64,000 nucleotides of DNA. Source: Hyphomicrobiaceae bacterium. GTDB lineage: Bacteria; Pseudomonadota; Alphaproteobacteria; Rhizobiales; Hyphomicrobiaceae. Numbering within the stretch: position 1 is the first letter of the stretch; every line of letters starts with the position of its first letter. Both the position numbers and the translations under genes were made by a program. The notes under the pieces are model-generated. The model did not search any database. It saw only the letters and a list, made by a program, of their open reading frames with translations, and was not told the origin of the DNA. Shown here piece after piece: positions 1-64,000 of this stretch. The stretch covers positions 23,105 to 87,104 of the forward strand of contig PKEY01000070.1 in NCBI GenBank assembly GCA_002919265.1. The letters are read 5' to 3'.

Positions 1-735
1 GCTTGGACCATGTCCGAGCAGCTGAAAGCAGATGTCGTCATTGCGGATCTCGACCTCGCTTTCGGCACAGCAGGCCTCGATTTTAATCAAGATCCCGTCC
101 AGGGAATTGCGGAAGCTCTGGCCACGCCTGAGCGACTGGACGAAGTACTACTGGAACGGCTGCTCACCAAATGCTCGGATTATCTGAGTATTTTTGCTGC
201 CCCGGCTGTTCTGGATCGCGACTATGACGTTTCGCCTGATTCCTGCGATATCGTTCTTGATGTCGTCCGCCAAAACGTTCCCTACGCGGCTGTTGACCTG
301 CCGCATATGTGGACTAATTGGACCAAGCGCATTTTACTCAGTGCCGACGAGGTCGTGATAACTGCAGTGCCGGATCTTGCCAATCTGCGCAACGCAAAAA
401 ACCTTCTCGATTTGTTGCGGCAGCACCGCCACCATGACGGACCGCCTCATCTTGTCCTCAACATGGTCAATCTGCCGAGGCGGCCTGAGATCTCGGTCAA
501 GGAGTTCTGTCAAAACCTCGATCTGAAGCCCGCAGCGATCATCGAATTCGATGCCGAGAATTTTGGGCAGGCTGCCAATAACGGTCAGATGATCGAGGAG
601 CTTAACAAAAAGGCAAAAGCTGTTCAGCCATTGCGAGAGCTTGCGATGGCTCTGACCCATCGCAAGGATCTCGCGCAGCGCCAGCAAAAATCACCGCTCG
701 CACCTCTGCTCGAAAAGCTGAAACTGAAGCGATAA
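1..735 (+). CDS. cpaE: Flp/Tad pilus assembly protein CpaE (C-terminal part, 5' end outside window)
   Basis: MinD-like ATPase remnant (DLDLAFGTAGLDFNQDP ... VITAVPDLANLRNAKNLLDLLR), directly upstream of cpaF; frame is open to the window edge and the Walker A region is missing. Confidence 0.85.
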   Translation, partial: AWTMSEQLKADVVIADLDLAFGTAGLDFNQDPVQGIAEALATPERLDEVLLERLLTKCSDYLSIFAAPAVLDRDYDVSPDSCDIVLDVVRQNVPYAAVDLPHMWTNWTKRILLSADEVVITAVPDLANLRNAKNLLDLLRQHRHHDGPPHLVLNMVNLPRRPEISVKEFCQNLDLKPAAIIEFDAENFGQAANNGQMIEELNKKAKAVQPLRELAMALTHRKDLAQRQQKSPLAPLLEKLKLKR

Positions 736-747
736 GAGTTTACGAGT

Positions 748-2208
748 ATGTTTGGTAAGCGTTCGAGTACCGCCGTATCGCGCAAGTTTTCAGCGCCTCA
801 GCCAGCGCCCGCCGTAACTGCCACGGCTGTTGTCGAAGCTCCTTCACCTTCGGCACCTCCGCGGCGCCAGGAGTTCGAGCTCGAACCCCAAAGGCGCCAC
901 TCGGAAGAATACTACGACGTCAAGACAACCGTATTTAACGCGCTGATCGATACGATCGACCTGACCCAGCTCGCCAAGCTGGAGCCAGCGTCGGCACGCG
1001 AAGAAATTCGAGACATCGTCAGCGAGATTATCCAGCTCAAAAACGTTGTGATGTCCATCGCGGAGCAAGAAGAGCTCCTTGAGGACATCTGCAACGACGT
1101 CTTGGGGTATGGCCCCCTCGAGCCCCTGCTCGCCCGCGATGACATCGCTGACATCATGGTCAACGGCGCGGAGACGACCTACATCGAGGTCGGCGGCAAG
1201 GTGGTCCGCACGAATGTGCGCTTTGCAGACAATCAGCAGCTGCTCAACATTTGCCAACGCATCGTCAGCCAGGTTGGCCGCCGCGTCGATGAATCCAGCC
1301 CAATCTGCGATGCGCGCTTGCCGGATGGATCGCGCGTAAACGTTATTGTTCCGCCGCTGGCCATCGATGGCCCAGTTCTGACAATTCGCAAATTCAAGAA
1401 AGACCGGCTGAAGCTGGATCAGCTCGTTCAATTCGGCTCGATTTCGCCGGAAGCGAAAACACTTCTCGAAATCATCGGGCGTGTTCGCTGCAACGTCATC
1501 GTCTCAGGCGGCACGGGCTCTGGCAAAACCACGCTTCTCAACTGTCTTTCGAGCTGCATCGATCCCGATGAGCGGATTATTACTTGTGAGGACTCAGCGG
1601 AGCTGCAGCTTCAGCAGCCGCACGTTGTGCGTCTTGAGACACGGCCGCCGAACCTCGAAGGTGAAGGCCAGGTCACCATGCGTGACCTCGTCAGAAACTG
1701 CCTTCGTATGCGGCCCGAGCGCATCATCGTCGGCGAGGTTCGCGGACCCGAAGCGTTCGACCTGCTTCAGGCCATGAATACCGGCCACGATGGTTCGATG
1801 GGTACACTCCACGCAAACAGCCCGCGTGAGGCGATCAGCCGTCTCGAGTCGATGATCATGATGGGCGGGTTTACGCTGCCCACGAAAACCATCCGCGAAA
1901 TGATCACGGGCGCCGTGGACATCATCGTGCAGGCAGCCCGACTACGCGATGGATCTCGCAAGATCACGCACATCACCGAAGTGGTCGGCATGGAAGGTGA
2001 CGTCGTGATCATGCAGGATTTGATGGTTTTCGAAATCCTCGGCGAAGACCCAAAAACCGGAAAGATCATCGGTCGCCACCGTTCCACCGGCATAGCCCGG
2101 CCGCGGTTCTGGGAGCGCGCAGAATACTATGGGGAGCAGCACCGCCTCGCCGAGGCTTTGGCCGCTGCCGAGGTGGGCGATGAAAACGGCAACCCGCTGG
2201 GAGCGTAG
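748..2208 (+). CDS. cpaF: Flp pilus secretion ATPase CpaF/TadA
   Basis: [12 protein letters not shown] Walker [29 protein letters not shown] motifs of the VirB11/CpaF family. Confidence 0.96.
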
Positions 2209-2210
2209 CC

Positions 2211-3209
2211 GTGATTGCGGAAGATCTCAGCCAGATCGCCGTGCTTGCACTCGGTGCGGTCGCCATAGGGGCGCTGGCCTACAGCCTGCTTTATCCTTAT
2301 GTCTCCGGAGAAAAGCAGGCTGTAAAGCGCCGCCAGGTCATAGTAGAACAAAAAACGCCCCGCCTTGCGAGAACGCCTCAAAACGAGCAGGCATCGCACC
2401 GACGAAAAGCTGTCGCTGAAACCCTGAAAGAACTAGAAGAGCGTCAGAAGGCCAAGGAAAAGCCCACACTGCGCTTGCGACTCCAGCAGGCGGGGCTCGA
2501 CATCTCTCCACGCGCCTTTTGGATTGCGAGCGCGATTTCTGGAGCGCTCACAGCCCTTTTGATGATGCTTGTGTTTCCGACGGTGCCTCTCATTACAGCT
2601 GCCATCGGGGCTTTCGCCGGCACATTCGGCTTACCTCGCTGGATTCTCAACAAACTGATAAAGCGGCGACAAGCCAAATTCCTTGACGAATTCGCAAACG
2701 CGATCGACGTCATCGTCCGCGGCGTCAAGTCGGGCCTTCCCCTGAACGACTGCCTCGGAATTATCGCTCGGGAAAGCCCTGAACCTCTTTGCACGGAGTT
2801 CCGTGAGCTTGTTGAACAGCAGCGCGTAGGTGTCCCGCTTTCGGAATGCTTCGAGAAAATGATGCTGCGCGTTCCCCTACCGGAAGTGAAGTTTTTTGCT
2901 ATCGTGGTCGCCATTCAGCAGCAATCGGGCGGTAGCTTGTCTGAGGCGCTTGGCAACCTGGCGGGTGTCCTGCGGGACCGCAAGCGACTGCAGGCGAAGG
3001 TGAAAGCACTTTCTGCAGAGGCAAAGGCTTCCGCAGCCGTGCTCGGCGCTTTGCCGTTCCTTGTGATGCTGATGGTCTATATCTCGACGCCTGATTACAT
3101 ATCGCTGCTTTGGACAACGAAATCCGGGCAATTCATGCTCGCTTTTGCCGCCTGCTGGATGACCATCGGCATAGCGGTCATGAAGAAAATGATTAACTTC
3201 AAATACTAA
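2211..3209 (+). CDS. tadB: type II secretion system F family protein TadB
   Basis: T2SSF domain (FLDEFANAIDVIVRGVKSGLPLNDCL) with TM segments; position after cpaF. Confidence 0.93.
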   Translation: MIAEDLSQIAVLALGAVAIGALAYSLLYPYVSGEKQAVKRRQVIVEQKTPRLARTPQNEQASHRRKAVAETLKELEERQKAKEKPTLRLRLQQAGLDISPRAFWIASAISGALTALLMMLVFPTVPLITAAIGAFAGTFGLPRWILNKLIKRRQAKFLDEFANAIDVIVRGVKSGLPLNDCLGIIARESPEPLCTEFRELVEQQRVGVPLSECFEKMMLRVPLPEVKFFAIVVAIQQQSGGSLSEALGNLAGVLRDRKRLQAKVKALSAEAKASAAVLGALPFLVMLMVYISTPDYISLLWTTKSGQFMLAFAACWMTIGIAVMKKMINFKY

Positions 3210-3261
3210 ATTGCGATCAAAGCGCGGCTTGGGGTGTGTCTAGCGTAAAGAGGCAGCTGTC

Positions 3262-4242
3262 ATGATGGACGTCATTGAAGCGGTAATGCAGCCGCAGTTC
3301 ATCGTCACGACAGCTGCTGCCGTGGCCGCCTTCGCTACTGTCTTGACTCTCATTACACCACTGCTCAGCCGCGATCGAATGAGCCAGCGCATGAAAGTCA
3401 TGGCGCTGGAACGCGACAAGCTACGGGCGGCCCGCATTGCCGATCTCAAGATGGGCGGAGAGTCACCCACGCGTCTGAGGCAAGCGCCCAAGGGATTCAT
3501 GCAAGAGCTTGTTGACCGCCTCAATCTGCGGTCCGTTTTCGAAACCGAGGAGCTCAAAGCCAAGCTCAAGATGGCAGGCTTGAGGGGGCAGGCGCCGCTC
3601 GTCACCTATATGTTTTTCCGGGTGGTTATGCCCATCATCCTGACGATCGTTGCCCTGTTCTACATGTTTGTCGTGCTGACGAACTTGACCTATCCACCGA
3701 TCGTCAAGATTGCCATCGCTCTCGGCGTCGGGTTTGGAGGCTTCTACCTCCCGAACCTTATGCTCGAAAACCTTATCCAGAGGCGGCAGGCATCGCTCAA
3801 GGAGGCATTTCCTGACGCTCTCGACATGTTGCTGATATGCGTACAGGCCGGTATGTCAATCGAGGCGGCGTTCGGAAAGATTGCCAAGGAAATTGCCAAT
3901 CAGTCGGTCGAGCTGGCAGAGGAATTCAGCCTGACAACCGCCGAGTTGTCCTACCTGAGCGATCGGCGTCAGGCTTATGAAAACCTTGGCAAGCGAACGG
4001 GAATTGCGGGCATAAAAGCCGTCGCAACAGCGCTCATCCAGGCTGAACGGTACGGTACGCCTGTTGGTCAAGCGCTGCGTGTCATGGCAAAAGAGAACCG
4101 CGACATGCGCATGTCCGAAGCCGAAAAGAAAGCCGCGGCGCTTCCCCCAAAATTGACGGTGCCAATGATCGTCTTCTTCCTACCAGTGCTTTTTATTGTC
4201 ATTCTCGGGCCGGCGATCATTCAGGTCATGAAGCTCGGTTGA
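3262..4242 (+). CDS. tadC: type II secretion system F family protein TadC
   Basis: T2SSF domain (FPDALDMLLICVQAGMSIEAAFGKIAKE); position after tadB. Confidence 0.92.
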   Translation: MMDVIEAVMQPQFIVTTAAAVAAFATVLTLITPLLSRDRMSQRMKVMALERDKLRAARIADLKMGGESPTRLRQAPKGFMQELVDRLNLRSVFETEELKAKLKMAGLRGQAPLVTYMFFRVVMPIILTIVALFYMFVVLTNLTYPPIVKIAIALGVGFGGFYLPNLMLENLIQRRQASLKEAFPDALDMLLICVQAGMSIEAAFGKIAKEIANQSVELAEEFSLTTAELSYLSDRRQAYENLGKRTGIAGIKAVATALIQAERYGTPVGQALRVMAKENRDMRMSEAEKKAAALPPKLTVPMIVFFLPVLFIVILGPAIIQVMKLG

Positions 4243-4256
4243 TCGCGATAGCAAAG

Positions 4257-4303
4257 AAAAAACGGCCCTCACTCCAATTCGCTTTTGGAGTAAGGGCCGT
4301 TTC
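4257..4303. terminator. bidirectional intrinsic terminator between convergent tadC and the ABC substrate-binding gene
   Basis: aaacggccctcactccaa / ttggagtaagggccgttt near-perfect inverted repeat flanked by A-run and T-run. Confidence 0.85.
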
Positions 4304-4311
4304 CTGGACAG

Positions 4312-5535
4312 TTACTTCTTCACAAGCGAGCACTTGCTCTCGGACAGAGGTTGCGCCGCCTGATCACCCGGGATTGTACGGACGATCTTGTAATAGTCCC
4401 ACGGCCCTTTGGACTCTTCCGGCTTCTTCACTTCGACGAGATACATGTCGTGGATCAAACGCCCGTCTTCACGGATCTTTGCACCTTTAGCGAAGAAATC
4501 GTCGACCGGCATTTCGCGCATTTTCTCGGCAACGACCTTGCCGTCGTCCGTGCCGGCTGCCTCGACTGCCTTCAGATAATGCAGAACTGACGAATAGACG
4601 CCCGCCTGCACCATGCCGGGCTTGCGGCCTGTTTTTTCCTCGTAGCGCTTCGCGAATTCGCGGCTAGCATCGTCACGATCCCAATAATAGGCCGTGGTGG
4701 CCACAAGTCCCTTTGCGCCGGAAAGGCCCATCGCGTGTACGTCGCTGATGACAAGTACTAGCCCGACGATTTTCTGCCCGCTATCGGCCAATCCGAACTC
4801 AGAGGCCTGCTTCACGGCGTTCACCGTGTCCAGGCCAGCGTTCGCGAGACCAACGATCTGCGCGCCGGAGCTTTGCGCCTGAAGGAGGAAGGACGAAAAA
4901 TCGCTTGAGCCGGTGGGATGCCGAACCTCTCCGAGTACCTTCCCCCCACCCGCAGTGACCTCCTTGGTCAAATCGGCTGCCATTTGATGGCCGAACGCAT
5001 AGTCGGCAACCAGCAGGAACCATTCCTTGCCGCCTTCCTGCAAAATGGCGCGGGCACTGCCAATGGCTTGCGAATAGGTATCAAAAGTCCAATGGAATCC
5101 CGTCGGTGAGCAATCCTCGTTTGTCAAACGGGTCGTTGCCGGACCCGAATGAAGCGCGATCTTGCCGCGCTCTTTGGTCAGGTTCTGAACGGCCAGGGCG
5201 ACCGCGGAGTTGGTGAGATCTGCAAACGCGTCGACGCCCTCAACGTCCATCCACTGACGCGCGATGTTGGAGGCGATATCGACTTTGTTCTGGTGGTCTG
5301 CAGAAAGCACCTCTATCGGCTTACCGAGAACCTTCCCGCCGAAGTCCTCCACGGCCATGCGTGCCGCAATCACCGAGCCGGTGCCACCGAAATCCGCGTA
5401 CAATCCGGATTGGTCGTTCAAGACGCCGATCTTGACAACGTCTCCCGAGATCTGGGCCGAAGCCGTTCCGGCGCAGAGACATGAGGCTGCCAGCAAGGTC
5501 AGCCACCCTTGGCGCATCGTTACTCTCCCCTTCAA
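4312..5535 (-). CDS. branched-chain amino acid-type ABC transporter substrate-binding protein
   Basis: Signal peptide (MRQGWLTLLAASCLCAGTASAQ, probable start at 5517) followed by a LivK-type type 1 periplasmic binding fold (VKIGVLNDQSGLYADFGGTGSVIAARMAVEDFGG). Confidence 0.9.
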   Translation of the reverse strand: MKGRVTMRQGWLTLLAASCLCAGTASAQISGDVVKIGVLNDQSGLYADFGGTGSVIAARMAVEDFGGKVLGKPIEVLSADHQNKVDIASNIARQWMDVEGVDAFADLTNSAVALAVQNLTKERGKIALHSGPATTRLTNEDCSPTGFHWTFDTYSQAIGSARAILQEGGKEWFLLVADYAFGHQMAADLTKEVTAGGGKVLGEVRHPTGSSDFSSFLLQAQSSGAQIVGLANAGLDTVNAVKQASEFGLADSGQKIVGLVLVISDVHAMGLSGAKGLVATTAYYWDRDDASREFAKRYEEKTGRKPGMVQAGVYSSVLHYLKAVEAAGTDDGKVVAEKMREMPVDDFFAKGAKIREDGRLIHDMYLVEVKKPEESKGPWDYYKIVRTIPGDQAAQPLSESKCSLVKK

Positions 5536-5635
5536 AAAATTGATGTTAGGGGTTGTACGATTGCGCGAAGGAGGATGATAGGCAAGCTGTCTATTCGTTT
5601 GTCCGTAGGATCGGCCAGAGAAAGGAACACTCTAG

Positions 5636-6049
5636 TCAGATTCTTTGATGGCGCGCTTTAGCTGCCCGCTCAAGAGCTGCGCAGACCAGCGCGTCGAGAT
5701 TGAGTTTTTCGGCCAGCATGTCGAGGAAGCGCACTTCCTCAAGCTTTACCTTCAGGTCCGACGCAGCAACCTCGGCGGCCAGAACGTAGGCAGTTTCCCG
5801 TAGACGTTGCGGCAATGCCTCAGCAATTTGCTCAAGGACGCTCTGTAGACCATCAGGCTTTGCGAGCGCCGCACCGCACTCCTGGGCTTTCCGCACAAGC
5901 CATTCCTGGTCGTAGCCGTGAAACGGAGGCAGCTGCTGCACGATGGAGCCGATCCGGGACAACTCGTCGTCGGTCATGGCGCGATCCACCGCAGAGGTGG
6001 TGATCATAGTATAAACGAGCGCCTCCTGCGGCGACAGGCGAGCAGTCAT
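5636..6049 (-). CDS. TerB-family (tellurite resistance TerB-like) protein
   Basis: TerB-like helical domain (SPQEALVYTMITTSAVDRAMTDDELSRIGSIV ... AEVAASDLKVKLEEVRFLDMLAEKLNLD). Confidence 0.8.
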   Translation of the reverse strand: MTARLSPQEALVYTMITTSAVDRAMTDDELSRIGSIVQQLPPFHGYDQEWLVRKAQECGAALAKPDGLQSVLEQIAEALPQRLRETAYVLAAEVAASDLKVKLEEVRFLDMLAEKLNLDALVCAALERAAKARHQRI

Positions 6050-6198
6050 GGGTCTCCCCTTTCAAGCATCCATTTTTCTTCATTAGCACACGTCATGAAG
6101 ACATGAATGCGACCCATACGATTGACGCCCAAAACGCAGGCACATAGGTTGCGCCGCAAACAATCTCAACCCGAGGCCTCGGACTTGTACGTTCGCTC

Positions 6199-7821
6199 AT
6201 GACCAGACCCATCGACCCCGATCTCGCAGCTGCTGCTCACCAGTCTCGTGCCTGGCCGTTCGAGGAGGCGCGCCGTGTTATTCAGCGCCTCGAGAAGCTC
6301 AAAGCCGGGCCGGAGAAAACGGTGATCTTCGAGACGGGCTATGGGCCGTCGGGGCTTCCGCACATCGGCACGTTTGGCGAGGTCGCGCGCACAAGCATGG
6401 TGCGTCACGCCTTCGAAATTCTGACTGAAGGCAAGTGGAAGACACGCCTCATCTGCTTCTCGGACGACATGGACGGCATGCGGAAGGTGCCGGACAACGT
6501 GCCGAACAAGGAGATGCTGCAACAGCATCTCAACAAGCCGCTGACCAGCGTTCCCGATCCCTTCGGCAAATACGAGAGCTTCGCGCATCACAACAACGCG
6601 ATGCTACGGGCTTTTCTTGACCGGTTCGGCTTCGACTACGAGTTCTACTCGGCGACGGAATGCTATCGCTCCGGCCGGTTCGACGCGACGCTGCTTAAAA
6701 TGCTCGAGGTGTACGACCAGGTGAAGGAGATCATCCTTCCCACACTCGGGCCGGAGCGGCGTGCGACCTACTCGCCGTTCCTGCCAATTTGCCCGCGTAC
6801 GGGCCGCGTCCTGCAAGTTCCCACGGTGGAACGGCACCCGGACAAGGGCACTATCGTCTACATCGATCCGGAAACGGGTGAGAAAGTCGAGACGCCGGTC
6901 ACTGGCGGCCGTGTAAAGTGCCAGTGGAAGGCGGATTGGGCTCTGCGCTGGACCGCCCTCGGCGTCGACTACGAGATGGCCGGCAAGGACCTGACAGACT
7001 CGGTGATACTATCGTCGAAGATTTGCCGCGTACTTGGCGGAACGCCGCCCGAGGGCTTCATCTACGAGCTGTTCCTCGATGAGAAGGGCCAGAAGATCTC
7101 GAAGTCGATCGGCAATGGCCTCACCATCGAGGAGTGGCTGACCTACGCCACTCCGGAGAGCCTAGCGCTGTTCATGTTCCAGAAGCCGCGCTCGGCAAAG
7201 CGGCTCTACTTCGACGTCATTCCGCGCACGGTCGATGAGTACCTGCAGCTCTTGGCGGCCTATCCGAACCAAGGGCCGAAAGAGAAGCTCGACAATCCGG
7301 TATGGCACATTCACGCGGGTGAGCCGCCGGCAGCCGAATTGCCGATCAGCTATGGCCTGCTCCTGAACCTGGTCGCCGCATCCAACGCGGAAGACAAGGA
7401 TGTGTTGTGGGGTTTCATTCGCCGCCTCGCGCCGGATGCGACGCCGGAGAAATACCCCGTGCTCGACCGGCTTGCCGAGTACGCGGTGGCCTATTATCGT
7501 GACTTTGTTCGGCCGACAAAGAAGTACCGCTTGCCGAACGACACGGAGCGGCACGCGCTCGAAGTCCTGGAAAAGGAGCTTGCCGCCGCTCCCCCGAATG
7601 CGAGCGCGGAAGACCTGCAGAACATCGTCTACGAGGTTGGCAAGGCCAATGGCTTTGCGGACCGGCTACGCGACTGGTTCCGTGCCATCTACGAGGTGCT
7701 GCTCGGTCAGTCCCAAGGGCCGCGGTTCGGCTCGTTCATCGAGCTTTACGGAATTGAGAACACGCGGGTGTTGATCCGAAAAGGCCTTGCCGGCGAGTTG
7801 GCGGCTGAGACTGCAGCTTAG
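6199..7821 (+). CDS. lysK: lysine--tRNA ligase, class I
   Basis: HIGH-like [13 protein letters not shown] and KISKSIGNG motifs; archaeal-type class I LysRS architecture typical of alphaproteobacteria. Confidence 0.95.
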
Positions 7822-7824
7822 CGA

Positions 7825-9594
7825 CTACGCCGACGAAACTGCCCGGCGGCGCCGGGCAGTGAACGAGTTCACCTCTCCGCTACGGTCGAGCAGCGCCGAC
7901 AAGTCCAACTGCCAAATATGGGCGAGGATGCGAAGAAAGCGCTCCTCACGTTCGCGAACCTGGACGGGCGTCCAGACCTCAGCTTCCTGAACCTCTCGGG
8001 TCAGCGCCGGCATCTCACCTTGCGCGTACTTGAAGTAGATCGCCTTCTTGCGGGCGAAATCCTGGTTGCTGGCCTTATCGTTCTGGGTACGCCGGACGAG
8101 CACAAGGTTTCCGAGCGACTGCGTCAAGTACTCGCGCTCGTCGTTGTCAGGAAACCACTGGCGCCATTGTCCATTCCGTCCCGGACTTTGCGGCAGAACA
8201 TGCTCAACAGTCCAATCCGCGGGATCAAGGTTCTGTGGCGCGCCTGCCAGCTCGTCGTTAAGGCGTAGAAGCACCAGTTTGCACGTCTGTGGATGCCGCT
8301 CGTGGAGGTTTCTCAAGTTGTATGTGATGTGCCGCTGCTCGTCGGCCGTCAGCTTACAGGGTGATAGGTCTGCATCGAACAGAGTGCCGTCATCGATGGC
8401 AGACATCACGCCGGAAAATCGTGCCGCACGCTTGCCTGCGCCAATGCAAAGCAGGCGGAGCGCAAAGGAGAATCGCTCCATAAGCTCAAGAAACCGCAGA
8501 ATTTCCGCGGGGTTTGCCCGATAGCGGGTTAGCCACTTCATCGTTGGCGGCACCCATTCCGAGCTACCAAGCCATTTGAGATAGCGAAGTCGGCGCGTGA
8601 TTTCCGCGGATTCCGGAGCGCCCTCGTGGATACCGCGGCAAATCATCTCGAAGGCTTCGCTCGCGGGGAGGAAAAGGTTCGTCATGAACCTTTCGCTCCC
8701 ACCTGCCTGTTCCCGAACAGCACGGATTCCGGCGATAATCGGCAGCCGGCCTTTCCCCTCAATGACGCGTAAATGACTGAAGAACGCGTCGAACTCCTCG
8801 CCAAGCCGCCTTTCTGTCGCGTTCCATAGCGCGAGCATTGTCTCAGCGATTTCGGGTCTCAGTCCGCTCAGAACCTCTGCCTTGATGATGTCCTTGCGTG
8901 CCAGCGGCCGCCCGCGATCATTGAGCACGGAAAACATGCGATGGCCGTGGTCGATGTCATTCGCGACGATGACGACGGCGTGACATCGCGTCAGCAAGTA
9001 ATCGGCGAGCTTCCATCGTTCCGCAGGCGACAAACCCTGAAGCTCTGCCAGGAAATGATCGCGCACTTCGAGGATCGCCTCAGCGCTCGGTTCGAGGCTA
9101 TCGCCGTCAGGCTCAGCCCGGCGGCCCTGTGCCGCAGCCACACAGAGGCCGATGACATCGTTATCGCAGCCGCGGAGCTGCAGGCGGCTCGTCGCACCCA
9201 CTGGATTCCCGGTCACATTGATGAGACCGTCCAGCTTCGCAGACCACGGCAGGCCGTCTTGCTGCGCCAGATCTCGCAGTACGGCAATGAGGATTGTCAG
9301 CGTGATCAGCCTCTGCTGGCCGTCGACGATCTCCAGCGTACGTGGCGTACGAGGGAGACCGTTGCGCCATTCTGCCTGTGCTCCCGCGTCGGTGAGCAGG
9401 ATGGCGCCCAAGAAATAATCAGCTTCGGCGAGCTCGTCCCCATCGCCGATGGCCAGAAAAATGTCATCGAGGAGCTGGCCGGCCTCCTTCGTGGTCCAGG
9501 AGTATCGGCGCTGATAGGGTGGGACCGTGTAGCGGAAGGGATCGGAGAACAGCTCGATGATGCGAAGGGGCGCAGTGAAAAGGTTTGGGAACAT
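7825..9594 (-). CDS. DUF262 / DUF1524 (HNH) protein, single-chain GmrSD/SspE-like
   Basis: DUF262 motif EIVDGQQRLITLTILIAVLRD and C-terminal HNH DUF1524 motif DWTVEHVLPQSPG ... LTQSLGNLVLVRRTQNDKASNQDFARKK; start probably MFPNLFTAPLR at 9594 (ORF extends to 9642). Confidence 0.88.
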   Translation of the reverse strand: MFPNLFTAPLRIIELFSDPFRYTVPPYQRRYSWTTKEAGQLLDDIFLAIGDGDELAEADYFLGAILLTDAGAQAEWRNGLPRTPRTLEIVDGQQRLITLTILIAVLRDLAQQDGLPWSAKLDGLINVTGNPVGATSRLQLRGCDNDVIGLCVAAAQGRRAEPDGDSLEPSAEAILEVRDHFLAELQGLSPAERWKLADYLLTRCHAVVIVANDIDHGHRMFSVLNDRGRPLARKDIIKAEVLSGLRPEIAETMLALWNATERRLGEEFDAFFSHLRVIEGKGRLPIIAGIRAVREQAGGSERFMTNLFLPASEAFEMICRGIHEGAPESAEITRRLRYLKWLGSSEWVPPTMKWLTRYRANPAEILRFLELMERFSFALRLLCIGAGKRAARFSGVMSAIDDGTLFDADLSPCKLTADEQRHITYNLRNLHERHPQTCKLVLLRLNDELAGAPQNLDPADWTVEHVLPQSPGRNGQWRQWFPDNDEREYLTQSLGNLVLVRRTQNDKASNQDFARKKAIYFKYAQGEMPALTREVQEAEVWTPVQVREREERFLRILAHIWQLDLSALLDRSGEVNSFTARRRRAVSSA

Positions 9595-9751
9595 CGGGTA
9601 CTTGTCGTTGGGGCGAAAGGGACGCCCGGCTGTGTGATCCAAAGGAGGACGTTAACACCCGCTTTGCGACAGAAACAGGCCGAAATGCCGAATTTCTCGG
9701 CACTTGTACATAAGTTGAAGCCCTGACAGGGGCTCTCAGATCAGGGAATCC

Positions 9752-10132
9752 ATGGTGAGCGACTTTGGCGACGAGCGAGTAGGCGTGCTCGTCTACAAGA
9801 TTTTGCCCGAGTCAGACTGGCAGGAAGCCTGCCGGTTAGGAAAATACTTCGGGTCTGAAGATGATTTGCGTGACGGATTCATCCACCTCTCCGCTGGACA
9901 TCAGGTGGCTGGAACAGCTGCGCGCCATTTCCGAGGGATGAAGAACCTGATCCTTGTCGCATTTGCCGCCGGCGATCTGGGCGATGGCCTCAAGTGGGAG
10001 CCTTCACGAGGCGGAGACCTGTTCCCGCACCTTTATGGCCCGCTTCCCACAAACGCCGCTCTCTGGACCAAGCCATTACCGCTTGGCGCTGATGGCGTGC
10101 CTGTCACGCCGGAGGAGGTCAACGCATGTTGA
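9752..10132 (+). CDS. DUF952 domain-containing protein
   Basis: DUF952 signature VYKILPESDWQEACRLGKYFGSEDDLRDGFIHLSAGHQVAGTA. Confidence 0.9.
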   Translation: MVSDFGDERVGVLVYKILPESDWQEACRLGKYFGSEDDLRDGFIHLSAGHQVAGTAARHFRGMKNLILVAFAAGDLGDGLKWEPSRGGDLFPHLYGPLPTNAALWTKPLPLGADGVPVTPEEVNAC

Positions 10133-11220
10133 GAACGACCATCGAGCTGGCACGGCCGCTGCTGTTCGCACTCGATCCGGAGAACGCGCACGAGCTGACT
10201 CTCAGGTCGCTGGAAGCGGGCATCTATCCACGAGCAAGGAAGCTGGATGATCCGCGGCTGTCGGTCAAACTATGGGACTGCGAATTTCCCAATCCGATCG
10301 GCATCGCAGCCGGGTTCGACAAAGATGCGCGCGTGCCTGACGCCATTCTGCGAATTGGATTTGGCTTTGCCGAGGTCGGCAGCGTCACCCCTCGCCCTCA
10401 GGTCGGGAACCCGCGGCCGCGCGTTTTCCGACTTATCAGTGAACGGGCCATCATCAATCGACTCGGCTTCAACAGCGCGGGCCATGAGGTCGTTCTCAAG
10501 CGTCTGCAGCAGCGCGCGCGAGTTGGTGTGGTCGGCGTCAACCTCGGGGCGAACAAGGAAAGCGCAGACCGCACGGCCGATTATGTGCTGGGGATCGAAA
10601 GGTTCTACGACGTGGCGAGCTACCTCGCCGTGAACATCTCCTCGCCCAACACACCAGGCTTGCGGGATCTGCAAGCCCCGGCGGCGCTCGATGACCTGCT
10701 CAGCCGCGTAATGGCTGCAAGGGAGCACCGTTCGAGCAGCAGCGGCAGGCGTGTGCCGATCATTGTGAAGATTGCGCCCGACATCGCCGAACAGGACCTG
10801 CCCGCCATCACCGAGCGATTGCTGAAGCACAACGTCGACGGCATTGCCGTTTCGAACACCACGCTCACTCGGCCAGGGTTAGTCAACACACCGATTGCGC
10901 AACAGGCCGGAGGATTGTCCGGGCGGCCGCTGTTTCACCGCTCGACCGTCATGCTCGCTCGCGTTTATCAGCTCACTGGCGGTCGCATTCCGCTCATCGG
11001 CGTCGGTGGTATCGACAGTCCTGAGGCTGCGCTGGCAAAGATCGAGGCCGGGGCGACTCTGATTCAGCTCTATACCGGGCTCGTCTACGAAGGCCCGGGC
11101 TTGATCGAGAAGATCAAGGAGCACCTCGTATCCGCCGTCGCGTGTGCAAACGCGCCCAGTTACACGGCGTTGGTTGGGCGTAGGGCCGACGAATGGGCGC
11201 GAAAATCACTCGATGGATGA
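10126..11220 (+). CDS. pyrD: quinone-dependent dihydroorotate dehydrogenase
   Basis: FPNPIGIAAGFDKDARVPDAI, VNISSPNTPGLRDLQ, LIGVGGIDSPEAALAKIEAGATLIQLYTGL. Confidence 0.96.
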   Translation: MLRTTIELARPLLFALDPENAHELTLRSLEAGIYPRARKLDDPRLSVKLWDCEFPNPIGIAAGFDKDARVPDAILRIGFGFAEVGSVTPRPQVGNPRPRVFRLISERAIINRLGFNSAGHEVVLKRLQQRARVGVVGVNLGANKESADRTADYVLGIERFYDVASYLAVNISSPNTPGLRDLQAPAALDDLLSRVMAAREHRSSSSGRRVPIIVKIAPDIAEQDLPAITERLLKHNVDGIAVSNTTLTRPGLVNTPIAQQAGGLSGRPLFHRSTVMLARVYQLTGGRIPLIGVGGIDSPEAALAKIEAGATLIQLYTGLVYEGPGLIEKIKEHLVSAVACANAPSYTALVGRRADEWARKSLDG

Positions 11221-11223
11221 CGT

Positions 11224-12594
11224 CTAGTGAGCCTGCGCGGGCGGATGGAATGCCGCTCGCTCCAAGGCCGAAAAGCGCGCCATCAGCGACACCGCTCGGA
11301 CAACGTTGAATATGAGCATCGACACCCACAGCCCGTGATTGGCGTAAAGCGGCTGCAGCACCGCCCAGACCGCAAAGAAGATCAGCACGCTCAACAACAT
11401 CATGTTGCGCATGTCGGCGGTGCGCGTCGCGCCAATGAAGATGCCATCGAGCTGATAACACCAGACACCGACAATTGGCAGCAACGCCGCCCACACCAGA
11501 TACTCGCGGGACGCGACGCGCACGTCCGCGCTGGTGGTCATGAAGTCAATGATCGCGGGGCCTGCAAGCCAGATGACGAGCGAGAGCAGTGCGCCCGTTA
11601 GCGCTGCCCAGATGGTCGACAGGCGAACAGCCTCCCGGAACCGCTGCTGCGCCCGCGCCCCAATCGCCCTACCGACGAGGCTTTCGGCGGCGAACGCAAA
11701 GCCGTCGAGCAAATAGATGGCCACCATCGTGATCGAATTGAGCACGGCGTTGGCGGCGAGGATCACGTCTCCCGATCGTGCGCCCTGCGCCGTAAAGAAG
11801 ACGACTACGGTCAATGCCAGGGCTGTTCGGATCATGATGTCAGTGTTGACCTGGAACGTGCGCCGCAAACGCGCGAGGTCCAGTACCTGCCTCAAATCTG
11901 CTCGGTAGCCGCGCCGAGCGAGAATGGCCCAGGTGAGATAGAGACCAAGAAACGTTGCCGCCCATTCGGCGATGAGCGCGGCAGCTCCCACGCCGGCGAC
12001 ACCGAGTCCGAGGCCGACGACGAACAGGACGGCCAACAGCATATTGAGGACGTTCAGGAATATCTGGATCACAAAAGCGAGGCCGGCCCGCCCCATGCCG
12101 ATAAACCAGCCCAGCAGCGCAAAGTTGATGAGGCCCGCAGGCGCCGCCCAGATGCGGATCGAGAAGTAGGTGTAGGCTGCTTTCTCAACGGCTTCCGAGG
12201 CGCCCATCACGTAGAAAGCGGTGAGCGCTATGAGGCTTTGCCCAGCGATCATCGCCAGACCGGCAGCGCCTGCGATCAGGAGCGCGCGATGAAGGTTGGC
12301 CGCGATCTCGACGCCATCCTGGGCCCCAAGGGCCTGCGCCGTGAGGCCCGTGGTCCCCATCCGCAGAAAGCCGAAAACCCAATAAAGATAGCTGAAGATG
12401 GTCGCCCCGACGGCCACGCCGCCTATGAGATAGGCCTCACCCAGTTGCCCCACCACCACCGTATCGACGAAGCCGATCAGCGGCACCGTCGCATTGGAGA
12501 TCATGATGGGAAGAGCAATGGTCACCACATCGCGGTGACCAATCGGCCTGGCACTTGCGAGGGGCTGCCGCTCCTCGGAAACATTGGCGCTCAT
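11224..12594 (-). CDS. MATE family efflux transporter (DinF-like)
   Basis: 12-TM MatE protein (DVVTIALPIMISNATVPLIGFVDTVVVGQLGE). Confidence 0.93.
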   Translation of the reverse strand: MSANVSEERQPLASARPIGHRDVVTIALPIMISNATVPLIGFVDTVVVGQLGEAYLIGGVAVGATIFSYLYWVFGFLRMGTTGLTAQALGAQDGVEIAANLHRALLIAGAAGLAMIAGQSLIALTAFYVMGASEAVEKAAYTYFSIRIWAAPAGLINFALLGWFIGMGRAGLAFVIQIFLNVLNMLLAVLFVVGLGLGVAGVGAAALIAEWAATFLGLYLTWAILARRGYRADLRQVLDLARLRRTFQVNTDIMIRTALALTVVVFFTAQGARSGDVILAANAVLNSITMVAIYLLDGFAFAAESLVGRAIGARAQQRFREAVRLSTIWAALTGALLSLVIWLAGPAIIDFMTTSADVRVASREYLVWAALLPIVGVWCYQLDGIFIGATRTADMRNMMLLSVLIFFAVWAVLQPLYANHGLWVSMLIFNVVRAVSLMARFSALERAAFHPPAQAH

Positions 12595-12612
12595 GATCGC
12601 AGGCGGCCCTGA

Positions 12613-12888
12613 TCAATTTTTGTCGGAACGGCGGGCCATGCCGATAAGACGTGCAATGAACCAGATCGGGAACACGATTACTGCGCCAATGAGGAAGTAC
12701 TGCAGCAGCCACTCCAGCGAGGCAAATCCCAGATCGAAGATCCGACGCACCATGACGTCGAGACGGTGGAGAAAATCCCAGGGCGTGATATCGAGCGCCG
12801 ACAGGACGACCCCGACCACGACTGAAAGCAGTGCCAGCCGGATGAGGACACCGACGGGGTTGCCGCCAAAAAATTGATTGCCTTGCAT
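12613..12888 (-). CDS. DUF6460-like small integral membrane protein
   Basis: MQGNQFFGGNPVGVLIRLALLSVVVGVVLSALDITPWDF...; two TM segments; start at 12888 inferred. Confidence 0.7.
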   Translation of the reverse strand: MQGNQFFGGNPVGVLIRLALLSVVVGVVLSALDITPWDFLHRLDVMVRRIFDLGFASLEWLLQYFLIGAVIVFPIWFIARLIGMARRSDKN

Positions 12889-13021
12889 GATCCGGAGCCT
12901 CGTGGTGAGCCGTTGCGCTGCAGCGGAGCGCCCTGCCCTCGCGCGCAAGCTGCCTCTAGCATAGTTCTCTCGGGGACTGAACCTGAACCGCTGAGGAGCC
13001 GCAGACTGGACCCGAAGAGAA

Positions 13022-15577
13022 ATGCGTAGGAAGCGTCCGGGTGCCCCATCCGTGTCAGGCGGACACGGCGCCGAGCCATTGCTGCCAGAGCCTTTTGCTC
13101 GCTGGTTTGCCTCGCGCGGCTGGACGTTGCGCGAGCATCAGCGCGCGCTGCTGGAGAAGGCGCGCGAGCGGCGGTCCACGCTTCTCATCGCCCCAACCGG
13201 CGCGGGCAAGACACTTGCCGGCTTTCTTCCCAGCCTTGTCGAGCTGACAACAGGCGTCTTGCCCCGTCGCGGCGCAGGTCTCCACACCCTCTACATTTCG
13301 CCGCTCAAGGCGCTTGCGGTCGACGTCGCACGCAATTTGCTTACCCCAGTCGAAGAGATGCAGCTGCCCGTCCGCATCGAAACCCGAACGGGCGACACCT
13401 CAGTGGGCAAGCGGCAACGGCAGCGCTTCCGGCCTCCCGACTTCCTTCTGACCACACCCGAGCAGCTCGCGCTTCTCCTGAGTTACGCGGATTCGGCGTA
13501 CCTTTTCGCAGATCTGCGAATGATTGTGCTTGACGAGTTGCATGCGCTCGTCGGTTCGAAGCGCGGAGATTTGCTGGCGCTCGACCTGGCCCGTCTCGGC
13601 ACCATTGCCCCGGACGCCATTCGGATCGGCCTGTCGGCGACGGTCGCGCGACCGTCCGAGTTGCGAGCGTTTCTTCAGCGCCAAACTGATCCGCAGCACG
13701 CCATCTACCTAGCCGATCTCGTGGTTACGAGCGGCGGGGCCAAACCGGATGTCCGGCTTCTCGAAAGCGAAAACCCTCTGCCGTGGGCGGGGCACACCGC
13801 ACGCTACGCGGTTCACGACATCTACGCCGCGATCAAGGCGCATCGCATGTCGATTTTGTTCGTAAACACGCGCATGCAGGCCGAGCTGTTGTTCCACGAG
13901 CTCTGGCGGATCAACGACGACAACCTGCCGATCGCGCTCCACCACGGGTCGCTGGATGCCACCCAGCGACGTAAGGTCGAAGCGGCCATGGCTGCGGGCC
14001 GTCTGCGAGCCGTCGTCGCGACCTCCACCCTCGATCTCGGCATCGACTGGGGTGATGTGGACCTTGTCATCAACGTCGGCGCACCCAAAGGCGCGAGCCG
14101 CCTTATTCAACGCATTGGCCGCGCCAATCACCGCCTCGATGAGCCCTCCAAGGCCCTGCTCGTGCCATCGAACCGCTTCGAGGTGCTCGAATGTCAGGCC
14201 GCACGCGATGCAGCGCTGGCTGGCGTGCAGGACGTGGTGCTGACGCGCACGGGCGCGTTGGACGTGCTTGCCCAGCATGTCATGGGTGTGGCCGCGGCAG
14301 GGCCGTTCAACCCTGAGGAGCTGTATTCCGAAATCACCTCGGCGCAGCCCTACGCCCACCTCAGCCGCAGCGATTTCGATCGCGTCGTCGACTTCGTGGC
14401 AACTGGCGGATACGCGCTGCGCACCTACGAGCGTTATGCTCGCCTCAAGCCCACGGGCGATGGACGCTTACGCCTCGCACATCCACGCCTCGCACAACAG
14501 TACCGGATGAACGTCGGGACAATTATCGATGCGCCGATGCTCCGCGTGCGCTTGGTGGGCCGCAAGCGCGGACCGCCCGGCCATCCGTCCAGGCTCATGG
14601 GTGGTCGTGTGCTTGGCGAAATCGACGAGATGTTCGTCGCCGAGCTGAGCATTGGCGATACGTTCGTCTTTGGTGGCGAGGTTGTAAGATTCGAGGGCCT
14701 GCGCGAAACAGAGGTGTTCGTCTCACGCGCCACGGACGACGAACCTAAAATCCCGAGCTATCCCGGCGGGAAGTTTCCGCTTTCCACACACCTTGCCTCG
14801 CGCGTGCGCACGATGCTGGCTGACCCGAAATCCTGGGCCAGCTTGCCGGAGCCGGTGGCTGAGTGGCTTGAAATTCAACAGAGAAGATCGGTCATTCCGT
14901 CGCCGGATGAAGTGCTGGTCGAGACCTTCCCACACGGCAAGCGGCATCACCTCGTGATCTACTCGTTCGAAGGTCGCCTTGCCCATCAGACGCTTGGCAT
15001 GTTGCTGACACGTAGGCTGGAGCGGGCCCGAGCCAGACCGCTGGGCTTCGTTGCCAACGATTACGGACTTGCTGTCTGGACCGCGGCCGACCTTTCAGCT
15101 CTCATTGCGCAAGGCGCACTTAACCTCGCGAACCTCTTCGACGAGGACATGCTGGGCGACGACCTCGAAGCGTGGCTTGCGGAATCGAACCTGATGAAGC
15201 GCACGTTCCGCATGTGTGCGGTTATCGCCGGCCTCATCGAACGCCGCCATCCAGGTCGCGAAAAAACAGGCCGGCAGATTACGTTTTCCGCCGATCTCAT
15301 CTACGACGTGCTACGGCGACATGACCCCAACCACATTCTGCTCGAAGCCGCATGGGCCGACGCCGCAACGGGCTTGCTGGATGTCGCACGCCTCGGCGAT
15401 TTCCTTCGCCGCATAAAAGGACGAATCAGGCATCAATCGTTGTCGAGTGTTTCGCCGCTCGCCGTGCCCATCCTGCTCGAGATCGGGCGAGAGCCGGTTC
15501 ACGGTGCGGCGCGCGAGGGGTTACTGCGAGATGCTGCGGAAGCCCTCATTGCGGAGGCGGTTGGAGAAGAGGGTTGA
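13022..15577 (+). CDS. ligase-associated DNA damage response DEXH-box helicase (Lhr-like)
   Basis: Walker A APTGAGKTLAGFLP, DELHALVGSKRG, Lhr C-terminal domains; coupled to PdeM-like gene. Confidence 0.93.
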   Translation: MRRKRPGAPSVSGGHGAEPLLPEPFARWFASRGWTLREHQRALLEKARERRSTLLIAPTGAGKTLAGFLPSLVELTTGVLPRRGAGLHTLYISPLKALAVDVARNLLTPVEEMQLPVRIETRTGDTSVGKRQRQRFRPPDFLLTTPEQLALLLSYADSAYLFADLRMIVLDELHALVGSKRGDLLALDLARLGTIAPDAIRIGLSATVARPSELRAFLQRQTDPQHAIYLADLVVTSGGAKPDVRLLESENPLPWAGHTARYAVHDIYAAIKAHRMSILFVNTRMQAELLFHELWRINDDNLPIALHHGSLDATQRRKVEAAMAAGRLRAVVATSTLDLGIDWGDVDLVINVGAPKGASRLIQRIGRANHRLDEPSKALLVPSNRFEVLECQAARDAALAGVQDVVLTRTGALDVLAQHVMGVAAAGPFNPEELYSEITSAQPYAHLSRSDFDRVVDFVATGGYALRTYERYARLKPTGDGRLRLAHPRLAQQYRMNVGTIIDAPMLRVRLVGRKRGPPGHPSRLMGGRVLGEIDEMFVAELSIGDTFVFGGEVVRFEGLRETEVFVSRATDDEPKIPSYPGGKFPLSTHLASRVRTMLADPKSWASLPEPVAEWLEIQQRRSVIPSPDEVLVETFPHGKRHHLVIYSFEGRLAHQTLGMLLTRRLERARARPLGFVANDYGLAVWTAADLSALIAQGALNLANLFDEDMLGDDLEAWLAESNLMKRTFRMCAVIAGLIERRHPGREKTGRQITFSADLIYDVLRRHDPNHILLEAAWADAATGLLDVARLGDFLRRIKGRIRHQSLSSVSPLAVPILLEIGREPVHGAAREGLLRDAAEALIAEAVGEEG

Positions 15578-16299
15578 TGTTGGGGCTGAAGCCGGAGCGT
15601 TTCGATCTCGGTGAGTTTATGACGCAGCCGATTACGCTGTGTGGCAAGTCATTCCTGGCGGACCAGTCGGGGGCGCTTTACTGGCCAGTCGAAAAAACGC
15701 TCATCGTCGCCGATCTGCATTTGGAAAAGGGCTCCGCCCACGCCAGTCGCGGTACGTTTCTGCCGCCTTACGATACACGCCAGACGTTGCTCCGCCTGGC
15801 CGAGGTCATCGACCGTCTCGAATCTGAAACCGTCATCGCTTTGGGTGACAGCTTCCATGATGGCGGCGCGGCTGAACGCCTTTGCGATGAGGATTTGCAG
15901 ATCCTGAAAATTATTCAGGAGGATCGGCGCTGGATCTGGATCACGGGCAACCATGATCCTTCGATCCCGGAGGAATTCGGTGGCCAGCGTTTCGAGGAGT
16001 TTGATCTTGGCGGGATCAAGTTGCGGCATGAGCCACGGCCCGGCGGCATCACGCACGAGATCGCGGGCCACATGCACCCCGCCGCGCGCATTTCCATCCA
16101 CGGCACGTCAATCCGGCGGCCATGCTTCGTCGGTAATGGTTTGCGCCTGATCCTTCCTGCCTTTGGCGCGTATACGGGGGGCCTGAACGTCCTCGATGAC
16201 GCTTTCCTCCCCTATTTCGGGAATGACGGCTTGAGTGTCTGGATCCGCGGTGAGGAGGGTCTCTACCCCATTGCGACGCGACTACTGCGGCGCGACTGA
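15577..16299 (+). CDS. pdeM: ligase-associated DNA damage response endonuclease PdeM (metallophosphoesterase)
   Basis: LIVADLHLEKGSAHA, ALGDSFHDGGA, WITGNHDP, GHMHPAARI metallophosphoesterase motifs; ATG overlaps helicase stop (TGATG). Confidence 0.9.
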   Translation: MLGLKPERFDLGEFMTQPITLCGKSFLADQSGALYWPVEKTLIVADLHLEKGSAHASRGTFLPPYDTRQTLLRLAEVIDRLESETVIALGDSFHDGGAAERLCDEDLQILKIIQEDRRWIWITGNHDPSIPEEFGGQRFEEFDLGGIKLRHEPRPGGITHEIAGHMHPAARISIHGTSIRRPCFVGNGLRLILPAFGAYTGGLNVLDDAFLPYFGNDGLSVWIRGEEGLYPIATRLLRRD

Positions 16300-16316
16300 T
16301 CTGTGGTACCTGATAC

Positions 16317-17663
16317 TTAGGCAGCCGCCCGAATTTCCTGATCTACCAGCGCCTTGAGAAGCTCCGCGTATTCGTCGACGAACGATACAAGCACGTTTCT
16401 GAGCGTCTGCCGGTGTGCATCCGTCATCGGCAAGGACTGGTAGAAGTCCCCTCGACTGGCAATCGCTACACCGTTGAGCAGCGCATACATATGGAAAAAC
16501 TGCCCAACGCGCCGGCTCGTGGGCGTGACGTCTGCCGCCGTCCGAATTCCGTTCGGTGAAAGATGCATGGTGAACAGCGAGCCCTGGCCGGTGAAGCGCA
16601 GAGGCACCTTGCGCGCGACCATTTCATCGTTCAACCGAACACGGAAGGCTTCACACTCCACGAGGAATGCGTCGGCCCGCTCCGGCGTGAATACGCGCGT
16701 CAAGCCGGCGAGACCTGCCGCCATCGAACAGACATTGTTGTTGAAGGTGCCCGCGTGTCGGAAAGCGTCGGGGCGGTGCGGATCAAATCGGTCCATGATG
16801 TCAGCCCGGCCACCGAATGCGCCGGAGGACAGCCCGCCTCCGAGATATTTCCCGAGGGTCGTCAGATCCGGCGTCAATCCGATCTGCCCCTGAATGCCGC
16901 CCGCTCCGCAACGTGAGGTCTTTACCTCATCGAAAATGAGAAGAGCACCAACCTTCGCCGTCTCCTCACGCAGCATTTCAAGGAAGCTTCTTTCCGCCGG
17001 AATGTTACCGGCCGCTCCGAGGATCGGCTCGACGATGACGCAGGCGAGATCGTCCTTGTGCGCCTGGATCAGGCTGCGCGTCGCCTCATAATCGTTGTAA
17101 GGCGCGATGACGTAGTCGAAAGGAATGTTGATTGGATTGCCGCCCTTGGAAAAAACCAGCACGCCACCGTGATAGGCGCCGTCGAATACGAGGATCTTGG
17201 ACCGCCCAGTAACCTGGCGCGCGGTTACAAGCGCCAGAATATTGGCCTCGGTTCCCGAATTACAAAAACGTAGCCGTTCCATGCTCGGGAAGCGCGCCTG
17301 AACGGCCTCCGCAAGCCGGGCCTCGAGAACATTCGGCGCTGCCAAAACGATGCCGCACTCGAGCGCCTCGATAATCGCCTGCTTGATAATCGGATCGGAA
17401 TGCCCGTAAAGGCCGGCGGAAAATTCGCCCACAAAGTCGATGTAGGTGTGCCCATCGAGGTCCCGCACCTCGGCGCCCTGGCCCGAAACCATCGTGAGCG
17501 GGAACGGCTCATAGAAGAGAACGGAGCGCGTGTTACCTCCGGGCAAGGCTCGCGCTGCCTCCTGAGAGGCCTTGAGGCTCAGTGGATTACGTTTTGCGAA
17601 TTCCTGTTTGAGCCCCGAGAACGCTTTCTCGAGCTGCTCCAACCGATGATTGCTGAGGGTCAT
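16317..17663 (-). CDS. class III aminotransferase (aspartate aminotransferase family / glutamate-1-semialdehyde aminomutase-like)
   Basis: PGGNTRSVLFYEPFPLTMVSGQGAEVRDLDGHTYIDFVGEFSAGLYGHSDP; LIFDEVKTSRCG; TLGKYLGGGLSSGAFGGRADIM PLP-lysine region. Confidence 0.9.
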   Translation of the reverse strand: MTLSNHRLEQLEKAFSGLKQEFAKRNPLSLKASQEAARALPGGNTRSVLFYEPFPLTMVSGQGAEVRDLDGHTYIDFVGEFSAGLYGHSDPIIKQAIIEALECGIVLAAPNVLEARLAEAVQARFPSMERLRFCNSGTEANILALVTARQVTGRSKILVFDGAYHGGVLVFSKGGNPINIPFDYVIAPYNDYEATRSLIQAHKDDLACVIVEPILGAAGNIPAERSFLEMLREETAKVGALLIFDEVKTSRCGAGGIQGQIGLTPDLTTLGKYLGGGLSSGAFGGRADIMDRFDPHRPDAFRHAGTFNNNVCSMAAGLAGLTRVFTPERADAFLVECEAFRVRLNDEMVARKVPLRFTGQGSLFTMHLSPNGIRTAADVTPTSRRVGQFFHMYALLNGVAIASRGDFYQSLPMTDAHRQTLRNVLVSFVDEYAELLKALVDQEIRAAA

Positions 17664-17700
17664 TGCGCTCCTGGGAGACCTTCGAAATTGGCCGGGCAGA

Positions 17701-18390
17701 CTAGCCGAGTGCTGGAGACTCTATCGTTTTCAGATTGGGGTCGATGTCCAGCGGCCCTTCTGTCGCTGCACGGACCGTCTCGACGTCCAAACCCGCAGCA
17801 ATCTCGCGCATGATGAAGCGCCCGTCAGTCACGTCGAACACGCCGTAGTTGGTGAAGACGCGGGAAACAACGCCTGCGCCCGTGAGCGGATAGGTGCACC
17901 GCTTCAGCAGTTTCGGCTCGCCCTTCCGCGTCGTGTGCTCGGTTATGATGAAAACCTGCTTTACGCCCGCGACGAGATCCATCGCGCCACCCACTGCGGG
18001 CACGCCACCTTCGCCCGTCGACCAGTTCGCCAAGTCACCGTTGGCCGCGACCTGCAAGGCACCCAGGATCGAAATGTCGAGATGCCCGCCGCGGATCATG
18101 GCGAAGCTGTCAGCGTGATGGAAGAAGCAGGCGCCGGGCAGCAGCGTGATCGGCTTCTTACCGGCGTTGATCAGCTCGGGATCTTCCTCGCCGGGCTTGG
18201 GCGGTGGCCCGAAGCCCAGTACGCCGTTCTCGGAGTGATAGATAACCTCGCGCCCCTCGGGCACGAAACGCGCCACCATCTCAGGAATGCCGATGCCAAG
18301 GTTCACATGGGCGCCATCGGGAATGTCCTGCGCAGCCCGCCACGCCATCGCCTCCCGGGAGAGGCCCAACGCTTCGGTTTTCGTGCTCAT
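17701..18390 (-). CDS. 3-oxoacid/3-oxoadipate-type CoA-transferase subunit B
   Basis: VNLGIGIPEMVARFVP, HSENGVLGFGP (catalytic Glu motif), FITEHTTRKGEPKLLKRCTYPLTG. Confidence 0.93.
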   Translation of the reverse strand: MSTKTEALGLSREAMAWRAAQDIPDGAHVNLGIGIPEMVARFVPEGREVIYHSENGVLGFGPPPKPGEEDPELINAGKKPITLLPGACFFHHADSFAMIRGGHLDISILGALQVAANGDLANWSTGEGGVPAVGGAMDLVAGVKQVFIITEHTTRKGEPKLLKRCTYPLTGAGVVSRVFTNYGVFDVTDGRFIMREIAAGLDVETVRAATEGPLDIDPNLKTIESPALG

Positions 18391-19097
18391 GGATAGCGCA
18401 CTCCCTCCGCCACCAGCTTCGACTCCTGAGCCGGGTTCGGAACGTGAACGACACGGTCGACGAAGATGCCGGGGGTCACGACCACTTCAGGGTCGATTTC
18501 GCCGGCGGCAACGAAATGACGGACCTGCACGATCGTCGTCTTCGCCGCCATGCACATGATCGGCCCAAAATTCCGTGCCGTCTTGTTGTAGACCAGATTG
18601 CCGAGCCGATCTCCGCGTTCGGCTTTCACCAGCGCAAAATCAGCGGTCAGCCCATATTCCAGAACGTGCGGCCGCCCGTTGAACTCCCGTACCTCCTTGC
18701 CCTCCGCCAGCGGCGTGCCGGCCGCAGTCGGCGTATAGAATGCCGGGATGCCGGCGCCGCCGGCCCGAATGCGCTCCGCGAGCGTCCCCTGCGGCACCAG
18801 CTCGAGCTCGATGCGCCCCTCCCTGTAGAGTTGCTGGAAGACCTCGGAGTTCGAGGAGCGTGGGTAAGAGCAGATCACCTTGCGGACCCGCCCGGCGGCG
18901 ATCAGCGCGGCAAGGCCAACGAAGCCGTTTCCAGCGTTGTTATTGATGACGACGAGGTCGCGAGCGCCCTGGTCGATGAGAGCATGAATGAGCTCGATCG
19001 GGCTTCCCGCCTCCCCGAAGCCGCTGATCATCACGGTTGAGCCGTCCCGAATATCGGCTACAGCCTCAGCAACGCTCGCGACTTGCTTATTGATCAT
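18387..19097 (-). CDS. 3-oxoacid/3-oxoadipate-type CoA-transferase subunit A
   Basis: MISGFGEAGSPIELIHALIDQG, PQGTLAERIRAGGAGIPAFYTPTAAGT; overlaps subunit B start by 4 bp. Confidence 0.93.
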   Translation of the reverse strand: MINKQVASVAEAVADIRDGSTVMISGFGEAGSPIELIHALIDQGARDLVVINNNAGNGFVGLAALIAAGRVRKVICSYPRSSNSEVFQQLYREGRIELELVPQGTLAERIRAGGAGIPAFYTPTAAGTPLAEGKEVREFNGRPHVLEYGLTADFALVKAERGDRLGNLVYNKTARNFGPIMCMAAKTTIVQVRHFVAAGEIDPEVVVTPGIFVDRVVHVPNPAQESKLVAEGVRYP

Positions 19098-19193
19098 GAT
19101 GGGCTTGCCCTAACCACTGCGATGCCCTGCTTCTTCCGATATCGAAGCTCGCCGGCTCCTGCAACGTATGCTTTCCCGAGAACTGCATAGCTC

Positions 19194-20861
19194 TCAAGTC
19201 TGATCCGCAGCCGGCGGGTTCGACGGATCGGGATAGTATCCCCGAATCCGGTCGCGCTCGATGAGCACAGGATCGCGCTCTGCTGGGTCTCCATAGCCGC
19301 CACCGCCAGGCGTCTCGACCTCGATCCAGTCGCCCGGCTTCAGCACGAAGCCCTCGCCCTTCGAGATATGCTCGGGCTGCACGATTTTGCCGCCCTGGCA
19401 AATCCTGATGACGTTCGGTGCTCCCGGTTTGCCGCCGAGTATACCCGGCGGCCCGAACCGCCCATGCTCCATAAGGAAAGAGGCTTTGCCCTCACCCCGC
19501 AGGATACGCGCCCGATAGCGGACACCGAAACCGCCGCGATACTTCCCGGCGCCACCAGAGCCTTCGCGCAGTGAGAATTCGTCGAAGATTATCGGATAAC
19601 GCTGCTCGAGAATTTCAACCGGCTGCGATTTCGAAATGCCGATCGTGGAGCAGCCGTTACTGATGCCGTCACCCCTCCACCAACCGCCGTAACCGCCGCC
19701 GGAGAAGTAATACATGATGTAATGGCGCTTCTCTTCTGGATCATAGCCGCCGATGCTGATGTTTCCGCTCGTGCCGGCGGGCGCAGCGAACAATCGATCC
19801 GGAATGGCCTCGGCGAGCGCGAGGAACACGGCTTCCATGATCCGCTGCGAAACCTCGGCAGCGCAGCCGGCCACGGGGCGCGGATATTCGGCGTACAGGA
19901 AGGTTCCACGCGGCTCTTTCACGTGTATTGGCGCGAAGCAACCCGAATTCATCGGCACATCCGGGAAGATGTGCTTCATCGCGCCGTACACGGCCGAAAG
20001 CGTCGTCGCCCAGACGGAATTGAGCGGCCCGGCGCATGGGGGGCTCGACTTCGAAAAGTCGAAGGTGATGTCCGAACCTTTGACGGTCACCTCAAGACGA
20101 ACCTCGAGCGGCTCATTCACCACGCCGTCGCTATCCAGATAGGCAACGCTAGAATATGTGCCGTCCGGAATAGTCTCGATATGTGCGCGCATCATTTTCT
20201 CGGAACGGCGGCGCAACTCCGCGATGGCCTCCTCAACTGTTTCCTTTCCGTAGCGGTCGAGCAATGCCGTCAACCGCCGTGCGCCGGCTTCCAACGCGCC
20301 GAGATGGGCCTTGATGTCGCCAATCCGCTCGTCTGCTACGCGGATGTTGGCGAGCACAAGGCTCAAAATCTCCTTGTCGATTTCCCCGCGCCGGCAAAGC
20401 TTAACCGGCGGAATGCGCAGGCCTTCCTGATGAATTTCCGTTGCCGTACTGTTGAAACCGCCAGGCACCATGCCGCCCGTGTCCGGCCAGTGTCCTGTGT
20501 TCGAGAGATAGCACCAGTGCTCACCACGATAATAAAACGGCCGCACCATTTTCACGTCCATGAGGTGCGTGCCGCCGAAATAAGGATCGTTGACAAGGAT
20601 GACGTCGCCGTCGTCCAGGTCATTGCGCGCCTGGATGACCGAGCGCGTCGTCTCCTGCATGACACCGATGAAAATCGGCAGGGCGAGCTCGCCCTGGGCA
20701 ATCATCGAGCCATCTTCGAGCGCGTAAATGCCGTTTGAACGGTCAAATGCTTCCGAAATGACGGGAGAAAATGCCGTCTTCTCATGGACGAGGTCCATTT
20801 CGGTGCAGACCTGCTGCAGGCCCTTTTCGATGACGGTCAGAAGTACGGGATCCATTGCCAT
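19194..20861 (-). CDS. hydantoinase B/oxoprolinase family protein (HyuB-like)
   Basis: DPVLLTVIEKGLQQVCTEMDLVHEKTAFSPVISEAFDRSNGIYALEDG; NDPYFGGTHLMDVKMVRPF; FDEFSLREGSGGAGKYRGGFG. Confidence 0.95.
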   Translation of the reverse strand: MAMDPVLLTVIEKGLQQVCTEMDLVHEKTAFSPVISEAFDRSNGIYALEDGSMIAQGELALPIFIGVMQETTRSVIQARNDLDDGDVILVNDPYFGGTHLMDVKMVRPFYYRGEHWCYLSNTGHWPDTGGMVPGGFNSTATEIHQEGLRIPPVKLCRRGEIDKEILSLVLANIRVADERIGDIKAHLGALEAGARRLTALLDRYGKETVEEAIAELRRRSEKMMRAHIETIPDGTYSSVAYLDSDGVVNEPLEVRLEVTVKGSDITFDFSKSSPPCAGPLNSVWATTLSAVYGAMKHIFPDVPMNSGCFAPIHVKEPRGTFLYAEYPRPVAGCAAEVSQRIMEAVFLALAEAIPDRLFAAPAGTSGNISIGGYDPEEKRHYIMYYFSGGGYGGWWRGDGISNGCSTIGISKSQPVEILEQRYPIIFDEFSLREGSGGAGKYRGGFGVRYRARILRGEGKASFLMEHGRFGPPGILGGKPGAPNVIRICQGGKIVQPEHISKGEGFVLKPGDWIEVETPGGGGYGDPAERDPVLIERDRIRGYYPDPSNPPAADQT

Positions 20862-20880
20862 TTTCGTTTCCCTTCAGCCC

Positions 20881-22974
20881 TCAACCTGCAGCGTTGAAGC
20901 CGTTCACCTCGATGAGGATATTGCCAAAGTCGTCGACGCGGCAGCGCGCGCCGGGGTCGACGACCAGCGTTGCATCCATCTGTTCGACGATGGCAGGCCC
21001 CTCGAACTGCGCTCCCGCCGGGAGAAGATCACGGCGATAGATGTCAGTTTCAACCCACTCGCCGTTGAAATAGACCTTGCGCCTTCCAGTACGCGCCTCG
21101 TTTACGTCGGTCGTGACTTGTGGGCGGAACAACGACAGATCGATACGCTCACGCACTCCAATGACGGTCGTACGGACGTTCACCAGCATAGGTGACATCT
21201 CTGCGAGCGAAATTCCAAACCTGTCGATGTAATGCTGGGCAAATCGCTCACCGACCTTTTGCGGATCAAAGCCTGGGCTTTCCACGGGAAGGCGGATGAC
21301 GTGCGATTGCCCGCGGTAAAGAAGGTCCGCCTCGTGCCGAGTGACGATTTCCTTTACCTCGACTTTCTCGCGGGCAAGAAGCGCACGCCCCTCTTCAACC
21401 TGCCGCGCGAAAATACTGTCGATCTCCTTCGGATCGAGCGAGGCGAGCGGCAAGTTCACCGTCTGCACGAAATCGTGCCGCACGTCGGCCAGGATGCAGC
21501 CGAGAGCAGAGGTCAATCCCGGGAAACGAGGTACTAGCACGTGGGGAATGCCCAGCTCGCGCGCAATCGCCACCGCATGCAAAGGTCCAGCGCCACCGAA
21601 AGGCATCAGCGCAAAATCACGCGGATTATGCCCTTTTTCAATGGAAATCAGACGGATTGCACCGGCGAGCTCATTTACGGCAATGTCGAGAATTGCGGCT
21701 GCGCTCGCGACGACATCAAGGCCGAGATGCCGACCGATTTTTTCCTCGAGAATGGACGCAATTTTGTCGAGCGGTGCCGGCGCGTCCGAGCCGGTGATAG
21801 ACGTCGGGTTGATGCGCCCTAGCAAAAGATTGGCATCCGTAATCGTTGGCTCTGTGCCCCCGCGACCATAGCCGATCGGTCCCGGAAATGAGCCAGCGCT
21901 CTCCGGCCCGACGCGCAACATGCCTGCGGCGTCGATGCGCGCAATGCTGCCACCGCCCGCACCGACCGTGCTCATGTCGATCATCGGGATGCGGAGGGGC
22001 ACACCGTAGGCGAGATCCTTTTCAGCGGTGATAACCGGCTCTCCGTTGACGATCACGGCTACGTCGTAGCTGGTCCCGCCCATGTCGCCAGTGATGATAT
22101 TGGGGAAGCCAGCCGCCTTGGCGATTGCAGAGGCCGCCAGCACACCGCCTGCCGGCCCCGACATCACGGTATGCACCGCGTGCTCGCCAACCACGGAGGC
22201 AGCCATCATGCCGCCGTTGGCCTGCATCACCAGCAATTCTTTGCGGAAACCCTTCTTGGCGAGCTCGTCGGCGACGCGCTCGATATAGCGCGCCACAATC
22301 GGCCGAATAGCGCCGTGAATGGCGGCCGTGGAGCCACGCTCAAATTCCCGCATTTCACGGATGATTTCATGGCCGGCAACGACATTCTTGTTCGGCCACA
22401 GACTGCGGACAATTTCAGCGCAACGCTTTTCGTGGGTGTCGTTTGCGTAAGAGTGCAGGAAATGAATGACGACGGACTCGACATCCATTTCCAGCAGCTT
22501 TTTCACCGCCGCACGGACGTCATCTTCGTTCAGCGGCTCTACGACCCGTCCGGCGGCATCCATACGCTCGCGCACCTCGAGACGCAGCTCGCGCGGAATG
22601 AGCGCCTCGAAGGTACCCGAAAGACCGTAAGCGTAGGGCCGCGTGCGACGGCCAAGTTCAAGTACGTCCCGAAAGCCGCGAGTGGTAATCAGACCGCAAC
22701 GCGCGCCCTTGCGCTCGAGAACGGCGTTAGTACCTGCCGTCGTGCCGTGAACCAGCCAGTCGATGGCCTCGAAATCCACTCCGAGCTCGGCCAGCCCCTG
22801 CATGAAGCCGCGGGCGCGATCGTCGACGGTTGTCGGAACCTTGGCGACCCGGAATTCGCGGCGCTCCGTGTCGATCATGAGAAAGTCGGTAAAGGTTCCT
22901 CCGACATCAACGCCGATGCTGATGTTGCTCACTCTCGCCTCCGAGTCCGCGACTTCCGAATAGCATTGCATCAA
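20881..22974 (-). CDS. hydantoinase/oxoprolinase family protein, A subunit (HyuA-like)
   Basis: ISIGVDVGGTFTDFLMID, VHGTTAGTNAVLERKGARCGLITTRGFRDVLELGRRTRP, GDMGGTSYDVAVI. Confidence 0.95.
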   Translation of the reverse strand: MMQCYSEVADSEARVSNISIGVDVGGTFTDFLMIDTERREFRVAKVPTTVDDRARGFMQGLAELGVDFEAIDWLVHGTTAGTNAVLERKGARCGLITTRGFRDVLELGRRTRPYAYGLSGTFEALIPRELRLEVRERMDAAGRVVEPLNEDDVRAAVKKLLEMDVESVVIHFLHSYANDTHEKRCAEIVRSLWPNKNVVAGHEIIREMREFERGSTAAIHGAIRPIVARYIERVADELAKKGFRKELLVMQANGGMMAASVVGEHAVHTVMSGPAGGVLAASAIAKAAGFPNIITGDMGGTSYDVAVIVNGEPVITAEKDLAYGVPLRIPMIDMSTVGAGGGSIARIDAAGMLRVGPESAGSFPGPIGYGRGGTEPTITDANLLLGRINPTSITGSDAPAPLDKIASILEEKIGRHLGLDVVASAAAILDIAVNELAGAIRLISIEKGHNPRDFALMPFGGAGPLHAVAIARELGIPHVLVPRFPGLTSALGCILADVRHDFVQTVNLPLASLDPKEIDSIFARQVEEGRALLAREKVEVKEIVTRHEADLLYRGQSHVIRLPVESPGFDPQKVGERFAQHYIDRFGISLAEMSPMLVNVRTTVIGVRERIDLSLFRPQVTTDVNEARTGRRKVYFNGEWVETDIYRRDLLPAGAQFEGPAIVEQMDATLVVDPGARCRVDDFGNILIEVNGFNAAG

Positions 22975-22980
22975 AGACTT

Positions 22981-23018
22981 GAGTTTCGATTATTGAAACT
23001 CTATTCTGATTTTCGATA
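22981..23018. promoter_or_regulatory. candidate IclR operator in the hyuA-iclR divergent intergenic region
   Basis: Perfect inverted repeat GAGTTTC-gattatt-GAAACTC (22981-23001) plus TTTTCGATA (23010-23018). Confidence 0.5.
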
Positions 23019-23084
23019 ATAGACGCAGAGCCGGTCTGTTTGTCAACGGACTCGGGCGTCCTATGTCGTTGGGCGAAAGGACAA

Positions 23085-23870
23085 ATGCCGAAAAAAGATC
23101 TGCAGGACGACGAGCGCAAAAGCCCGTTTGAACGCTATTTGAGCATCATCGAGATTGTGGCGGCGGCGCACGACGGGCTGACGCTGACGGATATCGCTAA
23201 GATTGCGGATCTGCCCAAACCGACCGTTCACCGGCTGACGCGTGTCTTGCTCGATTCCGGCGCGCTTGTCGCCGAAGATCGGCGACAGAAGCAATTCCGC
23301 ATAGGCCCGCGCATTTGGCGCGTGCTTTACCTCGGGTTTGAACCCGACAGCCTCGTTCGCTATGCGCAGATGGCCTGCGACGCCGCGGCCAGTCGCTTGA
23401 AAGAGACCTGCTACATTGTACGTTTGGGGCGCACCGATGTGCGCACTGTCGCACGCGCGACGCCGGACCAGGGCTATCGTCTGCATGTCTATCCGGGGTC
23501 CGACCTGCCGATTCACGCCGCCGCTTCTGCGAAAGCAATTATTGCTTTTCAGCCTGAAAAAGAGGTGATGCGTTACATTCGCGAGCCATTGCCGCGGTTT
23601 ACACCATATACGAACACCGATGTTTCCGTGTTTCTCGCCGAACTGAAAAAGACGCGGAAACGCGGCTACGCGATTTGCGACCGCGAGATCGACGAACACG
23701 TCATGGCCTACGCGGTGCCGGTCCATCTGCCGAACGCGGGCGTGCTGTTCAGCGTGGGTGTGACAGGTCCCTGTAGCCGACTGCTGCAACACCCCGTGGC
23801 GTTCTACATTGACGGCCTCAAGGAAGCAGCCGACCAGTTCGCGCGAGCCCTGCAGACCACTCAAAGGTGA
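23085..23870 (+). CDS. IclR family transcriptional regulator
   Basis: HTH GLTLTDIAKIADLPKPTVHRLTRVLLDSGAL and IclR effector domain; ATG start at 23085 preferred over upstream TTG at 23040. Confidence 0.92.
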   Translation: MPKKDLQDDERKSPFERYLSIIEIVAAAHDGLTLTDIAKIADLPKPTVHRLTRVLLDSGALVAEDRRQKQFRIGPRIWRVLYLGFEPDSLVRYAQMACDAAASRLKETCYIVRLGRTDVRTVARATPDQGYRLHVYPGSDLPIHAAASAKAIIAFQPEKEVMRYIREPLPRFTPYTNTDVSVFLAELKKTRKRGYAICDREIDEHVMAYAVPVHLPNAGVLFSVGVTGPCSRLLQHPVAFYIDGLKEAADQFARALQTTQR

Positions 23871-23873
23871 GTT

Positions 23874-25181
23874 CTAAAACAGTGCTTTCGGCAGAACCAG
23901 GACGATCTCGGGGAACGCGATACAAATACCGATCGCCACGATCATCAGCAAAATAAACGGCGTGACCGACTTATAGATGTCCCCGAGTGAAATATTGGGA
24001 GGAACGACACCCTTCAGATAAAAAAGGTTGTATCCAAACGGCGGTGTCAGAAAACCTATTTCCATATTGATAATAAACAGGATGCCGAACCAGACTGGAT
24101 CGAAGCCCAATTTCAGAATAATTGGAACGAATACCGGGACAGTGATCATAATAATCCCAACTGTATCCAGCACCATCCCGAGCAGCAGCAAAATGACCAT
24201 CATCCCCACGAGAATGACGTAGCGGTTCACCTCGAGGCCAAGAACCATCCCCTCGATCAGACGCGCAGCTCCCATCGCCGTGTAGAAGGTCGACAAGGCG
24301 GACGCGCCAATGATGATCCAGAAGATGAGACAACTGAGGAGAAGCGTCTCATCACAGGCCTCACGGACCACCTTCCAGTTGAGCTTGCGTCGCACGCCGG
24401 CAGCGATAATCGCGCCCAGGGCGCCCACTGCAGCGGCCTCGGAAACACTGGCAAACCCGGTGAGCATGGAGCCCAGCACACCAATGACAAGCAGCACCGG
24501 AAGGATGAGCCCTTTGCTCGCGACGAGCTTTTCGCGCCAGGTAAAGCGCTCAACCGCTGAGCCACCCACCATTTCCGGCTGAAGCAGGCCGCGTACATAA
24601 ATGTAGATGGCAAAAAGAACAGCGATGAGCAGGCCCGGGAGAATACCGCCAGCATAAAGCTTGCCGATCGAGGTGCCGGCGACCAACCCGTAAATGATCA
24701 TCGTGACGCTCGGCGGAATAAGAATGCCAAGCGAACCGCCCGCAGCGATACAACCGAGCGCAATCCCCTTGTGGTAATTCCGAGCAAGCATTGCGGGGAG
24801 CGCCAGAAGCCCCATGGAAATGGTCGCCGCTCCCGAAATACCGGCCATGGCAGCGAAAATCGTGCAAATGGCGACCGTTCCAATGGCCAACCCACCGCGC
24901 ACACCGCTGAAGAAGCGGTACATAGCCTCATACAGATCGTCCGCGATCTGCGAACGCTGCAGCATAGCTGCCATAAAGATGAACAGCGGAATACCCAGAT
25001 ACTCGAAGCTCGATGCGCTCGAGAAAGCCTTGATCGGTAGCATCGACAGCGCATTCGGGCTCCAAAATCCGTAGATCATCCCGACGGTGAGCCCCCCGAG
25101 CGCGATGGCGATCGGTGCCCCGATCGCCAGGCAGAGAAACATGCTGCCGAATAGGAGAGCGGTAACGAACACTGGGTCCAT
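23874..25181 (-). CDS. TRAP transporter large permease (DctM)
   Basis: GIPLFIFMAAMLQRSQIADDLYEAMYRFFSGVRGGLAIGTVAICTIFAAMAGISGAA; multi-TM DctM. Confidence 0.96.
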   Translation of the reverse strand: MDPVFVTALLFGSMFLCLAIGAPIAIALGGLTVGMIYGFWSPNALSMLPIKAFSSASSFEYLGIPLFIFMAAMLQRSQIADDLYEAMYRFFSGVRGGLAIGTVAICTIFAAMAGISGAATISMGLLALPAMLARNYHKGIALGCIAAGGSLGILIPPSVTMIIYGLVAGTSIGKLYAGGILPGLLIAVLFAIYIYVRGLLQPEMVGGSAVERFTWREKLVASKGLILPVLLVIGVLGSMLTGFASVSEAAAVGALGAIIAAGVRRKLNWKVVREACDETLLLSCLIFWIIIGASALSTFYTAMGAARLIEGMVLGLEVNRYVILVGMMVILLLLGMVLDTVGIIMITVPVFVPIILKLGFDPVWFGILFIINMEIGFLTPPFGYNLFYLKGVVPPNISLGDIYKSVTPFILLMIVAIGICIAFPEIVLVLPKALF

Positions 25182-25184
25182 GTC

Positions 25185-25715
25185 TTAGTCCGCGCTGCGA
25201 AGGCCGTTCTGCACCAGCTTGAGGATGTGTGACAACCAAGCGAGCGATAGCAGAACTACGCCGATCGGGAGGAGCGACTTGGCAACAAATACCGGAGCCT
25301 GCCATGCTCCGGTCGCGGACACTTCGTTCATCATGTAGGACTGCCACGCAAAGCGCGTGCCGAACCACAGAAGCGTGCCGGCAAACAGAACGAATAGAAG
25401 AGAGCTGATTGTCAGGTCGACGACCGCTTTGGCGCGCGGTGGCAAACGCGTGAAAAGAATGTCGACGCGGACGAACTGGCCGCGCTGCAACGTCCACGCG
25501 CCACCAAGGAACACATAGGCGGCCAATAGCCATCCACTCAGGTCGTAAACCCAACCCCACGACATGCCGAAAAACGTTCTCGTAATCATTTCGAGAACGA
25601 TCAGCCCAGTCATGAGGAGGGTAAGCAAGGAGGCGGCTTTGCCAATCGTTTCAACTAGACGGTCGATCCAGCGGATCAAAAACTCAAGCAATGCCCCCTC
25701 CTCTGGCAATGTCAA
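25185..25715 (-). CDS. TRAP transporter small permease (DctQ)
   Basis: 4-TM DctQ-like protein adjacent to DctM. Confidence 0.9.
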   Translation of the reverse strand: MTLPEEGALLEFLIRWIDRLVETIGKAASLLTLLMTGLIVLEMITRTFFGMSWGWVYDLSGWLLAAYVFLGGAWTLQRGQFVRVDILFTRLPPRAKAVVDLTISSLLFVLFAGTLLWFGTRFAWQSYMMNEVSATGAWQAPVFVAKSLLPIGVVLLSLAWLSHILKLVQNGLRSAD

Positions 25716-25781
25716 CTCTCGCGAGGATGAGAATACGAAGCAGCTCCGGAGAACTTGGCCGAAGCTGCTCTTGCGCTAGCC

Positions 25782-26804
25782 TTAGCGCCCCAACTCGGCG
25801 AGGAACTTCTTCAAGAGCTCGACACCTCTCGCGGCCATTTGGTCCTCGTTTGCATAGGCCTCCCAAAGCTCGCGAGCTGCGACCTCCATTTTGACCCACT
25901 CCTCCTCGGGGATAACGGAAATCTGCACACCCGCTGCCTGCATTTCGCGCATCGCCTTCGCGTCTGCCATTGCGCTAAGCGCAATATAATCGAACGAGGA
26001 AGCAACGGCCGCTTCGTTCAGAATAGCCTTGATATCGTCAGGCAGCTGGTTCCAGGCCGCCATGTTGACGGCAAAGAAGTTGTTCGGCACCGGCATCGGC
26101 GACGGCTGCACGTAGTACTTGGCAACCTCGTGGTAGGAATTGTTCTTGTTCCCAGCCGGGCTCGCCCAACGCGCAGCATCGATCGCACCAGTTGCCAAGC
26201 CGGTATAGATATCGCCGCCGCCCATGAACACCGGCGTGGCGCCCATCTTCTCATACCACTTCGCCTCGAGCCCGAAGGAGCGGATCTTCAGACCTTTGAA
26301 ATCCTCGGCCGAACGGATCGGCTTTTTCGAGACGATATCCCACGGCGGAGACAGCTGCGGACCGAGATAGAAAACGCCATGCTTGGCATACGCCTCACGG
26401 ACGAGGTCGAGGAAGCCGAATTTGTAGAAGAAGTTGTAGCGTTCAATCGGCGTGCGCAGCGATCCTGGGACGCCATTCTCGAGGTTGGCGATAGGCCCGA
26501 TCTTTCCAGCGAAATAACCACCGGTCAGAACGCCCATCTCAACCATACCGGAGCCGACAGCCTCCAGGCCTTCCTGTACCGGGAAAAGCGCGCCTACGGG
26601 GAAAACCTGAAACTTGATCCGGCCGCCTGACATCTCCTCGGCCAGCTTCACGAACTTCTCTTCGAGCGCGATGTAGCCGGGTTCGCCCGGATTTAAGTTG
26701 CTCTGAATTCGCCAATTGAAATCGGCAGCCTGAGCGGCGCCAACAGCCGCAATGGCCATTACCCCCGACGCAATTACGCTCGCCACTCCCCTCAGCAATC
26801 GCAT
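25782..26804 (-). CDS. TRAP transporter substrate-binding protein (DctP)
   Basis: Signal peptide MRLLRGVASVIASGVMAIAAVGAAQAADFNWRIQSNLNPGEPGY; DctP fold; ORF extends to 26975 but signal peptide starts at 26804. Confidence 0.92.
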   Translation of the reverse strand: MRLLRGVASVIASGVMAIAAVGAAQAADFNWRIQSNLNPGEPGYIALEEKFVKLAEEMSGGRIKFQVFPVGALFPVQEGLEAVGSGMVEMGVLTGGYFAGKIGPIANLENGVPGSLRTPIERYNFFYKFGFLDLVREAYAKHGVFYLGPQLSPPWDIVSKKPIRSAEDFKGLKIRSFGLEAKWYEKMGATPVFMGGGDIYTGLATGAIDAARWASPAGNKNNSYHEVAKYYVQPSPMPVPNNFFAVNMAAWNQLPDDIKAILNEAAVASSFDYIALSAMADAKAMREMQAAGVQISVIPEEEWVKMEVAARELWEAYANEDQMAARGVELLKKFLAELGR

Positions 26805-26910
26805 AGGCACACCTTTCCTCGACAAAGACACCCCCAAATAAGGGCCAACTTCCGGCGAATACCGCACACAGCGATGCGGCTCTCCAAGAAGCTCCCAAGG
26901 CTGTGATGGA

Positions 26911-26951
26911 AGTTTCGTTTTTCGATACTTGTTTTCTGTTCCTGAAACTCT
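26911..26951. promoter_or_regulatory. candidate second IclR-type operator upstream of the TRAP operon
   Basis: GTTTCGtttttCGATAC near-palindrome plus GAAACTCT; shares TTTTCGATA and GAAACTCT with 22981-23018. Confidence 0.4.
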
Positions 26952-27145
26952 GTCACGCTGCAAACAGGGTGTCAACGGTCATACATACAGCACTCATGAC
27001 CAAGCATTGATCGTCATAACCTTATAGTGGAAGGCCAATTTCTCTGCCCCGACCAATAAATCGACCAGCGGCGATGTCTGTGCAGACGATCCCGCCTCTT
27101 CCCTGGGCGAGCTTCTCAAGCTCAAAAAATTGAAGGGGAATCGGG

Positions 27146-27808
27146 CTACGATCCCGCGCCCAGAACCGCGCGGATCAGGCGCTTTGCATCCTCACTGTCC
27201 CATTCTGCGGGTCCAGTGAGGCGGCCGATTTCGCGCCCGTCTCCGTCAATCAAAATAGTAACGGGCAGGCCGACGGCTTTGAGCTGCGAGGTAGCTCTGG
27301 TCGTGGGATCGACGTAAAGTCCGAGAGCTTTCACATCGATCTGATTAAGAAACTTCCTGGACACTTCTGCCCCACCGCGGTCCACACTGAGCGCGACGAC
27401 CTCGAAATGCTCAGAGCCTAATGCCTGCTGCAAGCGGTCGAGTGCCGGCATTTCTTTGCGACATGGTGCGCACCAAGTGGCCCAGAGATTGAGAAGCACG
27501 ACCTTGCCGCGCCAATCTGCGAGGGAGCGCTCAGCGCCAGTACCGTCAAAGAATTTGAAATCGGGCAGCGGCTCCGGCTCCTTCTTGAACACGAAGGCCG
27601 CCATGTGGCCCTTGCTCAAATCATTGGCGCCAGGGCCGCGCGGAAGCTGCCGCGGTGTCTCGGCTGCCGAGCTTCCTGAGACTGAGGTCCGCGCCGCCGT
27701 CGTCTTAACGTTGTCAGGCCGTCCTAGAGTGACGTATACCGCGCCAAATCCAATCAGCGCTGCCGCGAGAACCACGAGCAAGGATCTGGCGGTTGCTGAG
27801 TTCAGCAT
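27146..27808 (-). CDS. TlpA-like thioredoxin family protein, membrane-anchored
   Basis: MLNSATARSLLVVLAAALIGFGAVYV anchor, LLNLWATWCAPCRKEMPALDRLQ; the upstream part of the ORF overlaps argH and is rejected. Confidence 0.88.
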   Translation of the reverse strand: MLNSATARSLLVVLAAALIGFGAVYVTLGRPDNVKTTAARTSVSGSSAAETPRQLPRGPGANDLSKGHMAAFVFKKEPEPLPDFKFFDGTGAERSLADWRGKVVLLNLWATWCAPCRKEMPALDRLQQALGSEHFEVVALSVDRGGAEVSRKFLNQIDVKALGLYVDPTTRATSQLKAVGLPVTILIDGDGREIGRLTGPAEWDSEDAKRLIRAVLGAGS

Positions 27809-27871
27809 ATCGCGTACTCGGCCCTTCTTTGATTGTCGCGTCGCGAACTGAAGCCGTAGGAGCCCCGATCC

Positions 27872-29293
27872 ATGGACAACGATTCGGCCAACAACTCGGC
27901 CAACAAGATGTGGGGAGGCCGGTTTTCCATGTCGCCGGCCCAGATCATGGAGGAGATTAACGCCTCCATAGACTTCGACAAGGTTCTGGCCCCGCAAGAT
28001 ATACGCGGCTCGAAGGCGCATGCGGCAATGCTTGCCGCCCAGGGCATCATCTCGAAGGAAGATGAAGCCAGTATTCAGGCGGGCCTCGACCAGATCATGG
28101 CCGAGATTGAGGCTGGAACCTTCAAGTTCTCGCGGTCCCTTGAGGACGTGCATATGAACGTGGAGGCGCGCCTCAAGGACATCATCGGCGCGCCGGCAGG
28201 TCGGCTTCACACAGCGCGCTCGCGAAACGATCAGGTTGCGCTCGACTTCCGCCTGTACGTACGCGACCGGATCGATGAGTTCGACAGTGCTCTCGCGGGG
28301 TTGCAGCTCGCGCTGGCCCGCAAGGCGGAAGTGCATGCAGAAACGATCATGCCGGGCTTCACGCATTTGCAGCCCGCGCAGCCCGTGACCTTCGGCCATC
28401 ACCTGTTGGCCTACGTTGAGATGCTTTCGCGCGATCGTGGTCGCCTGCGGGATGCCCGAGCTCGGCTCAACGAATGCCCGCTGGGTGCAGCGGCTCTGGC
28501 CGGCACGTCTTTCCCGATAGATCGCGAAATGACAGCCCGGGCGCTTGGCTTCGACCGCCCGACGGCCAACTCGCTCGATAGCGTTTCCGATCGCGATTTC
28601 GCCCTCGAAACGCTTTCAGCGGCGAGCATCGCGGCAATGCACCTTTCGCGGCTGGCAGAAGAAATCGTCATCTGGATGACGCCGCAGTTCGGGTTCATCC
28701 GCCTGTCCGATCGCTTCACCACCGGCTCATCGATTATGCCGCAGAAGCGCAATCCCGATGCGGCCGAGCTGATCCGGGCAAAAGTTGGACGCATCGCCGC
28801 CGCGTTTCAAAGCCTCCTGATGGTAATGAAGGGGCTGCCTCTCACCTACTCGAAGGACATGCAGGAGGACAAAGAGGTCACGTTCGACGCCCTCGATAAT
28901 TTCGCTCTGGTCATCGCAGCTATGACCGGAATGGTCGAGGACATGGAGCCCAACATTGAGGCCATGCGGCGCGCCGCGAGCAGCGGCTATTCAACAGCCA
29001 CCGATCTTGCGGACTGGCTGGTGCAGCGATTAGGCGTGCCCTTCCGTGAAGCCCACCACATCACAGGGCGAATAGTTGCAGAAGCAGAGCGCCGCGGCGT
29101 CGAACTCGAGCATCTACCACTCGAGGCGATGCAAGCCATCGAGCCTCGCATCACCGCCGATGTTTACTCTGTTCTCAGCGTAGAAAACTCCGTTCGGAGC
29201 CGCACCAGTTATGGTGGAACGGCGCCACACAACGTCAGAGAAATGGCTCGTTTGTGGATAAACCGGTTGGGAGAAAATCAAATGCGAGGTTAA
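27872..29293 (+). CDS. argH: argininosuccinate lyase
   Basis: [27 protein letters not shown] signature. Confidence 0.97.
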
Positions 29294-29351
29294 GTTGCTC
29301 CTATCCCATTGCGGGGAAAGGGATAACCGAGCTTTAGGGGGACTCGGGAGA

Positions 29352-29654
29352 ATGCGGGGTATGATCGCGGCCGGCGCCGTTTGCGCCGGTTGGTTCATGT
29401 TGTGCACCCAGAGTATCGGCGAGCCCTTCAATACCTGGACCTATTACGAATGCGTGCAGGATTGCCGGGACAATAAACCAATCGAAATGACGCTTCAGCA
29501 GTGCATCATCCTGCAGAAGTGCGATCAATATCCGCGACCGCGTCGCACCTATCAGGAATGCGTTCGATACTGTGAAGCCCAATTGGTACTGACTGGCCAG
29601 ACACTGCAACAGTGCATCGCAAAGTACGTCTGCAGCCAGTATCCGCAGAGGTAA
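29352..29654 (+). CDS. small secreted protein with duplicated Cys4 motif, unknown function
   Basis: Signal-like N terminus MRGMIAAGAVCAGWFMLCTQSIGEP; two copies of Y-x-E-C-V-x2-C...TLQQCI...C-x-QYP. Confidence 0.65.
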   Translation: MRGMIAAGAVCAGWFMLCTQSIGEPFNTWTYYECVQDCRDNKPIEMTLQQCIILQKCDQYPRPRRTYQECVRYCEAQLVLTGQTLQQCIAKYVCSQYPQR

Positions 29655-29715
29655 TGCGGACACTCATTGACGCTGCTATTCGCAGCATCGCGCGTTCGTG
29701 ATTCGACGCTAAACG

Positions 29716-30486
29716 CTAGGCCCGTACCCAGCCATTGCTCGTGAGCCGCTCTTGCGGCTGGAAACGCGTCTTGTAGCTCATCTTGCGCGAGCCCTCGATC
29801 CAATATCCGAGGTACAGGTAGGGCAAGCCAAGCTGGCGCGTGTACTCGATGTGTTCGAGGATCATGTAGGTTCCCAAGCTGCGGCGCGGCACGCTCGTAT
29901 CGTAGAAGCTGTAAACCATCGAAATGCCGTCCGAAAGCCGATCGCAAAGCGCCACCGCCGCCAGCGGCCCCGATAGCGACTCTCCGGATTCAGGACGCAC
30001 GCGATATTCGGAGAGAAACGTATCGACGATGGTGTCTTCCACCATCATGGCATAATCGAGCACCGTCATGTCGGCCATGCCGCCATCGGAATGACGGGCG
30101 TCGATATAGCTGCGGAAGAGCGCGTATTGTTCGGCGGTCGGCCGCGGTGGAATTCGCCTGACGGCAAGATCCCGATTGGCATCCATCACGCGCCTGAAGC
30201 TGCGCGAAAACTTGAACTCGTTGACGGGCACGCGCACCGAAATGCAGGACTGGCACCCCTCGCAGTAGGGCATATAGGCGACGTTCTGACTTCGACGGAA
30301 GCCGCCCTTAAGTAGATGGTCGATGAGCGCTGGCGGTTTGTCGTGCGTGAGATGCGTGAACAGCTTACGCTCCAGCCGGCCCGGCAAATATGGGCACGGC
30401 TGCGGTGCAGTCACATAGAATTCCGGAAAGTTCTTCTGCTGTTCTGTCATTCGACTGGCGTTTCGGGGCGAACGCTTGGGCTCCAT
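29716..30486 (-). CDS. bpt: arginyltransferase family / aspartate-glutamate leucyltransferase
   Basis: [84 protein letters not shown]. Confidence 0.94.
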
Positions 30487-30555
30487 GCTCGCAATCGTTG
30501 TATTGAGAGTAAGTGAGCTGCCCTCGCCTAATCAAGCGCGGTGACAATTGAGCCT

Positions 30556-31893
30556 TTATCGATACAAGCCATGCCGCGCTCCCAAGAGCCCCTCCGGCCG
30601 CCAGATCAGCAGTGCGGCCAACAGGGTGTAGATAGCCAAATCACGATATTCGATCGGAAAAAGGATCGACCAGACCATCTCGGCTCCGCCGATGAGGATG
30701 GCACCGAGAAGCGCGCCAGGGATTGATCCGATCCCGCCTGCGATAGCGGCGATCAGCGCCTTGAGGCCGAAAACAATTCCGCCGGCAAATCCAACACCTC
30801 CGTAATAGAACGTGACGATGGTGCCCGCGAGGCCGGCCAATCCGCATGCGAGCACAAAGGTGGTCATGAGGAGGCCTCGAAAGTTTACGCCCAAGAGCGC
30901 GGCGGCGATGGGGTCGTCGGCACAGGCCCGCCAGCTGCGGCCGTACCGCGTCCACTTCATCATTGCGAGCAACCCTAACGCCACGAAAACGGCGAATGCG
31001 CTAACCGAGATTCCAATCGGCGTAACGGTGACGACGAAGCCTTCACTCGCTGCAATGGCCGTCGGATTGTTGAAGAACGGCTCCATCCACCGCAAGGCTG
31101 AGCCCTGGGACAAGCGCATATACTCCTGCAGCGCCATAGCGAGGCCAACCGTGGCGATCAGTACTTGCTGGCCAGACGCGCGATGGAGGGGCTCGAAGAT
31201 GAAGCGACTTGCGACATAACCGTGCGTCCCCGCTGCGAAGAGCCCGAGCGCGAGGCTCACGGCAAGCACGTCCGGCCAGAAAGTCAGCGCGCCGGCAAGT
31301 GGAACTCCGAGCAGAGCTGCATAACCACCCAGCGCCGCGAATTCCCCGAACGCCAGGTTGATCCTGCCGATAAGTCCGTACACAAGGGCGTAGGCTGGCG
31401 CGAGAACGGCGTAGATACCGATAAGCGGCAAGGCGGAGACGACGTGCTGGAGAACGAACGCTAGCGGTTGCGAGATTTGGGGTACGTAGCCGAGTTGGAG
31501 ATACGGTGCCGGATCGGCCGCTGCCGATTCCTGCGAGCCCAGCCAGAACAGCTTCAGGATGGCGAGGCGAACTTCGCTGAGCTCTTTGCCATCACTCCAG
31601 GCCGCAACCAGCCGGTCATTCGTATCAAAAAGCACTGTTCCAAACCGGCAAAGTAGAGTGCGCGTTCGCTGATGACCGGAAGCGGTACGCACTGCATAGC
31701 GGACCTCCACCCCACCACCAGGGGCCTTGGTCGTCGACTGGACTTGGAAGCTGCTCTCGGGCGGATTGATCGCCGGAATCAACATCCGGCAAATTCGGGC
31801 TTCGTGCGCGTCGGGCAAGCCGCTGCACCCTCCCAGCACCGTGAGCACCAGTGCCGCAACAACAATCCGAAACTCATCAGGCCAGCGCGCCAA
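30556..31893 (-). CDS. branched-chain amino acid ABC transporter permease (LivH-like) with N-terminal lipoprotein-like extension
   Basis: LivH core (PLIGIYAVLAPAYALVYGLIGRINLAFGEFAALGGY...); about 135-aa N-terminal extension beginning with signal/lipobox LTVLGGCSG. Confidence 0.88.
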   Translation of the reverse strand: MARWPDEFRIVVAALVLTVLGGCSGLPDAHEARICRMLIPAINPPESSFQVQSTTKAPGGGVEVRYAVRTASGHQRTRTLLCRFGTVLFDTNDRLVAAWSDGKELSEVRLAILKLFWLGSQESAAADPAPYLQLGYVPQISQPLAFVLQHVVSALPLIGIYAVLAPAYALVYGLIGRINLAFGEFAALGGYAALLGVPLAGALTFWPDVLAVSLALGLFAAGTHGYVASRFIFEPLHRASGQQVLIATVGLAMALQEYMRLSQGSALRWMEPFFNNPTAIAASEGFVVTVTPIGISVSAFAVFVALGLLAMMKWTRYGRSWRACADDPIAAALLGVNFRGLLMTTFVLACGLAGLAGTIVTFYYGGVGFAGGIVFGLKALIAAIAGGIGSIPGALLGAILIGGAEMVWSILFPIEYRDLAIYTLLAALLIWRPEGLLGARHGLYR

Positions 31894-31959
31894 AATTCAG
31901 GTCCCCGGTCAGATGGCTGACCTTGGTGCATCCACCCCGCGGCCTGATGTTATCGCCAA

Positions 31960-33120
<1,161 letters not shown>

Positions 33121-33228
33121 TTATGCTTGAGACGGTCCGGGTGTTTCCCCAAGAGCCCCCACGCACTCAAACGATGGCGGCCGGATATCTCGGCGATGCG
33201 CCCGCCCATCATCTCAAAGATTTACGGC

Positions 33229-33510
33229 TCATATCAGCCCCCGCTCTTCGAGCAGACGGCGCACCTCGATGAGGCTTCCGACATGCTGGCCGACCAGCGC
33301 GCTCGCCTGAGACAGCGCACGGATGCTGTGCCTGAAGCTACGTTGCATGTGCCAATCAGCCGTCTTCCAGGAGGGCGCCTTGCGGCTTTCTCGGCTTGCA
33401 TCTTCGGCCAATCGCAGATTCTTGCGCACCTCGGCCCAGAGCAGAAAGTCGGACGCGCCTGAACGGTGGCTCAGCGTCGGAATATGGTCGTGTACCGCTA
33501 CTTGTGACAT
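33229..33510 (-). CDS. hypothetical protein
   Basis: 94-codon ORF MSQVAVHDHIPTLSHRSGASDFLLWAEVRKNLRLAEDASRESRKAPSWKTADWHMQRSF...; composition and helix-like pattern plausible; no family recognised. Confidence 0.45.
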   Translation of the reverse strand: MSQVAVHDHIPTLSHRSGASDFLLWAEVRKNLRLAEDASRESRKAPSWKTADWHMQRSFRHSIRALSQASALVGQHVGSLIEVRRLLEERGLI

Positions 33511-33818
33511 CTCGCGAAATCTCCGAGCTGCGAGAATTGGGAACCGAAAAGGAGGGGCAGCCAATCTGTGGCCGACCGGACGCACTCGCTACACGACGCG
33601 ACGAACTGTGAACTGTCTATGTTCTATATTTGTTCCAATGAATAGTCCACAGAAATTTTCACGCTTTGTTCTCGTGATCTTAGGTACCAGTCTACACGGC
33701 GGGGACGGCGCGGCCCTCGCGTTCACTTCATCGCGTGAGAAGCTCGGCGGAAAATCCGCTAAACTACTCAGGTTTACGGTTAGGACAGGGCGTGTTCGGA
33801 GCGACTAAGGATTAGCTC

Positions 33819-35033
33819 CTACTCGCAGTAATTACTGTTTCTGCGCTTGGCCATGTCCAAGTGAAAATGGTTGCGGTGCGCCTCGTTGGCCTCTGGCCCG
33901 AGGACCGTTCCGAAATGTCGGCACGCGGCGCCGTGAATCGCTCGGAGAAATCGTGCAGCGCGATTATCAGGCTGAGCCTCCAGCGCCTTCATGTTCGATG
34001 TGCTTCCGGGCCCGCCAAGATGGCTGGCTGTCCTAAGAACCGGCACTTCCTTGCGCTTATCGCGTGGCGCCTTTTGCCCTTTCGCTTCGCGTTTCACCGC
34101 CGGAGCGGTTGCCAATGCGACGGTCTTTCGGATCGGTAAGGGAACGGTCTTTCGCACCGGCAAAGGGATCGACTTGCGGACCGACAGCGGAATTGCGGAT
34201 GCCATCATGATGTTTGCAGCCTGGCGGTCCCCATTTTTCGAAACCGCTTCGGACGCAGAGTTGCCAGCCGACTTGGAACTTGCCGCAGCCGCTGCGCGCT
34301 TTGCTTCTTCCTCGGCTTTGGCGCGCGCTACGATGGCTTGCACATCCCGCGCCGTCAGTCCCCATCCGGTAAGGAGATTGACCTCCAGTCCTGACTTGGT
34401 CGTGAAGCTGCCGATGTCAACGGCGTTCGCCAAAGCGTGTTCGCTGAGCCGTGTCGTCTTGCGACCGTAGGCGTTGCGGCATGAATAGGAGCTCATGGTG
34501 CCGATCTTCACGATCGGGCCGTCGAGATGCTCCTTGGCCAATGGTTGCAGATCCTCCTTTATCCATTTCGCCAGCGAAGCGACCAGGTCGCACGTGACGG
34601 TCACCGGTGGAGAGAAGGCGACCTCAGGATTCCGACCAATGCTGACGAGTCGCACAGGGGCAGGCGCACCGCACTGGCCTTCCTTGATGGGGTCGGCGGC
34701 TTCAATCACTGCCTCGATGCCGCGGAGAACCTTGTCGCAATGAGCCTTGGCTTCCCGGATCTCCTCCTCAGTCCACGTCAGCGGAGGCGTCGACGCAGAC
34801 CCAGCCTTGTCAGTGCTGTTTGCTTTCTGGTTCTCTGATCCAGTGTTGCTGGGCTGCTCGGCCTGCGATGGACCTGCTGCATCCGATTTGCCAGAGTTCG
34901 CCTCTTTCTGAGATTTCTCTACAGCTGGTCCGCTTTTTGTGACACGAGCGCCACGTTCCTTCGCAGACACCTGGTGAGCGGCAAATATCAGCGCGGTCAG
35001 CGCCAGAAGGGCGGTAGAAACAACCTTCATCAT
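33819..35033 (-). CDS. extensin-like C-terminal domain protein
   Basis: Signal peptide MMKVVSTALLALTALIFAAHQVSA; extensin_C motifs YSCRNAYGRKTTRLSEHALANAVDIGSF and EAHRNHFHLDMAKR. Confidence 0.88.
   Translation of the reverse strand: MMKVVSTALLALTALIFAAHQVSAKERGARVTKSGPAVEKSQKEANSGKSDAAGPSQAEQPSNTGSENQKANSTDKAGSASTPPLTWTEEEIREAKAHCDKVLRGIEAVIEAADPIKEGQCGAPAPVRLVSIGRNPEVAFSPPVTVTCDLVASLAKWIKEDLQPLAKEHLDGPIVKIGTMSSYSCRNAYGRKTTRLSEHALANAVDIGSFTTKSGLEVNLLTGWGLTARDVQAIVARAKAEEEAKRAAAAASSKSAGNSASEAVSKNGDRQAANIMMASAIPLSVRKSIPLPVRKTVPLPIRKTVALATAPAVKREAKGQKAPRDKRKEVPVLRTASHLGGPGSTSNMKALEAQPDNRAARFLRAIHGAACRHFGTVLGPEANEAHRNHFHLDMAKRRNSNYCE
34120..34191. repeat. 3 x 24-bp imperfect tandem repeat inside the extensin-like gene
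   Basis: acggtctttcggatcggtaaggga / acggtctttcgcaccggcaaaggg / atcgacttgcggaccgacagcgga; encodes (S/P)IPLxVRK-type octapeptides. Confidence 0.8.
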
Positions 35034-35198
35034 CAGTGCCTGTGGTATCGCGCCACTCTGGCGCGGGACAGATACGTTTCCCCAGCGGCGTTTGAGCTGA
35101 GTTTCGCCCGATCTCCGTCCCATGTATAGGCCCATACGGTACTTCGGGCGCCGTAGTGTTCTTTTCAGGCCGCACTAACCCGAGCCTCGTTAGGAAGC

Positions 35199-36308
35199 AT
35201 GACAGAAGCAGTATCGACCGAAAGCGCTTACCGGGAGCTTACGATCACGCGAGAGGGTGCCGCGGGGCGCATTGTTCTCAACCGACCGCGCGCGCTGAAC
35301 GCGCTCAATGACGCAATGCGGGCAGAAATCACCGCTGCCATCCCGGGGTTCGCCCGCGACCCGAACATCTACGCACTGACGATCAAATCCGCGGTGCCGG
35401 GCGTATTTTCGGTAGGTGGTGATCTGCGTGAGCTGAGTACAGCTGCTCGCGAACGCTCGGAGGACGCACGCAAGTATCTCGCCGCCGACTACCGCCTCAA
35501 CTGGCTGCTCGAATGCTTCTCGAAGCCAACCATCTCGTTGATGAACGGGTTGGCGATGGGCTCCGGCGTTGGCCTTACCATGTACGGCACACATCGCGTG
35601 GCGGGCGAAGACTACAAGTTCGCCATGCCGGAGACCGGCGTCGGCTTTTTCCCCGACGTGGGCCTCGCCTGGGTGTTCGCCAGAATGCCAGGTCACGTGG
35701 GGATGTATCTGGGCCTTACGGGGCGCCAGATTGGTCGGGCTGATGCCTATCGCTTGGGAATCGTCACCCATTGCATTCGGGCGACCCAGTTTGAGGAGAT
35801 CGAGGCTGGTTTGCAGGCCGCCGATCCCGTCGATCCCCTGCTCGATGATCGGCACGAAGATCCGGGCCGGGGCGAATTGGAGCCCTATAGTGAAGTCATC
35901 GAGCGCTGCTTTTCGGCAGACACCGTCGAGGAAATTTTCGAGCGACTTGAGCAAGCCGCCCGCGGCGGCGGCACTGAAGGTGCGTGGTGCGCTGATGTTC
36001 TCGCGACGCTCAAGAAGCGTTCGCCCACGGCGCTCAAGGTTACGCACCGTCACATTCGCGAAGCTGCCTTCCGCGATCTTCGGCAGACGCTCATGCTCGA
36101 TTACCGGCTTGCGTGTCGGGCCATCGAGACACACGATTTCCACGAAGGCGTCCGTGCCCTGCTTATCGACAAGGACAAGAACCCGCAGTGGCGGCCGACT
36201 CACGTGAAGGACGTGACGGACACCATGCTCGACCGCTTCTTTGCGTTCCGGCCTGGCCAGGAGCTCATTCTTCCCACGCGGCAGGAAATGCAGGCGGCGC
36301 GGGTCTAA
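35199..36308 (+). CDS. enoyl-CoA hydratase/isomerase family protein (3-hydroxyisobutyryl-CoA hydrolase-like)
   Basis: GRIVLNRPRALNALNDAMRAEI, SVGGDLRELS, KPTISLMNGLAMGSGVGLTMYGTHRVAGEDYKFAMPETGVGFFPDVG. Confidence 0.92.
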   Translation: MTEAVSTESAYRELTITREGAAGRIVLNRPRALNALNDAMRAEITAAIPGFARDPNIYALTIKSAVPGVFSVGGDLRELSTAARERSEDARKYLAADYRLNWLLECFSKPTISLMNGLAMGSGVGLTMYGTHRVAGEDYKFAMPETGVGFFPDVGLAWVFARMPGHVGMYLGLTGRQIGRADAYRLGIVTHCIRATQFEEIEAGLQAADPVDPLLDDRHEDPGRGELEPYSEVIERCFSADTVEEIFERLEQAARGGGTEGAWCADVLATLKKRSPTALKVTHRHIREAAFRDLRQTLMLDYRLACRAIETHDFHEGVRALLIDKDKNPQWRPTHVKDVTDTMLDRFFAFRPGQELILPTRQEMQAARV

Positions 36309-36438
36309 TCCCTCCGCGCCGGTTCACCCCGTTAGTGATTTATTAACCAAACCCTTTAGCAACTGATTCAGTGTGTCCGCGTAGCGTCACCCCGAAGCCG
36401 GCCGGGTAGGCCGCAAGTTTGAAAATGCGGGGAAAGGA

Positions 36439-36945
36439 ATGACGCTCGTCCAAACAGAAACTCATGCAGCTCCGGTTTCGACCGAAGATCTCGAAGGTGA
36501 ATATCTTCAGGCTCTGAGGCTCATCGAAAGGTTGCACCGGCTACTGCTCGACGTCATCAAGGACGAGCTGGACCGGAACGGAGGCTATGACCTGAACCCC
36601 GTGCAGGCGCTTCTGCTCCACAATCTCGGCAATGACGAGCTGACAGCTGGCGAGCTCAAGACGCGTGGTTACTATCTGGGCTCGAACGTTTCCTACAATC
36701 TCAAGAAACTCGTCGAGCTGGGCTACATCCATTACAAGCGTTCCGACCACGATCGGCGCTCCGTTCGGGTACGGCTCACCGAAAAGGGCGAAGAAATCTG
36801 TGCCCTCGTCCGCCAGCTCTATCGTCGTCAGCTTCGTTCTCTCGGCAGCGTCGGTGAAATTTCTTTTGAGGATCTTGAGGATCTCAACAGAACTTTAATG
36901 AGACTGGAGAGATTTTGGTCTTACCAGATCCGCTATCGCCTTTGA
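36439..36945 (+). CDS. ldtR: MarR family winged-helix regulator, LdtR-like
   Basis: NDELTAGELKTRGYYLGSNVSYNLKKLVELGYIHYKRSDHDRRSVRVRLTEKG; upstream of L,D-transpeptidase gene as in other Rhizobiales. Confidence 0.82.
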   Translation: MTLVQTETHAAPVSTEDLEGEYLQALRLIERLHRLLLDVIKDELDRNGGYDLNPVQALLLHNLGNDELTAGELKTRGYYLGSNVSYNLKKLVELGYIHYKRSDHDRRSVRVRLTEKGEEICALVRQLYRRQLRSLGSVGEISFEDLEDLNRTLMRLERFWSYQIRYRL

Positions 36946-36979
36946 GCGGAATTCACCCGCTCGATCCGACAATCTGTCC

Positions 36980-37014
36980 GACGCCCGCTTAACCTCACAG
37001 GGCGTCTTTTTTAT
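36980..37014 (+). terminator. intrinsic terminator downstream of the MarR gene
   Basis: gacgccc...gggcgtc stem followed by tttttta. Confidence 0.75.
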
Positions 37015-37270
37015 TGCACCTTCTCACCGTTCCCGGGTGGTCCGCGAACGACGACTTCACACATCCAGTTTATTGGACAGAATTTCCCATTCTGTGTGGC
37101 AATTGGAACGTGCTCCCGCTTAGCCAGCGCGAATGCGCCGGTCCTGATCCGAGGGCAGACGTTCGCAGGCAACGCCTCGCAAAATTGGGGCATGTGCTCA
37201 GAATTCGTTAACGCCAGTAAGGCTACTGATGCAGTGAGATATCAGGCGGACCGGGCAGCGGAGGCGAGGA

Positions 37271-38569
37271 GTGCGTGGGTTCGTAACTGGCAAAGCATTC
37301 AGCTGCAGGTTAGGTATTAACCTCATCGGAGCACTCGCCGCCGTAACGGGCGCGTCGGTCATCTCCGCCTCCGAAACGCGTGCTTATTCAGATGGCGCAG
37401 CGTGGAATCCGTTCGCCAGCCCGGCTCCGACCTATACGCAGCCTTATGACCGCTCCTTCATCCGGGAGTGGGAGGCTCATCCACCTCGCGGCTACCCGAC
37501 GATTTCAAAGGCCAACATCGAGCCTATGAAAGCCGCCATCAAGCGGTATACTGAAATTGTGGAGCGAGGCGGCTGGAAACCTGTTCCCAGGATGAAGCTG
37601 CAGGCAGGGATGACGAGCCCCGCCGTCGCAATTCTCCGCGAGCGCTTGTACTTGTCGGGCGATCTCAAGGAGCGCTCGGGCTATCCGGAGTACTTCGACT
37701 CCTACGTCGAACGCGCGGTCAAGCGCTTTCAGGCGTCGAATGGCCTTGCGCCAACCGGGATCGTCGATGAACGCACGATTGCCGCGCTCAACATCCCGGC
37801 CTCGGTTCGTCTTGCTCAACTGCGTACAAACCTTGACCGGGTCACCGCCCTCGCGCGTTCGGCTGGCAAGAGATACGTGTTGGTGAATATCCCTGCGGCC
37901 CAGGTTGAAGTGGTGGAAAACGACCGCGTGGTCTCGCGCCACTCCGGCGTTGTCGGAAAGATCGACCGACCGACGCCTATCCTCCGCTCGATGATCCACG
38001 AGTTGAACTTCAACCCGATCTGGACACTGCCGCCGACCGTCATCGCCAAGGACCTCATCCCCAAAGGCCGGGAACTGGCCCGACGGAACGAGGATGTGCT
38101 CAAGGTCTACGGGATCGACGCGTATGGGCCAGATGGGCGCAAGCTCGACAGCTCCAAAATCAATTGGTCGTCGAGCGCGGTACAAAATCTGACGTTCCGG
38201 CAGCAGCCGGGTAAAGACAACCCGCTCGGCTTCGTCAAAATCAACTTCCACAATAACTACTCGGTCTACCTCCACGATACGCCATCGGAGAGCATCTTCG
38301 GGCGAAACTTCCGCGCAGCGACCTCCGGCTGCGTCCGGGTGCAGAACATTGAGCAGCTGGCGGCGTGGCTGCTGAGGGATAATGGCTGGACGCTCGAAGA
38401 TGTGCTGGCGATCAAGAAGTCCGGCGAGCGCAAGGACGTGCAGCTCAAAAAGCCGGTGCCGCTCTACATGGCATACATCACGGCGTGGGCGACCGAGGAC
38501 GGCGTTGTCCAGTTCCGGCGCGACCTCTATCAGAAGGACGGCGTAGGCGCGACGGCTGCGGCCTACTGA
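37271..38569 (+). CDS. L,D-transpeptidase family protein with peptidoglycan-binding domain
   Basis: PG-binding repeat (SPAVAILRERLYLSGDL), YkuD domain with catalytic SGCVRVQNIEQLAAWLL. Confidence 0.93.
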   Translation: MRGFVTGKAFSCRLGINLIGALAAVTGASVISASETRAYSDGAAWNPFASPAPTYTQPYDRSFIREWEAHPPRGYPTISKANIEPMKAAIKRYTEIVERGGWKPVPRMKLQAGMTSPAVAILRERLYLSGDLKERSGYPEYFDSYVERAVKRFQASNGLAPTGIVDERTIAALNIPASVRLAQLRTNLDRVTALARSAGKRYVLVNIPAAQVEVVENDRVVSRHSGVVGKIDRPTPILRSMIHELNFNPIWTLPPTVIAKDLIPKGRELARRNEDVLKVYGIDAYGPDGRKLDSSKINWSSSAVQNLTFRQQPGKDNPLGFVKINFHNNYSVYLHDTPSESIFGRNFRAATSGCVRVQNIEQLAAWLLRDNGWTLEDVLAIKKSGERKDVQLKKPVPLYMAYITAWATEDGVVQFRRDLYQKDGVGATAAAY

Positions 38570-38581
38570 AGCTTTAACAGC

Positions 38582-38595
38582 TTGATTTCAGTCAA
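38582..38595. promoter_or_regulatory. candidate FNR/FnrL box upstream of hemA
   Basis: TTGATttcaGTCAA, one mismatch to TTGAT-N4-ATCAA, about 146 bp upstream of the hemA start. Confidence 0.6.
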
Positions 38596-38741
38596 GGTAG
38601 AGAGGGGGAAAGAATGTTTTTCTCCCACCATTCTCCATTATCTTGCACAATGAAGTCGCTGGCCAACCAGTTGAACCGCGACATCTAGAAAGTTGATGTC
38701 GCCGAACTGCCTCGGCAAAAGCTAGAAAAGCTTCTCATAAA

Positions 38742-39983
38742 GTGGCGAGGATCGTGAATTATACCGAAAAATTCCAGCAGGCACTGGAAGCCATTCATGC
38801 TGAAGGCCGGTATCGCGTCTTCGCAGACTTGCGGCGCAGGTGCGGGGCCTTTCCAGCGGCCGACTACTATGGGTCCGGCACCCAGCGGCCCATCACCATT
38901 TGGTGCTCGAACGACTATCTCGGCATGGGCCAGCACCCTGAGGTGCTCAAGGCGATGCACGAGGCGCTCGACACAGCCGGCGCAGGTTCAGGCGGCACGC
39001 GCAACATCTCCGGAACCACCCACTATCACGTTGAGCTCGAAGCGGAACTTGCCGATCTCCATCGCAAGGAAGCCGCCCTGCTCTTTACGTCTGCATACGT
39101 CGCTAACGACGCCACGCTTTCGACGCTCGTCAAGCTGTTGCCCGGTACCATGATCTTCTCCGACGAGAAGAACCATGCGTCGATGATCGAGGGCATTCGG
39201 CGCAGCGGTGCTCCCAAGCGGATCTGGAAGCACAACGATCTCGCTGATCTCGAAGCTCACCTGAAGGATTTCGATCGCGAAACACCGAAGATCATCGCCT
39301 TCGAGTCCGTTTACTCCATGGACGGGACGATTGCGGATATCGCCGGCGTTTGTGATCTGGCCCAGCGCTACGGGGCCCTCACCTACCTCGACGAGGTTCA
39401 CGCCGTTGGCTTGTACGGGCCGCGCGGCGGCGGCATTGCCGAACGCGATGGCGTTCTCGACCGGGTGGACATCATCAATGGGACGCTGGCCAAGGGCTTT
39501 GGCGTGATGGGCGGCTACATTGCCGCAAGCCAAGCCTGCGTCGATGCCATCCGGAGTTGCGCACCCGGATTCATTTTCACCACGTCATTGGCGCCGGCCA
39601 TCGTCGCTGGCGCGCTCGCCAGCGTGCGGTATCTGAAATCCAGCAACGTTGAGCGCGAGCGGCATCAGGAGCGGGCGCGCACGCTGAAGCGGCGTCTCAT
39701 GGCTGCGGGTCTGCCCGTCCTCGACAATCCGAGCCATATCGTGCCGGTGATGGTCGGTGATCCCGTCCTCTGCAAAAAGCTCACCGACGAGCTCCTCAGC
39801 CGCTTCGGCATCTACGTTCAGCCGATCAACTATCCGACCGTGCCGCGGGGGACGGAGCGTCTTCGCCTCACGCCAACCCCACTCCATACCGACCGCGATT
39901 TCGACCACCTGGTCTCCGCCCTTCAAACTCTGTGGCGGGAGCTGGGGCTTGCCTTCAATCCGGTTAGCTTGGCCGCGGAGTGA
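38742..39983 (+). CDS. hemA: 5-aminolevulinate synthase
   Basis: [60 protein letters not shown] start. Confidence 0.97.
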
Positions 39984-40118
39984 GCCTCGGGCCCATTTTC
40001 CGCGCCATGGCGTCTCAAGCGGACCCAGCGGTGTTGTTGGGCACGACTCGCCGTGCTATTGCGCGCAGCTGATTGTCGCTAACGCATCGCCCGACCCCTT
40101 TTTCCCTTCGGCGAGAGG

Positions 40119-41429
40119 ATGAGTATGAGCACAGCCGATCCTGCGCGCCCTTCGACGACTGCTTTTTTTGGCGAAACCCTCGCCGAGCGCGATCCCGAGC
40201 TTTACGCCGCAATATCTGACGAGCTGAAACGCCAGCGCGAGGAGATCGAGCTGATCGCCTCGGAAAACATCGTTTCGCGGGCGGTGCTGGAAGCCGCAGG
40301 TTCGGTTCTCACCAACAAGTATGCCGAAGGCTACCCCGGCCGGCGCTACTACGGCGGCTGCCAGTTCGTCGACGTTGCAGAACAGCTGGCGATCGAGCGG
40401 GCCAAGAAGCTGTTCGGATGTGCCTACGCGAACGTGCAGCCCCATTCCGGCAGCCAGGCTAATCAGGGCGTGTTCATGGCGCTGGCCAAGCCCGGCGACA
40501 CCATCCTCGGCCTTTCGCTGGCCGCTGGCGGACACCTCACGCACGGCTCGCCCGTCAACATGTCGGGTAAATGGTTCAACGCCATCCATTACGGTGTGCG
40601 CCGGCAGGACCATCGCATCGATCACGATGAAGTGCGTGCGCTGGCCAAGGAGCATCGTCCCCGCATCATCATCGCTGGCGGCTCGGCCTATCCGCGCACG
40701 ATCGACTTTGCAGCTTTCCGCGAGATTGCTGATGAGGTCGGCGCCTACCTGATGGTGGATATGGCGCACTTCGCCGGTCTCGTTGCCGGTGGCGTACACC
40801 CCAACCCTGTGCCTTACGCGCACGTCGTCACGACCACGACGCACAAAACGCTCCGTGGTCCGCGCGGCGGCATGATCCTTACCAACGACGAGGAGCTCGC
40901 GAAGAAGATCAACTCCGCCATCTTCCCGGGCCTGCAGGGTGGGCCGCTGATGCACATCATCGCGGCAAAGGCCGTTGCGTTGGGTGAGGCGTTGCGGCCC
41001 GAGTTCAAAGCCTATGCGAAGGCGGTGGTTGAGAACGCTTCAGCTTTGGGCGAGGTGCTCAAAGCGGCGGGCTACGACCTTGTAGCGGGCGGGACCGACA
41101 CTCACCTGCTCCTCGTTGATCTCCGGCCGAAGAAGCTCACCGGCAATATTGCCGAGAAGGCGCTTGGCCGGGCGCACATCACCTGCAACAAGAACGGTGT
41201 GCCCTTCGATCCCGAAAAGCCGACGGTCACATCCGGCATCCGTCTTGGCTCGCCGGCAGGCACGACCCGGGGGTTTGGAGTCGAGGAGTTCCGGGCCATC
41301 GGCCGAATGATTGCTGAGGTGCTGGACGGCCTCGCCGCAAATGGCGAGGAAGGTAATTCCGCCGTCGAAGCCCGCGTCCGCGAGGAAGCGATCGCCCTCT
41401 GCCGTCGGTTTCCGATCTACGGAGCCTGA
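40119..41429 (+). CDS. glyA: serine hydroxymethyltransferase
   Basis: [58 protein letters not shown]. Confidence 0.98.
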
Positions 41430-41549
41430 AGTCAGCTCATGAAGTCGTGAGGTTGTAACGGCTCCGGCCGGAAACTCTGAGCACGCCAGAAACGCACGTT
41501 TCGGCTAGACTCTTGTTACCGACTCACGGCCAGCGCTGGAGACCCCACG

Positions 41550-42044
41550 GTGCGTTGCCCATTCTGCGGGAGCAGCGATACGCAGGTGAAAGATAGTCGA
41601 CCGACGGAGGAGAACGCTGCCATCCGCCGTCGTCGCGTTTGCCCGGATTGCGGGGGCAGGTTCACGACCTTCGAGCGCGTCCAGCTGCGCGAGCTCACGG
41701 TCATCAAGCGGTCAGGGCGCAAGGTGCCGTTCGATCGCGACAAGCTTCTGCGCTCCGTCGAGATTGCGTTGCGAAAACGCCCCGTCGATCGCGAGCGCGT
41801 CGAGCGCATGGTTTCGGGCATCGTGCGACAGCTGGAAAGCTCGGGCGAGTCGGAAATTCCTTCGTCTGCGATCGGAGAGCTCGTCTGCGAGGCATTGCGC
41901 GGACTGGACCCGGTCGCCTACGTGCGCTTTGCATCTGTTTACCGCGATTTCCGGGAAGCCTCGGATTTCCAAGAGGTTTTGACCGAAATCGCAAAGGGAA
42001 ATGGCCACGGCCGGAGTTCGTATGGCCAAAGTGAAACCGAATGA
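41550..42044 (+). CDS. nrdR: transcriptional repressor NrdR
   Basis: [44 protein letters not shown] zinc ribbon plus ATP-cone. Confidence 0.97.
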
Positions 42045-43155
42045 GCCGAGCGCTGAGCGCGATGCCCGCTTCATGGACATTGCGTTGGCTCTTGCTCGCC
42101 GCAATCTCGGGGCGACGGCACCCAATCCATCTGTCGGCGCCGTGATCGTCGACGAAGCCTCCGGCGAGGTGATCGCGCGCGGCTGGACTCAATCAGGCGG
42201 ACGTCCGCATGCGGAAACCGAAGCGCTACGACGCGCTGGCCCACGCGCTCGCGGCGCGACCATGTACGTGACACTTGAGCCATGCTCCCACCACGGAGGA
42301 ACGCCGCCGTGCGCTGACGCCCTCATCGAGGCCGGGATTGCGCGCGTTGTGGTCGGCATTGAAGATCCGGACGCTCGTGTGGCCGGCCGCGGCATCGAGC
42401 GCCTTCGGGCCGCCGGGATCTCGGTCACCCGGGGCGTGCGTAGTGCCGAAGCGGATTGGGTTACGCGTGGCCATATCCTTCGCGTCAGCGAACGGCGCCC
42501 TTTCATCCAGCTCAAACTGGCGCTGGATGCGAGCGGAAACGTGCCCCGGGGATCGGATGGCAAGCCGGTTTGGGTCACCGGCCCCGACGCGCGGGCCCGC
42601 GGCCACCTTCTGAGGGCCATGAGCGACGCCATTCTGGTTGGCCGAAGCACCGTCGCCGATGACGACCCGGAGCTCACCTGCCGTCTCCCAGGCCTTTATG
42701 AAAGGTCTCCCACGCGCGTGGTGCTGGCCCGCAGGTTGGACATCAGCCTCGAATGCAAGCTCGTCCGTACCGCGCGCAGCGTCCCGGTCATAGTTTTTTG
42801 CGGCCCGGAAGCACCGGACGAGCAGCGGGCAGCGCTCACGGAGCGCGGTTGCGAGGTGGTCCCCGTAAGAGAAGTGGATGGGGCCCTTTGGCTCCCGGCT
42901 GTGACGGAAGCGCTCGCCGCCCGCAACATCACGCGGCTTCTCGTCGAAGGCGGCCCTGCGGTATGGCGCTCGTTCGCGCGAGTCGGCTTCGTTGATGAAG
43001 TTGTGGTCTTCCAGGCCCGCGGACCTGGCGGTGCAAAGCTAACCAGCCTCGATCCGCCCATTGCATTTCTACCTGGCATCGACCTAATGCTGACAATGCA
43101 CCGCAAGGTCGGCAGCGATGATATGATGGTCTTCCGACGCAGCCGACCGGAGTGA
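42022..43155 (+). CDS. ribD: bifunctional diaminohydroxyphosphoribosylaminopyrimidine deaminase/reductase
   Basis: [38 protein letters not shown]; reductase domain. Confidence 0.95.
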
Positions 43156-43211
43156 GCAAGCGGTCAGGCCCGGGCCTCCGCCATTATCAGCCAGCCAAAG
43201 ACGCGAGCATC

Positions 43212-43805
43212 ATGTTCACAGGCATCATTACTGACATCGGCGAGGTCGTCGCACGCGACGGCGGACGGTTTTCCATCCGCTCCTCTTACGCGGCGGATAC
43301 CATCGAGCTGGGGGCCTCCATTGCCTGCGATGGCTGCTGCCTCACCGTGACGGCCGTCGAACCTGCTGGCAACGGCAGCATTTTCAGCGTGGACACCTCC
43401 AACGAAACGCGCTCGAAAACGACTATCGAAAGCTGGCAGCCCGGGCGGCGCATCAATCTTGAGCGCTCTCTATCGGTCGGAGACGAGCTTGGCGGTCACA
43501 TCGTAACAGGCCATGTCGACGGGGTTGCCCGTATCGTCGATGTTAAGACCGATGGGGAGTCCCGCCGCTTTACCTTGGAAGCCCCAGAGCATCTGGCGCT
43601 TTACATCGCGCCCAAGGGATCTGTGGCGCTCGACGGAACGTCGCTGACGGTCAATGAAGTCGCAGGCAGCCGTTTCGGCGTAAACCTCATCCCACATACC
43701 TTGACGGTGACGACCTGGGGAGCCAAAACGGCGGGCCATCTCGTCAATCTGGAAGTCGATCTTTTTGCGCGTTATGTGGCGCGCCTGCTGGAGTTTCGCC
43801 GGTGA
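43212..43805 (+). CDS. ribE: riboflavin synthase alpha chain
   Basis: MFTGIITDIGEV, GCCLTVTAVE, GHIVTGHVDG. Confidence 0.96.
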   Translation: MFTGIITDIGEVVARDGGRFSIRSSYAADTIELGASIACDGCCLTVTAVEPAGNGSIFSVDTSNETRSKTTIESWQPGRRINLERSLSVGDELGGHIVTGHVDGVARIVDVKTDGESRRFTLEAPEHLALYIAPKGSVALDGTSLTVNEVAGSRFGVNLIPHTLTVTTWGAKTAGHLVNLEVDLFARYVARLLEFRR

Positions 43806-44959
43806 GCAAGTCCCTCAACACAGCCGTTTACTCTGAGGGGCAAGGCGTCCTCTCATCCACGCCGGAGCTCCTCGAGGATCTCCGGAACGGCCGCATGGTC
43901 ATTCTAGTCGATGCAGAGGACCGCGAAAACGAGGGCGACCTCGTTATCCCGGCTCAGATGGCGACGCCTGACGCCATCAACTTCATGGCCAAATATGGCC
44001 GCGGCCTCATCTGCCTGGCGCTTACAAAAGCCCGCGCCGAGCAGCTTCGCCTGGAGTCCATGGTGCGCGCCAACGCCTCGCGCACCGGCACCGCATTCAC
44101 AGTTTCCATTGAAGCCCGCGAGGGGATCACGACCGGCATTTCCGCGCACGATCGCGCGCGCACCATTGCGACGGCCATCGATCCGACAAAGGACCATAAC
44201 GACATTGTCTCGCCAGGCCACGTGTTCCCGCTGATCGCGCGGGAAGGTGGCGTGCTCGTCCGCGCTGGACATACCGAGGCTTCGGTGGATCTCGCGCGGC
44301 TGGCCGGGCTCTATCCCGCGGCCGTGATCTGCGAGATCATGAATGAGGACGGCACCATGGCGCGGATGCCGGATTTGATCGCATTCGCCCAGCGCCACGG
44401 CCTCAAGATTGGCACGATCGAAGATCTGATCGCTTTCCGCCTCCGCAACGATCGCATCGTGAAGCCGGTGGCCCGAAAGCAGGTGGAGAGCGCATTCGGC
44501 GGTACGTTCGACCTTTATGTCTATGAGACCACCGTCGAGCCGGTCGAGCATTTGGCTCTGGTAAAGGGCGATCTGTCGAAGCCGGGCCCGGTGCTGGTGC
44601 GTGTCCACGCCGTCAACATGCTGTCTGACTTGCTGGGCATCGGCGGGAGCGCGGAGTGCGCAGGTAACTCGCTCATCGCGCAGTCCATGAAGGCCATCGC
44701 GGAAGAAGGGCGCGGGGTGCTCGTGCTCATCCGCGATTTGAGGCCCAAATCCGTCTCGACCTGGATCAGTGATCAGTCGGCTTTGGCCCCGAACAAGGAA
44801 GGCCAGGAACGCCGTCTCGTCGAGATTGGCGTTGGATCGCAGATTTTGCGCGACCTTGGGGTTCGCGAAATGGTGTTGCTCACGAACTCACCGGCGTCCG
44901 TCTACGTCGGGCTTGAGGGCTACGGGTTAAAGATCGTCGAGCAACGCAAAATCGGCTGA
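43802..44959 (+). CDS. ribB: 3,4-dihydroxy-2-butanone-4-phosphate synthase fused to a degenerate GTP cyclohydrolase II domain (RibBA/RibBX type)
   Basis: DHBPS motifs VDAEDRENEGDLVIPAQMATPDAINFMAKYGRGLICLALT, GHTEASVDLARLAG; C-terminal domain lacks the GCHII zinc-Cys motif. Confidence 0.93.
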   Translation: MSKSLNTAVYSEGQGVLSSTPELLEDLRNGRMVILVDAEDRENEGDLVIPAQMATPDAINFMAKYGRGLICLALTKARAEQLRLESMVRANASRTGTAFTVSIEAREGITTGISAHDRARTIATAIDPTKDHNDIVSPGHVFPLIAREGGVLVRAGHTEASVDLARLAGLYPAAVICEIMNEDGTMARMPDLIAFAQRHGLKIGTIEDLIAFRLRNDRIVKPVARKQVESAFGGTFDLYVYETTVEPVEHLALVKGDLSKPGPVLVRVHAVNMLSDLLGIGGSAECAGNSLIAQSMKAIAEEGRGVLVLIRDLRPKSVSTWISDQSALAPNKEGQERRLVEIGVGSQILRDLGVREMVLLTNSPASVYVGLEGYGLKIVEQRKIG

Positions 44960-44966
44960 AAAAGAT

Positions 44967-45491
44967 ATGGTCGGACGGGGTTCACGAACATCGGCCTCCA
45001 CGGCAGGCACGGCCGCCGCGGGCAGAATTCGCCACCGCATCCTCATCATCGAGGGGCGGTTCTACGATCACATTTGCGACGCGCTACTCCAGGGCGCGAC
45101 CGCCGAGCTCGAGGCCGCGGGGGCTGCCTATGACGTCGTGACCGTCCCGGGTGCACTCGAGATTCCACAGGTGCTTTCGCTGGCTGTCAGCGCCGGCCTC
45201 ATTCCGGCAACGGCACCAACGGCTTGGTATAGCGGGGCCATTGCTTTGGGCTGTGTCATTCGCGGCGAGACCTCGCATTATGACATCGTCTGCAATAACG
45301 CGAACCACTGGCTGATGGACGTGGCCACCCGCCACAGCATCCCCGTGGGGAATGGCATTCTGACCGTCGATACCGAAGAGCAGGCGTTGGCGCGTGCCCA
45401 AGGTGGCCGGGAAGGCAAGGGTGGTGACGCAGCGAGAGCGTGCTTACGGCTCATCGAGGTAGCCCGTCAGTTTCAAGGCCAAAGCTCATGA
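44967..45491 (+). CDS. ribH: 6,7-dimethyl-8-ribityllumazine synthase
   Basis: VPGALEIPQVL, ALGCVIRGETSHYDIVCNN, IPVGNGILTVDTEEQALARA. Confidence 0.95.
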   Translation: MVGRGSRTSASTAGTAAAGRIRHRILIIEGRFYDHICDALLQGATAELEAAGAAYDVVTVPGALEIPQVLSLAVSAGLIPATAPTAWYSGAIALGCVIRGETSHYDIVCNNANHWLMDVATRHSIPVGNGILTVDTEEQALARAQGGREGKGGDAARACLRLIEVARQFQGQSS

Positions 45492-45982
45492 AATCTGGAC
45501 AGAAGACAGCGCGGCGGAACGCACGCAGTGCGTCCCGCATTGCCGCCGTGCAGGGCCTGTACCAGATGGACCTGGCCCAGACCGACCTCAACGACGTTAT
45601 CGATGAGTTTCAGAACATCCGCTTCCTGCAGGCAGAAGCGGACGATGCCATTCTGGGCGCCGACTCGACCTTCTTTGCAGAGCTGCTACGGGGTGTCGTA
45701 CGGCGTCAGCGGGACATCGACCCGATGATTGACCGGCAGCTTGCGGCTGGGTGGAACCTCAGCCGCGTCGACTCCATTCTGCGGGCCATTTTGCGTGCAG
45801 GCACCTATGAACTCCTTGAACGGCTGGACGTGCCGGCCAAGGTGGTCATCAATGAGTATATCGACATCGCGCACGCGTTCTTTTCCGATGACGAACCGAA
45901 GGTGGTGAACGGCGTCCTCGACAAGATCGCGCGGCGATTGCGGCCCAACGAGATGGAGAAGGCCCGCAAAACCACCAGCTAG
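45488..45982 (+). CDS. nusB: transcription antitermination factor NusB
   Basis: ARSASRIAAVQGLYQMDLAQTDLNDVIDEF; VVINEYIDIAHAFFSDDEPKVVNGVLDKIARRLR. Confidence 0.95.
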   Translation: MKSGQKTARRNARSASRIAAVQGLYQMDLAQTDLNDVIDEFQNIRFLQAEADDAILGADSTFFAELLRGVVRRQRDIDPMIDRQLAAGWNLSRVDSILRAILRAGTYELLERLDVPAKVVINEYIDIAHAFFSDDEPKVVNGVLDKIARRLRPNEMEKARKTTS

Positions 45983-45992
45983 GGCTGCTTCC

Positions 45993-46997
45993 ATGGATGA
46001 GGACGACAAGCTCGCGGGCGAAGACAGTCTGATCCAAACCTACTTCGCGCCGCTCACATCCGCTTTCTCTGGCGCCTACGGCCTGAAGGAGGACTGTGCC
46101 GCCCTGACGCCGGAGCCAGGCCACGACCTCGTCCTCACCACTGACGCAATTTCTGAAGGCATCCATTTCCGTCCGGGCGATGCCCCAGAGGACATTGCCT
46201 GGAGATCCGTGGCTGTGAATGTTTCCGATCTCGCCGCTAAGGGTGCGCGCCCTATCGGCTATTTGCTGTCACTCGCTTTTCCCGAACTGCCGGATCGAGA
46301 CTGGCTTAAGCGCTTCACCAATGGATTACGCGAAGCCCAGGACCAATTCGGCATTGTTCTGATGGGAGGCGATACGGATCGCCGCCCAGGCTCCCCTCTC
46401 TCAGCCACGGTCATGGCTGTCGGAAGCGTTCCCCAAGGTTGCATGATCCGCCGCGGCACGGCTCGACCCGGCGATCTCATTTATGTCTCGGGGACGTTAG
46501 GCGACGCCGCGATCGGTCTGCGCGTGAGCGCCAGCGCTCCGGTGACCGGCTTGGCAGACGATGATCGGGCCTTCCTGGAAAAACGCTATCTTCGGCCCCA
46601 GCCCCGTGTCGCCTTGCGCGACGCGCTATTGGCTCATGCCCGGGCCGCGATGGATATCTCGGACGGGCTTGCCAAAGACCTTGGCCGGCTTTGCAACGCT
46701 TCCCAGCTCGGGGCGGAGATTCTTTCGGCCAGCCTGCCGCTTTCCGATCCGGCCCGACGCGCGATAGAGTTGCATCCAGAACTTGCGAATTTGCCGCTGG
46801 CTGGCGGTGATGATTACGAAATCCTTGCGGCGATAGCGCCCGGTCAGGCCAGCGCTTTCGAGGCAGCCGCCCAATCCGTCAGCATTCCCGTAACGCGAAT
46901 TGGCATCCTTCGACCGGAACCCGGCGTCCGTATTTTCGATGCGGACGGGAAACTCATCTCACTACGCCAATCCGGCTACGATCATTTCGGATTGTGA
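45993..46997 (+). CDS. thiL: thiamine-phosphate kinase
   Basis: EDCAALTPEPGHDLVLTTDAISEGIHF, WRSVAVNVSDLAAKGARP, MDISDGLAKDLGRL. Confidence 0.95.
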   Translation: MDEDDKLAGEDSLIQTYFAPLTSAFSGAYGLKEDCAALTPEPGHDLVLTTDAISEGIHFRPGDAPEDIAWRSVAVNVSDLAAKGARPIGYLLSLAFPELPDRDWLKRFTNGLREAQDQFGIVLMGGDTDRRPGSPLSATVMAVGSVPQGCMIRRGTARPGDLIYVSGTLGDAAIGLRVSASAPVTGLADDDRAFLEKRYLRPQPRVALRDALLAHARAAMDISDGLAKDLGRLCNASQLGAEILSASLPLSDPARRAIELHPELANLPLAGGDDYEILAAIAPGQASAFEAAAQSVSIPVTRIGILRPEPGVRIFDADGKLISLRQSGYDHFGL

Positions 46998-47223
46998 TTT
47001 TCACGCCACAGTCGCAAGCGGCCCCCCCCCAGCGTGGCGTCACCGCGCCGCATACTTAGCACTTTTCCCGCCAAATCTCGTCTTGTGTTCAGGTTGCAAC
47101 CCCAGTGCAGTTTTGGCATGGTCCGCTCGCGCGAATCCGCACGCACTCTAGTCTCAAGGGGGGAGCCATTCGGCGAAGGCCTCAGCCTCGCCGGTGTTGC
47201 CGCGAACCAAAGGAAGCACTCTC

Positions 47224-49395
47224 ATGACTCTAGCGCTTTGGGTGATCATCGCCGCAGGGCTGATTTCGATCATCTACGCCATCTTCACGATCCAGTCGGT
47301 CATGAAGGCCGACCCGGGTAACCAGAAAATGCAGGAAATTGCCGGTGCCATCCGGGAAGGCGCAAGCGCCTACCTCAACCGGCAATACACAACGATCGGT
47401 CTCGTCGGAGCCGCAATCTTCGTTCTCGCTCTCATCCTGTTGGGCGTCTGGACCGCGGTCGGCTTTGCCATCGGCGCTATTCTTTCGGGCGCTGCCGGCT
47501 ACATCGGCATGAACGTTTCGGTCCGCGCCAACGTACGGACAGCGCAGGCCGCCACAATGTCCCTGGCCAGCGGCCTCGACATCGCCTTCAAGGCGGGCGC
47601 CGTGACGGGCATGCTGGTGGCGGGCCTCGCGCTGCTCGGCGTGGCCGTATACTACACCTTCCTGGTGGTGGGGCTTGGCTTCAACACCGCAGATCGGGTG
47701 GTGGTCGACTCTCTTGTCGCCCTGGGCTTCGGTGCCTCGCTGATCTCGATCTTCGCCCGTCTCGGCGGCGGCATCTTCACCAAGGGCGCTGACGTGGGTG
47801 GCGACCTGGTCGGTAAGGTAGAAGCTGGTATTCCCGAGGACGATCCTCGCAACCCCGCGACGATCGCAGACAACGTGGGCGACAACGTCGGTGACTGCGC
47901 CGGTATGGCGGCCGACCTGTTCGAGACCTACGCCGTGACCGTGGTCGCGACGATGGTTCTGGCGGCCATCTTCTTCCTCGGCCAGCCGAACCTTGAGCCG
48001 CTGATGATTTATCCGCTGGCCGTGGGCGCGGCCTGCCTCATCACCTCGATCATCGGCACGTTCTTCGTGAAGCTCGGCGCCAACAACTCAATCATGGGCG
48101 CCCTTTATCGTGGCTTCATCGCTTCGGCCGTTCTGTCCGTTGCGGGCTTGTTCGTTGCGACTCAGTATGTGCTCGGCACGTGGGGTGAAGTCGGCACGGC
48201 CTCGGGGCAGGTTATCACAGGTACGGACCTGTTCATCTGCGGCCTCGTTGGCCTCGCTGTGACGGGCCTTATCGTCTGGATCACCGAGTACTATACCGGC
48301 GTCGGCTATCGTCCGGTGCGGTCCATCGCCCAGGCGTCCATCACGGGTCACGGCACCAACGTGATCCAGGGTCTCGCCGTTTCGCTCGAGGCCTGCGCGC
48401 TACCGACGCTTGTCATCGTCGCCGGCATCATCATCACCTACAATCTCGCTGGCCTGTTCGGCACCGCCGTTGCCACGACGACGATGCTCGGTCTGGCGGG
48501 CATGGTTGTCGCGCTCGACGCTTTCGGTCCGGTGACGGACAATGCGGGCGGTATCGCCGAAATGTCCGGTCTGCCGAAGGAAGTGCGTCGATCGACCGAC
48601 GCGCTCGACGCGGTCGGCAATACGACGAAGGCCGTCACGAAGGGGTACGCCATTGGTTCGGCCGGCCTCGGTGCGCTGGTGTTGTTCGCAGCTTACAGCT
48701 ACGACCTCCAGTACTTCATCTCGGAGGCCAACAAGACCGGCGCGTCGGCCTTCCAGTACTTCCAGGGTGTGCAGCCTGATTTCCAGCTGTCCAACCCCTA
48801 CGTCGTGGTCGGTCTGCTGATCGGCGGTCTCATCCCCTTCCTGTTTGGCGGCATTGCCATGACCGCAGTCGGTCGTGCGGGCGGCGCCATCGTGCTGGAG
48901 GTTCGCCGTCAGTTCCGCGAAAAGCCCGGCATCATGAAGGGCACGGATCGGCCCGACTACGCGGCCGCCGTCGACCTGCTGACACGGGCGGCGATCAAGG
49001 AGATGATCATTCCGTCGCTGCTGCCGGTGCTTTCGCCGATCGTCCTTTATCTCGTCATCTACTTCGTGGCGGGCGGCGGTGCTGAGGGCAAGAGCGCAGC
49101 GTTCTCTGCCGTCGGCGCCATGCTGCTGGGCGTCATCGTCACCGGGCTGTTCGTGGCCATCTCGATGACCTCCGGTGGTGGTGCATGGGACAACGCCAAG
49201 AAGTCCTTCGAGGATGGCTTCATCGACAAAGACGGCGTGAAGCACGTCAAGGGTTCCGAGGCTCACAAGGCTTCGGTGACCGGTGACACGGTCGGCGATC
49301 CCTACAAGGACACGGCTGGTCCGGCGGTGAACCCGCTCATCAAGATCACCAATATCGTGGCGTTGCTGTTGCTCGCGGTGCTCGCGCACCTCTAA
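47224..49395 (+). CDS. hppA: membrane-bound proton-translocating pyrophosphatase, K+-independent type
   Basis: [60 protein letters not shown] motif. Confidence 0.97.
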
Positions 49396-49417
49396 GAGAC
49401 GCGCCACAGATCAAACG

Positions 49418-49447
49418 GAAAGGCCCCTTCGTGGGGCCTTTTCTTTT
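49418..49447 (+). terminator. intrinsic terminator after hppA
   Basis: aaaggccccttcgtggggccttttctttt. Confidence 0.88.
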
Positions 49448-49583
49448 GCTTTCGGCAGGATGCCGAGGGCATGAAATCGACCACGCTCAGGGCCGACACG
49501 CAGAGCATATTGCGTGTCTGGACGCTTGCGCTGGCTCATTCAGCCAACGCAAAACAGCGGGTGCCCTGAAGGGCCTCAGGCCG

Positions 49584-50096
49584 CTACTCGCCGAAGATCG
49601 CGCCGCGCCGGCCAAGGTTGCGGAAGAGCTGTTTCAGCAGGCCTTCATCCTTGGTATTGGCGCTTGGCGTTGTACGGCTGATGAAGTCGAAAATCTTGCC
49701 GTCCTGAAGGCCGTACTCAGCAACGCGCTCCACCATGCCCGTCTGGTTGAAATAGACCGCGACGACGCGGCGGTCGATCTCCTCAGGCTCGAAGAAGGAG
49801 ACCTGCTTGGTAGTGCTGGAGATGTAATAGAAGGCGTCACCCGTCCCGACCGAGCTTGTGGTCGTCGGCGTGCCGAGCATCGCCTGCACTTCTTCCCGGG
49901 TCATGCCCGGTTGGATCTGCTGCAGCTCTGACTGCTGGATATGGTGCCCGTGCTTTGTAATGACCGCGCCGGCACTGCACGCGGCAACGCTCCCCGCCAG
50001 AAGGAGCACACCGGCGAGCTTTGCGCCGCGACGTGCCGCCTCACCAAGACCTATTGGCAAGATCCCCTTCGGCTGGCCATGTTTGCGATTGATCAT
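49584..50096 (-). CDS. bamE: outer membrane protein assembly factor BamE (SmpA/OmlA)
   Basis: Lipobox AGSVAACSAG; QSELQQIQPGMTREEVQAMLGTPTTTSSVG; start at 50096 inferred. Confidence 0.92.
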   Translation of the reverse strand: MINRKHGQPKGILPIGLGEAARRGAKLAGVLLLAGSVAACSAGAVITKHGHHIQQSELQQIQPGMTREEVQAMLGTPTTTSSVGTGDAFYYISSTTKQVSFFEPEEIDRRVVAVYFNQTGMVERVAEYGLQDGKIFDFISRTTPSANTKDEGLLKQLFRNLGRRGAIFGE

Positions 50097-50240
50097 CGCC
50101 GACGCATTCACCCCCCTGTTCGTGGGAATCAGGCTTGCGATTCCGCCTCCACCGCTTAGCTGGTGGCACAACTCATTTCAACGAAGAGCCGCAAGTTATG
50201 CATGGTTCACTGAATACGCGGCCGGAAAGACAGGTACCTA

Positions 50241-50816
50241 ATGCTGACGTGGCTGAGAGCACGTAGCCGGTCAGGCCGAACGGCAGCAGAGCTTTATGGC
50301 TCGATCGTGACGGCCGCTCGCCGGGAAATCTTCTATTCGGAGCTGGGGGTTCCGGACACACCGGATGGCCGCTTCGCTATGCTTGCCCTGCACATGTACC
50401 TCGTCCTCGAGCGCCTACAGGAAGAAGGACCAGAAGGCCAAAAGCTCAGCCGAGCTTTGGTGGAGCGGTTCGTAACCGACATTGACGACTGCATGCGCGA
50501 GCTCGGCGTCGGTGACCTGACCGTCCCGCGCAAGGTCAAGAAGGCAGCCGGCGCGCTTTATGACTGGTCCGCCCAGTTTCGCCAGGCCAAGACAGCTGGG
50601 GGTGAGACGGCGCTCGCCGACGCGGTGAAACGTTGTTTGCTTCCTCCAGAAGCCGATTCCCGCGCACCCAAGGTCCTGGCAACCTATATATGTGAGGAAG
50701 AAAGGCGCTTCCGAGAGCACCCTGCCACGGCTCTACTTGCAGGCAAGATTGCTTTTAGCGCCGTGGATCTAGGACCAGAGTTTACCGATGCCCATCGAGC
50801 GCGATTGGACCCATAG
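50241..50816 (+). CDS. ubiquinol-cytochrome c chaperone (CBP3) family protein
   Basis: AAELYGSIVTAARREIFYSELGVPDTPDGRFAMLALHMYLVLERLQEEG. Confidence 0.92.
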   Translation: MLTWLRARSRSGRTAAELYGSIVTAARREIFYSELGVPDTPDGRFAMLALHMYLVLERLQEEGPEGQKLSRALVERFVTDIDDCMRELGVGDLTVPRKVKKAAGALYDWSAQFRQAKTAGGETALADAVKRCLLPPEADSRAPKVLATYICEEERRFREHPATALLAGKIAFSAVDLGPEFTDAHRARLDP

Positions 50817-51303
50817 CGTCACCGAGATTCCCGAAGAAGGTCTCAGAGTGAAGCGCCAGGCGACACCGGCTGTGCGGGAAGCACTTGCCGCCGAGCTTGA
50901 TCTCATCGCCTGCGAGCGGCTTGAGGTGCGCTATTCGGTCAAACCACTCTCACAGGGCCGCTTCCTCCTGAAGGGCACGCTCGAAGCTAACGTCGTGCAA
51001 ACCTGCGTCGTTTCGCTGGACCCGGTTGAAACCCGCCTCGTCGAGCCGTTCGAGGTGGAATTCTGGCCTGGTTTGGAAGAGACGCCGGAAGTGATCGAGT
51101 TCGACCCGCTCGACACGCGAGAGATCGAGCCCATGGAAGGGAATATTATCCCCGTTGGCCGCATCATCTACGAGCAATTCGCGTCCGCGGTGCCTATCCA
51201 TCCTCGAAAAGAGGGCGCCGTGTTCGAGCCGCCCTCCCCGCGCGAGGCCGACGCACCTGTCAACCCGTTTGCCGTGCTCAAGAACCTGAAGCGGCAGGAA
51301 TAG
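50788..51303 (+). CDS. DUF177 (YceD-like) domain protein
   Basis: LLKGTLEANVVQTCVVSLDPVETRLVEPFEVEFWP; upstream of plsX. Confidence 0.9.
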   Translation: MPIERDWTHSVTEIPEEGLRVKRQATPAVREALAAELDLIACERLEVRYSVKPLSQGRFLLKGTLEANVVQTCVVSLDPVETRLVEPFEVEFWPGLEETPEVIEFDPLDTREIEPMEGNIIPVGRIIYEQFASAVPIHPRKEGAVFEPPSPREADAPVNPFAVLKNLKRQE

Positions 51304-51509
51304 TCCTCGCCTTTCAGAGGCCTAGCCGCCATGAGCCTTATGTGACCCGAATTCGCCAGTGCTGGCTTAAGTGTTGACGACTCGTTAAGAAATTCATTGT
51401 CTACGCGCGCCAAACGAGTATGTTCCTCGCCGTTTGCAGGCGAGCGCATGCAGGCTGACGCACGCGTCCTTCGCCGATTGGAGGGGATCGTTTACCCAGG
51501 CCTATTCGC

Positions 51510-52553
51510 ATGCCCGCTCAGCGGATCATAGCGCTCGACGCCATGGGTGGCGATCATGGACCTGAGGTCGTGATCCCTGGCGCTGACATAGCGCTGGTCC
51601 GACACCCACAGCTTGAGTTTCGTTTCTTTGGAAACGAGGCGCAGATCGCGCCGGTTCTCCAAAGGTTCCCGAAGCTGGCTGCCCGGTCCAAGGTCGTCCA
51701 CACCGATGTCGTTGTAAAATCCGATGACAAGCCCAGCCAGGCGCTGCGCCGTGGTCGCGGATCGAGCATGTGGCTTGCCTTGGAGGCCGTTCAGAAGGGC
51801 GAGGCGGACGTGTGCGTTTCCGCCGGCAACACGGGCGCCCTTATGGCCATGGCAAAGCTCGTGCTCAGACCGATCGCGGACATCGAGCGCCCGGCAATCG
51901 CTGCCCTTTGGCCGACCGTGACCAGCGAATGCATTGTGCTGGACGTCGGTGCGAACATCGGGGCCTCCGCGCGCCAGCTTTGCGAGTATGCTCTCATGGG
52001 CGCGGCCATGTCGCGCGCGCTTTTCCACATTGAAAAACCGAGCGTCGGCCTGCTCAACGTCGGCGTGGAGGAGATCAAGGGCGTCGATGAAGTGCGCCAG
52101 GCTCATGCCTGGCTCAAGGAGATCAAGGATCTCCCGATCGACTATCGCGGCTTCGTCGAGGGCAACCAGATCGGCATGGGGGCCGTCGACGTGGTCGTCG
52201 TCGAAGGCTTTGCCGGCAACATCGCCCTGAAGACGGCGGAAGGCACGGCGCGACAGATCGCCGAGTACATCAAGGCCGCCATGAAGCGGACATGGCTGTC
52301 GCGGATCGGCGCCTTCCTCGCGCAGGGCGGATTCCGCGTCCTCAAGGAGAAAATGGACCCCCGCCGCGCTAACGGCGGCACGTTCCTGGGTCTCAATGGC
52401 ATTGCGATCAAGAGCCACGGGGGCACAGACGCCCTTGGCTTTGCCAGCGCCATAGAACTCGGCTACGACATGGCTGAGAGTGGGCTGCTGGCCAGGCTCA
52501 CTGCTGACCTCATCTCCTTCCACGGCAAGTTGGAAGCAGCGGTCGGGAAGTAG
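51510..52553 (+). CDS. plsX: phosphate acyltransferase PlsX
   Basis: [43 protein letters not shown]. Confidence 0.97.
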
Positions 52554-52647
52554 CGCGGACGTGGCAGAACCTAGCGACAAAGGTCTGAAATCAAGCCGTG
52601 GTCGATCCCGGACCGGCCAGCAGGCTGCGCGAGCGTAGGGGGAAGTC

Positions 52648-53625
52648 TTGGCTGTCATCCGATCCGTAATCCGCAGCGTTGGCGCTTACCTGCCCAAAAA
52701 GGTTCTGACCAACGACGACCTGTCCCGCATCGTCGATACGAGTGATGAATGGATTCGCGAGCGGACCGGCATCCGACGCCGCCACATTGCCGCTGACGGC
52801 GAGTTGACTTCCGACCTTGGCATCGCAGCAGCCCGTCAAGCCCTGGTCCGCGCGAACATCGATCCCGTCGACATCGACCTGGTCATCTGCGCCACCGCTA
52901 CGCCAGACAGAACCTTCCCGGCCACGGCCGTGCGCATTCAGGCAGAGCTTGGCATCTCCAACGGCGCAGCTTTCGACATCCAGGCCGTCTGTTCCGGCTT
53001 CGTCTATGCTCTGGCAACGGCGGATAACTTCCTCAAATCAGGACAATTCAAACGCGCGCTGGTAATCGGCGCCGAAACCTTCTCCCGCATTCTCGATTGG
53101 TCGGACCGCACCACGTGCGTTCTTTTTGGCGACGGTGCCGGCGCTGTTGTGCTCGAGGCTCAGCCCCAGCATGGCACGCGCGAGGACCGCGGCATTCTCG
53201 CGACCCGGTTGCGGGCCGATGGCCGGTACGAGGACCTGCTCTACGTCGATGGCGGCCCTGGCTCCACCAAGACGACCGGACACCTGCGCATGAATGGCCG
53301 CGAAGTCTTCCGCCACGCCGTTCAGAAAATCTCCGGCGTCATTGAAGAGACCCTATTGGAATCTGGCTACGCAGCCGACGAGATTGATCTTTTCGTCCCG
53401 CACCAAGCCAACGCCCGCATTCTTGACGGCATTTCGCGGAAGCTAGGCGTTTCGCCTGAGAAGATTGTCGTTACGCTCAGCGAGCACGGCAACACTTCTG
53501 CTGCGTCCATCCCGCTGGCCCTGAACCATGCTTTCGAGCAGCACCGCCTGAAGGAAGGCAATCTGGTGCTCATGGAGGCCATGGGTGGCGGCTTCACGTG
53601 GGGCGCGGTGCTGGCCAGATGGTGA
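52648..53625 (+). CDS. fabH: beta-ketoacyl-ACP synthase III
   Basis: [61 protein letters not shown]. Confidence 0.97.
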
Positions 53626-53811
53626 GCGCGCAACACCGCTGACCCGTACGCAGAACGACGGGTGCTTGTTTCGAAACGATTTTTTCCGATTCTCAGGGTT
53701 CCCGCATTGAAAATTCTTTTGCAGAATCAGCCGGTTGCACAATATCCGGATTGACCGTATCGGCTTGCAGGTCTAGCATCCGCCTGGGAGTGGAGTCCTG
53801 GGGAGGATACC

Positions 53812-54132
53812 ATGGCCGGAAAGACGCTGACCCGAGCGGATCTAGCCGAGGCGGTGGTTCAAAAAGTCGGTCTACCGCGTAATGAGTCTCAGGAGCTCGT
53901 TGAGCTCGTCTTGAGCGAGATTGCATCCAGCCTCGCCCGCGGAGAATCCGTCAAGCTCTCCTCGTTCGGATCGTTTGGTATTCGTCAGAAAGGCCAGCGC
54001 ATTGGCCGCAACCCCAAAACCGGCCAAGAGGTGCCGATCACGCCGCGCAGGGTGCTGGTCTTCCGACCGAGCAATATTATGAAGGAGCGGATCAACGCGG
54101 GTCACGCCCGTCGCCCCAAGGCCGCTGAATAA
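53812..54132 (+). CDS. ihfA: integration host factor subunit alpha
   Basis: [57 protein letters not shown]. Confidence 0.96.
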
Positions 54133-54166
54133 CCTTCACGAACACTCCAGCACAGAGTTCTACTAA

Positions 54167-54655
54167 GTGACCAAGTCAGCCGAAGCCTTCCGAACAATCA
54201 GCGAGGTTGCGGAAGAACTGGACGTTCCGAAGCACGTCCTCCGGTTCTGGGAGCAGAAGTTCCCCCAGATCAAGCCCATGAAGCGCGGGGGCGGGCGCCG
54301 GTACTATCGTCCCGAGGATCTCGATCTGCTGCGGGGCATCCGGCACCTGCTGCATCTTGAGGGCTACACCATTCGCGGCGTGCAGAAGATCCTGCGGACG
54401 CATGGTGTCGAGCAGGTCAAGCGGTGCTGGATGGAGGGATCGCAGATCTCTGCGGTTGACGCCGGTGAGACCGCGAAGGGCAAGAAGAATCGGAAGACAA
54501 GCAAGACCGCGGCCAAGAGCACGCCCGCGCAGCAACTCCCTCCCGAGGTGGTTCAGATCCTGCGCAACGCCCTTGAGGAACTAGAGGCCTGCCGGCGACT
54601 GCTCTCGAATTCCGCGCCGGTTGCGACTCCGGCGGCACAAAGCGCAGAGCCGTGA
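54167..54655 (+). CDS. MerR family transcriptional regulator
   Basis: [56 protein letters not shown]. Confidence 0.94.
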
Positions 54656-55404
54656 GTGCAGGCACCGAGCCGGTTGAGGTCTGGCTCGTCGATCTGGCTC
54701 GCGCGGCGCCCAGTCTCGCTGCGGCGGAAGCTGCTCATCCCCGACTATCAACCGATGAGCTCGATCGCGCGGCAGCGATGGGCGAGAGTGGGGAGGATTG
54801 GCGCCTCTCCCGGATCGCTCTTCGCATCGTTCTGGAACGCGTCGTTGGGAGCCAACTCCGCGAGCAGCCGTTCCGGCTCTCCTCTCGCGGCAAGCCCGCC
54901 TTACCATGGGACGCGGGCATTGAGTTCAGCCTTTCTCACACGGGGCAGTATGCGCTGATTGCCGTAGCGCGGAAAGCCGTGGGGGTTGATCTCGAGCAGG
55001 TTCGCCCGGTGCGTTTCCCGCCTGATCGGCAGCAGGCTATGCTAGACGCGGCGCGGGCCCTTGTTGGCTCCGGGCCAATCGACTTTTTGCAGGCTTGGGT
55101 GAGGCTCGAAGCCTGGGCGAAGGCGCGCGGCTCGGGAGTTGGCGCCCTGCTCCATGACATCAGCATCCGCGGCCCGGGCTGGGAAGCGCACACAGCCCAG
55201 AACTTTGGCGCCATCGCTGCCGAACGCCTGCGGGCCGAAGGCTTCACAATTCAGGATCTCGACTTGCCGGCTCCCTTCCACGGTGCCATCGCCATCAACG
55301 CCAGCCGGGTACACCTACATCTACGACATTTCCCGGCCCATATGGGTAGTATCGATGACCTCGAGGCCCCTCCTGCGGCTCTCCTTGCCAAATCGGCGGG
55401 TTGA
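54652..55404 (+). CDS. 4'-phosphopantetheinyl transferase superfamily protein
   Basis: [42 protein letters not shown]. Confidence 0.92.
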
Positions 55405-55439
55405 CCTTGGGCGGCGGTCAGGGCAAAAGGGTGCCTCGG

Positions 55440-55517
55440 CGGAGCGTAGCGCAGCCTGGTTAGCGCACCAGTCTGGGGGACTGGGGGTCGGGAGTTCAAA
55501 TCTCCCCGCTCCGACCA
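55440..55517 (+). tRNA. tRNA-Pro (anticodon GGG), CCA encoded
   Basis: Cloverleaf: acceptor CGGAGCG/CGCTCCG, anticodon stem CCAGT/ACTGG with loop CTGGGGG, T-arm GGGAG TTCAAAT CTCCC, CCA end. Confidence 0.95.
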
Positions 55518-56046
55518 TAAAAAGCCGCGTGAAGCAGAAGCGATAGAAGCGGGACAACTGCAGTACCCGCTACTTTTTCCGATCCACTCATGTATCTGGT
55601 CGATGCCTTCTTCCCGCTACGCTCGACGCGTCGGCTTGCTCAACCGATTGCGCGTCAATTCTCTCGCCTCGGCTAGTGTCGAGTGCCGAATCGTTAGCAG
55701 GAATACGATTCCTTGAGGATTGGGCGCGCGCCCCAAGATGATTTTCATCGCCGATGGTCACTGCTTAAGCATTTCGGCCGGTGGCAGCACGCGACACTGA
55801 ACAGCAGCTTCAACCCGATCCACTAACATACTGAATTCGTTTCATTTCCCCTTCAGAAGCGATGTATTGCTGCAACAACCGAATTGTTGCATGCTTTCTA
55901 CAGTTAACAGAATATCTCTATTCATCCTATTCATCATATGGCGTGTACCGATCAAATTATGCAACGTATGCGCGTGTTCAGAGTACTGACTGACGTATGT
56001 CTGATTTGTTCCGCGTGCTGCCGGTTTTAATAATTCGGAGCCGATA

Positions 56047-56298
56047 ATGCGCATTTACGCAGCACCCACGCTTACGCGACAAGAGTCGCTGCCAGTTGTC
56101 ACCGCGACTTATGTCAGCCCGTTTGATGTTGGTCCCAACCCCAATAACCCGGGCAACCCAGGTAGCCCGGGCAGTCCTGGCGGGCCTGGTCCGGGCGGAC
56201 CGGGTGGTCCTGGTGGGCCTGGCCCGGGTGGACCGGGTGGTCCTGGTGGACCTGGTCCCGGCGGACCGGGTGGTCCTGGTGGGTTTTTTGGTGGATAA
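56047..56298 (+). CDS. small protein with conserved leader ([26 protein letters not shown]) and collagen-like Gly-Pro tail; RiPP-precursor-like
   Basis: RBS-like cggag upstream; 26-aa N terminus shared with 56694 gene; fits YxxPxLxxx(E)xxxxxT leader pattern; followed by intrinsic terminator. Confidence 0.7.
56188..56283. repeat. 33-bp tandem repeats (about 3 copies) coding [11 protein letters not shown]
   Basis: ggtccgggcggaccgggtggtcctggtgggcct x3 with a few substitutions. Confidence 0.9.
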
Positions 56299-56336
56299 AG
56301 CGGCAAATTTGGCCGATCGTCTACTCACTACCTTTG

Positions 56337-56366
56337 CCCCGGCGCTCTTCGTGCCGGGGTTTTCTT
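56337..56366 (+). terminator. intrinsic terminator after first small leader gene
   Basis: ccccggcgctcttcgtgccggggttttcttt. Confidence 0.85.
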
Positions 56367-56693
56367 TCGACGAGAACCGCTTCACTTACCGCCTGAAATA
56401 CTTGGCAATTTGAAGCAGCGACCGGCTGTCGACGACCTCTGGCGGCGGACCTGCTAGTGAACAATGCCTGTCAGGACGGCGGGCACCTACCTACACTCGC
56501 AAGCGAAGTATTCGCTTAAAAGAGCAGCCACAGAAAGCGTAGGGCTTTGACGCCGTACAGGGTGCTGTTGCCCCATTTCCACATTGCACAGAATATCTGT
56601 GTTAAGACATTCTCTCCTATGGCGCACATAAAGAATAATGCAACGTACACGTGCGTTCTGCGTACTGCCAAATTTCAGATTTCGGAGATCAAA

Positions 56694-56891
56694 ATGCGCA
56701 TCTACGCAGTACCTACGCTGACGCATCATGAATCGCTGGCATCGATTACGGCGACTCACGTTAGTCCGTTCTTGTTTACCCCTACGCCGGAACCGGAGCC
56801 GGAACCTAAAGATCCGAAGTTCCCACCACACCCACCGATTGGAGGTGGCGGTTGGCCGGGTGGGCTTGTCCCTCCCTTCAAGAAAATGTAA
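56694..56891 (+). CDS. paralogous small protein with same leader (MRIYAVPTLTHHESLASITATHVSPF) and a Pro/Gly/Lys-rich tail; RiPP-precursor-like
   Basis: RBS-like ggag upstream; leader and 5' region homologous to 56047 gene; own terminator. Confidence 0.7.
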   Translation: MRIYAVPTLTHHESLASITATHVSPFLFTPTPEPEPEPKDPKFPPHPPIGGGGWPGGLVPPFKKM

Positions 56892-56909
56892 AGGCTTCCG
56901 AGAAGCTCA

Positions 56910-56941
56910 CCCCGGCCCCCATGGCGCCGGGGTCTTTTTAA
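56910..56941 (+). terminator. intrinsic terminator after second small leader gene
   Basis: ccccggcccccatggcgccggggtcttttta. Confidence 0.82.
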
Positions 56942-57011
56942 TGCGCAATTTCGAGCTGATGCTTACGCCTTTTGACCAATCTCGACTCTTTCACATTTTG
57001 CAATTACCGAT

Positions 57012-57575
57012 CTACGGCAACATCGCTTCTGTTTTAGCAAATCCATTTAACTCGAACGAAAAAGCAAGATCGCTGCCATCGCGCGCCTTGAGGGCAGCGG
57101 TCAGCTTTTTGCCCGCGCGCATCGCCTGAAGCCAAACCTTATCGACCAGCGCGCTGGCATAGCAGCCGTTGGCATCACAAGTCTGCCAAGTCAGCGTGCC
57201 GACTTCCTTGTCATCGACCAGAACCTTCACCGGATTCGGCAGGCTTACGCCGTGGGGAAGGATAAACACGGCATTTGTCTCCGGCTTCCTGGCAACGCGA
57301 TTGAACGATGCCGTCGCGATCCGCTGGCGCTGATTGCCTTGGCTCAAAACAAGGCTTTGCGAAAATTCACACTGCAGCTGATCCGGCTGCGCCTGATTGG
57401 AGCACGACGCCAGCCATAACGGCGCCTGCGGAGCGGAGCTCGCTGCGGGAGCTGGATTCTGCGCGGCTTGCTGAGGTTGAGCCGCCTTTGCCGGAGGTGC
57501 TTTGGTTTGCGCGGAGGCGACAGAGGCGCTGCAAGCGATCATTCCCAAGACAATCAGTGCGAACTGCCGGAACAT
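57012..57575 (-). CDS. invasion-associated locus B (IalB) family protein
   Basis: Signal peptide MFRQFALIVLGMIACSASVASAQ; PLWLASCSNQAQPDQLQCEFSQSLVL; QTCDANGCYASALVDKVWLQAMRAGKKL. Confidence 0.88.
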   Translation of the reverse strand: MFRQFALIVLGMIACSASVASAQTKAPPAKAAQPQQAAQNPAPAASSAPQAPLWLASCSNQAQPDQLQCEFSQSLVLSQGNQRQRIATASFNRVARKPETNAVFILPHGVSLPNPVKVLVDDKEVGTLTWQTCDANGCYASALVDKVWLQAMRAGKKLTAALKARDGSDLAFSFELNGFAKTEAMLP

Positions 57576-57597
57576 CAGTCTTTCTCTCGTCGGCTTC

Positions 57598-60500
57598 TCA
57601 GAAACGGATTGCAAAACTCACACTACCAGCGTGACCGACAGTGTCCTTACTCCACTGGCCCTGATAGCCGAAAGTGGCACGCGTCGTCTCATCCTTGTCG
57701 GAGATCGTCAGGCCGGCATCCAGCCGCCGGGTGACGTCGCCGATCTCGCTGTAGTTACGGAAAGTCCCATCCGACAGGCTGGCGCCGGCAAATGTTGCAT
57801 TGACATAAATATCATCCTTGTTGGCAAAGCTGACCTCGCCGCGCAGATAGGCCTGCATTCTCAGCTCGCTGTCAGTTAGCAAATCGACGCCGAGCTCGAG
57901 CGAAGGCGTAGCGGACAGCACCCATTGCCCTGTATCGCGCAGCTCCAGTCCGTAAACCGTATTCCGCTCCGAGGCATCATCCGAGCGGAGATACGTGGCG
58001 TCCAGGTCCAGGGCGGGGCGCAGGTAGAAGCTGCTGCCATTTGGCCTGTAGCGATAGCCAGTTCCCAGACGAATGTTGGCCTGATGCACACGCTGCTCAG
58101 CGTTAGCAATTCCCCCAATGACCGGGGTGCCTCCCGGCAGATAGCCGAAAATATCGATGAGACGCGTTGTGTCGTAACGCGCCGTGCTGCCGCTGAGAAT
58201 GCCATAGAACTCCCAGGGCCCGCTGTATTTCGAAACAGACAGCGCCATTTCACCCCGGTGACCTTCTGCCGAGAAAAGATCGCCGCTGGTAAGGCTGAAA
58301 TCCTCGAAACCGATGCCTATGCCGAAATAAAGATCTTCCGCCACCGGCGCGCGAATTCCGCCGGAAAAGCCGAACGACTTCGTTTCAAAATCACGGAACT
58401 CAAAGGAACCATCGCGATTTAGATTGCTCCCGCCACTAGCCACCCAATAGCAGGTGCGATTGTCACCAATCTTGGCAGCAAAGTTGGCATGGCCGCAGTC
58501 TGCCATGGTCCGCACAAAACGCTGGCCCGCATAGAACGCGTCTACCTGCGTTGCCGCATAATCCTGAGAAGCCAGTTGATCCACGGCGTAGGTGATCTGG
58601 TCTTGGTCCTCCATATTGGCGATGACCGCGAACACAGGCCCCATTTTGGCAGACCCCTGGCCTTCGAGCACTCGCGCCATGTGTTCCGCAGCGAGGGTTT
58701 GGTTGCGGTTCATGCCGGTCATCCGGTAGTCCACTTCAGGAATGAGCTTGATCGAACCGTCCTCGTTCAGACCGATCTGGTAGCTGATCACCGGCGTGCC
58801 GATGATTTCCAGCCCATTGTTGGTCGTTTTGCCACCCGCATGAATCAGGGTCAGTGGTTGCGCGCGCTCCAACAGATGGAGCACTGGCTTCAACGTTCCA
58901 TCCACCGTCGCATTTCCGCTAGCAATAATCAAATCGCTGCCTTCGGAACCGTTCTGGCGGAAATAGATGTCTGCCGTGTAGGTGGCGGTGGGACCGAAGA
59001 CGATCGAGCCACTCACATACGTGGTCTGGCTGACATTGCCCGTTACCGCAAAATCGGAAGCCTTTGTTTCGGGAGTAAGCGTGCCACTTGGCAGATAGGC
59101 CTCACCGCCCAGGTATAAATCGCCGTCGATACGAAACACCCCGTCTGATCCCAAATTGACATGGTCCTGGGCATAGAAGGAGGCACCCTGGGCGACCGTT
59201 ACCTCATTGGTTCCATCGCCGAGGTCGATGTTTCCGAGCGCACGGCCATAGAGAATAATACTATCCGAGCCAGCGCCGCCGCTGATAATCCGGTTATTGA
59301 GAGCAAACAGGAAGCTGTTGTTTGACAGCGTTACAGTATTCTCGACACCGCCATCGAGGAAAATAGCTGCGGGGCTTGTTGTGGTGCTCGCCATTGCAGC
59401 GAACAGAGAATTCGCCGACTCTTCGCTACCGCCAATGATGACGCCATCGAGCAAAATATGAATGTTCTCGCCACCATTTCCGCCGACGGATTGCGCCATG
59501 ACAGCGATGCTGCGCTCGCCGAGAGCGTAGATATTACCCTGCAAATCAAGATTGATGGCACCACCCTTGCCTTGCCCACCGGCGGTGCCACGAAACGCTC
59601 CATCAACTACGCCACCACCGCCGCCAACGCTTTGCGCCAGCACGCCTACGGACTCAGCACCGTAGGTGATGATGTTGCCTACGTTGATGAACGTGATGTC
59701 GCCGCCATCGCCAGCATTATCACTCGATAGCTCGACCTCAATATTGGCAGATGCCAGGTCCGTGCTGACGAAACCGCCACCACCGCCGATGCTTTGCAGT
59801 ACGAAACCATGCGACCGCGCTCCAGAGGTGGTCACATCACCGTTGTTGGTCACGTGAATGGCGCCGCCATCGCCGGAGGACCCATCACGGGCGCCGAGGG
59901 TGACCTTCGCGTAATCAAGCTCAGCAAAATCGGTCGCGCCGCCACCGCCGCCGATAGACTGAATGATGTAGCCGGTAGAGTTGTTTTTCTCTGTTGTAAT
60001 CCAACCTTTCAACTCAAGCTCGATGGAGCCGCCGTCATTCCGGTACGAAGGATCCGCGCCCAAAGAAACTTCAGCGCTTGCCGTTCCATCCCCACCTGAA
60101 AGCGCCAAGTACCCACCACCGCCGCCAATAGATTGGACGAGACCTCCGGCGGAAAAGGCATCGCTGGTGATAACGTTTCCTTCACGGCTTCCTTTGATTT
60201 GACCTCCTGATGCATCGTCCGTGTTGATCGCGCCAAGCATTGCGGTCACGGCCACATCCGTGTTCGCGGCCGAAACAACCGTCGCCGTTGTCGTACCGCC
60301 GCCACCGCCAATGCTTTGGAGCAATACGCCCGTTGAGAATGTGCCTTCGGTCCCAAGATCACCCTTGTGGTTCTGGCTGACCTCCTCACCTGCGCTCCCG
60401 TCGGCATCTTCGCTGCCAAGGTGAAGCTCACTGGCCACCGAAATAATTTTGCTAAATTCTGTATTCGAAAATGCTGCGATCCTGACTTGAGCAATTTCTT

Positions 60501-63500
60501 CGTCGGTCTCTGGGGTGACCTCTTCTTCGACGTTTTCCCCTGGCCTGGTGAAATCCAGAGAAATCTGAACGTTGCCGCCACCACCATTGACATTCTGCCC
60601 GAAAATGGCGCGGCTGCCAGTGCCGCTCACAATGATGTCGCCGCTGCTATTGACGGTAACCGTACCCGCCTTGCCTTTCGCGCCGTCGATCGCGCCGATC
60701 AATGCCGAGAAGGCATAATCGGCGGCCATGACTGCCGGAGTGGAAATTGAGAAACCGGCGTTGCCGCCTCCGCCAGCAACCGATTGGGCAAAAATGCCGT
60801 AGCTGTTGGAGCCCTGCACGTAAATGGTGCCAGTGTGATTTACGGTTACGTTGCCGCCATCCCCGCCCTCGCCGCGCACACCACCAATGGCAATCTTGGA
60901 GTAGCTTTTGCCGATAGCCTGCTCAGCAAGATGGTTCAGCGACAGCGCAACAGCGAGGCCGCCATTGCCACCACCACCACCGACGGACTGGGCAAAGACG
61001 CCGTAGGACTGAGCACCTGAAACCAGGATCGTTCCGGTGTTCGTGACGATGACATCACCGCCGGCATTACCATTGCCACCCATGCCGCCGATGTTCAGAG
61101 CAATATCCGGATCGCTACTTGAGCCGGTCCGGCGCAGAACTGCCGTACCCGTAATCGCATAACCACCGTTGCCACCGGTACCGCCAACGGACTGAGCAAA
61201 AATGCCGTGGGCTCTGTCGCCGCTTGTGAAGATCTCCCCGCTATTGGTGACAGTCACTGTGCCGCCGGTGCCGCCATCTCCACCGGTGCCTCCAATGCCA
61301 ATCTTGAAGCTGTGCTCTGCCTTGGCCGCGGTGCCTGGCTTGAGGAGAGAAAGCGAGAGTACATCGCCACCATTCCCTCCACCTCCGCCGACGGACTGGG
61401 CAAAAATACCGTGGCTTTCTGCACCTTCCGTGATGATCCTCGCGCCAGTCTCGTTGAGGATGGTAACATCGCCACCCCTTCCGCCGTCGCCACCTTCGCC
61501 GCCGATAAGCAATCCGTTCTTGGTGGTGTTATTGGCGTTAGAGCCGAGAAAGACGTTGCGAACTTGCTGAGCATCGCCGCCGCCACCGCCAACAGCCTGG
61601 GCAAAAATGCCGATCGCAGCGCGCCCATTGGTTTGAATTATGTTTTTGTTGGTTACGTTTACGCGTCCTGCGTCTGCACCGTCTTCGCCAAAGCCTCCAA
61701 TGGACAAGTCTGCAACATTGGGCGTTGAAGCACGAAGACCAATGACCTTGGTTTCGACCAGGCCGCCCATACCGCCACCGCCACCGACCGTCTGCGCCAT
61801 GATGCCATGCGCGTAGTCGCCGTTGGTGGTTATTGTGCCTTCGTTCACGACGGTGACATCGCCGGATCTCATGCCTTCACCGCCACGACCACCGACGTTT
61901 ATGGAGACCGTGGTGCCGACTTGGGAGCCAGCAGCGATATCCTTAATGAAGTCAATGATGCCGGTCCCGCCCTTCACATATCCGCCGGTGCCACCCGCAC
62001 CACCTACGGACTGTGCGAGGATCCCGATAGAACGTGCACCTCCGGTTATGATGTCAGCTTCGTTCCGAGCTTCGACCTGTCCTCCGACTCCACCCTTGCC
62101 GCCGGTGCCACCGATATTGAGCGAATAGGAGCTTCCCTTGGCGACCGAGCCGTCAACCCCGCCTCCTGTTCCGCCACCACCGCCAATCGACTGGGCAAAG
62201 ATAGCGTGCGCTTCTTCGCCGGCCGTGAGCAGTAACCCTTTGCCTGAGACGACTTTCACGTCGCCGCCTTCACCTCCTTCCGCGCCCTCCAGGCCGACGC
62301 GAAGTGCGAAATTGTCACCAGCGGTTTGTCCATCCTTGGGTTTCGTGAGGCTCAGAGAAATCGAGCTTGAATTACCGCCGCCTCCGCCGATGGATTGCGC
62401 GAAAAGCGCGTGCGAACGCGAACCCAGCGTTATGACGTTGCCGGAGGCGGTAATCGTAACTTTGCCTGCTGACCCGCCTTCTGAACCGACTCCGCCAACG
62501 GCAATGCCAATACTCGCAGTGTCGTCATCCGGCTTTACCCAGGTAAAGCCTGCGTTTCCACCCCCTCCACCAATCGACTGGGCGAAAATGCCGTAAGCGT
62601 CGTTGCCGAAGGTATAAACTTCCCCTCTATGTTGGACGCTGACGTCGCCTCCTTGACCGCCACTGCCCGATCCACCGCCGACGGCCAATGCCAAGCCGTG
62701 ATTTTGGGACGCCTGGCCGGTCTGGAAGATTAATCCCAGATTGACGTTCGCGTTGCCGCCGCCGCCGCCAACTGACTGGGCGAAAATGCCGTAGCTGGAA
62801 TCCTGCTTGGTACCGATGATCCCGAAATGCGTGACGTCAACCTTGCCACCGTCTCCCGCACTTCCGGCTGAGCCGCCAATGGCGATAACCGCCGTATTCA
62901 ACGGCTTATTGGCGCCGGAGCCGCCGCCCGCGCGAGTGTCCGCCTCGTCGATGGATTCCGTAATGTCCGAGACTACAGAAGGATCGACGTTGTCGTGAAC
63001 CGGCTCTTTCGGAACCTCTCCAGAGCCACCGCCAGAACCTGATGTCCTGCTGAGGCCAACGACCGCATTAACACCTGCATCGCCACCACCGCCGCCGATG
63101 CTGCTCGCCTCAATGCCGTGTGCGCCAATTCCGTCAGTAATGATTTCTTTTGTTTTTTCGGCCTCGGTGCCGTGCTGTACGGTCACATTACCCGCGTTGC
63201 CGCCGCCCTTACCGAAACCGCCGACGCCAAGTCCAAGGGGACTGTTATCCTTGGCGCCAATCGCAGTGACATTGATGCCGCCAGTGCCACCACCGCCGCC
63301 GACCGACTGGGCAAAAATCCCGCGCCCATGATAGCCGCGTGTGTAAATGTTGCCGCTGGAAACGACGCTAACGTTGCCGGCATTCGCTCCTTCACCACCA
63401 TGACCGCCGAGACCGGCAACGATGCTAAGGTCGGTTTTCCCGCCCGTCGCTTCAGAGCTTCCCCAGTTCAGCTGACCACTGACGTTCACCGCGCCATTGC

Positions 63501-64000
63501 CACCACCACCAGCGATGGACTGGGCGAATATTCCGTGCTTCCAGCTTCCTTCGACACCAATGTTGCCTTCATGATTAACGGAAACATTGCCCGCAACATT
63601 CCCGTCACCGCCAAATCCACCTATGCCAAAGGTAATCGATGGGATCTTCCCATCTTTGCTGATGGCAACGCCACCAGAAACATTGAGCCCGCCGTTTCCG
63701 CCGCCACCGCCAATGGATTGCGCTAGAATTCCGGCGGAGCCTAGAGTTTCAGGTGGATTGTCATCACCCTTAAAGAGGCCGAGATCGACAAAGAGAGTTT
63801 TCAAATTCCTCGATTCCAGAATCCCGTCGAGGCCATCCACAATCGTATTGCCGAGAACTTCTCGCAGCTTTTCCTCGAAGGCCTTTTCGTCGCTCGGAAC
63901 GGCGAAATCTGCGGGATCGGTCGTTACCGTGATATCGGCGCGCGTTTGGACGGATACACTCTTGGCGCTACCTCCTTTGTCGGTCATGCCGCCGACGCCG
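57598..64000 (-). CDS. giant autotransporter (Gly-rich repeat passenger plus C-terminal beta-barrel), N terminus outside window
   Basis: Repeated (I/V)(F/L)AQS(I/V)GGGGG; C-terminal autotransporter beta-domain ending ...AGSVSFAIRF; frame open through the window edge. Confidence 0.93.
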   Translation of the reverse strand, partial: GVGGMTDKGGSAKSVSVQTRADITVTTDPADFAVPSDEKAFEEKLREVLGNTIVDGLDGILESRNLKTLFVDLGLFKGDDNPPETLGSAGILAQSIGGGGGNGGLNVSGGVAISKDGKIPSITFGIGGFGGDGNVAGNVSVNHEGNIGVEGSWKHGIFAQSIAGGGGNGAVNVSGQLNWGSSEATGGKTDLSIVAGLGGHGGEGANAGNVSVVSSGNIYTRGYHGRGIFAQSVGGGGGTGGINVTAIGAKDNSPLGLGVGGFGKGGGNAGNVTVQHGTEAEKTKEIITDGIGAHGIEASSIGGGGGDAGVNAVVGLSRTSGSGGGSGEVPKEPVHDNVDPSVVSDITESIDEADTRAGGGSGANKPLNTAVIAIGGSAGSAGDGGKVDVTHFGIIGTKQDSSYGIFAQSVGGGGGNANVNLGLIFQTGQASQNHGLALAVGGGSGSGGQGGDVSVQHRGEVYTFGNDAYGIFAQSIGGGGGNAGFTWVKPDDDTASIGIAVGGVGSEGGSAGKVTITASGNVITLGSRSHALFAQSIGGGGGNSSSISLSLTKPKDGQTAGDNFALRVGLEGAEGGEGGDVKVVSGKGLLLTAGEEAHAIFAQSIGGGGGTGGGVDGSVAKGSSYSLNIGGTGGKGGVGGQVEARNEADIITGGARSIGILAQSVGGAGGTGGYVKGGTGIIDFIKDIAAGSQVGTTVSINVGGRGGEGMRSGDVTVVNEGTITTNGDYAHGIMAQTVGGGGGMGGLVETKVIGLRASTPNVADLSIGGFGEDGADAGRVNVTNKNIIQTNGRAAIGIFAQAVGGGGGDAQQVRNVFLGSNANNTTKNGLLIGGEGGDGGRGGDVTILNETGARIITEGAESHGIFAQSVGGGGGNGGDVLSLSLLKPGTAAKAEHSFKIGIGGTGGDGGTGGTVTVTNSGEIFTSGDRAHGIFAQSVGGTGGNGGYAITGTAVLRRTGSSSDPDIALNIGGMGGNGNAGGDVIVTNTGTILVSGAQSYGVFAQSVGGGGGNGGLAVALSLNHLAEQAIGKSYSKIAIGGVRGEGGDGGNVTVNHTGTIYVQGSNSYGIFAQSVAGGGGNAGFSISTPAVMAADYAFSALIGAIDGAKGKAGTVTVNSSGDIIVSGTGSRAIFGQNVNGGGGNVQISLDFTRPGENVEEEVTPETDEEIAQVRIAAFSNTEFSKIISVASELHLGSEDADGSAGEEVSQNHKGDLGTEGTFSTGVLLQSIGGGGGTTTATVVSAANTDVAVTAMLGAINTDDASGGQIKGSREGNVITSDAFSAGGLVQSIGGGGGYLALSGGDGTASAEVSLGADPSYRNDGGSIELELKGWITTEKNNSTGYIIQSIGGGGGATDFAELDYAKVTLGARDGSSGDGGAIHVTNNGDVTTSGARSHGFVLQSIGGGGGFVSTDLASANIEVELSSDNAGDGGDITFINVGNIITYGAESVGVLAQSVGGGGGVVDGAFRGTAGGQGKGGAINLDLQGNIYALGERSIAVMAQSVGGNGGENIHILLDGVIIGGSEESANSLFAAMASTTTSPAAIFLDGGVENTVTLSNNSFLFALNNRIISGGAGSDSIILYGRALGNIDLGDGTNEVTVAQGASFYAQDHVNLGSDGVFRIDGDLYLGGEAYLPSGTLTPETKASDFAVTGNVSQTTYVSGSIVFGPTATYTADIYFRQNGSEGSDLIIASGNATVDGTLKPVLHLLERAQPLTLIHAGGKTTNNGLEIIGTPVISYQIGLNEDGSIKLIPEVDYRMTGMNRNQTLAAEHMARVLEGQGSAKMGPVFAVIANMEDQDQITYAVDQLASQDYAATQVDAFYAGQRFVRTMADCGHANFAAKIGDNRTCYWVASGGSNLNRDGSFEFRDFETKSFGFSGGIRAPVAEDLYFGIGIGFEDFSLTSGDLFSAEGHRGEMALSVSKYSGPWEFYGILSGSTARYDTTRLIDIFGYLPGGTPVIGGIANAEQRVHQANIRLGTGYRYRPNGSSFYLRPALDLDATYLRSDDASERNTVYGLELRDTGQWVLSATPSLELGVDLLTDSELRMQAYLRGEVSFANKDDIYVNATFAGASLSDGTFRNYSEIGDVTRRLDAGLTISDKDETTRATFGYQGQWSKDTVGHAGSVSFAIRF
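59400..63750 (-). repeat. about 22 degenerate repeats (period about 50-75 aa) centred on IFAQS(I/V)GGGGGNGG in the autotransporter passenger
   Basis: Counted by eye in the translated frame, e.g. IFAQSIAGGGGNGAVN, IFAQSVGGGGGTGGIN, IFAQSVGGGGGNANVN, YIIQSIGGGGGATDFA, VMAQSVGGNGGENIHI. Confidence 0.85.

Follow-up and report, generated by a model that had tools for sequence, protein, structure and literature searches.

Two described groups of systems come closest to the system analysed here, which was traced from two small genes in a window of 64,000 nucleotides (the whole stretch of DNA that was analysed) from a Hyphomicrobiaceae bacterium. The first group is the linear polyphosphorylated peptides (LPPs) of Bacillota (Popov et al. 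2026, PMC13381572). LPP loci and the Hyphomicrobiales system have in common a YxxP leader, a discrete RRE, an HprK-like kinase, an NTP transferase, the absence of a cyclase, a conserved precursor N terminus followed by highly variable C termini, and an expected linear product. They differ in host (Bacillota and Hyphomicrobiales, respectively) and in the leader peptidase, which is SpI-like in LPPs and a lasso-type B2 here; B2 occupies the peptidase place in every Hyphomicrobiales locus. LPP loci have a fixed MsbA-like transporter, whereas none stands near the Hyphomicrobiales loci: a motif scan reaching about 8 kb from the RRE, and less far on one side at several loci, detected no ABC ATPase ORF in any of 15 loci. 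A further likeness is a Ser near the core start as phosphate site, Ser3 in LPPs and, as predicted here from the conserved position, the Ser at +4/+5. The LPP leader consensus YxxPxVLxHQxIxFETxxS (PMC13381572) is matched by the window family in its YxxP part only. In addition, the precursors here are dispersed and in arrays, and some loci have an acyl-ligase/GNAT/ACP trio. The Hyphomicrobiales system resembles an LPP in the way it would work, but we do not file it as one.

The second group is the phosphorylated lasso peptides (paeninodin and Bsf, and pseudomycoidin for the NTP transferase). Their systems have the same YxxPxL motif with Thr at −2, B1 RRE, B2, HprK-like kinase and NTP transferase. 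Unlike them, the present system has no macrolactam cyclase and no consistent ring residues, and its B2 falls in a separate clade. Apart from the LPP paper, we found no description of such a family in the literature searched.

Two leader-bearing genes in the window

The window contains two small forward-strand genes with a common leader, both of which had been picked out by a sequence-only reading of this DNA. Gene 1 (56047..56298) encodes 83 aa, a leader followed by a Gly/Pro repeat tail; gene 2 (56694..56891) encodes 65 aa, a leader followed by a Pro/Glu and then Gly/Pro tail. For gene 2, a TTG at 56547 would give a longer frame, but the start is placed at the ATG at 56694, which has GGAG just upstream. 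The N termini are 73% alike over 26 aa, while the Gly/Pro-rich tails are unrelated. Third codon positions account for 13 of the 20 differences between the two leaders and for six of the seven variable columns of the gene 1 tail repeat, a bias that supports the coding nature of both ORFs. Frames and ribosome sites are intact, and each gene is followed by a hairpin-T terminator of its own (forward strand), at 56336..56360 for gene 1 (fold −21.1 kcal/mol, z −5.5) and at 56909..56939 for gene 2 (hairpin 56909-56933 plus T run; fold −19.3 kcal/mol, z −2.8).

The 20-aa leaders (56047..56106 and 56694..56753, forward strand) contain the predicted RRE-binding motif, and the spacing Y-xx-P-x-L-x3-E-x5-T is, as had been claimed, exact in both, with Glu replacing Gly. 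The predicted B2 cut follows Thr-Ala; in gene 2 it would separate the leader MRIYAVPTLTHHESLASITA from the core THVSPFLFTPTPEPEPEPKDPKFPPHPPIGGGGWPGGLVPPFKKM. Cleavage at this site would place Tyr, Pro, Leu and Thr of both leaders at −17, −14, −12 and −2, in agreement with the published lasso leaders of Bsf (PMC10368454). YxxPxL together with Thr at −2 is exact in both window genes and in nearly all relatives. In a whole-genome search, the gene 1 leader recovers gene 2 at E 4e-7 and gives weaker matches on two other contigs; a profile search lifts the latter to E 1e-17 to 3e-21, these being seed sequences. Judged from these matches, the similarity of the two window leaders is not due to chance.

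Gene 1 and gene 2 are preceded by a common element, TATGGCG-N16-TGCAAC-N10-GTT at 55937..55978 and a version with a spacer of 14 at 56618..56657, both on the forward strand. The general pattern TATGGCG-N(12-18)-TGCAAC-N10-GTT has exactly three matches in the 3.44-Mb genome, one each ahead of gene 1, gene 2 and an orphan precursor on contig C113, and its reversed control does not occur there at all; since the pattern was derived from these three sites, the finding is its absence elsewhere in the genome. The upstream sequence of two further precursors, on contig C1, differs from this element, which suggests that the dispersed precursors are under separate control. No sigma-70 promoter was found ahead of the window pair.

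The tail of gene 1 had been described as collagen-like. It is not regular Gly-x-x: the repeat (56167..56283, forward strand; 33 bp or 11 aa, 3.5 copies, in frame) breaks the triplet register. The statement that the tails are not classical lasso cores stands, with Thr first in both, where a lasso core has Gly, Ala, Ser or Cys, and with Asp7 in copy 1 only. After Thr-Ala, 63 aa remain in gene 1 and 45 aa in gene 2, compared with a family median core of 11 aa. Because its tails are long, the window pair is an outlier of the precursor family, and both genes may have been co-opted or be in decay. Both genes retain Ser24 (core +4, in VSPF; codons 56116..56118 and 56763..56765, forward strand), the phosphate acceptor predicted from the conserved position.

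Directly upstream of the pair lie a gene for an Sfp-type PPTase (54652-55404) and tRNA-Pro(GGG), together within 54652-55517. A specific functional link between them and the pair was rejected, as fabH-ihfA-merR-PPTase-tRNAPro is syntenic in the related genomes G103 and G082, with no leader gene at that place; the ACP of the acyl trio may nevertheless be charged by this PPTase. On the other side, a secreted IalB-like gene (57012-57614) precedes a gene on the reverse strand (57598-63987) for an autotransporter-like protein of 2129 aa containing dozens of IFAQSVGGGGGN repeats.

Precursors and enzymes elsewhere in the genome

Five leader-bearing precursors are found in the genome, window pair included. 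Two are in tandem on contig C1, with cores QYYISPPYPDPDS and QYYISPPFPPPPPGDDGDDVGDDT; the C1 precursor MKRSYEAPRLTKHEQLAAITAQYYISPPYPDPDS has its Ser within YIS. The orphan on contig C113 has the core NECVSPFFQNCI. The C1 precursors adjoin genes for an ACP, a GNAT and an AMP-ligase and, divergently, genes for an RRE, a B2, an HprK-like kinase and an NTP_transf_5 protein. The RRE is a stand-alone PqqD/B1 protein (C1:63398-63679; PqqD match E 4e-14), and the B2 leader peptidase matches NF033537 at 54 bits (cut-off 33). It is therefore true, as the sequence-only reading had it, that the window itself has no B or C maturation genes; B1 and B2 are on another contig beside two precursors. The whole-genome search that it had proposed for RRE, B2 and cyclase yields the first two and no cyclase: in this assembly, 95% complete, the two Asn-synthase-family matches are MnmA and argininosuccinate synthase, and the lasso cyclase model NF033535 finds nothing.

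Other PqqD genes of the genome were rejected as partners, the one on contig C12 being pqqD beside a pqqE-like gene and the one on contig C9 belonging to a radical-SAM locus. The C9 locus (L012 675-3186) is a second RiPP-like locus, with a radical-SAM/SPASM protein, a PqqD-like ORF, a protease-like frame and a 243-aa protein containing three near-identical repeats NFQVRTGLSVPFSNYM.

The model of the kinase (pLDDT 72) matches PEPCK-fold kinases, the fold family to which HPr kinase belongs. The kinase retains H, SGxGKT and DD, the motif given for BsfK (PMC10368454). The HprK-like matches fall under curated cut-offs: for HPr-rel-A (TIGR04352/TIGR04353), the kinase reaches 32 of 200 bits and the PqqD protein 19.7 of 35 bits. 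B2 retains Cys72 and His109, and its model has no significant structural match. The RRE profile recovers TfuB1 and, weakly, TbiB1 from the PDB.

The nearest PDB relatives of the GNAT are RimJ/RimL N-terminal and polyamine acetyltransferases, a likeness that fits, without proving, acylation of the freed N terminus. The acyl-AMP ligase, ACP and GNAT of mycobactin synthesis, MbtM-MbtL-MbtK, form an N-acylation trio, and the same three enzyme types stand in a row here, a likeness of enzyme type. We rejected the acyl trio as part of the family core, as most loci found through GNAT are leaderless and many RRE-B2-HprK-NTP loci do not have the trio. Many alphaproteobacterial MAGs (L067, L070-L080, L082) carry ligase-GNAT(-ACP) genes with no RRE, B2 or leader, and the AMP-ligase matches near the loci of family f23 are acetyl-CoA synthetases.

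Distribution and sequence of the precursor family

Strong leader matches occur in three of the 104 genomes of the family, and all three have B2, compared with 7/104 overall (p 2e-4). In the order, the leader occurs in 14 of 398 genomes, every one of which has B2, compared with 26/398 overall (p 4e-19); the leader genomes are related, which inflates the p values, and span families f1, f15, f19, f20, f23 and f43. The query genome was the only one of a class-wide sample of 395 to match the leader at E 1e-4. Confinement of the leader to the source strain and lack of an RRE gene, the two findings that the sequence-only reading had named as counting against it, were both tested, and neither holds.

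The recurring core locus is RRE-B2-HprK-NTP. The C1-type locus is kept in G103 and G082 at 42–71% identity, and a GNAT-based scan of named genomes added two full loci, one from a Xanthobacteraceae MAG (L068), the other from a Rhizobiaceae MAG (L069); about ten precursors stand in tandem at each. Tandem arrays are common among the precursors, and so is a location far from the enzymes; in the single-contig genome G478, some 1.27 Mb separate the array from B2. A tree of 38 B2 proteins contains one clade (95/91) whose 20 members have no adjoining cyclase and share the signature MRDRxCLR...AHCWV; the B2s of the leader genomes are of this type. Outside this clade are the cyclase-adjoining lasso B2s and two cyclase-unlinked ones (G178, G424). 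Five f23 genomes have both kinds of B2, and G400 has only the lasso kind with a cyclase and no leader match.

Family cores are hypervariable apart from a Ser near +4/+5, their most conserved feature, which the sequence-only reading had passed over. Within tandem sets, leaders are far more alike than cores (0.88 and 0.33, respectively, in G478), L068 being the sole exception. Ser occurs at +3 to +7 in 76 of 82 distinct cores, with peaks at +5 and +4, compared with an average of 42 and a highest value of 56 in shuffles; this test is partly circular, as the profile columns extend into the core. A control with a leader-only profile gives Ser in 50/56 cores (shuffle mean 27, maximum 38), and the non-seed cores alone give a weak 20/22 (mean 14.4, maximum 21, 1000 shuffles). 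Cores are shorter than 30 aa in 81 of 86 unique precursors; the long ones are those of the window genes and of fusions to a Peptidase_S74 domain (84–130 aa). The fusions of the leader to this endosialidase chaperone domain occur in two genera (L057 6174-6491; L098; L109), the genomes concerned being G082 and G259.

Proposed maturation and its alternatives

We consider it quite likely that the window genes belong, as dispersed precursors, to a RiPP system that derives from lasso systems and has no cyclase. Its products would probably be linear and phosphorylated and form a previously undescribed peptide family, distributed patchily over one bacterial order. The earlier view of the leader as lasso-type and RRE-guided on non-lasso cores is borne out by the matching RRE and B2, the absence of a cyclase and the strict co-occurrence of leader and B2; strict lasso membership is not, as the cyclase and the features required of a lasso core are absent.

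Specifically, the stand-alone C1 RRE would bind YxxPxL of the leader, and the B2 cysteine peptidase would cut after Thr-Ala, releasing a linear peptide. Leader capture and B2 cutting are the best supported steps and appear highly probable. Phosphorylation of the core Ser at +4/+5 (Ser24 of gene 1 and of gene 2) by the HprK-like kinase is a step that we regard as likely, with less confidence than the former two. Further elaboration of that phosphate by the NTP_transf_5 protein, a reaction carried out by its relative in pseudomycoidin, is a guess, and so is acylation of the N terminus once freed, for which the AMP-ligase/ACP/GNAT trio next to the RRE would be responsible in the query genome and its nearest relatives.

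One alternative is that the leader is an address tag and that the targets of the enzymes are longer polypeptides of a structural or surface kind, modified at the N terminus, and not small natural products. Consistent with this are the S74 fusions in G082 and G259 and the long, repetitive, Pro/Gly-rich window tails; however, most precursors have the short cores described above, and no export gene lies beside the locus, so that we hold this alternative to be rather improbable. We give about the same modest chance to a broader version, in which RRE, B2, HprK and NTP (with the acyl trio in some genomes) form a trans-acting, genome-wide system that uses a portable leader to trim and decorate the N termini of many dispersed polypeptides, including long Gly/Pro chains and S74-domain proteins, yielding phosphorylated, perhaps lipidated linear products and not a single natural product.

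Slightly less probable still is that the window genes are decoys or decaying duplicates, whose leader and promoter were copied, whose tails are arbitrary and whose maturation is lost. The outlying length and composition of the tails point this way, as does a same-genus genome in which the orthologous pair is absent from the syntenic place. Against decay stand the bias towards third positions seen in both the leader and the tail repeat, the intact frames, ribosome sites and own terminators, the upstream element unique to three precursors, and the retention of Ser24 in both genes.

That the genes are true lasso precursors, with the cyclase elsewhere or missed in the draft, is very unlikely. The leader motif, RRE and B2 are all of lasso type, and the assembly is 95% complete; but NF033535 finds nothing in G231, G259, G338, G468 and the single-contig G478 either, all of which carry leader and B2, and absence of the cyclase from complete genomes led us to reject this identity. 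In other genomes, the cyclase-model matches that do not adjoin a lasso B2 lie far from the locus, look like asparagine synthetases and are weaker. Moreover, the cores have no consistent Gly1 or Asp/Glu at 7–9, and their length often falls short of what a ring and a threaded tail would need. A conserved N terminus with a variable tail could also stem from an ordinary known N-terminal domain, Sec/Tat or other, with no relation to RiPPs, but this is the least credible reading, as the leader has no hydrophobic stretch, the window ORFs match no Pfam family above cut-off, the nearest NCBIfam match of the leader is the lasso precursor model (below its cut-off), and the leader is strictly tied to RRE-B2 loci.

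The cyclase-less reading, which we prefer, provides more than 80 precursor sequences in which the proposed modification site can be tested. G400, which has neither this B2 nor the leaders, is a natural control, and genomes with a lasso system and this system side by side permit tests of leader discrimination. Tools whose searches depend on a cyclase or on an enzyme close by would overlook dispersed precursors such as the window pair. Cyclase-free lasso-derived RiPPs, described in 2026 in Bacillota, would thereby extend to Hyphomicrobiales, in a form that keeps the lasso protease and does not have the ring-closing enzyme.
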